A DNA stretch of 35,638 bases, taken from assembly GCA_024280635.1 (NCBI GenBank), contig JAJRPS010000027.1:1-35638 (forward strand). Reading direction: 5' to 3'. Origin of the DNA: Bacteroidota bacterium. Lineage in GTDB: Bacteria > Bacteroidota > Bacteroidia > Flavobacteriales > Flavobacteriaceae. The translations under genes were made by a program, and so were the position numbers. Positions 1 to 35,638 of this stretch are shown here, in pieces. Each line of letters opens with the position of its first letter. Positions within the stretch are counted from its first letter, which is position 1. The notes beneath the pieces were generated by a model. The model was not told where the DNA came from. It saw only the letters and a program-made list of their open reading frames with translations, and ran no database searches.

Positions 1-67
1 CCTCGACTTGCATGTGTTAAGCCTGCCGCTAGCGTTCATCCTGAGCCAGGATCAAACTCTTCATCGT
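1..67 (-). rRNA. rrs: 16S ribosomal RNA, 5' end (partial)
   Basis: The reverse complement of 41-60 is the universal 27F site AGAGTTTGATCCTGGCTCAG, followed by the conserved start of helix 3 with the AACACATGCAAGTCGA stretch. Placing the first base by comparison with the E. coli 5' end puts the mature terminus near 67. Transcription runs leftward out of the window, so only about 67 bases are present. Confidence 0.97.
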
Positions 68-143
68 TAAATTTTAAATATTATTAAATCTTAACAATTA
101 AAGATATCTGATGTACTCAAAATTTATTTACTTTAATTCTTAT

Positions 144-164
144 GTATTATTCTAAAAATAATAC
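144..164 (-). other. Hairpin in the 16S leader
   Basis: GTATTATT pairs perfectly with AATAATAC across a five-base loop, about 80 bases upstream of the mature 16S 5' end. It probably folds in the pre-rRNA leader. The 3' flank needed to judge an RNase III processing stem lies outside the window. Confidence 0.5.
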
Positions 165-180
165 GCGCTGTCAATCAATA

Positions 181-191
181 TGTCAATGAAC
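181..191 (-). promoter_or_regulatory. Possible boxA-like antitermination element in the rRNA leader
   Basis: On the transcribed strand this reads GTTCATTGACA, between the promoters and the 16S gene. Its position and general form resemble rRNA boxA elements (E. coli core CTCTTTAAC). This is an analogy from position and partial similarity only. Confidence 0.3.
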
Positions 192-289
192 TCATCTCCG
201 AAAAGACTTTTCTTGTTGAGTTGCCAAACTTGAATTGGCTTACTTTCCTATAACTCTATTACTAACCTTTTTAATCCGTTAGCGGGGTG

Positions 290-319
290 CAAATATACAA
301 CCCTTTTTGTTTCTCACAA
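290..319 (-). promoter_or_regulatory. rRNA operon promoter, proximal copy
   Basis: On the minus strand, TTG (319-317) is followed by exactly 19 bases and then TATATTTG (297-290). This matches the Bacteroidota primary-sigma consensus TTTG-N19-TAnnTTTG. The first bases downstream read CACCCCGCTAA, nearly the same as at the distal copy. The leader to the 16S gene is about 220 bases. Confidence 0.85.
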
Positions 320-421
320 TGTTTTTTAAAACTTTTTTAGAAAAAAATATTATCGCTTTCTTTTTCTTAAAAAACAGTATATATATGAACTTTTTGCATT
401 AGCTATATTGCTTAGCGGGTG

Positions 422-451
422 CAAATATAGAACCTCTTTTTAATATGGCAA
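422..451 (-). promoter_or_regulatory. rRNA operon promoter, distal copy
   Basis: TTG (451-449), 19 bases, TATATTTG (429-422) on the minus strand. It is followed by CACCCGCTAA, one C shorter than at the proximal promoter. The two promoters lie 132 bases apart and share the -7 element and the start region, as in tandem P1/P2 rRNA promoters elsewhere. Confidence 0.85.
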
Positions 452-645
452 TGACTTTTTTTAAATTTATTTAAATTATTTTTTCGATACTTGATAATGC
501 CTTTAGTATAGGTGATTTACACCTGAAAGTTTTTTTGAATTTGGAAGAACTAATAGTATGCAATCAAAAAATGGAGGTCTGAAAACACCCCCTCTCCAAC
601 CATTGTTAACACAATGTCGTCCTCGAAGAGATATTTAGCTGATGG

Positions 646-673
646 TGTGATTTATCCTCTACGGTCGAAATGA
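646..673 (+). repeat. Short dispersed repeat, copy 1
   Basis: TGTGATTTATCCTCTACGG followed by TCGAAATGA. It is almost identical to 812-840 in the same orientation. From memory, similar TCTCC-n-CGGTCGAAATGACA segments are common between genes in flavobacteria. This copy lies in the gene-poor stretch upstream of the rRNA promoters. Confidence 0.55.
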
Positions 674-769
674 AGCAAAAACACTCCTTATATATAGCAT
701 GCAAAAAAAGCAACTTATGGGGCAGATTGCTTTTATGTGTTAGTGTATTTACCTTGTTTGCTTACTCTT

Positions 770-800
770 ACCGCTACTCGTTACAAACGAGCAGTAGCGG
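770..800 (+). repeat. Inverted repeat (hairpin)
   Basis: CCGCTA ... TAGCGG encloses CTCGTT-ACA-AACGAG, giving two 6-bp stems separated by a small bulge. It is GC-rich against an AT-rich background and followed by a run of G rather than T, so it does not look like an intrinsic terminator. It lies between the two TCGAAATGA repeats. Confidence 0.55.
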
Positions 801-811
801 GGGTGTTTCTT

Positions 812-842
812 GTGTGATTTCTCCACTACGGTCGAAATGACA
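812..842 (+). repeat. Short dispersed repeat, copy 2
   Basis: TGTGATTTCTCCACTACGG followed by TCGAAATGACAG. It matches 646-673 at nearly every base, in the same orientation, about 167 bases away. No reading frame covers it. Confidence 0.55.
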
Positions 843-906
843 GTAACAAAACTCCAATATCTCTATTGAAGTTTTTTTTACTTTTACATTTTAAATTTAA
901 ACTTTT

Positions 907-1000
907 GCGGGTTTATATTTTACCGCTCACTCAAAACGGCACGGAAAACATTTCCGCGCTAGCACCTGACCGTTTTAAAGTTACATATCCGAGCGATCGG
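907..1000. repeat. GC-rich block of three consecutive hairpins
   Basis: Three inverted repeats stand side by side. The first is GCGG (907-910) with CCGC (923-926). The second is AAAACGG (933-939) with CCGTTTT (970-976), enclosing CGGAAA-ACA-TTTCCG (942-956). The third is CCGA (989-992) with TCGG (997-1000). The block is far richer in G+C than its surroundings and sits just past the end of the immunity-like frame. It looks like a REP-type mobile repeat or a structured transcript end. There is no T-run, so a simple terminator is unlikely. Confidence 0.55.
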
Positions 1001-1004
1001 GTAA

Positions 1005-1517
1005 TTACTTTATTGTATTTGATATTATTAACATAGTTTCTAACACGCTTTTAAGTTCCTTTATATCTAAAATTGTTTCTAAAACGGATAAAGTTATAAA
1101 TGTATGTTGTTTGATTATTTTTGAAGAAATAAAGACCTTATGGTTAGTCACAAAATGTTCATCATTTAAAAGTTTTTTTGTGATATTATTTTTAGAAATA
1201 GAGTATCTTATATTAATTGATGATTTATGAAATAATTTATTCCAGAACCTACTAAATGAATTTCTGTAAAAAATTTTTATTGGTTCACTTTTATAACTTG
1301 TTTTTAAAATTAATTTATAATCTGGTTCTTCTTCATCAATACCTAAATCTACTCCAAATTGACAATGCCATAATATTTTAATTTAATTTTTATTATGCTG
1401 ATATACACAATATATCTTTTGACTTTTCAAAGCACCGTCTGGTGTATGAAACAACTTTACTTTGTCTTCAAAATATTTACAGTTTAAATCTAATGATATT
1501 TGTTTAATTAGATTCAT
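1005..1517 (-). pseudogene. Immunity-like gene paired with the Rhs tip; one in-frame stop
   Basis: This frame starts with ATG at 1517-1515, inside the last codons of the Rhs tail (14-base overlap, toxin stop at 1504-1506). It runs 171 codons to TAA at 1007-1005. It is open throughout except for one TAA at 1385-1383 (codon 45, after QHNKN). The frame is unchanged on both sides of that stop, and the 125 codons after it are open, which is unlikely by chance in such AT-rich DNA. Position, overlap and orientation fit the immunity gene that normally follows an Rhs C-terminal toxin. I recognise no protein family. The downstream part has hydrophobic and basic patches but no obvious membrane helix. 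It is probably a recently inactivated gene; a suppressed stop or a sequence error is possible. Confidence 0.6.
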
Positions 1518-2383
1518 CTTCTTTGTTTTTATCTTTTTTTAGTTTCTTCTCTAAATCTGATTTTAAACCCAGAAGTTGATTTCTTTCTTTTTTATGTGCT
1601 TCTAATTGTGATTTAACTAATAACTCTTTCCCTAATGCTTCGCCAATTTGAGCACCAAGTTCGCCACTTTCTTTACCTTTTTTACTCGCTGTATTAATTA
1701 AATTACTTGGGTTATATTTCGTATTATAAACCAATTCACCTCTATAAATTTGCCCATCAAGTTTATCAATTTGAATATCTAACTGTAATATTTGAAATTC
1801 TTTAAAATTATTAACTTTTCGTTTTGAAAATTCTTCTCTAACCTTTGAAGTGAAAAATGATTTTTCTTTTACGCCAACGACTCTATTAAGATATGAAGGT
1901 AAATTTTCTTTTGCTTTTATAAATTGTGAAGGTGTTATTTTTCGATTTTCTCATTAACAGCTATCAAAAATTTAAAATTTGATTGAATACCAGCACCTTT
2001 TGTTTTAGGGTTTTTTAAATCAAAATCTGTGGTAACTTTAAAATCTTGTATATGTCCATCTTTAAAAGTAATATCATATGTTGTAAATTCCAATCCTTCT
2101 AAATCTATTCCATCGATTACTCTATTTTCACTAAAAGCATAAGAAGAGTTCCAAGGATAATCTCTAAATAATGGATCAACAGAATCGAAATGCCCAATTC
2201 TTGGATCATACATTCTAAACTTAAAGTTTATGCTATTTCCCTCGCCTTTTATTTCATCATCTTTTTCTTGACCCTGGAAGCCGTAACGGTAGTTACTACT
2301 GCTGTCGTGACGGTTTGGCACGAGCATACCAAAAGGATAGTATCATTATATGTTGCAACATTTGGCGTATAGGGGTTCTTCAT
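1504..2383 (-). pseudogene. Displaced Rhs C-terminal tip with toxin-like tail (frameshifted)
   Basis: From ATG at 2383 the frame reads [14 protein letters not shown], loses one base near 2343, then continues [12 protein letters not shown] into a typical Rhs core with [30 protein letters not shown] and [18 protein letters not shown]. After the core a variable tail begins. It hits TAA at 1935-1937 just past an A5 run (1938-1942), and the next frame resumes as [18 protein letters not shown] and runs to TAA at 1504-1506, ending in a Lys/Glu-rich probable coiled coil. Both breaks are repaired by one added base. No long Rhs/YD-repeat body precedes it. This is the structure of an orphan Rhs tip, a displaced C-terminal toxin module that keeps only a short stretch of core. 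The tail belongs to no toxin family I can name. It is probably inactive as it stands. Confidence 0.8.
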
Positions 2384-2439
2384 TTTTTTGCACTTTCCTT
2401 AAAACAAATATAGTGTTTTTAAAATATATTATTGTTGCG

Positions 2440-2600
2440 TTAGTGATTGTAGTAGTTATCCTTTTTTTATGGGCGTTTTTATTTACTGCTCTGACAAAGC
2501 GACCTTAGGAGCTCTTGACAGGGCTTGTAAATTTTACGCTACTGTAAAAAGATAAAAACGGAAAGCACGACCCTGATTGTAATGAGAGGGTAACGCCTTG
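2440..2600. other. Non-coding block between the Rhs tip and dsbD, repeat-like
   Basis: This stretch has no convincing reading frame. It contains GC-richer phrases such as CTCTGACAAAGCGACCTTAG, GGAAAGCACGACCCTG and AGAGGGTAACGCC that stand out from the AT-rich flanks. I recall similar phrases beside Rhs loci and mobile repeats in flavobacteria, but cannot confirm that here. It may be the footprint of the event that placed the Rhs tip. Confidence 0.3.
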
Positions 2601-2622
2601 ACCAATACCTGTTTAACATATA

Positions 2623-2652
2623 AAAAGCTTCAATATAAATATTGAAGCTTTT
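2623..2652 (-). terminator. Terminator of the recQ-pabB-tilS-dsbD run
   Basis: A 14-bp perfect inverted repeat, AAAAGCTTCAATAT with ATATTGAAGCTTTT around two bases, starts 22 bases past the dsbD stop. On the minus strand the distal arm ends in a short U run. Confidence 0.7.
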
Positions 2653-2673
2653 ACTTGTTGATTTTATATGATA

Positions 2674-5127
2674 CTACTTCTTAAAATTAGCCACTCCTTC
2701 TTTTAACCAGTTATAATATTCGTCAGTATCTGGTGTGTACCCTATTGGTGTGTTTAGGTTTTCTTGATCATGCCCTATTAACACATAATACGGTTGAGCA
2801 TTCGCTTTATATTTAGTGATTTGAAAATCACTCCACTTATTACCTACTGTTTTAATTTCCTTACCTGTTGACTCAGAGATGTATTGTTCTGATTTTGGTA
2901 ACTTTTCTGTAAAATCAACATATAGTGATATTAATACTACATCGTTATTCAGTTTGTCTAATATTTTGGTTTCACTCCACACTTTTTCTTCCATTTTACG
3001 GCAGTTTACACATGCTTTTCCTGTAAAATCAATTAATACTGGTTTTCCTACTTTTTTTGCATAGGCTAGACCTTTATCATAATCATGAAAAGCAATAATG
3101 TTTTGAGGACCTAAATGTGCGTCTTCTGGTAGGCTTGCATGAGTACTGCCTCCGCCTCCTTGTGAGTTTCCTACTCCATACGGTGACTCACTATAATTCA
3201 TTGGTGGCGGGAAACCAGAAATTAATTTTAACGGTGCTCCCCATAATCCTGGAATTAAATAAACTACAAAGGTTAAGGTTAGTAACCCTAATAACAAACG
3301 CCCTACCGATATATGTGTTAAGGGACTGTCATGCGGTAATTGAATTTTACCAAATAGATAAAATGCTAATGCTCCGAATACTGCTATCCAAATGGCTAAA
3401 AATGTTTCACGTTCTAACCAATGTGCGTCTAAAACTAAATCGGCATTTGACAAAAATTTAAATGCTAACGCTAATTCTAAAAACCCTAATACTACTTTTA
3501 CGGTATTTAGCCATCCACCAGATTTTGGTAATGAGTTTAACCAACCTGGAAAAGCTGCAAATAATGCAAATGGTAGTGCTATTGCTATTGAAAAACCTAA
3601 CATGCTTAAAATAGGCGCAATATATTCTCCTGTAGATGCTGCTGCAACTAGAGCAGAACCCACAATTGGTCCTGTACATGAGAAGGAAACAATTGCTAAT
3701 GCTAATGCCATAAAAAAGATACCTAGTAAACCACCTCTATCGGCTTGACTATCTACTTTGTTTGCCCATGAATTTGGTAACATAATTTCAAAAGCTCCTA
3801 AAAAGGATATCGCAAATATTACTAATAAAACAAAGAACACTATATTAAACCAAGGGTTTGTGGATAGTTCATTTAATTTATCTGCTCCGAAAAAGAAACT
3901 TACTGCTAAACCTATAACTACATAAATAAATATAATTGCTAACCCGTATATAATAGCATTACGTATCCCTTCTGATTTACTTTTACTTTGTTTGGTAAAG
4001 AAACTTACTGTCATGGGTATCATAGGAAATACACACGGTGTTAATAGCGCTGCTAAACCCGCTATAAAACTTCCTAAAAACAACATCAGTAGACCTTTTT
4101 TTTCTTCTTTTTTAGAAGTTTTATTATCGGTTATTTGATTTAGCGTATTGCCTGTGTTTTCTACTTGTAGTAATTTTCCGTTTTTAAATTCAAAATTAAA
4201 GGTTTCAATTTCTGGAGGCAAACACTGCCCGTTATTACAAACCATGTATTCTAATTCTGATTTTACTATTGCAGCGTCTTCATTAAATTTTATTTTTTGA
4301 CGAAAAATAGCCTTTTTCTCAAAAGATTTGATATCTTTTTTAAATACTTCTTCATAGGCTGTATGTCCTTTTCCTTCTCTTACATCTCCTATTAAGTCAT
4401 ATCCATCTCCTTTATTTAAAAAGCTAATGGTTGTAGGCACTGGACCATCTTCTACCTTTTCTTTACTGTAAATATGCCATCCTTTTTCTAGTTTTGCCTT
4501 ATAAAAAAGGTCATACTCTCCTTCTCCTAATTTCTTAATTTTCACCATCCATTTTACTGGTGTGAAAATTTGAGCATCATCTGTAGTGCTATGCAAGTTT
4601 AATTTTAGAGATGTTTTATTTGCTGCTACTAAATTTAAATACGAGTTTTCTTCTGGATTTACTTGTTTTGCTGTGGTTAAATCGAAATTTAATTTTTCTG
4701 ATTCAAACAAACAACTGGTATCATTACAGGTTTGATATGATACTTCTCCTACAATAGTTTTTAATTGTTTATCTTTTACATCAACCCGTTGCACAAAGGT
4801 TGCTGTGCCATCAAAATAAGTCATATCCATTTCAAAAACCTTATCAAAATGGGTAATACTCTTACTTTCGGCAGCATCTTTTTCTAGCAAAACAAAAGAA
4901 TTTCCTAATTTTTCTTCATTGTAAATAAACTCTGTTGGCAACGCCCCACCTTCTGGTAAATGTTGTGAGTACAAGTGCCAATGGTCTTGTATTGTAGCAT
5001 TATAAATTAAATTGTATTGAGTATCTGTTACTTTTTGTACAGATGCTTTCCATTTTACGGGATGTACAATTTGAGCTGCACTAGTAAACACGAAAAGCAA
5101 TACAGCAAGTTGAATAAGTTTTTTCAT
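2674..5127 (-). CDS. dsbD: DsbD-type thiol:disulfide interchange protein with doubled N-domain
   Basis: The 817-residue protein carries reducing power across the inner membrane to envelope thiol proteins. A signal peptide (about 1-19) is followed by two DsbD N-terminal domains with parallel sequence: HPVKW with WHLYS at about 22-150, and TPVKW with WHIYS at about 189-315. Each has its own cysteine pair, C134/C139 and C297/C302. The membrane domain (about 345-630) has the conserved cysteines C365 (TPCVFP) and C484 (SFSCTGP). After a Gly-rich linker comes a thioredoxin domain with CVNC at 706-709. E. coli DsbD is about 565 residues with one N-domain, so the extra length is the extra domain. The start lies two bases after the tilS stop, so the genes are probably co-transcribed. 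Identity is secure; the substrates are unknown. Confidence 0.93.
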   Translation of the reverse strand: MKKLIQLAVLLFVFTSAAQIVHPVKWKASVQKVTDTQYNLIYNATIQDHWHLYSQHLPEGGALPTEFIYNEEKLGNSFVLLEKDAAESKSITHFDKVFEMDMTYFDGTATFVQRVDVKDKQLKTIVGEVSYQTCNDTSCLFESEKLNFDLTTAKQVNPEENSYLNLVAANKTSLKLNLHSTTDDAQIFTPVKWMVKIKKLGEGEYDLFYKAKLEKGWHIYSKEKVEDGPVPTTISFLNKGDGYDLIGDVREGKGHTAYEEVFKKDIKSFEKKAIFRQKIKFNEDAAIVKSELEYMVCNNGQCLPPEIETFNFEFKNGKLLQVENTGNTLNQITDNKTSKKEEKKGLLMLFLGSFIAGLAALLTPCVFPMIPMTVSFFTKQSKSKSEGIRNAIIYGLAIIFIYVVIGLAVSFFFGADKLNELSTNPWFNIVFFVLLVIFAISFLGAFEIMLPNSWANKVDSQADRGGLLGIFFMALALAIVSFSCTGPIVGSALVAAASTGEYIAPILSMLGFSIAIALPFALFAAFPGWLNSLPKSGGWLNTVKVVLGFLELALAFKFLSNADLVLDAHWLERETFLAIWIAVFGALAFYLFGKIQLPHDSPLTHISVGRLLLGLLTLTFVVYLIPGLWGAPLKLISGFPPPMNYSESPYGVGNSQGGGGSTHASLPEDAHLGPQNIIAFHDYDKGLAYAKKVGKPVLIDFTGKACVNCRKMEEKVWSETKILDKLNNDVVLISLYVDFTEKLPKSEQYISESTGKEIKTVGNKWSDFQITKYKANAQPYYVLIGHDQENLNTPIGYTPDTDEYYNWLKEGVANFKK

Positions 5128-5129
5128 TT

Positions 5130-6449
5130 TTATTGATTTTGGATACTTGTTATTTTTATAATTTTTTTGGTATTATCCGTTATGCTAAATCTATTATCTG
5201 CTCGTTTGTTTACAACCCAAATAATGGTATCATTAGCATCACAAAGCAACCAAACATTTTCTTTTTGTAATAATGATAATTTTTCATCTTTAAAATACTT
5301 ACTTACTTTTTTCTTTCCTTTCATTCCGAAGGGATAAAAAACATCACCTGTTTTCTTTTTTCGTAGACGCAGTGGATACTTTACTAATGAAGCATCTACA
5401 TAAATAGTATTTTCTGTTAAAAAATTCACTCTATCAACAACACTTAATTGCAATGGTATTGGCTTGTCAATTTGCGTGCATTCTTTAGTTATTTCTATTT
5501 CAAAATTGGTCAAAAATACACTATTTTTTTCTAATAATAAAAACCCCCTATCTTTTAATAATCGATGTGTTTTGGAAAGCACTATTTTACCTGACTGCGC
5601 TGTTAACAACTTAACTACTATTTCCCAATCGGTAAAGCCTAAATCACGCAATATATGATGTAAATATACTTGAGGGTTGGATTGCTTTAATAGCTTTTTT
5701 ATTTCAATTTTTAGTGTGTTTTTTTCTTGAGTACAAATTTCCTTTGCTGTTTTTTCTAAATGATTTTGCAACACATTTTGCTCTGCTTTTAAAAATTGTA
5801 AATGCTTATTAAACGTTTGTAAAACATTTTTATTTAAGCTTTTTAAAACGGGCACCACTTGGTGTCTTATTTTATTACGAAAGTATTTAGTAGATTGATT
5901 ACTCTCGTCTTCTCGCCAAGAAATTTGATTATCAATAGTGTATTGCTCTATTTCATTACGCATAAAAGGCAATAATGGACGAATAATATTTCCATTAATT
6001 TCTGGTATTCCCGTTAGTTTTTGTAAGGATGCTCCTCTTGTTAAATTTATCAACACGGTTTCTAAATTATCATTTGCATGATGTGCTGTTAAGATGTATT
6101 TATATTTTTGATACTCCACCAACTCATCAAACCAATTATACCGCAACTCACGAGCCGCCATTTGAGTTGATAATTTATTTTCAGAAGCATATTTTAAAGT
6201 ATCGAAAGATATTGTATGGCATTTTACCTCCAGTTTTTGAGCTAATTGTTTTACAAACTCTTCATCTTTATCTGCATTTTCAAATCGCAGCTTAAAATTA
6301 CAATGCGCTAATGAAAAATTAAATCCAGATGCTTTTAATAAATATGCTAGCACCACGCTATCAATGCCCCCAGATATTGCTAATAGTAATTTTCCTTTTT
6401 TTAAAAAAGGTAGCTTTTGATTGATATGACTTTGAAATGATATTAACAT
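5130..6449 (-). CDS. tilS: tRNA(Ile)-lysidine synthase TilS
   Basis: TilS attaches lysine to C34 of the minor tRNA-Ile, changing its decoding from AUG to AUA. The 439-residue protein has the N-type ATP pyrophosphatase P-loop SGGIDS at 26-31, the following H-C-N-F-K-L-R-F segment, and a TAHHANDNLETVLINL motif that fits the family. The C-terminal region (LRLRKKKTGDVFYPFGMKGKK) is the TilS substrate-binding domain. It lies between pabB (58-base gap) and dsbD (2-base gap) on the same strand. A promoter -7 element sits four bases before the ATG, so it may also have its own nearly leaderless transcript. Confidence 0.95.
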   Translation of the reverse strand: MLISFQSHINQKLPFLKKGKLLLAISGGIDSVVLAYLLKASGFNFSLAHCNFKLRFENADKDEEFVKQLAQKLEVKCHTISFDTLKYASENKLSTQMAARELRYNWFDELVEYQKYKYILTAHHANDNLETVLINLTRGASLQKLTGIPEINGNIIRPLLPFMRNEIEQYTIDNQISWREDESNQSTKYFRNKIRHQVVPVLKSLNKNVLQTFNKHLQFLKAEQNVLQNHLEKTAKEICTQEKNTLKIEIKKLLKQSNPQVYLHHILRDLGFTDWEIVVKLLTAQSGKIVLSKTHRLLKDRGFLLLEKNSVFLTNFEIEITKECTQIDKPIPLQLSVVDRVNFLTENTIYVDASLVKYPLRLRKKKTGDVFYPFGMKGKKKVSKYFKDEKLSLLQKENVWLLCDANDTIIWVVNKRADNRFSITDNTKKIIKITSIQNQ

Positions 6450-6453
6450 CTAG

Positions 6454-6481
6454 CAAAGATAGTCAAAGAATTATGAAACAA
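6454..6481 (-). promoter_or_regulatory. Candidate internal promoter directly before tilS
   Basis: TATCTTTG (minus strand, 6461-6454) fits TAnnTTTG. A TTG lies 17 bases upstream instead of the preferred 19. The ATG at 6449-6447 begins only four bases after the element, so a transcript from here would have almost no leader. Confidence 0.4.
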
Positions 6482-6507
6482 TTGAAAGATTGAAAGATTC
6501 ACATAAA

Positions 6508-7800
6508 TTATTGCAGTGCTTCACGCATTGCTTTTGCTTTTAACAAACACTCTTCATACTCTGCTGCTGCATTTGCTTTTGCTGTGATAGCACCTCCTAC
6601 GGAATAGGATATATATTGCTCCTTTTCATTGTATAAAATAGTACGAATAATTACATTAAAGTCGAAATCATTATTGGGGGTAAAATATCCTATTGCACCT
6701 GAATACAACCCTCTTTTAGTAATTTCTAATTCTTCAATTATTTGCATTGCCGATACTTTTGGTGCTCCCGTCATACTACCCATTGGGTATGTGGTGCGTA
6801 ATATTTCAACGGGGCTTTTATTACAATCCACCTCCGATGTTACTGTACTTATCATTTGATGTACTTGATCAAAAGTATATATTTTACACAACTCAGGTAC
6901 TTTTACACTCCCTTTTATGGCTGTTTTTGATAAATCATTCCGCACCAAATCAACAATCATAATGTTTTCTGCACGTTCTTTTTCATCTTCTTGCAAGTGT
7001 TTTTTTAACAGTGCGTCTTTTTCAAAATCATCATCTCGTTTTGCTGTTCCTTTTATGGGTTGAGAAATAACCTGAATATTTTCTTTTTTTAGATATCGTT
7101 CTGGTGATGCTGACAAAACATACATGTCTGCTAATTTTAAAAATGTTGCAAATGGTGGCTTGGATATTGTATTTAACTTCTGATAGACTTGTAACGGGTT
7201 TATACTCGTGTTTTCTGCATAAAACTCTTGACAAAAATTCATTTCATAAATATCACCACGTTGTATGTGTGCTTGTATTTTTTTAAATTTATCAAAATAA
7301 CTATCTTTTGATAGCCTCAATTTTATTTTAATATCGCTTTTTATTTCTGCGGAAAAAGAACTTAGCACTGTGCTTTGTATTGCCTCCCAATCTTCTTCCA
7401 GCTCATCATCTACAACGTGTAAATATTGTATTTCTAGCTCATTTTCTTTTAATAAAAATATTTTTTTAGGTTGAAAAAAATAAAGTTCTGGAAAGTGTAA
7501 ATTATCAAAGTTTTTAGACTTTAAATACTCGGTATCATTTTTTAAATCGTAGGTCAAATACCCAAACAACCAATCATTAGTTGTTTCTTGATATTCTTTT
7601 AATTTATCAAAAGCGCCCAGACTATCGGTTTGTAAAATAGTGAAGGCATCTACTGCTAAAACAGCGTCATATTTACTGTATTGTTGTTGGTATTGGTTAC
7701 TGTCAAGCCATACCACTTCACGGTATTGCTGACTCCATTGTAATAATTTATCTTTAATTTGTTGCCCTTTTGTAAGTGCTATTTTTTTGCAAATTCTCAT
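6508..7800 (-). CDS. pabB: Aminodeoxychorismate synthase component I
   Basis: This chorismate-binding enzyme makes 4-amino-4-deoxychorismate for p-aminobenzoate and folate. The 430-residue protein has the family blocks GDIYEMNFCQEF, ASPERYL, PIKGT (K250), VRNDLS, STVTSEV, PMGSMTGAPK and SGAIGYF. The lysine in PIKGT separates aminodeoxychorismate synthase from anthranilate synthase, which has PIAGT, so pabB is preferred over trpE. No glutaminase (PabA) or lyase (PabC) gene is adjacent. It begins 17 bases after the recQ stop, so the two are probably co-transcribed. Confidence 0.9.
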   Translation of the reverse strand: MRICKKIALTKGQQIKDKLLQWSQQYREVVWLDSNQYQQQYSKYDAVLAVDAFTILQTDSLGAFDKLKEYQETTNDWLFGYLTYDLKNDTEYLKSKNFDNLHFPELYFFQPKKIFLLKENELEIQYLHVVDDELEEDWEAIQSTVLSSFSAEIKSDIKIKLRLSKDSYFDKFKKIQAHIQRGDIYEMNFCQEFYAENTSINPLQVYQKLNTISKPPFATFLKLADMYVLSASPERYLKKENIQVISQPIKGTAKRDDDFEKDALLKKHLQEDEKERAENIMIVDLVRNDLSKTAIKGSVKVPELCKIYTFDQVHQMISTVTSEVDCNKSPVEILRTTYPMGSMTGAPKVSAMQIIEELEITKRGLYSGAIGYFTPNNDFDFNVIIRTILYNEKEQYISYSVGGAITAKANAAAEYEECLLKAKAMREALQ

Positions 7801-7817
7801 GAGTTATGGTACTCCAA

Positions 7818-10016
7818 TTAATTGGCTACTTCACTAATAAATTTAATGCGATACAAACGAAGTTCTTCTTCATCATACTCTCCATCAAATTCCTCACAAG
7901 CATCGGTTATTTTATCGGTTTCAGCTTCCATGAAATACTCGTGTATTTCTTCTTGCTGATCTTCGTCCATCAAATCTTCCAACCAATAATCTATATTTAA
8001 TTTGGTGCCAGAATATACAATTTGCTCCATTTCTTTAATGAATTCATCCATGGTCATTCCTTTTGCCGCTGCAATATCATCAAAAGGTAATTTACGATCT
8101 ACATTTTGAATAATATATAGTTTTAATGCCGAATTTACTCCTGTACTTTTTACTACAAAATCATCTGGTCTATACACATCATTTTCTTCAACATAACGTG
8201 CTATTAAAGCTACAAAATCTTTACCATATTTACGCGCTTTTCCTTCCCCTACACCGTGTACATTTTTAAGTTCATCTAGTGTTATCGGGTATTTTAGCGA
8301 CATATCTTCTAATGAAGGATCTTGAAAAACTACAAATGGAGGAACTCCAATTTTTTTAGCAACACTTTTACGTAAATCTTTCAACATTTTCATCAATACC
8401 TCATCAGCAGCGTTACCTCCTTTTTGCGCTACAAGAATGTCTTCATTTGCACGCTCAGTATATAAATGATCTTTAGTCATCATAAAACTTTTTGGATTTT
8501 TAATGAATTCACGACCTTGATCTGTTAAGCGAATAACACCATAGGTTTCAATATCTTTACGAATATATTTTGCTACTATTACTTGACGTATTAGCGCTGT
8601 CCAATAATGATTTTCATGGTTTTTACCAATACCAAAAAAGGGTTTTGTATCGGTTTTATGGGAGGATAATAGTGCGTTTTTTTGTCCCATAAGCGTACTC
8701 ACAATATCTTTTGCTTTGTAGCGCTGTTTGGTTTTTTCTATAACCTCTAATATAATACTCACTTCCTTTTGCGCTTCCTCTTTTGGTTTTGGATTACGCA
8801 TATTATCATCCATATCACCACCGTCTCCGGTTTCGTTGTCAAACTCTTCCCCAAAATAGTGTAAAATAAATTTGCGGCGCGACATTGATGTTTCAGAATA
8901 GGCTACCATTTCTTGCAGTAAGGCATGACCAATTTCCTGTTCAGCAACGGGTTTATTTGCCATAAATTTTTCTAACTTTTCAATATCTTTGTAAGAGTAA
9001 TATGCCAAACAGTGCCCTTCTCCACCATCTCTACCTGCTCTACCCGTTTCTTGATAATAGCTTTCAATACTTTTAGGAATATCATTGTGTATTACAAAAC
9101 GTACATCTGGCTTATCAATTCCCATTCCAAAAGCTATGGTTGCTACTACCACATCAATATCTTCCATTAAAAACATATCTTGATGTTTGGCTCTTGTTTT
9201 GGTATCTAAACCTGCATGATAAGGTACTGCCTTAACTCCGTTAACTTGTAATATTTGCGCTAATTCCTCTACTCTTTTCCTACTCAAACAGTATATTATA
9301 CCACTTTTACCTTCATTTTGTTTTACAAAACGAATAACATCAGCATCTACATTTTTTGTTTTTGAGCGTACTTCATAATATAGATTTGGTCTATTAAAGG
9401 AAGCTTTAAATGTTTTAGCATCTGTAATTCGTAAGTTTTTGATAATATCTTCCTGCACTTTTTCCGTTGCGGTTGCGGTTAAACCTATAACGGAAATAGT
9501 TGGATCTATTTTTTCAATAATATTTCTTAAATTTCTATATTCAGGTCTAAAATCATGTCCCCATTCTGATATACAATGTGCTTCATCAACCGCTAAAAAG
9601 GATATTTTAATGGTTTTTAAAAATTCAATAGTATCTTCTTTGGTTAATGATTCTGGCGCTACATATAGTAATTTTGTAATTCCACTTGTTAAATCTGCTT
9701 TTACTTGCGCTGTTTCTGTTTTGTTTAATGATGAATTTAAAACGTGGGCTATGCCGTGTTCTGAAGATATCCCTCTAATAGCATCTACCTGATTTTTCAT
9801 CAACGCTATTAATGGAGATACTATTATTGCAGTACCCTCTTGCATTAAAGCTGGCAATTGGTAACAAAGTGATTTACCACCACCTGTTGGCATAATAACA
9901 AAGGCATTTCTTTTTTCTAATACCGTTTGTATAACTTCCTCTTGCAGCCCTTTAAATTGAGAAAAACCAAAATATTTTTTAAGTGCTGCGTGAATGTCAA
10001 ATTTCTTATTACTCAT
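7818..10016 (-). CDS. recQ: RecQ-family ATP-dependent DNA helicase
   Basis: The 732-residue 3'-5' helicase for recombination and replication repair has the Walker A GGGKS (45-49), DEAH (144-147), the aromatic-rich loop after it (CISEWGHDFRPEY), motif VI QETGRAGRDG (about 322-331), an RQC region, an HRDC domain (about 590-660) and an acidic C-terminal extension. All four cysteines of the RQC zinc site are missing. The expected C-RR reads S379-RR, and the CGNCDNC position (400-406) reads GDMDDNM. The ATG at 10016 is chosen because an in-frame start further up adds 21 residues unlike RecQ. It is the first gene of the recQ-pabB-tilS-dsbD run and is divergent from kdsD. Confidence 0.93.
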   Translation of the reverse strand: MSNKKFDIHAALKKYFGFSQFKGLQEEVIQTVLEKRNAFVIMPTGGGKSLCYQLPALMQEGTAIIVSPLIALMKNQVDAIRGISSEHGIAHVLNSSLNKTETAQVKADLTSGITKLLYVAPESLTKEDTIEFLKTIKISFLAVDEAHCISEWGHDFRPEYRNLRNIIEKIDPTISVIGLTATATEKVQEDIIKNLRITDAKTFKASFNRPNLYYEVRSKTKNVDADVIRFVKQNEGKSGIIYCLSRKRVEELAQILQVNGVKAVPYHAGLDTKTRAKHQDMFLMEDIDVVVATIAFGMGIDKPDVRFVIHNDIPKSIESYYQETGRAGRDGGEGHCLAYYSYKDIEKLEKFMANKPVAEQEIGHALLQEMVAYSETSMSRRKFILHYFGEEFDNETGDGGDMDDNMRNPKPKEEAQKEVSIILEVIEKTKQRYKAKDIVSTLMGQKNALLSSHKTDTKPFFGIGKNHENHYWTALIRQVIVAKYIRKDIETYGVIRLTDQGREFIKNPKSFMMTKDHLYTERANEDILVAQKGGNAADEVLMKMLKDLRKSVAKKIGVPPFVVFQDPSLEDMSLKYPITLDELKNVHGVGEGKARKYGKDFVALIARYVEENDVYRPDDFVVKSTGVNSALKLYIIQNVDRKLPFDDIAAAKGMTMDEFIKEMEQIVYSGTKLNIDYWLEDLMDEDQQEEIHEYFMEAETDKITDACEEFDGEYDEEELRLYRIKFISEVAN

Positions 10017-10209
10017 TATATAGTGTTGTAATTTTCTATTTTTTTGGGTTCTATTATAAATTCTTCTCAAGCAATACATTTTTTAACTACAGCTATAAAA
10101 GTGTGCTAAAAATAAAGTACTTTCGTTTTGAGATTAATAAAGATACTATATTATTTAAAACTGAAAACAAATATTTGTCTTTTTTTAAAATATTTCTTGA
10201 AGTTAATCT

Positions 10210-10217
10210 TAAATTTG
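10210..10217 (+). promoter_or_regulatory. Candidate -7 element for kdsD
   Basis: TAAATTTG matches TAnnTTTG and predicts a leader of about 15 bases before the ATG at 10236. No TTG stands 19 bases upstream, so support is partial. Confidence 0.4.
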
Positions 10218-10235
10218 TAGCACAATATATATTAT

Positions 10236-11204
10236 ATGAAATCAATATCCGAAATTATAGCTATTGCCAAAGAAACCATTAACATTGAACAACAAGCAAT
10301 TGCTAATTTAATATCATTAATAGATGAAGAATTTGCTGAAGCAGTACAACACATTTATCAATCAAAAGGACGTGTAATTGTTTCTGGCATAGGAAAAAGT
10401 GCCAATATTGCTACTAAAATTGTAGCCACATTAAACTCTACTGGAACTCCTGCTATTTTTATGCACGCTGCAGATGCTATTCATGGTGATTTAGGTACCG
10501 TACAACAAAACGACACTGTTATTTGTATTTCCAAAAGTGGTAATACTCCTGAAATTAAAGTTTTGGTTCCTTTAATACTAAGCGCTGGTAACAAATTAAT
10601 TGCCATTACATCAAACAGAACCTCTTTTTTAGGTGAAGCTGCTAATTATGTATTACATGCCTATGCCGAAAAGGAAGCCTGCCCAAATAATTTAGCTCCT
10701 ACTACAAGTACAACTGCACAATTGGTTATGGGAGATGCACTCTCCGTAGCATTATTGAAATTAAAAGATTTTACCAGCACTGATTTTGCAAAATACCATC
10801 CTGGTGGCGCATTAGGGAAGCGCTTGTATTTGCGTGTGAGTGATTTGACCGCAAAAAATGAAAAACCTGCCGTTTTGTTAAACGATTCTATAAAAAAAGT
10901 AATTGTAGAAATTTCCAACAAACGATTAGGAGTTACCGCCGTTATTGATGCAGATAAAAAAATACTGGGTATTATTACCGATGGCGATTTAAGACGCATG
11001 CTTACTAAAACAGATGACTTTAATTTGCTTACCGCAAAAGACATCATGTCTGCTCACCCAAAAACCATCAACAACAATGCAATGGCTGTGGAAGCACTAA
11101 CACTTTTAGAAGAAAATAACATTAGTCAAGTGTTAACAGAAGAAAACGGAATATATCAAGGTGTAGTACATTTACACGATTTAATTAAAGAAGGAATACA
11201 CTAA
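10236..11204 (+). CDS. kdsD: KpsF/GutQ-type arabinose-5-phosphate isomerase
   Basis: The enzyme converts ribulose-5-phosphate to arabinose-5-phosphate, the precursor of Kdo in lipopolysaccharide. The 322-residue protein has an N-terminal SIS domain (about 35-170, with SGIGKSANIATK, HGDLG and SKSGNTPE), the family segment YHPGGALGKRL, and two C-terminal CBS domains (about 205-320). It is a full-length family member. tatC begins one base after its stop. The lptB gene further down the same run supports a role in lipopolysaccharide supply. Confidence 0.92.
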   Translation: MKSISEIIAIAKETINIEQQAIANLISLIDEEFAEAVQHIYQSKGRVIVSGIGKSANIATKIVATLNSTGTPAIFMHAADAIHGDLGTVQQNDTVICISKSGNTPEIKVLVPLILSAGNKLIAITSNRTSFLGEAANYVLHAYAEKEACPNNLAPTTSTTAQLVMGDALSVALLKLKDFTSTDFAKYHPGGALGKRLYLRVSDLTAKNEKPAVLLNDSIKKVIVEISNKRLGVTAVIDADKKILGIITDGDLRRMLTKTDDFNLLTAKDIMSAHPKTINNNAMAVEALTLLEENNISQVLTEENGIYQGVVHLHDLIKEGIH

Positions 11205-11205
11205 A

Positions 11206-12024
11206 ATGATAAAAGAAAACATGAAAGAAATGTCTTTTCTAGACCACCTAGAAGAACTTCGCGGACATTTAATTAAAGCTACTCTTGCTATATTAATTTT
11301 TGCAGTTGTCGCTTTTATAGCAAAAGACTTTATTTTCAATACCATTTTGTTTGGACCTAAAAATGTAGATTTTTTAACCTACAGAGGTTTATGCAACCTA
11401 TCTAAATTATTAGGTATGGATGAAAGTATGTGTATTAGCGAAATGCCTTTTCGAATTCAAAGTAGAAAAATGGCAGGACAATTTTCCGCACACATTTGGG
11501 TGTCCATTACCTTTGGATTTATTGCCGCTTTCCCGTATGTAATTTATCAATTTTGGAGTTTTATAAGTCCTGGATTAAAAAACAACGAACGCAATACCTC
11601 AAGAGGGGTTATTTTTGCCTCATCTTTCTTGTTTTTTACAGGGGTTTTATTTGGATATTACATTATTTGTCCATTATCCATTAACTTTTTAGGAACCTAT
11701 AGCGTGGCAAGCAGCATACATAATGATTTTGACTTAGAATCGTATATTGGCCTAGTACGTGCCTCAACATTAGCAAGCGGATTAGTTTTTGAACTTCCTA
11801 TTATTATCTATTTTTTAGCAAAAATAGGCTTAGTAACCCCCAAGTTTTTACGAGAACAACGTAAAATCGCATTTGTATTAGTCTTAATCCTTTCCGCAGT
11901 AATTACCCCTCCAGATATTGCCAGTCAAGTAATTGTAGCCATACCTATTGTTATCTTATATGAAGTAAGTATATACATAGCAAAACGAGTATTAAAAAAT
12001 CAAGCAAAAAATCAAGCAACATGA
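11206..12024 (+). CDS. tatC: Sec-independent translocase subunit TatC
   Basis: TatC binds twin-arginine signal peptides and forms the core of the Tat export complex in the inner membrane. The 272-residue protein opens with the diagnostic MSFLDHLEELRGHLIK and shows about six membrane helices, including FPYVIYQFWSFISPGL and the late AVITPPDIASQ segment. Two further ATGs at 11221 and 11230 are possible starts; the first is kept because it sits directly after kdsD. Its stop overlaps the next gene by four bases (ATGA), indicating translational coupling. No tatA is visible here. Confidence 0.95.
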   Translation: MIKENMKEMSFLDHLEELRGHLIKATLAILIFAVVAFIAKDFIFNTILFGPKNVDFLTYRGLCNLSKLLGMDESMCISEMPFRIQSRKMAGQFSAHIWVSITFGFIAAFPYVIYQFWSFISPGLKNNERNTSRGVIFASSFLFFTGVLFGYYIICPLSINFLGTYSVASSIHNDFDLESYIGLVRASTLASGLVFELPIIIYFLAKIGLVTPKFLREQRKIAFVLVLILSAVITPPDIASQVIVAIPIVILYEVSIYIAKRVLKNQAKNQAT

Positions 12025-12365
12025 GTAGTGTAACTGATTTTAACGACTATCGCTCTAAAATGAATGATAGAATAATGACAGAAGACAACAAAGTCATTAA
12101 ACGTATTTTTAATTTAGACACTAATGCATTTAAAGCAGGTGCTTTAGATGTAAAGACAAAAGAGTTATTAGGTTTAGTAGCCTCAATTGTTTTACGCTGT
12201 GACGATTGCGTAAAATATCATTTAGAATCTTGCCAAAAAGCAGGATTAAACCAAAAAGAAGTAACCGAAGCTCTTAGTATTGCCACCTTAGTAGGCGGAA
12301 CCATTGTAATACCTCATTTGCGAAAAGCATATGAATATTGGGATGCTTTACACGAGAAGAGTTAA
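12021..12365 (+). CDS. Carboxymuconolactone decarboxylase/AhpD-like protein
   Basis: The 114-residue helical protein has a CxxC thiol pair in RCDDCVKYHLESC, the AhpD-like redox motif, and the family segment GLNQKEVTEALSIATLVGG. Members act as small thiol peroxidase or alkylhydroperoxidase partners, or as decarboxylases; the CxxC-x2-H arrangement favours a redox role. It overlaps tatC by four bases and precedes lptB by 66 bases. I recall this order from flavobacteria but know of no explanation for it. Confidence 0.85.
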   Translation: MSSVTDFNDYRSKMNDRIMTEDNKVIKRIFNLDTNAFKAGALDVKTKELLGLVASIVLRCDDCVKYHLESCQKAGLNQKEVTEALSIATLVGGTIVIPHLRKAYEYWDALHEKS

Positions 12366-12391
12366 TAAAAAACTAAAGCCTATTCAATTTA

Positions 12392-12415
12392 ATAGCAAAA
12401 CACTATTTTTGCTAT
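12392..12415 (+). promoter_or_regulatory. Hairpin containing a candidate -7 element before lptB
   Basis: ATAGCAAAA pairs with TTTTGCTAT (9 bp). The distal arm carries TATTTTTG at 12404-12411, matching TAnnTTTG, with the lptB ATG 21 bases downstream. No T-run follows the stem, so a promoter fits better than a terminator. The -33 TTG is missing. Confidence 0.35.
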
Positions 12416-12431
12416 AGTATATCTAAAAAAT

Positions 12432-13175
12432 ATGATTTTAAGAGCCGAAAACATACAAAAAGCCTACAAAAGCAAATTAGCTGTAAAAGGAATTTCTATT
12501 GAAGTAAAACAAGGAGAAATTGTAGGATTACTTGGTCCAAACGGAGCAGGAAAAACCACCTCTTTTTATATGATTGTTGGCTTAATCAAACCTACAGGAG
12601 GGAAAATATTTTTAAATGATATGGACATTACTAAATTCCCCATGTACAAACGTGCACAACACGGTATTGGATATTTAGCGCAAGAAGCATCTGTATTTAG
12701 AAAGTTGACCGTAGAAGAAAACATCATGAGTGTTTTGGAGCTTACCAAACTTTCCAGACAAGAACAAAAAGAACGCTGTGAACAATTAATACAAGAGTTT
12801 GGACTAGAGGAACGCCGTAACCGAAAAGGTGATTTACTATCTGGAGGAGAACGAAGACGTACCGAAATAGCACGTGCATTAGCCACCAGCCCTAATTTTA
12901 TTTTATTAGATGAGCCTTTTGCGGGAGTTGACCCTGTTGCCGTAGAAGACATTCAGCAAATTGTAGCCAAATTAAAAAAGAAAAATATTGGCATTTTAAT
13001 TACCGATCACAATGTACAAGAAACACTTGCCATAACCGACAGAACATATCTTATGTTTGAAGGTAGCATCTTAAAACACGGTAAACCCGAAGAATTAGCC
13101 GCTGATGAAATGGTGCGTAAAGTTTATTTAGGGCAAAATTTTGAACTCCGTAAAAAGAAACTTGATTTTAGTTAG
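12432..13175 (+). CDS. lptB: LPS export ABC transporter ATP-binding protein LptB
   Basis: LptB is the ATPase of LptB2FG, which extracts lipopolysaccharide from the inner membrane for transport to the outer membrane. The 247-residue protein has Walker [10 protein letters not shown] (about 35-43), a Q-loop YLAQEASVF typical of LptB, the signature LSGGERRR, Walker [14 protein letters not shown] and the H-loop TDHNVQE. The C-terminus ends in basic residues as usual. It is the last gene of the kdsD-tatC-AhpD-like run. The LptF/G partners are not in the window. Confidence 0.93.
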
Positions 13176-13204
13176 TACTTGACTTTCTACTCAAAAATAC
13201 TACC

Positions 13205-13275
13205 TTCGCTTAACTCCGAATATAAATAACCCGTACCGAGTTATTCGGTATTAAAACGGATTTATATTAAGCGAA
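13205..13275. repeat. Nested imperfect palindrome
   Basis: The outer arms TTCGCTTAA (13205-13213) and TTAAGCGAA (13267-13275) are perfect complements. Further in, ATATAAAT faces ATTTATAT after a six-base bulge, and the apex is TACCGA-GTTAT-TCGGTA (13234-13250). The complete structure could form a long cruciform or RNA hairpin. It has no terminal T-run. Together with the nearby DNA-binding protein remnant it looks like a mobile-element footprint or MITE. Confidence 0.6.
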
Positions 13276-13311
13276 ACTCCAAAAAAACCTAAGAATTCAA
13301 GAACTTAACTC

Positions 13312-13336
13312 AACAAATCAAAATCTTAGATTTGTT
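13312..13336. repeat. Short hairpin
   Basis: AACAAATC and GATTTGTT form a perfect 8-bp stem with a nine-base loop, between the nested palindrome and the DNA-binding remnant. No T-run follows on either strand. Confidence 0.4.
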
Positions 13337-13353
13337 ATATGGTAATAAAAAAA

Positions 13354-13482
13354 CTACCGTTTTCGTTTTCTATTAGCAATATAAGTATTAACCGCTTCTT
13401 TAGCAATTAACCAATTGCGTCCTTCGTTATAAGCATCTATTTTACCTTGTCATGCCAATAGACTAAACATACTCTTGCTCAT
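13354..13482 (-). pseudogene. Remnant of a small helix-turn-helix DNA-binding protein
   Basis: From ATG at 13482 the frame reads MSKSMFSLLA, a TGA stop, then QGKIDAYNEGRNWLIAKEAV and a basic end NRKRKR before TAG at 13354. The segment G-K-I-x-A-Y-x-E-G-R-N-W-L-I-x-K-E-A-V matches the recognition half of excisionase/MerR-like helix-turn-helix domains used by mobile elements. The TGA may come from CGA (Arg) by one C-to-T change. The first helix is missing or unrecognisable. It lies next to the nested palindrome and just beyond the dnaN terminator. Confidence 0.6.
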
Positions 13483-13520
13483 TGGATAATGTTAAAAATA
13501 CACATATCCATATTAAAAAC

Positions 13521-13549
13521 AAAAAAAAGCACCTCAATCAAGAAGTGCT
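13521..13549 (-). terminator. dnaN terminator
   Basis: On the minus strand AGCACTTC pairs with GAGGTGCT (8 bp with one G-T), followed by eight T. It lies 25 bases past the dnaN stop. Confidence 0.7.
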
Positions 13550-13573
13550 CTTAAGTATATATCTAACTTTTTA

Positions 13574-14692
13574 TTAATTGTTCAACATTACTGGCATTAC
13601 CAACATGGTTACTTTTTCACCTTCGTCTAAACCGTCAATAGGTGTTAAAATACCTGCTCTATTTGGTAAACTCATTTCTAAAGAAACATCATCAGCATCT
13701 AAATTATTTAACATTTCTGTTAAAAAACGAGAGTTGAACCCTATTTGCATATCATCACCTTGGTAATCACATGTTAAACGCTCTTCTGCTTTGTTTGAGT
13801 AATCAATATCTTCTGCAGAAATATTTAATTCTGAACCTGCTATTTTTAAACGAATCTGATGTGTTGTTTTATTTGAAAAGATTGACACACGTTTTACCGA
13901 GTTCAAAAACTGATTGCGAGCAATGGTTAATTGATTTGGGTTTTCTTTTGGAATTACCGCTTCATAATTTGGATATTTACCATCAATTAAACGACAAACC
14001 AAATCAATATTATCAAAAGTAAAACGAGCGTTAGACTCATTGTACTCCATAAGCACTTCTTCTTCACTACCTGCTAAAATACCTTTTAATAAATTTAAAG
14101 GTTTTTTAGGCATGATAAATTCTGCTGTTTGAGAAGCTGCTAAATCGGTACGTTCGTATTTTACTAATTTGTGAGCATCTGTAGCTACAAAAATTAAGCT
14201 TTCGGTAGAAAACTGAAAGAAAACACCACTCATTACAGGTCTTAAATCGTCATTTCCTGCTGCAAAAATAGTTTTACTAATAGCAGTTGCTAAAATATCT
14301 CCTGTAAATTTAGTTATACTTGGTGCTTCTAATGTAATAGGCTTCGGAAACTCCTCTCCGTTGGCATACGCTAATGCATATTTACCATGATTGGAGCTAA
14401 TCTCAACAGTATTATTATCACCAACAATAAAAGTTAAAGGTTGCTCTGGAAACGTTTTTAAAGTATCCAATAACAAACGCGCAGGTATTGCTACACTTCC
14501 TGTTGCGTCAGAATCTACTGTTAAAGTAGCTGACATTGTGGTTTCTAAATCACTAGCAGAAACTACTAATGTTGAATTATCTAATTCAAATAAGAAGTTA
14601 TCTAAAATGGGCAACGTGTTGTTATTATTGATAACACCACCTAATATTTGAAGTTGTTTTTGTAAGTATGAACTTGAAACAATAAATTTCAT
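13574..14692 (-). CDS. dnaN: DNA polymerase III sliding clamp (beta subunit)
   Basis: The clamp encircles DNA and tethers polymerase III and repair factors. The 372-residue protein has the three-fold clamp architecture. The N-terminus MKFIVSSSYLQKQLQILGGV, the central VATDAHKLVKYE, and the C-terminal MLVMPVMLNN ending all fit the family, and the length is usual. It lies downstream of gldG on the same strand with a 98-base gap containing a TATATTTG -7 element, so it probably has its own promoter. Confidence 0.96.
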   Translation of the reverse strand: MKFIVSSSYLQKQLQILGGVINNNNTLPILDNFLFELDNSTLVVSASDLETTMSATLTVDSDATGSVAIPARLLLDTLKTFPEQPLTFIVGDNNTVEISSNHGKYALAYANGEEFPKPITLEAPSITKFTGDILATAISKTIFAAGNDDLRPVMSGVFFQFSTESLIFVATDAHKLVKYERTDLAASQTAEFIMPKKPLNLLKGILAGSEEEVLMEYNESNARFTFDNIDLVCRLIDGKYPNYEAVIPKENPNQLTIARNQFLNSVKRVSIFSNKTTHQIRLKIAGSELNISAEDIDYSNKAEERLTCDYQGDDMQIGFNSRFLTEMLNNLDADDVSLEMSLPNRAGILTPIDGLDEGEKVTMLVMPVMLNN

Positions 14693-14719
14693 AGATTGTT
14701 TGTTTTTTTTTAGTAGCTA

Positions 14720-14727
14720 CAAATATA
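14720..14727 (-). promoter_or_regulatory. Candidate -7 element for dnaN
   Basis: TATATTTG on the minus strand, 27 bases before the dnaN ATG. A TTG is present but 24 bases upstream instead of 19, so support is partial. Confidence 0.4.
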
Positions 14728-14790
14728 TTCTAATTTACCGTGATTATGAAACAAACTTATTAACAATAACGTGTATTTACGATAAAAAAT

Positions 14791-16464
14791 TTAGCTGTAT
14801 TTCTTTTTTCGATAAAAAGTATATCCAAATCCAAACAACACAAGCAATAACAACGGAATACCAATATTAATAAATTGCCATTTTTGTTTTTCTTTTGCTA
14901 TGCGTGCAATATCTAAAAGTGAAATTTTAACTTCTTTATTTCGGACTTTTAACAAGCCAGTATCGTCTAACAAATAATTTACCGCATTTAACAAAAACTC
15001 TTTATTACCGTAAGTTCTTCCTGTAAATTTATCAAATCCTAATGCTAAAGGTTTTCCTTTTTCTACTTGGTTTTTAATGATGTCTCCATCTGCTACTATA
15101 ATTATTTTAGCATCCTTACCTTCATCTTTAGCGTCTTTATACTTAAAAGGTTTTACCCTATTCTTATAATTAGAAGTGAAATTACCCTCAAGTAAAGCTG
15201 CTAAATTTAAATGTTTTTTGTGGTAGCTTTTTATATCTGGTTTTTCTTTTCTAGCAATAGCTTTAAAGCTTACTAATGCAGGCACTCCTATTGTTGCTGT
15301 TAATGGTGATGATTGCAATAAGGGTGTTTTTTTTAAGTTTACTCCTTGTTTTAACAAATCAATACTGTTTGCAAATTCAAATTTTACAGCATTTATGTTA
15401 TTCACTATTTCATTTTTTACTGTTGGTATTACTAACGGATTGTAGAACCAAGGGTATTTATTAAATTGCCCGTTTACATCTGCCAAAACAATATCTGCCG
15501 CATACATGTCTTTTACTAAAACAGGATTTACTCTAAAACCATAACTGAAAAATAAATCAGTCAAATTCAAATCTCTAGCAATAGTCATCATCTGAAAATT
15601 GGGAGGTTTAATACTATCCATTTCGGCGTGCACTGCATCTATTAACCATAAAGTTTTACCTCCATTCATAGTGTATTGATCCAATACATATTTTTCTTTA
15701 TCAGTAAAACGCTTTGTTGGTTTTGCTATTATAGCCAAATCAAATTTCTCTAAATTCTGCAAGGTTACAACCGACTTTGTGTTGGCTGAGTCCAATGCGA
15801 AAGGTGTGATTTTATATGGGTATTCTTTTTCTAAGGTTTGATAAAAATCGAATGCATGAATACTCTTCAACTCATCATTACCAATAATATGTGCTATATT
15901 TTTTATTTTTGTAGTCGTCACATTTTTAAAAGCGCTTGCAAAGGCATACTCTAAATGTTGTATTGAGTTGTTGATGCGCTCACCTGTAGTGCTCCCTATA
16001 TTATTTTTAAGTAATGCTACTTTTGCTACTTTTTTGTTATGATTAATTACTGCCCACGGAAATACCAATTGCTGTGATGTTTTACCGTTTTCTACAATAT
16101 CTACACGTGCAGGTGGCATCCCAAATTTTTGCATTTCAGCAGCTATGGCATCTACATTTTCATTTATTGTTTTTGCATTTATATAAGTTACTAGTACATT
16201 CGAGTTTTCTGCAATAAAACCTTCCAGCAGCTGTTTGGTTTCCAATTGTAAACGCCTAAATTCTGCTGGTAAATTCCCTTCCAAATACACATCTACATAA
16301 ATGGGTGAATCTACATTTTTCACAGTATTAATGGAGGCTTCAGATAGAGTATACCGAGCATCCTTAGTCATGTCCCAACGTGTGTAAAATTGAGTGCTCA
16401 CATAGTTTAGTAACACTACTGCCAATATGGCTAATACCGTTTGTATGTATTTATTTTTCAACAT
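14791..16464 (-). CDS. gldG: Gliding-motility ABC transporter substrate-binding-like protein GldG
   Basis: GldG works with GldA and GldF as an ABC-type complex needed for gliding in Flavobacterium johnsoniae. The 557-residue protein has an N-terminal membrane anchor (about 8-25), a long periplasmic ABC-2 auxiliary domain (with DVYLEGNLPAEFRRL, GGKTLWLIDAV and ADGDIIKNQ), and a C-terminal membrane helix (about 530-550) with a KKKYS tail. It starts two bases after the stop of an unknown membrane gene, which itself overlaps gldF, so the three are translationally linked. gldA is not in the window. Confidence 0.92.
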   Translation of the reverse strand: MLKNKYIQTVLAILAVVLLNYVSTQFYTRWDMTKDARYTLSEASINTVKNVDSPIYVDVYLEGNLPAEFRRLQLETKQLLEGFIAENSNVLVTYINAKTINENVDAIAAEMQKFGMPPARVDIVENGKTSQQLVFPWAVINHNKKVAKVALLKNNIGSTTGERINNSIQHLEYAFASAFKNVTTTKIKNIAHIIGNDELKSIHAFDFYQTLEKEYPYKITPFALDSANTKSVVTLQNLEKFDLAIIAKPTKRFTDKEKYVLDQYTMNGGKTLWLIDAVHAEMDSIKPPNFQMMTIARDLNLTDLFFSYGFRVNPVLVKDMYAADIVLADVNGQFNKYPWFYNPLVIPTVKNEIVNNINAVKFEFANSIDLLKQGVNLKKTPLLQSSPLTATIGVPALVSFKAIARKEKPDIKSYHKKHLNLAALLEGNFTSNYKNRVKPFKYKDAKDEGKDAKIIIVADGDIIKNQVEKGKPLALGFDKFTGRTYGNKEFLLNAVNYLLDDTGLLKVRNKEVKISLLDIARIAKEKQKWQFINIGIPLLLLVLFGFGYTFYRKKKYS

Positions 16465-16466
16465 AT

Positions 16467-17015
16467 CTATTTAAAAGTTGCTTGTATTGAATCTAATTTT
16501 TTGTTGCTTAAAACTTCCTCTTTTTTTCCTGGGATAAATTTTAATTGTGATAAAAACACTTTTGAAACCTTGTTTTCTTCAAATGTAATTTCAACATCTT
16601 CTTTAATACTTTTAAACACTCCTGGCAACACCCCTACACCATAATTCCATTTGTTTGGGTTATAATCTTTTTTTGCTTCATCCCAACTCAACCATTGTGG
16701 TTTACCTAATAGTTGTTTGATTTCTTGTTGTGTTTTACCTTCCAAAAACCTCGTTTCAATCATGTTATCAATCATTTCATAACGCAACCCCGGTTTTTCA
16801 CCCCACTTGTCTATACTAAATTCTTTTTGATGATGGTATGGTAAAAATATGGTGGATATAGGGTACCCTATATAAAAATACGCTAACGGAGTAATGAGTA
16901 ACGCTAGTAACACATTTAACCACTTGCGCTCATCATCAATTGCATTGATAAATAAATAGAGTAATACTGCAATAATAATGCAGGAAATGATAAGTATTGG
17001 AGTAAGTATGAGCAT
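16467..17015 (-). CDS. Unknown membrane protein between gldF and gldG
   Basis: The 182-residue protein has two N-terminal membrane helices (about 3-25 and 33-55). A soluble domain follows with the segment FLEGKTQQEIKQLLGKPQWLSWDEAKK, then W-N-Y-G-x-G. The G-K-T-x-x-E-I-x-x-L-L-G-x-P pattern resembles the SmpA/OmlA (BamE-like) fold, by pattern only. Its ATG overlaps the gldF stop by one base (TAATG) and gldG begins two bases after its own stop. In F. johnsoniae gldF and gldG are neighbours, so this gene is an insertion into the pair. A link to gliding is inferred from position. Confidence 0.75.
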   Translation of the reverse strand: MLILTPILIISCIIIAVLLYLFINAIDDERKWLNVLLALLITPLAYFYIGYPISTIFLPYHHQKEFSIDKWGEKPGLRYEMIDNMIETRFLEGKTQQEIKQLLGKPQWLSWDEAKKDYNPNKWNYGVGVLPGVFKSIKEDVEITFEENKVSKVFLSQLKFIPGKKEEVLSNKKLDSIQATFK

Positions 17016-17724
17016 TATTTTTGAGTTATGGTAAGTTTTGTGAAAAATAAAAAAAGTGCAGCTACACTTCCAAAATAAAGTATGTTTCTACTATCAATAA
17101 CACCATTACTAATGGTATTATAATGATATTTTATCCCGAAGTTACGTATTGCTAAATCTGAAATTTCAGCAATACCCTCAAATCCGTAATACAATATAAA
17201 ACAAATAATAATTGCTAATAAAAAGGCCACAATTTGATTGTTACTAATAGCTGATGTAAAAATACCCACCGCAGCATACACCGCAGCTACACAAAAAATA
17301 CCTACATACGCTCCGAAGGTTGCCCCTAAATCAATATTACCAATAGGGTTACCCAATTGCTGCACGGTATAAATATATAATAAGGTTGGTAATAGTGAAA
17401 AAACAATTAACACTAAAACGCCTAAATACTTTCCTAAAATTAATTGCAGTAATGTAATGGGTTTGGTGAGTAATAATTCCAAAGTACCTTGCTTTTTTTC
17501 TTCAGCAAAACTTTTCATGGTAATAGCGGGTACTAAAAAAATAAAAACCCACGGCGCCAAAAAATAAACCCTGATAAATCAGCAAAACCGTATTCTAAAA
17601 TATTAAATTTTCCTTTAAATACCCATAAAAACAAACCGTTTGCTAGTAAGAATAATCCTATAACTAAATAACCAATTGGCGTTGCAAAAAATGATTGTAT
17701 TTCTTTTTTTAAAATAGCGTACAT
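17015..17724 (-). pseudogene. gldF: Gliding-motility ABC transporter permease GldF, frameshifted
   Basis: GldF is the ABC-2-type permease of the GldAFG complex. The first frame begins MYAILKKEIQSFFATPIGYL at 17724 and continues to NILEYGFADLSG. The second frame resumes LAPWVFIFLVPAITMKSFAEE and runs with four further helices to TITQK at 17015. The break falls in a six-base homopolymer (17559-17564). One added base would restore a continuous frame of about 236 residues, close to the usual length of about 240. Nothing else is damaged, so the lesion is either recent, variable by slippage, bypassed by ribosomal frameshifting, or a sequencing error. The downstream membrane gene overlaps its stop by one base. 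Confidence 0.85.
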
Positions 17725-17760
17725 AGAAAATTTTAATAGTTAAGGTCTGGTATTTTTCTT

Positions 17761-17768
17761 CAAAAATA
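17761..17768 (-). promoter_or_regulatory. Candidate -7 element for the gldF run
   Basis: TATTTTTG on the minus strand, 36 bases before the gldF ATG. No TTG stands at the preferred distance. It is divergent from the lpdA element 62 bases away. Confidence 0.35.
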
Positions 17769-17830
17769 GTAAATAAAATATATTGTTTGATAAAAATGCG
17801 AAAATGTATCGGTAAAATTTAAAAACTTCT

Positions 17831-17838
17831 TATTTTTG
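17831..17838 (+). promoter_or_regulatory. Candidate -7 element for lpdA
   Basis: TATTTTTG on the plus strand. It would give a leader of about 120 bases before the lpdA ATG at 17964, longer than the other leaders in this window. The -33 element is not clear. Confidence 0.35.
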
Positions 17839-17963
17839 TTTCGCTTTAATTATACAAGATACTTTTAAATATGGTATTACGGTAATTTATAAGTGTTAAA
17901 CATAATGTAAAATATTGGAAACTTACCCTGTTGGTTATCTTTCCAAAACTAAAAATACTTTTT

Positions 17964-19364
17964 ATGAGTACATATGATGTAGCCATTATTGGTTCTGGTC
18001 CTGGAGGATACGTTGCCGCAATACGTTGCGCACAATTAGGCATGAAAACTGCTATTATTGAAAAATACAACACTTTAGGTGGTACGTGTTTAAATGTAGG
18101 ATGCATTCCTTCAAAAGCATTATTAGATTCTTCTCATCACTATGATGATGCTATCAAACATTTTGAAGCACATGGAATAGAGGTTTCTGGTGACATTAAA
18201 ATGAATTTAGAAAAAATGATTGCTCGTAAAGATACTGTTGTAAAACAAACTTGTGATGGAATTAACTTTTTAATGGACAAAAATAAAATTGATGTATATC
18301 AAGGTTTAGGATCTTTTAAAGACGCTACTCACATTACCATTAAAGGAGGTAAAACCGTAGAAATAGAAGCCAAAAACACCATTATAGCAACCGGCTCTAA
18401 ACCATCAAGTTTTCCGTTTATTAAATTAGACAAAAAACGTGTTATTACTTCTACTGAAGCTTTAAAACTAAAAGAAATACCAAAACACTTAGTGGTTATT
18501 GGTGGTGGTGTAATTGGATTAGAGTTAGGTCAAGTGTACAAACGCTTAGGAAGTGAGGTTACGGTTGTAGAATATATGGATCGCATTGTACCAGGAATGG
18601 ACAAAGCAGTTTCTAAAGAACTACAAAAAGTATTGAAAAAACAAAAAATGAAGTTTTTAACCTCACACAAAGTAACTAGTGTTGCCGCAAAAGGTAACGA
18701 AGTTATTATTAAAGCTGACGATAAAAAAGGAAACCCTATTGAATTAAAAGCTGATTATTGCTTAGTTTCTGTAGGACGTAAACCTTATACTAGCGGTTTA
18801 GGATTAGATAATGTAGGTATTAAAGTTACTGAAAGAGGGCAAATAGAAACAAACGTACACTTACAAACTAATATCTCAAATATTTATGCTATTGGCGATG
18901 TTGTTGTTGGCCCAATGTTAGCACATAAAGCAAGTGAAGAAGGTGAATTTGTAGCGGAAACTATCGCAGGTCAAAAACCACATATTGATTACAATTTAAT
19001 TCCAGGTGTGGTTTATACTTGGCCAGAAGTTGCCGCAGTTGGTAAAACCGAAGAACAATTAAAAGACGCAGGTATTGCATATAAAGAAGGAAAATTTCCT
19101 ATGCGTGCTTTAGGACGCAGTAGAGCTTCTATGGATTTAGATGGTTTTGTAAAAGTTTTAGCAGATGCAACTACCGATGAAGTTTTAGGCGTTCACATGG
19201 TTGGTGCTCGTGCTGCAGACATGATTGCTGAAGCTGTTGTGGCTATGGAATACAAAGCATCTGCAGAGGATATTGCTCGCATGTCACATGCACACCCTAC
19301 CTTCACAGAAGCTATTAAAGAGGCTGCATTAGCCGCTACTGATAATAGAGCAATACACATGTAA
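17964..19364 (+). CDS. lpdA: Dihydrolipoyl dehydrogenase
   Basis: This flavoprotein (E3) reoxidises lipoamide in the pyruvate and 2-oxoglutarate dehydrogenase and glycine cleavage complexes. The 466-residue protein has the FAD motif GSGPGG (10-15), the redox disulfide C42/C47 in GGTCLNVGCIPSKAL, an NAD motif VVIGGGVIGLELG, the second FAD segment YAIGDV, and the active-site base region SHAHPTFTEA near the C-terminus. An in-frame ATG at 17931 would add 11 residues (VIFPKLKILF) unlike the family, so MSTYDV is the better start. It stands alone, with a hairpin terminator after it. Confidence 0.95.
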   Translation: MSTYDVAIIGSGPGGYVAAIRCAQLGMKTAIIEKYNTLGGTCLNVGCIPSKALLDSSHHYDDAIKHFEAHGIEVSGDIKMNLEKMIARKDTVVKQTCDGINFLMDKNKIDVYQGLGSFKDATHITIKGGKTVEIEAKNTIIATGSKPSSFPFIKLDKKRVITSTEALKLKEIPKHLVVIGGGVIGLELGQVYKRLGSEVTVVEYMDRIVPGMDKAVSKELQKVLKKQKMKFLTSHKVTSVAAKGNEVIIKADDKKGNPIELKADYCLVSVGRKPYTSGLGLDNVGIKVTERGQIETNVHLQTNISNIYAIGDVVVGPMLAHKASEEGEFVAETIAGQKPHIDYNLIPGVVYTWPEVAAVGKTEEQLKDAGIAYKEGKFPMRALGRSRASMDLDGFVKVLADATTDEVLGVHMVGARAADMIAEAVVAMEYKASAEDIARMSHAHPTFTEAIKEAALAATDNRAIHM

Positions 19365-19434
19365 ATTACATAAAAACAAGTAAATTATGACACACTTATT
19401 GGGGGATGGCATAATTCTATCTTTTACCTTAAAT

Positions 19435-19470
19435 AAAAAAGTTAATTAAATTAATTTAATTAACTTTTTT
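19435..19470 (+). terminator. Perfect 36-base palindrome, probable lpdA terminator
   Basis: Six A, then the self-complementary GTTAATTAAATTAATTTAATTAAC segment split as two 12-base halves, then six T continuing into a T-rich run. It lies 70 bases past the lpdA stop. Being symmetric it could stop transcription from either side. It is A/T-only except for one G-C pair per arm. Confidence 0.65.
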
Positions 19471-19473
19471 TAT

Positions 19474-19481
19474 TATCTTTG
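19474..19481 (+). promoter_or_regulatory. Candidate -7 element for the phospholipid operon
   Basis: TATCTTTG immediately after the palindromic terminator, about 42 bases before the ATG at 19524. The -33 position falls in the palindrome and shows no TTG. Confidence 0.4.
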
Positions 19482-19523
19482 AGCTTGACATATACCCCTT
19501 AACTGATTACTTTTTGCGCAATA

Positions 19524-20120
19524 ATGGGATTTTTTGATGTATTCTTTGGAAAAAAAAACAAAACCAATTCTCCTATACAGGAAGAAAAAGGTCAGTTTAT
19601 GCCTAAAACAAAAATACCTGTTGATGAACTTTTTGCTCAAAATTTTATCAAAAATGGAGGTAAATTTTTATATTCGGATACACTAGAAAATGTTTTTGAA
19701 AATTTTAAAGCTATTTTAGAAGAAAATAATTGGGATTCTAAAAACGTTCTTTACCATGACGAAACACTTAAAGAACAGTTTAAAACCCTTAATTTAGAAA
19801 ATAACACCATCAACAATCCCTCATTTTTTTTTACTACGTGTGAAAGTTTAATTGCAGATAAAGGATCTATTTTAATATCTTCCAATCAAATTAAAGAACA
19901 AAAAATAAATACCTTACCCAATAATTTTATTTTATTCGCAACCACAAGTCAACTAAAAGAAACCATTAGTGATGGGTTAAAAGCCATTAAAAAGAATAGC
20001 ACTCAAATCCCTTCAAACATCACTACCTTAAAATGTTTTAAAAATTCTGAAGAAAAAGATTTTCTTACCTATGGTAGTAACTCAAAAAACCTATATTTGC
20101 TTCTTTTAGAAGATTTATAA
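19524..20120 (+). CDS. LUD-domain protein (LutC/YkgG family)
   Basis: The 198-residue protein has the LUD fold pattern: an N-terminal FFGKKNK basic stretch, a central FFTTCESLIADKGSILISS segment, and a late LYLLLLEDL strand. LutC-type proteins take part in lactate oxidation with LutA and LutB, which are not here. In flavobacteria I recall this single LUD gene beside cdsA, which suggests a different role. It is the first gene of a tight run, with cdsA three bases downstream. Family call likely, function open. Confidence 0.75.
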   Translation: MGFFDVFFGKKNKTNSPIQEEKGQFMPKTKIPVDELFAQNFIKNGGKFLYSDTLENVFENFKAILEENNWDSKNVLYHDETLKEQFKTLNLENNTINNPSFFFTTCESLIADKGSILISSNQIKEQKINTLPNNFILFATTSQLKETISDGLKAIKKNSTQIPSNITTLKCFKNSEEKDFLTYGSNSKNLYLLLLEDL

Positions 20121-20123
20121 AAA

Positions 20124-20948
20124 ATGAATGAAACTTTAACACGTGCACTTTCTGGCTTTGTATACGTAGCAATACTTATTACAGCTATTTACACCTCACA
20201 AACAGCATTTGCAATATTATTTTTAATATTTGCAAGCATCTCTTTATGGGAATTTAACAAGCTTAGTAAAATTAACCCCCTTATAAGTTTCATCACCTTA
20301 ATAGCTATTGCTTTTTTAACATATATTAGCCTAAAAGATAATAACGAAACACGCACTAACAGTTTCATTATCCTAGCAAGCATCACATTAATTACACATG
20401 TAATACTCACCTACAAACTCTTCAAATTAAAAGCAATAAATAATACTTTAGGACTTTTTAAAACCATATTACCCATTTCCTATTTATTAATTCCGTTTGC
20501 ATTATTAGTATTAATCCCCTCTATAATCAATAATAAATACAACCCCAATATTATTTTTGGCATTTTAGTGATTATTTGGTCAAACGATACTTTTGCCTAT
20601 TTAGTAGGTAGAAAATTTGGAAAATACAAACTATTTGAAAAAGTATCTCCTAAAAAAACTATAGAAGGTTTTTTAGGAGGATTATTTTTCGGAATGATTG
20701 CGGCAGTAATTATTGCTAATACCACAATAAGTTTACCTATCATTCAATGGCTTATTTTAAGCATTATCATTGCTTTTAGTGGTGCTATTGGCGACTTAGT
20801 TGCCTCAAAATTTAAAAGAGAAGCAAATATTAAGGACAGTAGTAATCTAATTCCCGGTCATGGTGGTTTTTTAGATCGACTAGACAGTCTTATATTTGTT
20901 TCTTCATTTGTATATTTATATCTTCAAATACTTAACTATGTTTCATAA
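20124..20948 (+). CDS. cdsA: Phosphatidate cytidylyltransferase
   Basis: CdsA makes CDP-diacylglycerol from phosphatidate and CTP, the branch point of phospholipid synthesis in the inner membrane. The 274-residue protein has about eight membrane helices and the family signature near its end: GDLVASKFKREANIKD, then PGHGGFLDRLDS. It also has the conserved GRKFGKYKLFEKVSPKKTIEG loop. The psd gene begins inside its last codons (11-base overlap), so the two are translationally coupled. Confidence 0.95.
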   Translation: MNETLTRALSGFVYVAILITAIYTSQTAFAILFLIFASISLWEFNKLSKINPLISFITLIAIAFLTYISLKDNNETRTNSFIILASITLITHVILTYKLFKLKAINNTLGLFKTILPISYLLIPFALLVLIPSIINNKYNPNIIFGILVIIWSNDTFAYLVGRKFGKYKLFEKVSPKKTIEGFLGGLFFGMIAAVIIANTTISLPIIQWLILSIIIAFSGAIGDLVASKFKREANIKDSSNLIPGHGGFLDRLDSLIFVSSFVYLYLQILNYVS

Positions 20949-21591
20949 AGAAGGAAATCAATCAATCATATTAGTCATTATTGTTGTTACCGCATTAATA
21001 CTAGGAGCTAATTACTTAATAACAAATCAAATCATTCAATATTTAATATATGCTGCAGCAGTATTTTTACTAGTGATTATCTTACAGTTTTTTAGAAACC
21101 CAAAAAGAAACACTGTTTTAAATGATCAACAAATTATTGCCCCAGTAGACGGAAAAGTAGTAGTTATTGAAGAAGTATTTGAAAAAGAATATTTTAATGA
21201 AAAGCGTTTACAAGTTTCTATTTTTATGTCCCCCATAAACGTACACGTTACCCGATATGCATTAAGCGGTTTGGTTAATTTTAGCAAATACCACCCTGGT
21301 AAATTTTTAGTAGCATGGCACCCCAAAGCTTCTGAAGAAAATGAACGTACTACCATTGTAATTAAAAACAAAACCTTTGGTGAAATTTTATACCGACAAA
21401 TTGCAGGAGCACTTGCAAGACGTATTGTAAATTATGCAAAAGAAGGCGAACAAGTAATACAAGGTACTGATGCTGGTTTTATTAAATTTGGGTCAAGAGT
21501 AGATTTATTCTTACCTTTAGGAACAAAATTAAATGTATCTTTAAATCAAGTTGTAAAAGGAGGAGAAACCGTTATTGCTACAAATGAATAA
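20938..21591 (+). CDS. psd: Phosphatidylserine decarboxylase proenzyme
   Basis: Psd forms phosphatidylethanolamine from phosphatidylserine using a pyruvoyl group made by self-cleavage. The 217-residue protein has two N-terminal membrane helices (about 8-28 and 32-50), the FFRNPKR segment, APVDGKVV, MSPINVHVTRYALSG and the cleavage site FGS (G185/S186) in FIKFGSRVDLFLP. This is the short proteobacterial/Bacteroidota type. The ATG at 20938 is chosen because a longer frame would only translate the end of cdsA in another frame. PssA is not in the window. Confidence 0.93.
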   Translation: MFHKEGNQSIILVIIVVTALILGANYLITNQIIQYLIYAAAVFLLVIILQFFRNPKRNTVLNDQQIIAPVDGKVVVIEEVFEKEYFNEKRLQVSIFMSPINVHVTRYALSGLVNFSKYHPGKFLVAWHPKASEENERTTIVIKNKTFGEILYRQIAGALARRIVNYAKEGEQVIQGTDAGFIKFGSRVDLFLPLGTKLNVSLNQVVKGGETVIATNE

Positions 21592-21883
21592 ATCCGAAAA
21601 AATACATGCTCGCTTTTTAAAAGCTTTTGATGTTGCCAATAGTATGGATAATATTGACATCCCTATCGATTTACGATTACAATTTTATGCGTATTACAAA
21701 CAAGCTTCTTCTGAAAACGCAAGTTTTTATCGCACCAACGACCCTGATAGTATGAGAAATGCTTTCAAAATGAATGCCCTCTTGCAAGTAAACAACTTAA
21801 CTTCTGAAGAAGCTAAATTAGCTTACATTAATTTAGTAAACGAAACCATTACTAAATACAATGTAAATATTGAATTTATCTAA
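21575..21883 (+). CDS. Acyl-CoA-binding protein
   Basis: The 102-residue all-helical protein binds acyl-CoA esters and holds them for lipid metabolism. The segment LRLQFYAYYKQAS matches the ACBP helix-2 core, and later AFKMNALL and TSEEAKLAYINLVNE fit helices 3 and 4. It lacks the strict KWDAW block and is a divergent member. Starts at 21575 or 21584 both overlap the end of psd, so it is coupled to phospholipid synthesis. Family assignment is good; ligand not shown. Confidence 0.82.
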   Translation: MLQMNKSEKIHARFLKAFDVANSMDNIDIPIDLRLQFYAYYKQASSENASFYRTNDPDSMRNAFKMNALLQVNNLTSEEAKLAYINLVNETITKYNVNIEFI

Positions 21884-21900
21884 CCATTAAAATAAATATT

Positions 21901-22539
21901 ATGAAAAAATTAATCTTACTATCTGCTTTAAGTCTTTTAGTATTTATTTCTTGTAAAAAAGAGACAAAAAAAGAAAATTCTACAAAAACTGAAACAAAAA
22001 TTACAGCTAAATATAGTGTAAATACCAATAAAAGTACCGTAAGTTGGACAGCTTACAAAACAACAGCAAAAAAAGGAGTTCATGGCGTGTTTACAGAACT
22101 AAAAATAATCAATCCTATTGAAAGTGAAACCAAACAAGGTGCCCTTGAAAACTTAGGTTTTGAAATACCCGTATCTAGTTTTTTCTCTAAAAATGAAGTG
22201 CGAGATACTAAAATTAAAAAGTTGTTTTTTGGAGTAATGAAAGAAACAATTCTAATTTCAGGAGGCTTTAATGACATCAAAGGTGATAACACCAAAGGCA
22301 CTGTTGTTTTAAACTTAAAAATGAACGGCAATTTAGTAGCCGTACCCATGCAATACAGCATTACAGATAATGTAATTACATTAAACGGAACTATTACTAA
22401 TTTAATGGATTGGAAAATAGAAACTGCTTTCGCTTCCTTACACAAAGCATGTGAAAAATTACATACTGGAGCAGACGGCGTTAGCAAAACCTGGACAGAT
22501 GTTGCTATTAGTGCTACAGCTGTTTTAAAAAGCAACTAA
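21901..22539 (+). CDS. YceI-like lipoprotein
   Basis: The 212-residue protein starts with a lipoprotein signal (LVFISC, Cys about 18) followed by a Lys/Thr-rich linker. The rest has the YceI pattern: YSVNTNKSTVSWTAYKTTAKKGVHGVF near the start, alternating strands, then KIETAFASLHKACE. YceI proteins are lipocalin-like barrels that bind polyisoprenoids or fatty acyl compounds. It follows the acyl-CoA-binding gene by 17 bases, so a lipid-binding role at the envelope is plausible but inferred. The GKxGxSGxF signature of classic YceI is only partly kept. Confidence 0.75.
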   Translation: MKKLILLSALSLLVFISCKKETKKENSTKTETKITAKYSVNTNKSTVSWTAYKTTAKKGVHGVFTELKIINPIESETKQGALENLGFEIPVSSFFSKNEVRDTKIKKLFFGVMKETILISGGFNDIKGDNTKGTVVLNLKMNGNLVAVPMQYSITDNVITLNGTITNLMDWKIETAFASLHKACEKLHTGADGVSKTWTDVAISATAVLKSN

Positions 22540-22541
22540 AA

Positions 22542-24109
22542 ATGTGCACTAAAAAACACATCGTTTTATTATTATTTCTATTCATTTTTATTAATAGCTA
22601 TGCACAAACCGTGACTCTAGAAGAGTTAATGGGAACCGAGTTTAAAGCATTAGTCATAAACAATCCTGAAAAATTCATAAAAAGAATAGACTCCTTACTG
22701 TTATCTAAAAACCTAAAAATAAGTAAAGCGGAAGTTTATTTACTAAAAGGGCAAGCATATTATGTTTTAAATCAACCTGTAAATGCTAACGTATTTTTAA
22801 AAAAAGCAATTGCATTTGCAAAAAAAACAAAGAACTAAACTTTGAAGCACAAACCTATATCGTACAAGCTGGTGTACAAGATATGCTTGATAACTTTGAT
22901 AAATCCGACACCTATTTAGACTTAGCACTCCCTATTTTTAAGCAATTAAAAGACACTCTTGGCATTATTGAAGTTTATCAATCAAAAGCGGTTAATCTTA
23001 TAAACCAAGAAAAATATCAAGAGTCTAATTATATTTTATTAAACAAACAATTTTTACAGTTATTAGAAACAGATATAGAAAGTTATATGATAACCTGTTT
23101 TTACATCACTACCAATTATTTGGGATTAAATCAATTAAAAAATGCTCAAGAATATGCTAAAAAACTATATGACAAAGAGCTTGAAAAGAAGATAAAAAAG
23201 TTATCAGAAGTTGAGCTTGCAAACTACAATTACTATAAAAACTCAACAATTATGAGTTTTGCAGGTTATTACATAAGAAACAAAGAAACAGATGCTGCCC
23301 TAAATCAATTATCTCAAATAAACAAGACACTTATAGATCATGACCTTTATATGAAAAAAGAGTATTTTGAGGATTATATTTCAATATATCAACAAAAGTC
23401 AAATATTAGCTTAGCAAAAAAATACACTGATTCATTAACCACACTAACAGACCAATTACTAAAACAGGAAATAAATAACAATATGCTTTTAGTGAATGAT
23501 AATCATAACTTATCTACTACACTTACGCAAAATGAGCAATTAAAAAACAAATATCTTTATTTTTTAATATTTAGCTTAGCCGCATCACTATTACTAATCG
23601 TTTTTATAAAACAGCTTCGTAAAAAACAGCAAGGTAAATTACTTGAAAAAACAAAAGAAAATATTCAAATCTCTTTAAAAGCAGATAAATTAAAACAATC
23701 TAAACTACACATACAATCCGTAAATCAAAAATTTACAGAAAATATTGACTATTCATTATCAGATATTTTAAAGGAAAAAGATGCTCAAGAAAGAAGAAAA
23801 AAAACACAGCTACTAAAAAATAAATTACATATAAAAAAGGTAGCTGAAAATGACATAAATACTTACAATAATTTACACGCCATAACACCTTTATTTTTCA
23901 AAACAGTAAAACAAAACCACCCTAACTTAACAGAAGATGATTTAGTTATTTGCTATTACCTACATATTGAATTAAACAATAAGCAAATATCAGAAATACT
24001 ACATAAAACAATACGTTCCATTGAGAGTAAAAGGTATCGTATAGGTAAAAAAATGAACCTAAACGTCAAAAAAACCACTCTTCTTGACGAAATAAACAAG
24101 TGTTTTTAA
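22542..24109 (+). pseudogene. TPR membrane regulator with LuxR-type C-terminus, frameshifted
   Basis: The first frame (22542-22838) encodes a signal peptide ending INSYAQ and TPR-like helices, and stops after AIAFAKKTKN. The second frame resumes KELNFEAQTYIVQAGVQDML and continues to 24109. It contains more TPR-like repeats, one membrane helix (YLYFLIFSLAASLLLIVFI), a coiled coil and a C-terminal LuxR-like helix-turn-helix (LTEDDLVICYYLHIELNNKQ, then SIESKRYRIGKKM). The break lies at an A8 run (22820-22827); one more A restores a frame of about 522 residues. The run reads A-AAA-AAA-C in the zero frame, a classic -1 slippery form, so recoding is possible. Such proteins sense envelope state in Bacteroidota. 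It begins two bases after the lipoprotein stop. Confidence 0.8.
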
Positions 24110-24218
24110 TTTTCTCTCACATACATAAGCTACTATATATCAGTTACATATGTTTTTTGCGTAGTAGTTGCGTATGCTGTACGTACTCATAATTAGTGTT
24201 ATTTTATATCTTACCAAA

Positions 24219-24226
24219 TATATTTG
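24219..24226 (+). promoter_or_regulatory. Candidate -7 element for the secreted propeller gene
   Basis: TATATTTG, 27 bases before the ATG at 24254, in a 144-base gap after the TPR/LuxR gene. A clear TTG at the right spacing is missing. Confidence 0.45.
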
Positions 24227-24253
24227 CCACTCAAACAAATATAAATTAATATC

Positions 24254-26923
24254 ATGATGAAAAAATCACTACTTACATTATCTATGTTAGCCATGAGTAC
24301 ACTAAGTATTTTTGCGCAAGACAAATTAGATAACTACAAAACAGCCGCTACAAAAGCAGGCGCAAACTTTAACGAAATTGTTAAACAAAAAAGAGCTCAA
24401 ATTAATACTTTAGATTTAAGTATTAAAGCGAATGAAAAAGCACAAAAGCAATTTGAAAGATGGGTATATGCACATCAAGACAAAATTAATGCTGACGGTA
24501 CCTACCCAACTGCCGCTCAACAAATGACAAAAGAACAATATGCTGATTTGTTATTTACTAACAAAAAAGAAGCGAGTAATACTAAAAAGGCTCCTGCACC
24601 TGCCACTTGGTTTCATGCAGGACCTACAGTAAACCCTGCTATTAATGGGTACAGTTCTTACCCAGGTAAAGGTAGAGTAAACACTGTTGCTGTTGATCCT
24701 AATAATAGTGACATTATGTATGCCACAACACCAAACGGTGGACTTTGGAAAACGATCAATGCAAGTGCTATTCCTATTACAGATGTAATGTGGACTCCTT
24801 TAAATGATCATTTTGCAGGTATGGGTACTGGTAATGTTTTAATAGACCCTAATAACTCTAACATCTTATACATTTCTACAGGAGATAGTGACACCAATCA
24901 CATATCTTCCATTGGTGTTTATAAATCTACAGATGCGGGTAGTACATGGGCTGCTACAGGATTAACGTATGCTTTAAGTGACAATGAATATATTAAAGAT
25001 TTAAAATTTGCTCCAGGCTCATCTACAAAAATATTTGCAGTAACAAATAGTGCTATTAAAATTACTACCGATAGTGGAGCTACTTGGACAAATGCGACAG
25101 TGGAAGCAAGTGGATTTCAATTCCAGCAGTTCGAAAGTATTATTTTTGACCCTGATAATAATCAAAAAGTAGTAATTTCTGATACAATTGGAATTATTTA
25201 TTTTTCTACTGATGGTGGAGATAATTTCGTAAAACACGGAGCAATAACATCACCTTTAAATTACACACAAAGAGCACGCTTAGAAACTACTATTAATGAC
25301 CCTGACCATTTTTACATGTTAACAACTAATATGGAATTTAAAAAAATTAAATTTGATATGACAGTAGGTGATGCTAATGATATTGTTAGCAATACTACTA
25401 TAACAGGTTATAACTCACAACAAGGATACAATATGTGCTTTAGTGTTTCTCCTACGGATAAAAACAATATTATTTTAGCAGGTGTAAAAGTTTATAAATC
25501 TACCGACAATGGTGCTACCTGGGAAACTTATATTAATCAATATGATGAAAATGGGCTAGGTTTAGGTACTTCTGGATTTTATATACACCCAGACGTACAT
25601 TACTTAGAATTTAATGCAAATGGCACAACTATAGTTACCGCTCATGATGGCGGTGTACACATTGGTGAGTTTACCGCAACAGCTGCGAACCCATGGACTG
25701 ATTTAGGTAATACACTAAACATATCACAACCGTATACTGTTTCTCTTACTCAAGAAACTAATGGTGATAATTTTATAATGGGTTTACAAGATAATGATGG
25801 TTTTTCTAAGGTTTTAAAAGACGGAACACGCCAATGGGTTTCTGCAGTAGCAGGTGATGGTACAGCAACAGCAATTAATTACAATACTCCTGATACTAGA
25901 TACTTAGGAGGCACTAATGGTACGTTATATAGAACAACAGATGGGTATAGCTCCAACTACGCTAGTGCTGGAGGCCCTATTGTTCCAAGCAGCAATACTA
26001 CTGGTACAAATAAAGCGTTTGTATCACCTTTAGTAATGCACCCAACAGACCCAAATATATTGTATGCAGGTTTTGATTACGTTATACAAACTACAGATGG
26101 AATTAATTTTTCTGACTACGTTACATCTATTCGTGAAACTTCTTTTTTAGAAATAGTACAAACAGCAACCGGTAATACTATGTATGACCTTTATGCTATA
26201 GAAGCAGGTGGAACAAGTTATAAAATAGATTTTGGTACTACTAATGCCGTTACAGGTATTACAGCTCCAAGCGGAGTTGTATTTAATTCTTTCAATGGTA
26301 TGCCAATGACAAATACTGTTTATGCATCTAATAAAGGTTATAGCGCAGGAGAGAAAATCTACAAATCAACCGATAAAGGCGTAACCTGGACCAACATAAG
26401 TAACGGTTTACCAAATATTATTGTTTATGAGGTAATTGTACATACTACCAGCACAAATGAAGATTTATTTGCAGCAACGGAGTTAGGTGTATATCACAGA
26501 AATAACACAACTAATGCTTGGGCAATATTAGGTACGGGTTTACCAAACGTAAGAGTTAGTGATTTAAAAATAAATTATACTGACAATATTTTATACGCAG
26601 GTACTTTTGGTAGAAGTTTATGGAAAATGAATATTGGACAGTTATTAAGTACAAATAGCACCACTTTTAATGAAGAAGAAACGCCTAGTATTTACCCTAA
26701 CCCAGTAACTAATAATGAGTTTACTATTACTATACCTAATAGCTTATTAGTAAAAGGTAATTTAGAATACGTTATGTATAACTACATAGGTGGTATTATA
26801 AATAAAGGAACATTAACACAAACTCAAAATAGAGTACAATTAAATAATTTAGCTACAGGTATGTATATGGTACAAATATCAAACAACAACGCTGCTATTG
26901 TTAAAAAAATAATAATTAAATAA
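24254..26923 (+). CDS. Secreted Asp-box beta-propeller protein with type IX sorting domain
   Basis: The 889-residue protein has a signal peptide (cleavage after SIFAQ, about 22). A large domain carries repeated Asp-box motifs, S/T-x-D-x-G-x-T-W, near residues 226 (STDAGSTW), 272 (TDSGATW), 416 (STDNGATW) and 705 (STDKGVTW), plus a weaker one near 318. This is the sortilin/BNR propeller type. The last 80 residues (from about 811, PSIYPNPVTNNEF to IVKKIIIK) form a type A type IX secretion sorting domain. It is therefore exported to the surface or medium. No catalytic residues can be named; it may be an adhesin, a binding protein or a glycan-active enzyme. It follows the TPR/LuxR regulator. Confidence 0.88.
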   Translation: MMKKSLLTLSMLAMSTLSIFAQDKLDNYKTAATKAGANFNEIVKQKRAQINTLDLSIKANEKAQKQFERWVYAHQDKINADGTYPTAAQQMTKEQYADLLFTNKKEASNTKKAPAPATWFHAGPTVNPAINGYSSYPGKGRVNTVAVDPNNSDIMYATTPNGGLWKTINASAIPITDVMWTPLNDHFAGMGTGNVLIDPNNSNILYISTGDSDTNHISSIGVYKSTDAGSTWAATGLTYALSDNEYIKDLKFAPGSSTKIFAVTNSAIKITTDSGATWTNATVEASGFQFQQFESIIFDPDNNQKVVISDTIGIIYFSTDGGDNFVKHGAITSPLNYTQRARLETTINDPDHFYMLTTNMEFKKIKFDMTVGDANDIVSNTTITGYNSQQGYNMCFSVSPTDKNNIILAGVKVYKSTDNGATWETYINQYDENGLGLGTSGFYIHPDVHYLEFNANGTTIVTAHDGGVHIGEFTATAANPWTDLGNTLNISQPYTVSLTQETNGDNFIMGLQDNDGFSKVLKDGTRQWVSAVAGDGTATAINYNTPDTRYLGGTNGTLYRTTDGYSSNYASAGGPIVPSSNTTGTNKAFVSPLVMHPTDPNILYAGFDYVIQTTDGINFSDYVTSIRETSFLEIVQTATGNTMYDLYAIEAGGTSYKIDFGTTNAVTGITAPSGVVFNSFNGMPMTNTVYASNKGYSAGEKIYKSTDKGVTWTNISNGLPNIIVYEVIVHTTSTNEDLFAATELGVYHRNNTTNAWAILGTGLPNVRVSDLKINYTDNILYAGTFGRSLWKMNIGQLLSTNSTTFNEEETPSIYPNPVTNNEFTITIPNSLLVKGNLEYVMYNYIGGIINKGTLTQTQNRVQLNNLATGMYMVQISNNNAAIVKKIIIK

Positions 26924-26932
26924 ATTATTTAA

Positions 26933-27331
26933 ATGAAATTGTTACTTATGTTTTTTTTAATTTTAAAATGCAACTCTATAAGCCTAAATACTGTAAGTAA
27001 ACAAATAGTAATACCAGGTGTTATTAATGGCATAACAATTATAAAGTATAATGCTATTTTTACAGTAAAAAGAGAAGCAACCATACAAAAAATTCAGTTT
27101 CAAAATGAAGGTGAAGATTTAAAATATGGGCTATTTAATATTGATACTGGCAAAATTTTAAAAGCAAACACTCTTTTAAAAAAAGGAAATTATGCTCTCG
27201 AAATAATTTTACCGTATAGTTTTGAGCAAGAAAAAAGGAAAGACACCTTACAGTTTACCTTTTCTGTTAAAAACAAACAATACAAAATAGCAAAAGAAGT
27301 AACTACTAAAACTAGACTACACATGCGCTAG
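26933..27331 (+). CDS. Small protein of unknown function after the propeller gene
   Basis: I do not recognise this 132-residue protein. The first about 18 residues are hydrophobic (LLLMFFLILKC) and could be a signal peptide; the Cys at about 13 has a Lys before it, which is poor for a lipobox. The rest alternates strands (QIVIPGVINGITIIKYNAIF, ATIQKIQFQ, NYALEIILPYSF, TLQFTFSVKNKQYKI) and looks like a single all-beta domain. It begins nine bases after the propeller stop and ends before a strong terminator, so the two genes are probably one unit. Confidence 0.65.
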   Translation: MKLLLMFFLILKCNSISLNTVSKQIVIPGVINGITIIKYNAIFTVKREATIQKIQFQNEGEDLKYGLFNIDTGKILKANTLLKKGNYALEIILPYSFEQEKRKDTLQFTFSVKNKQYKIAKEVTTKTRLHMR

Positions 27332-27351
27332 TTAAGTATTTCATATCAACT

Positions 27352-27389
27352 AAAAAGCTCGTAATTTTTAAAATTACGGGCTTTTTTTA
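27352..27389 (+). terminator. Terminator after the propeller/small-protein pair
   Basis: AGCTCGTAATTTT pairs with AAATTACGGGCT with one wobble, followed by seven T. It is a strong intrinsic terminator about 25 bases past the stop. Confidence 0.85.
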
Positions 27390-27425
27390 TACAACACCTT
27401 TAAAAGAAATAACATCAATTTAAAC

Positions 27426-27433
27426 TATCTTTG
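27426..27433 (+). promoter_or_regulatory. Candidate -7 element for fmt
   Basis: TATCTTTG, 16 bases before the fmt ATG at 27450, directly after the preceding terminator. No TTG stands at the preferred distance. Confidence 0.45.
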
Positions 27434-27449
27434 CCCTTTCTCTAAATAA

Positions 27450-28403
27450 ATGAAAATGAAAAAATTAAATATCGTATTTTTAGGTACTCCAGATTTTGCA
27501 GTAGACACCCTAAAAACATTAATAGAAAATCAATATAACATTGTAGGCGTTATTACCGCTCCTGACAGAAAAGCTGGTAGAGGGCAAAAAATAAATCAAT
27601 CCGCTATAAAAAAATATGCGCTTACACAAAACCTAACCATTTTACAACCCACCAATTTAAAAGATGAAGCTTTTTTAGCAGAATTAAAAGCCTTAAATGC
27701 TAATTTACAAATAATAGTTGCTTTTAGAATGTTACCCAAAGTAGTGTGGAATATGCCTAAATATGGCACCTTTAATTTACACGCTTCGCTTTTACCCAAT
27801 TATAGAGGAGCTGCTCCAATAAACTGGGCCATTATTAATGGTGAAACCAAAACAGGTGTTACTACTTTTTTTATAGATGAGAAAATTGATACTGGAGAAA
27901 TCATCATGCAAGAAGAAATTGCAATTGACCCGCATGAAAATACAGGAAGCCTACATGATAAATTAATGACACTAGGTAGTAATTTAGTATTAAAAACCGT
28001 AAAATCAATACAGGAAGGAACGGTAAAACCTTACGTACAACCTGAAACAGAAAATATAAAAACAGCATACAAACTACACAAACACACCTGTAAAATAGAC
28101 TGGAGCCTACCTATTGATGTTATCTATAATAAAATACGTGGCTTAAGTCCGTATCCCGCAGCTTGGTGTGAAATGGTAAATGGAAATGAGGTGCTGGCGA
28201 TAAAACTATATGACGTAAAAAAAATAAAAGAAGCACATCAACTAGAAACAGGAAGTGTTATTAGTGATAAAAAAACAATCAAAATTGCCGTACAAGAAGG
28301 ATATATTGAGCTGATGGTAATACAACTACCTGGTAAGAAAAAAATGGACGTAAAATCATTATTAAACGGTTTTTTAATAAAAGAAAACGCAATCGTCCGT
28401 TAA
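27450..28403 (+). CDS. fmt: Methionyl-tRNA formyltransferase
   Basis: Fmt formylates initiator Met-tRNA using 10-formyl-tetrahydrofolate. The 317-residue protein starts with the Rossmann segment IVFLGTPDFAV, has APDRKAGRGQK, the catalytic-site block NLHASLLPNYRGAAPINWAI, GVTTFFIDEKIDTGEI, and the C-terminal OB-like domain starting near IRGLSPYPAAW. Length is usual. Starts at 27450 (MKMKK) and 27456 are equally possible. It stands alone between a terminator and the HU promoter. Confidence 0.95.
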   Translation: MKMKKLNIVFLGTPDFAVDTLKTLIENQYNIVGVITAPDRKAGRGQKINQSAIKKYALTQNLTILQPTNLKDEAFLAELKALNANLQIIVAFRMLPKVVWNMPKYGTFNLHASLLPNYRGAAPINWAIINGETKTGVTTFFIDEKIDTGEIIMQEEIAIDPHENTGSLHDKLMTLGSNLVLKTVKSIQEGTVKPYVQPETENIKTAYKLHKHTCKIDWSLPIDVIYNKIRGLSPYPAAWCEMVNGNEVLAIKLYDVKKIKEAHQLETGSVISDKKTIKIAVQEGYIELMVIQLPGKKKMDVKSLLNGFLIKENAIVR

Positions 28404-28506
28404 GCCTCATTTTTAGTGGGGTTGACAAAAAACAACCATTTTAACCTACTTTTACTAACATTTGCTTATAGTTATTAACAATTGCACGTTTTTATAGCGT
28501 ATTTGC

Positions 28507-28536
28507 TTGCGTGAGAAGATATTTCGTATAAATTTG
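28507..28536 (+). promoter_or_regulatory. Promoter of the HU gene
   Basis: TTG (28507-28509), exactly 19 bases, TAAATTTG (28529-28536): a full Bacteroidota consensus promoter. It predicts a leader of about 60 bases before the ATG at 28604. It is one of only four complete matches in the window, the others being the rRNA pair and the tRNA-Glu promoter, which suits a highly expressed gene. Confidence 0.85.
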
Positions 28537-28603
28537 TAGAGCGATTAGGATTGTATCTTAATTACAACAACAATAATTATTTAATAACTTAAAATTTATC
28601 ATT

Positions 28604-28876
28604 ATGAACAAAACACAATTAATTGATGCAATGGCATCTGATTCTGGTGTATCTAAAGCAGCAGCAAAAAAATGTTTAGAGTCTTTCTTAGGAAACGTTG
28701 AAGGGTCTTTAAAAGCTGGTAACAGAGTATCTTTAGTAGGTTTCGGATCTTGGTCTGTAAACCATAGAGCTGCAAGAGACGGTAGAAACCCACAAACAGG
28801 TAAAACTATCAAAATTGCTGCTAAAAACGTAGTAAAATTTAAAGCTGGTTCTGATTTAGGAAAAGCTGTAAACTAA
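28604..28876 (+). CDS. hup: HU-family DNA-binding protein
   Basis: The 90-residue protein is a small nucleoid protein that binds and bends DNA as a dimer. It starts MNKTQLIDAMA, has the GFGSWSV turn, then the beta-arm with RDGRNPQTGKTIKIAA, where the conserved Pro at the arm tip (NPQTG) intercalates in DNA, and ends VKFKAGSDLGKAVN. All this is typical of HU/IHF proteins, of which HU is the default here. It has a full consensus promoter and a strong terminator, so it is a single-gene unit. Confidence 0.95.
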   Translation: MNKTQLIDAMASDSGVSKAAAKKCLESFLGNVEGSLKAGNRVSLVGFGSWSVNHRAARDGRNPQTGKTIKIAAKNVVKFKAGSDLGKAVN

Positions 28877-28900
28877 ACCTTTTAGTTTAACATATATCAA

Positions 28901-28932
28901 AATCCTCAAGTACAATACTTGAGGATTTTTTT
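28901..28932 (+). terminator. HU gene terminator
   Basis: AATCCTCAAGTA and TACTTGAGGATT form a perfect 12-bp stem with a three-base loop, followed by T residues. It lies 24 bases past the stop. Confidence 0.9.
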
Positions 28933-28993
28933 GTATGCACTTTTTTAACACTCTTAAATTCAAGTAATAAATATAACCTAGCTATTATACTAC

Positions 28994-29063
28994 TTTAACA
29001 TCAAAACACTCGATATAAATCACTTCTACTTCCCTTTTATTTATCAATTATTTTGATGTTAAA
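28994..29063. repeat. 13-bp inverted repeat between hup and rpsT
   Basis: TTTAACATCAAAA (28994-29006) and TTTTGATGTTAAA (29051-29063) are perfect complements 44 bases apart. They lie between the two convergent terminators, in a stretch with no gene. It could be a small RNA or a mobile-element scar. The sequence alone does not decide. Confidence 0.5.
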
Positions 29064-29086
29064 TTAGTATTACAAAACAAACTAAG

Positions 29087-29120
29087 AAAGTCCTAATCGG
29101 AATAAACCAATTAGGACTTT
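29087..29120 (-). terminator. rpsT terminator
   Basis: AAAGTCCTAAT (29087-29097) and ATTAGGACTTT (29110-29120) form an 11-bp stem. It begins about 20 bases past the rpsT stop on the minus strand, where a short T run follows. Confidence 0.7.
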
Positions 29121-29140
29121 TATATAATAAGAAACTTCGT

Positions 29141-29392
29141 TTATAAAGCTGCTACGTGCTTTGTTAAACTAGATTTTAAGTTACCTGCTTTATTTTTATG
29201 AATAATATTGTTTTTAGCAATTTTATCCAACATAGAGATTACAGAAGGTAATAATTTTTCCGCTTCAGCTTTATTGGTTAACTCACGTAAATTCTTCATA
29301 GCATTACGCGTAGTTCTATGCTGATATTTATTTCTTAATCTTTTAGCTTCGTTACTTCTAATTCTTTTTAACGCTGACTTGTGATTTGCCAT
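29141..29392 (-). CDS. rpsT: 30S ribosomal protein S20
   Basis: The 83-residue basic protein begins MANHKSALKRIRSNEAKRLRN, followed by NAMKNLRELTNKAEAEKLLPS and ending NLKSSLTKHVAAL, all typical of S20, which binds the 5' domain of 16S rRNA. A longer in-frame start would run back through a tRNA gene and is rejected. The ATG is 29 bases after a tRNA-Glu gene on the same strand with no terminator between, so it may be transcribed with the tRNAs. Confidence 0.96.
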   Translation of the reverse strand: MANHKSALKRIRSNEAKRLRNKYQHRTTRNAMKNLRELTNKAEAEKLLPSVISMLDKIAKNNIIHKNKAGNLKSSLTKHVAAL

Positions 29393-29421
29393 TTTCTTTT
29401 GTTTTTTTATATGTAAAAAAG

Positions 29422-29493
29422 TAGCCCATAGGAGAATCGAACTCCTGTTTCTAGGATGAAAACCTAGCGTCCTAACCACTAGACGAATGGGCC
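29422..29493 (-). tRNA. tRNA-Glu (TTC), copy 2
   Basis: The 72-base gene reads GGCCCATTCGTCTAGTGGTT on the minus strand. It has an anticodon arm CTAGG-TTTTCAT-CCTAG (anticodon TTC) and a T-arm CAGGAGTTCGATTCTCCTA. The acceptor GGCCCAT pairs with ATGGGCT with a G-T first pair, followed by discriminator A. CCA is not encoded. It is identical to the copy 46 bases upstream. Confidence 0.96.
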
Positions 29494-29539
29494 ATAATTT
29501 ATTAATTATATATGCAGCTTATGCTACTTTATTTTTTAG

Positions 29540-29611
29540 TAGCCCATAGGAGAATCGAACTCCTGTTTCTAGGATGAAAACCTAGCGTCCTAACCACTAG
29601 ACGAATGGGCC
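29540..29611 (-). tRNA. tRNA-Glu (TTC), copy 1
   Basis: Identical to 29422-29493: the same acceptor, anticodon TTC and T-arm. It is the first of the pair after a consensus promoter. The two copies share all 72 bases, but the 46-base spacer differs from the upstream flank, which points to duplication of the tRNA unit. Confidence 0.96.
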
Positions 29612-29630
29612 AACTGCTTATTAGCGGATG

Positions 29631-29660
29631 CAAAAATACAACTATTTTTCACTATTACAA
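29631..29660 (-). promoter_or_regulatory. tRNA-Glu promoter
   Basis: TTG (29660-29658), 19 bases, TATTTTTG (29638-29631) on the minus strand, a full consensus match. The transcript start region reads CATCCGCTAA, nearly the CACCCGCTAA found after both rRNA promoters. The first tRNA begins about 20 bases further on. Confidence 0.85.
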
Positions 29661-29821
29661 CAAACTATGCGTATTTTTTTGTTTTTTTTTCAATCTATTC
29701 CTCCCTACACACATCTAGTTAAAAACAAGTCTTAAAAATCAATACTTTAAGTGATAATTTAAACTTATCTCGCTGTATTAAAATTTAATTTTACACATAC
29801 TACAACAACCTTTTTGATCAT

Positions 29822-31306
29822 TTAATATGCTTTTGCAAATAAAACTTTTCGTCTTGAAGGTTTTCCTGAAAAAACACAAACCCCCTCTTCTTCTTTTGCT
29901 TCTAATGGGATACAACGTATGGTTGCCTTTGTTGCATTTTTAATCTCTTCCTCTGTTTCTTCTGTACCGTCCCAATGTGCAGCTATAAAACCTCCTTTGG
30001 TTTCAAGTACATTTTTAAACTCTTCAAAAGTAGTTACCGTTGTTATATGATTGTCTCTATAATTTAATGCTTTGCTAAATATAGCATCTTGCATTTCCGT
30101 CAACAACTCATTTAAATAACTACCTATCCCGTCTAAGTTTTGCAAACTTTTCTCTTTAGTATCTCTACGTGCTATTTCTACTTGATTATTTTCTAAATCT
30201 CTTGGTCCAACCACTAAACGCACTGGATATCCTTTTAATTCATATTCTGCAAATTTAAATCCTGGTCGTTTGGTTTCATCAGTATCTATTTGCACTCTAA
30301 TTCCGAATTTTTCCAATTCAGCCTTAATTTCATACGATTTGTCTAGCAACATTTCATTTTGCTCTACTTTCTTCTTATTTAAAAACGGAATAATAACCAC
30401 TTGATATGGCGCTAATTTTGGAGGCAATACCAAGCCCTCATCATCAGAATGTGTCATAATTAAAGCCCCCATTAAACGAGTAGAAACTCCCCAACTAGTA
30501 CCCCACACCAATTCTTCCTTACCTGCTGCGGTTTGAAATTTGACATTAAAAGCTTCTGCAAAATTTTGACCCAAAAAGTGTGATGTACCTGCTTGTAACG
30601 CCTTACCATCTTGCATTAAAGCTTCAATAGTAAAAGTGTCGTCCGCTCCTGCAAAACGTTCGCTATCACTCTTATACCCTTTTACAACAGGCATTGCCAT
30701 CCATTCTTGCGCAAATGTAGCGTATACATCATGCATGGTTTTTGCTTCTGCAACTGCTTCTTGTTTTGTTGCATGTGCAGTATGACCCTCTTGCCATAAA
30801 AATTCCGTAGTTCGTAAAAATAAACGGGTACGCATTTCCCAACGCACTACATTTGCCCATTGGTTTATCAATAGCGGTAAATCTCTATAAGATTGCACCC
30901 ACCCTCTATAGGTATTCCAAATTATTGCTTCAGATGTTGGTCTTACAATCAACTCCTCCTCTAACTTTGCTTCTGGATCTACAATTAATTTACTTTTATT
31001 TTCTGGATCTGTTTTTAAACGATAATGTGTTACAACCGCACACTCTTTCGCAAAACCTTCTGCATTTTTCTCTTCTGCTTCAAATAAACTTTTGGGCACA
31101 AAAATTGGAAAATATGCATTTTGATGTCCTGTTTCTTTAAACATTTTATCCAGCTGATCTTTCATTAGTTCCCAAATAGCAAAACCATACGGTTTAATAA
31201 CCATACAACCTCTTACGGCTGAGTTTTCGGCTAAGTTTGCTGTTTTTACTAATTCATTATACCATGCGGAAAAATCCTCGCTTCTTTTAGGTAGTTTCTT
31301 ACTCAT
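29822..31306 (-). CDS. proS: Proline--tRNA ligase
   Basis: ProRS charges tRNA-Pro. The 494-residue protein is of the archaeal/eukaryotic-like type without an editing insertion. It has motif 1 ([14 protein letters not shown]), the RPTSEAIIW block, motif 2 ([28 protein letters not shown]), motif 3 ([22 protein letters not shown]), an anticodon-binding domain (about 290-400) and a C-terminal zinc-like domain ending in the conserved terminal Tyr (KAY). Length fits this subtype. It is a single gene, divergent from the lipoprotein gene. Confidence 0.96.
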
Positions 31307-31408
31307 ATACTGTACTTTGGCACAAATATTGTGATTATGTTAAATATCAAATAGTTTCCGCAAAATTAACTATTTTTACCAAAGTTCAACACTATAATAC
31401 CAGAAGAT

Positions 31409-32425
31409 ATGAAAGATTATTATCCATTCACACGAAAAATGTCCATTTTTATGGCAAGCATAACCAGTTTAGTATTGCTTTCATGCGGTACATACCAAGC
31501 AGTAAGCTATGATGACGACGGCATTTACAGCAATGAAGAAAGAACAATTGCTACTAATAACATTCAAAAAGATGTTAATACCGAAAACAAAAACAGTAAA
31601 TACTATGAAGATTACTTTGGTAAAAACGTAAATAATTACGGTGAAATTGAAGAAGATGCTATTTTTACTGATGTAGATCAATACAGCTCACAAACCAATA
31701 CCGAAGCATCAGAAAGCTATAGTAGTTGGGAAGATGCTGATGACAATGTAACCATTAATGTTTACAATACTTCGCCTTACTATTACGGCTCTTATTATCG
31801 CCCTTTTAATTATTGGAATAGATGGAGCATCGGTTTTGGATATGGATATGGATATAACAATAGTTTTTATTACGGATATAACGCTCCTTATTATGAGGGT
31901 TATTACGGATACAACCCATACTTTGGATACAATCCTTATGGATATTATAATCCTTATTATTACAACCCTTACTACGGAAGAAACAGCTATGCTTACGTAA
32001 ACGGACGTAGAAGAAGCGCCTATTCAAATGCATACTACGGAAGAAATTCAAGTAATAGATTGGGTAGAACGACTAGAACACGTGCTACAAGACCAAGAAG
32101 TACTCCGCGAAGCACGCCAAGAGCTACACATGCTACACCAAGACCAAGAAGTACTCCGCGCAGCACACCAAGAGCTACACATGCTACACCAAGACCAAGA
32201 AGTACTCCGCGCAGCACACCAAGAAGTACTCCGCGTAGCACACCAAGAGCTACACATGTTACGCCAAGACCAAGAAGTACTCCGCGTAGCACACCAAGAG
32301 CTACACACACTACACCAAGACCAAGAAGTACTCCGAGTAGCACACCAAGATCATCACGTGCTACTTCAAGAAGCAGTAGCTCTAGAAGAAGTTCAAGCGG
32401 AACATCAAGAAGAAGTAGACTCTAA
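31409..32425 (+). CDS. Tyr/Gly-rich lipoprotein with Arg-Ser-Thr-Pro repeats
   Basis: The 338-residue product has a lipobox LVLLSC (Cys 26; or Cys 16 if it starts at the second Met, 31439), so it should be a membrane lipoprotein. After an acidic stretch (about 30-115) comes a Tyr/Gly/Asn-rich region (about 120-210, with YYYGSYYRPF and repeated YNPY units). The C-terminus is a basic repeat built from RPRSTPRSTPRATHATP units, ending in Ser/Arg clusters. Net charge therefore changes sharply along the chain. I know no family for it; it may bind anionic surface polymer or wall components. A terminator follows. Expression and lipidation are inferred. Confidence 0.8.
   Translation: MKDYYPFTRKMSIFMASITSLVLLSCGTYQAVSYDDDGIYSNEERTIATNNIQKDVNTENKNSKYYEDYFGKNVNNYGEIEEDAIFTDVDQYSSQTNTEASESYSSWEDADDNVTINVYNTSPYYYGSYYRPFNYWNRWSIGFGYGYGYNNSFYYGYNAPYYEGYYGYNPYFGYNPYGYYNPYYYNPYYGRNSYAYVNGRRRSAYSNAYYGRNSSNRLGRTTRTRATRPRSTPRSTPRATHATPRPRSTPRSTPRATHATPRPRSTPRSTPRSTPRSTPRATHVTPRPRSTPRSTPRATHTTPRPRSTPSSTPRSSRATSRSSSSRRSSSGTSRRSRL
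32090..32355 (+). repeat. In-frame minisatellite inside the lipoprotein gene
   Basis: Tandem 51-base units begin at 32090, 32141, 32192, 32267 and 32318, each starting AGACCAAGAAGTACTCC. The third is 75 bases long because it contains extra 12-base AGAAGTACTCCG-type subunits. All lengths are multiples of three, so copy number can change without breaking the frame. The same property keeps other frames open, which creates spurious long frames on both strands. Confidence 0.9.
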
Positions 32426-32438
32426 AATATATTCTTAC

Positions 32439-32470
32439 AAAGCGCTACTTCCTGTAGCGCTTTTTTTTTA
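32439..32470 (+). terminator. Terminator after the lipoprotein gene
   Basis: AAAGCGCTAC and GTAGCGCTTT form a perfect 10-bp stem with loop TTCCT, followed by a run of T. It lies 13 bases past the stop. Confidence 0.92.
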
Positions 32471-32487
32471 ACATAAAACAATACACT

Positions 32488-33972
32488 ATGAAACATTTAT
32501 TACTATTACTAACCTTAATTAGTTTTTCTGGGTTTTCACAAAATATTGATGACGCCTTACTATACAGTACTGAAAACAATTACAGCTCTGCAAGGTATCA
32601 AGCTATGAGTGGTGCATTTGGCGCACTAGGAGGCGATTTATCCGCTATAAATGATAACCCTGCAGGTAGTGCTGTCTTTAAAAATAGCTTAATGACAGCC
32701 TCTTTATCTGTCAATAATAAAAACAACAAAGCTGTTTATTTTGGCACACAAACAGATACTAATGATTCCAATTTAAACATCAACCAATTGGGAGGAGCGT
32801 TAGTCTTAAAAGACACAGGGAGCTCTGATTGGAATAAAATAGTAATTGCTCTAAATTTTGAACAAAACCAAAGCTTTAATACCGAGTATTTTATATCAGG
32901 GAAAAGTGATACTTCTTTGAATACTTATTTTTTAAATTATGCAAACGGATTAGCTTTTCAAGACATTCAAGCATTGTCTGGAGAACTTATTGAAGAGGCT
33001 TATTTAAATATTGGAGCATACAGTGGTTATGACTATCAACAAGCATTTTTAGGATACTATGCTGGTATTATTGATCCAGTAGACGCATCAAACCCCTTAA
33101 ATACAAATTATATTGGCACTGCTAGCTATACTACCGCAAATCAAGATTATTACTATAGCAGTACAGGAAATAATAGTAAGCTAAATTTTAACTTTGCTAC
33201 GCAATACAAGAATGATTTATATTTGGGTTTATCACTAAATGCACATACTATTGATACTAGAAAAGCAACAACTATAAAAGAAAATGGTTATCATAGTACC
33301 TCTGCATTAAAATTTTCAAGATTTAGCAATTATTTAAACACGCAAGCAAGAGGATTTTCTTTTCAACTAGGTTTGATTAAGAAGATGAAAAATGGGTTAC
33401 GATTAGGAGCTTCCTTTCAATCGCCAACTTGGTATACTGTTTCAGAAGAATTATCACAAAGTATAAACTCCAATTTAGCAGATGCTGATATTGGTTATAT
33501 TGGAACCAATCAAATTAATATTTTTGAAGATTATAAACTACGTACACCCTTAAAATTAACTGGTAGCGCTGCTATGGTTATCGGAAAAAAAGGTTTAATT
33601 AGTGTAGATTATCATTATAAAGATTATAATAATATTAAAATGAAACCTAATTCGTCTTTTAATACGGTAAACGCAGAAATTAGTCAAGTTTTAAAAGGAA
33701 CCAATGAAATTAACATTGGTGGCGAATATCGCATTGAAAAAACAAGTTTACGAGCGGGTTATCGTTTTGAAGAAACGCCTTTTAAAAATAAAAGTGTTGC
33801 TGGAGATCTAACAGGATACTCGCTAGGGTTTGGTTATAATTTTGGACGTACTAAATTGGACTTAGCATACAGCCAAAACAATCAAAGAAATAGTCATCTA
33901 GTGTATGATAATCTCGCAGCACTAAATGAACGAAAATCTAATTTTGTAGCTTCTTTAACCTATAATTTTTAA
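32488..33972 (+). CDS. OMPP1/FadL/TodX-type outer-membrane transport protein
   Basis: The 494-residue protein has a signal peptide (cleavage after SGFSQ, about 18). The N-terminal segment YSSARYQAMSGAFGALGGDLSAINDNPAGSA is the hallmark of this family. Alternating amphipathic strands follow, and it ends with an aromatic residue (VASLTYNF), as porin-like barrels do. FadL-type barrels import hydrophobic compounds; flavobacterial members are often labelled hemin receptors without proof. It follows the lipoprotein terminator by 18 bases, leaving little room for a promoter, so some read-through is likely. Confidence 0.88.
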   Translation: MKHLLLLLTLISFSGFSQNIDDALLYSTENNYSSARYQAMSGAFGALGGDLSAINDNPAGSAVFKNSLMTASLSVNNKNNKAVYFGTQTDTNDSNLNINQLGGALVLKDTGSSDWNKIVIALNFEQNQSFNTEYFISGKSDTSLNTYFLNYANGLAFQDIQALSGELIEEAYLNIGAYSGYDYQQAFLGYYAGIIDPVDASNPLNTNYIGTASYTTANQDYYYSSTGNNSKLNFNFATQYKNDLYLGLSLNAHTIDTRKATTIKENGYHSTSALKFSRFSNYLNTQARGFSFQLGLIKKMKNGLRLGASFQSPTWYTVSEELSQSINSNLADADIGYIGTNQINIFEDYKLRTPLKLTGSAAMVIGKKGLISVDYHYKDYNNIKMKPNSSFNTVNAEISQVLKGTNEINIGGEYRIEKTSLRAGYRFEETPFKNKSVAGDLTGYSLGFGYNFGRTKLDLAYSQNNQRNSHLVYDNLAALNERKSNFVASLTYNF

Positions 33973-34490
33973 TACCAATTTATAATGTCGAATTAAAAGC
34001 ATTTATATCGTGATGATTAATTGTCTGGACTTATGTTAGGACGTTTTAAAAAAACCTTTATAACCTTATATCTTTTTTCGCAAGAAACTTTCTTAGACTC
34101 TTAAGTTTTGTCTTAAAATATTTAATTAGGAATACCTCAATAAATGATAACTTACGGAAATACCATGCTCTAATTTCACCCAATTTACTAAATTTCAATA
34201 CACTCAGAGCAGATACTCGCTTTGACAACTCCCTTAGAAACATAGTTGATTCTAATTCAGTTTTTAGGATTTCCGGATAATAGTTCTTTATTCCTCTACT
34301 TGATTCTTAATACATCTACATTCTAGAGTTCTTACGGAAACATTTAGCAAGTTTAATCTATTTTTTTGTAATTCAATCAACCTATTAAGTGCTATTCAAA
34401 ACTAAAAATAGTTTGTTATTTTCGAAGTAATCACCTTATATATTCTATTCCAATTAAGCGGATTTAGAACCTTTAAACATTTCTATCTTT
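33973..34490. other. Gene-poor stretch upstream of the IS982 remnant
   Basis: No complete gene is seen. On the minus strand a frame from about 34300 to 34058 reads KNYYPEILKTELES, then MFLRELSKRVSALSVLKFSK, and ends FLAKKDIRL. It is open for about 80 codons but has no recognisable family and no good start, so it may be the tail of a lost gene. The rest is AT-rich without clear signals. Confidence 0.4.
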
Positions 34491-34495
34491 CATAT

Positions 34496-35146
34496 GTTAA
34501 AAAAGCATACGAAAGATGATTTTCCTGCAACGGTATCTTACAATAGATTTACAGAACTAATTGGTCAAAATTTAATGGTAATGGACTGTTATTAAATACC
34601 TGTTGTTTAGGGGATTCTACAGGTATCTCTTTTGTATACCCTACGCCTATTAGAGTATGTAAACCCAAACGTATTCGGAATAACAAAGTATTAAAAAGCA
34701 TTGCTACTACTGGAGAACCTACAATGGGATGGTTTCACGGATTCAAACTTCATATTATTATAAATGATGAAGAAGAAATTCTAAATTTTACCATTACACA
34801 AGCTAATGTTGACGATAGAACTCCGTAAAAAAAAGAGAAGTTTTTTTAGAAAAAATCTATGGATAACTATATACCCACAAAGGTTATATTGGTAAAGATT
34901 TAATGCAACTTCTTTTTACGAATGGACTGTATTAATTACACATACTAAAAAAAATATGAAGAACTCTTTAATGACAATGAGTGATAAAATTTTACTCCGT
35001 AAAAGATCTATTATTGAAACCGTAAATGACGAACTTAAAAATATTTGTCAAATATTGTCGCAGGACTTATTGCGTACAATCTTTTACACAAGAAACCTTC
35101 TATTAAATATCAAACAGTAACGTCTAATCAACTGTCTTTTTATTAA
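34496..35146 (+). mobile_element. Decayed IS982-family transposase
   Basis: Fragments in several frames line up in order with IS982 transposases: FPATVSYNRFTEL, LNTCCLGDSTGISFV, then TPIRVCKPKRIRNNKVLKSI, TMGWFHGFKLHIIIND and ITQANVDDRTP. Next come [64 protein letters not shown] and a final NQLSLFY before TAA at 35144-35146. The first catalytic Asp (in the usual GISFVDST) is replaced: the sequence reads FVYPT. The Asp of NVDDR and the Glu of IETVND remain. Stops, frameshifts and a deletion after NICQI show it is inactive. The N-terminal third is missing. Confidence 0.85.
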
Positions 35147-35191
35147 TCGAACTCAGATTCTTAAATATACAAGTATAAAATATATAGTAAT

Positions 35192-35225
35192 AAAAAATGC
35201 CTCACGATATCGTGAGGCATTTTTT
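35192..35225 (-). terminator. Perfect 34-base palindromic terminator
   Basis: AAAAAATGCCTCACGAT is followed directly by its exact complement ATCGTGAGGCATTTTTT. It lies 19 bases past the stop of the minus-strand gene ending at 35244 and gives a U run in that direction. Confidence 0.88.
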
Positions 35226-35243
35226 ATTTATTTTGGATTAATT

Positions 35244-35638
35244 TTATCTTCTTATACTAAAGTGTGCTCTAAACTCTTTTTGAGTAGCAGTACCTACTGC
35301 ACCTTCTATGTAGATAATTTTAAACCAATAGTCCGTTGCTGGCATTGGATTACCGTTATAGGTTCCGTCCCATCCTTGACTATCTGGATCTAATTGTTTT
35401 AGCAATTTACCAAACCTGTCAAAAATATAGATTTGACTAATTGGGATGCCTGCTTGACCGTGTATTGCCCAATAATCATTAAAGCCATCTCCGTTTGGCG
35501 TAAAGAAACGTGGGTAATCAATTACAAATACCGTTTCTATATGTTCCCAACATCCTGTACCATCATTAATGGTTATGGTATGACTTCCTGGGGTTACATC
35601 ATTAAAAATACCCGTTGTATTTTGCTCATCACCATCTA
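35244..35638 (-). CDS. Type IX-secreted surface protein, gliding-motility-associated C-terminus (partial)
   Basis: The frame enters from the right edge and ends with TAA at 35246-35244, giving 130 C-terminal residues. They include TPGSHTITINDGTGC (the end of a repeat or Ig-like domain), then the type B sorting domain: VIDYPRFFTPNGDGFNDYWA, ISQIYIFDRFGKLLKQL, GWDGTYNGNPMPATDYWFKI and a final EFRAHFSIRR. This C-terminal domain (CHU_C/T9SS type B) directs secretion through the gliding-associated type IX system, often of very large adhesins such as SprB. The main body lies outside the window. Confidence 0.93.
   Translation of the reverse strand, partial: DGDEQNTTGIFNDVTPGSHTITINDGTGCWEHIETVFVIDYPRFFTPNGDGFNDYWAIHGQAGIPISQIYIFDRFGKLLKQLDPDSQGWDGTYNGNPMPATDYWFKIIYIEGAVGTATQKEFRAHFSIRR

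What the first reader, a model, noticed from the sequence alone, without database searches (positions are those of the whole stretch)
22820..22827. A8 slippery run splitting a TPR/LuxR membrane regulator
The zero frame reads GCA AAA AAA ACA and stops soon after. A -1 slip at A-AAA-AAA-C, or one extra A, gives the full protein with membrane helix and DNA-binding end. The short product would be a periplasmic TPR fragment. This could be programmed recoding, phase variation, or a sequence error.
Basis: partly seen in the sequence, partly recalled or inferred. Interest (0 to 1): 0.55.

Follow-up and report, generated by a model that had tools for sequence, protein, structure and literature searches.

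The report
Ordinary regulator gene, likely homopolymer error
A run of eight A's breaks the reading frame of an ordinary bacterial membrane-bound gene regulator, but distant relatives have the gene unbroken and without this run, and other genes of the same draft genome are broken in a similar way, so it is most likely a sequence-length error or a plain mutation rather than a built-in switch.

Summary
A8 lies at 22820-22827. The zero frame (22542-22838, 98 aa) ends at TAA soon after, and the -1 frame stays open to 24109. Joined, the two give a 522-aa protein that aligns along its length with intact flavobacterial regulators: signal peptide, helical (TPR-like) part, one membrane helix, LuxR/GerE-type end. 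The recoding reading is not supported. All 30 homologue rows listed from 397 family genomes are open, and none of the 26 aligned has A8 near the junction (3 have A7). A second A8 in the same gene and six other in-ORF runs of 8-9 in the window are read straight through. The RNA downstream folds no better than chance. Other genes of the same draft (80% complete, 102 contigs) are also broken, by about one base: gldF in this window, murI, an OmpA/PorE-like gene and a choice-of-anchor gene. Most likely this is a homopolymer-length error in the assembly of an ordinary gene (0.65). A genuine single-base mutation or phase-off allele is the main rival (0.28). Programmed recoding is unlikely (0.05). Raw reads would decide and were not available; relatives closer than about 30% identity were not found. 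Low interest.

The parts
22542..22838 (+). zero-frame ORF, 98 aa: signal peptide and first helices, ending in TAA (22836-22838)
   Evidence: hydrophobic N-terminus, best 19-residue window at residues 7-25
22820..22827 (+). A8 run where the frame breaks
   Evidence: frame switch
22828..24109 (+). rest of the gene in the -1 frame (first ATG 22883, 408 aa)
   Evidence: colinear with intact homologues
23552..23608 (+). predicted membrane helix (joined residues 338-356)
   Evidence: hydropathy peak 2.54; coordinates converted by hand
23894..24061 (+). C-terminal LuxR/GerE-like DNA-binding region (joined residues 452-507)
   Evidence: block shared with many homologues in tblastn and conserved in A2; GerE in 10 of 12 members of A2, not in the window's own member; coordinates converted by hand
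23797..23804 (+). second A8 of the same gene, also followed by CA, read through without a break (internal control)
17018..17724 (-). gldF, broken in frame by about one base in this window (comparison case, not part of the regulator)
   Evidence: TIGR03518 positions 1-54 in one piece and 54-239 in the other; 241-aa open frame in G001 and G002; two overlapping pieces against the G002 protein

Best explanation
The locus is one ordinary gene for a flavobacterial membrane-bound regulator: Sec-type signal, helical (TPR-like) sensor part, one membrane helix, LuxR/GerE-type DNA-binding end. The assembled sequence is out of frame by one base at a short A run, most likely because the draft consensus has the wrong homopolymer length. 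Shown: one gene, intact distant homologues, and other genes of the same draft broken by about one base. Inferred: that the lesion is in the assembly rather than in the cell. No frame-switching mechanism is needed.
For: The joined protein aligns over its length with intact homologues. All 30 homologue rows have no internal stop: 28 have open frames of 521-585 aa, and 2 are 946-aa proteins matched at the C-terminal end only. No A8 or longer lies in the stretch around the junction in 26 of 26 aligned homologues. Comparable breaks elsewhere in the same draft: gldF in this window, murI on L159, an OmpA/PorE-like gene on L126 and a choice-of-anchor B gene on L118. Weaker cases are on L166 and L131, the latter with net +1. 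Homology test: 3 of 193 compared loci broken by one base in this draft. gldF, missed by my overlap limit by one residue, makes it 4 of 193. In the same-genus genomes G002 and G001 taken as targets it is 0 of 326 (one-sided Fisher p 0.051, or 0.019 with gldF added afterwards; some G002 loci may be counted twice in the 326). The breaks lie at different sequences, which a dedicated slippery site does not explain. gldG beside the broken gldF is whole (TIGR03521 positions 3-552 of 552). Deletion errors after homopolymers of two to eight bases are described for a long-read assembly (PMC12007338, section 'Profile of Kastor detected errors', read).
Against: No reads or sequencing platform are known for this draft. 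The break rate at long runs is low: 40 of 41 coding A8 runs keep frame, and an A9 in the same window is in frame. So the assembly is not grossly error-prone, and a real mutation remains possible. The coarse coding-signal filter did not separate the draft from its relatives well: 21.0 candidates per Mb against 17.2 (G002) and 6.7 (G001). The murI and L131 breaks lie within a few hundred bases of a contig end, where any assembly is poorer. The regulator is an accessory gene with no close relative found in the genus, so genuine decay would be plausible. Two more distant rows, matched over the C-terminal part only, do carry a stop inside (G018 and G016).
Confidence: 0.65

Rival explanations
1. The eight A are real: a recent one-base mutation by slipped-strand replication has put the gene out of frame (a young pseudogene or a phase-off allele), perhaps with a trace of full-length product from polymerase or ribosome slippage at A8.
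For: A8 is a natural slip site. The downstream frame is still clean, which fits a recent event. No close relative of the gene was found in the genus, so the gene is accessory. For E. [quoted passage not shown]
Against: Conserved genes of the same draft (murI, gldF) carry the same kind of break. Other in-ORF runs of equal or greater length in the window are in frame. Phase variation cannot be told from error without reads.
Confidence: 0.28
2. Programmed recoding: -1 ribosomal frameshifting on A-AAA-AAA-C, or regular transcriptional slippage, makes a short periplasmic fragment and the full regulator in a set ratio.
For: The A8 fits the heptamer rule in phase, and both products would be sensible proteins.
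Against: Run and frame break are absent in 26 of 26 aligned homologues; the longest runs near the place are A7, in 3 of 26. The 80 bases downstream fold about as well as shuffles (z -0.81; 37 of 200 shuffles at least as good), and the stem next to the run starts at spacing zero. No Shine-Dalgarno-like stimulator is seen upstream (by eye). The same gene has a second A8 followed by CA that is not used.
Confidence: 0.05
3. Two separate genes: a 98-aa secreted protein and a 408-aa regulator starting at ATG 22883.
For: Each ORF has an ATG and a stop.
Against: The coding signal and the homology of the second frame begin at the run, 55 bases before its first ATG. A start at 22883 would lose the signal peptide and cut inside the helical part, and none of the 28 full-length rows is split.
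Confidence: 0.02

Closest known systems
Flavobacterial helical (TPR-like) / single-membrane-helix / LuxR (GerE)-type regulators, open frames of 521-585 aa
   Same: Same length class, N-terminal signal, helical part, membrane helix near residue 340 and a conserved HTH block; colinear alignment
   Different: Here the frame is broken at A8; identity to the best-scoring one is 29%
Homopolymer-length errors of draft (especially long-read) assemblies
   Same: Breaks of about one base in several unrelated genes of one draft (PMC12007338, abstract and one section seen)
   Different: Sequencing method of this draft unknown; most long runs are in frame
Rescue of interrupted genes by transcriptional slippage, e.g. 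Citrobacter rodentium tssM (PMC4256274, title and start of abstract seen in the listing only)
   Same: A frame-broken gene with a meaningful downstream part
   Different: No expression data here; run not conserved and only at the threshold length

Membership tests
TPR / membrane / LuxR-type regulator | C-terminal GerE/LuxR HTH | tested here: met
   Met through homologues only: the window's own piece has no Pfam hit; GerE is found in 10 of 12 members of the alignment and the block is conserved
TPR / membrane / LuxR-type regulator | signal peptide and single membrane helix before the HTH | tested here: met
   Hydropathy peaks at joined residues 7-25 and 338-356; no dedicated signal-peptide program was run
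TPR / membrane / LuxR-type regulator | TPR repeats in the N-terminal half | tested here: inconclusive
   No TPR Pfam hit in either piece (the 98-aa piece had only a sub-threshold ORC1_wHTH match) nor among the 5 families listed for the 12 members; helical pattern judged by eye
Programmed -1 frameshifting | slippery heptamer in phase | tested here: met
   A AAA AAA in phase at 22820-22826
Programmed -1 frameshifting | conservation of the site in relatives | tested here: not met
   0 of 26 aligned homologues have A8 or a frame break there; only distant relatives (25-29% identity) were available
Programmed -1 frameshifting | stimulatory structure at suitable spacing | tested here: not met
   z -0.81 for 80 bases downstream; pseudoknots were not modelled
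Phase-variable contingency locus | run-length variation among cells or strains | not testable with these tools
   one genome per species held; no reads

The most novel reading that the evidence does not exclude
A lineage-specific slippage switch: the A8 makes a secreted helical fragment as the main product and the membrane-bound transcription regulator as a minor product, by -1 frameshifting, transcriptional slippage or run-length phase variation.
Probability: 0.08. Interest if true: 0.45.

Novelty: not a real feature. Interest (0 to 1): 0.08.

Why it matters
As an error or a plain mutation it matters little beyond a caution: this draft has several conserved genes broken by about one base, so any frameshift or pseudogene claimed from it should be checked against reads. 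If the run were real and used, it would be a simple way to uncouple a secreted sensor fragment from a membrane regulator.

Tried and rejected
Same-genus relatives of the regulator: in the three other genomes of the genus held, only G001 has a match, 29% over part of the protein; G001 and G002 have none at E 1e-15. One search covered the YceI-like neighbour instead. The named-genome scan with the downstream protein found 47 pattern matches and no relative. The second scan went to the neighbouring gene at 20935-21588 (PSD by my recollection) and gave 80 loci; in the DNA held for them tblastn found no regulator.

A Viterbi frame scan over own-genome stretches listed 62 same-strand frame changes in 299 kb and 121 in 524.5 kb; most are ordinary gene junctions by eye. 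The filter 'no ATG near, coding signal of 7 or more' gave 13 in the own sample and 4 in the 80 control loci, all in the -1 direction in both sets, so direction in that filter is not evidence. With a length filter added it gave 11 (own), 4 (G002) and 2 (G001). Of the 13 own candidates I used four (regulator, L126, L159, L166) and left out nine: the Rhs-core gene at 1936, and eight read by eye as ordinary junctions (L123, L128, L162, two on L164, L167, two on L175). gldF and L118 were below that filter and were found by reading the list. The six candidates in G002 and G001 also read as ordinary junctions by eye; no family scan was run on them.

In the homology test two loci in G002 were flagged with net +7 and +5; they are not one-base breaks and are not in the 0 of 326. 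L131 (net +1) lies at a contig end and is counted in the 3 of 193.

Solved structures: no hit for the piece or the family profile. Paper searches: TPR-LuxR in Flavobacterium (0 papers), phase variation in Bacteroidetes (3 papers, listing only), recoding in Flavobacteria (1 paper, listing only), none of them on this family by title and start of abstract. PMC5009743 was searched for terms only. First DNA alignment of gldF: only the row L139 is usable, L140 was taken on the wrong strand.

Full report
Observation. The A8 at 22820-22827 is in the sequence. The frame from ATG 22542 ends at TAA 22836-22838 after 98 codons; the frame one base back is open to 24109. The joined reading gives 522 residues.

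What the gene is. Both parts belong to one gene. In an alignment with six related proteins from other flavobacterial genomes the joined protein is colinear with them; one of the six (L019) has three extra residues at the junction. With 26 homologues the junction columns have no gap and read AIAFAKKNKELNFEAQ against, for example, ALKYAEKEKNYRIAGF in L192. Hydropathy shows a signal-peptide-like N-terminus and one membrane helix at residues 338-356. The C-terminal block is the part shared with most relatives; GerE (LuxR-type HTH) is reported for 10 of 12 rows of the family alignment, although not for the window's own row. TPR is inferred from the helical pattern; no TPR model was reported. The likely function, by analogy with the domain order, is a membrane-anchored regulator with an extracytoplasmic helical sensor. 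Its signal and targets are unknown. It follows a gene with a YceI-like domain (lipoprotein by my reading of its N-terminus) and precedes an 889-aa protein with a T9SS sorting tail.

Relatives. In 397 genomes of the family, 30 homologue rows besides the window's own two passed E 1e-15, at most three candidates per genome being scored, and all 30 have no internal stop. Two of the 30 are 946-aa proteins matched at the C-terminal end only; the other 28 have open frames of 521-585 aa. For the 26 of these 28 that were fetched and aligned, no A run of 8 or more lies in the 32-residue stretch around the junction; three have A7. In the earlier search of 98 genomes with the downstream piece alone, two weak, C-terminal rows have a stop inside (G018, G016). 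The full-length relatives are distant, 25-29% identical. In the three other genomes of the genus the best match is 29% over part of the protein. The test therefore speaks against an old, conserved switch, not against one that arose in this species.

Is the A8 special? No. In 524.5 kb of the same genome, 41 A8 runs sit between good coding signals and 40 keep frame; in the samples of G002 and G001 it is 34 of 34 and 9 of 9. In the window eight runs of 8 or 9 lie inside ORFs and seven are read through. They include a second A8 in the same gene at 23797-23804, also followed by CA, and an A9 at 19550-19558 followed by CAAAA that codes Lys-Lys-Asn-Lys in frame near the start of its ORF. The RNA after the run does not fold better than shuffles.

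Other broken genes in the same draft. The genome is a draft of 1.91 Mb in 102 contigs, 80% complete. In the same window gldF is split: TIGR03518 positions 1-54 are in one piece and 54-239 in the next frame, while G001 and G002 have 241-aa open frames and the neighbouring gldG is whole. On L159 murI is split (TIGR00067 1-185, then a weak PRK00865 match 184-220; net -1 against G002), about 150 bases from a contig end. On L126 an OmpA/PorE-like gene is split (net -1; family match below the curated cut-off). On L118 a choice-of-anchor B gene is split (TIGR04312 1-125 and 134-364). L166 (OmpA; coding signal and one-sided domain match) and L131 (net +1, contig end) are weaker. In a homology test against same-genus proteins, one-base breaks were 3 of 193 compared loci in the draft (murI, L126, L131) and 0 of 326 in G002 and G001 taken as targets. 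gldF missed the filter by one residue of overlap, and adding it gives 4 of 193. The one-sided Fisher values are 0.051 and 0.019; the second includes a case added afterwards. The regulator itself is not in this count, and L118 had no G002 counterpart in the sample.

Reading. Several unrelated genes, among them murI and gldF, which I recall as essential or needed for gliding in many relatives, carry a break of about one base. The simplest account is a run-length error in the consensus. Deletion errors after homopolymers of two to eight bases are described for a long-read assembly (PMC12007338, abstract and one section read). Against it: the sequencing method is unknown, most long runs are in frame, and my coarse frame filter separated the draft from its relatives poorly (21.0, 17.2 and 6.7 per Mb). 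A genuine young frameshift or phase-off allele is therefore kept at 0.28. If the eight are real, some full-length product could arise by slippage. For E. coli RNA polymerase no slippage was detected on runs shorter than eight A or seven T (PMC6260861, abstract and one section read), so A8 is at the threshold. Programmed recoding has only the heptamer in its favour.

Verdict. Real observation, ordinary gene, most likely an assembly artefact; low interest. One look at the raw data would settle it.

Noticed in passing
window 17018-17724, minus strand: gldF (gliding-motility ABC permease) is frame-broken in this draft while gldG (14791-16464) is whole; gldF is intact in same-genus genomes G001 and G002.
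   Followed up: yes
window 1507-2342, minus strand: Rhs-associated core gene (TIGR03696) with a frame change near 1936; pieces left apart and not used as evidence.
   Followed up: no
L159 1-704, L118 1225-2699, L126 12163-13784: murI, a choice-of-anchor B gene and an OmpA/PorE-like gene are each split by about one base in the same draft genome.
   Followed up: partly
window 1-67, minus strand: The contig ends inside the first 67 positions of a 16S rRNA gene, a usual assembly break at a ribosomal RNA operon.
   Followed up: no
window 29421-29493 and 29539-29611, minus strand: Two tRNA-Glu (ttc) genes in tandem with equal Rfam scores.
   Followed up: no
L054 and L040: Contigs titled Klebsiella pneumoniae MAG and Lentimicrobium MAG encode a protein 74-75% identical to the window's 20935-21588 product, at the level of Flavobacterium; probably mislabelled or contaminated bins.
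   Followed up: no
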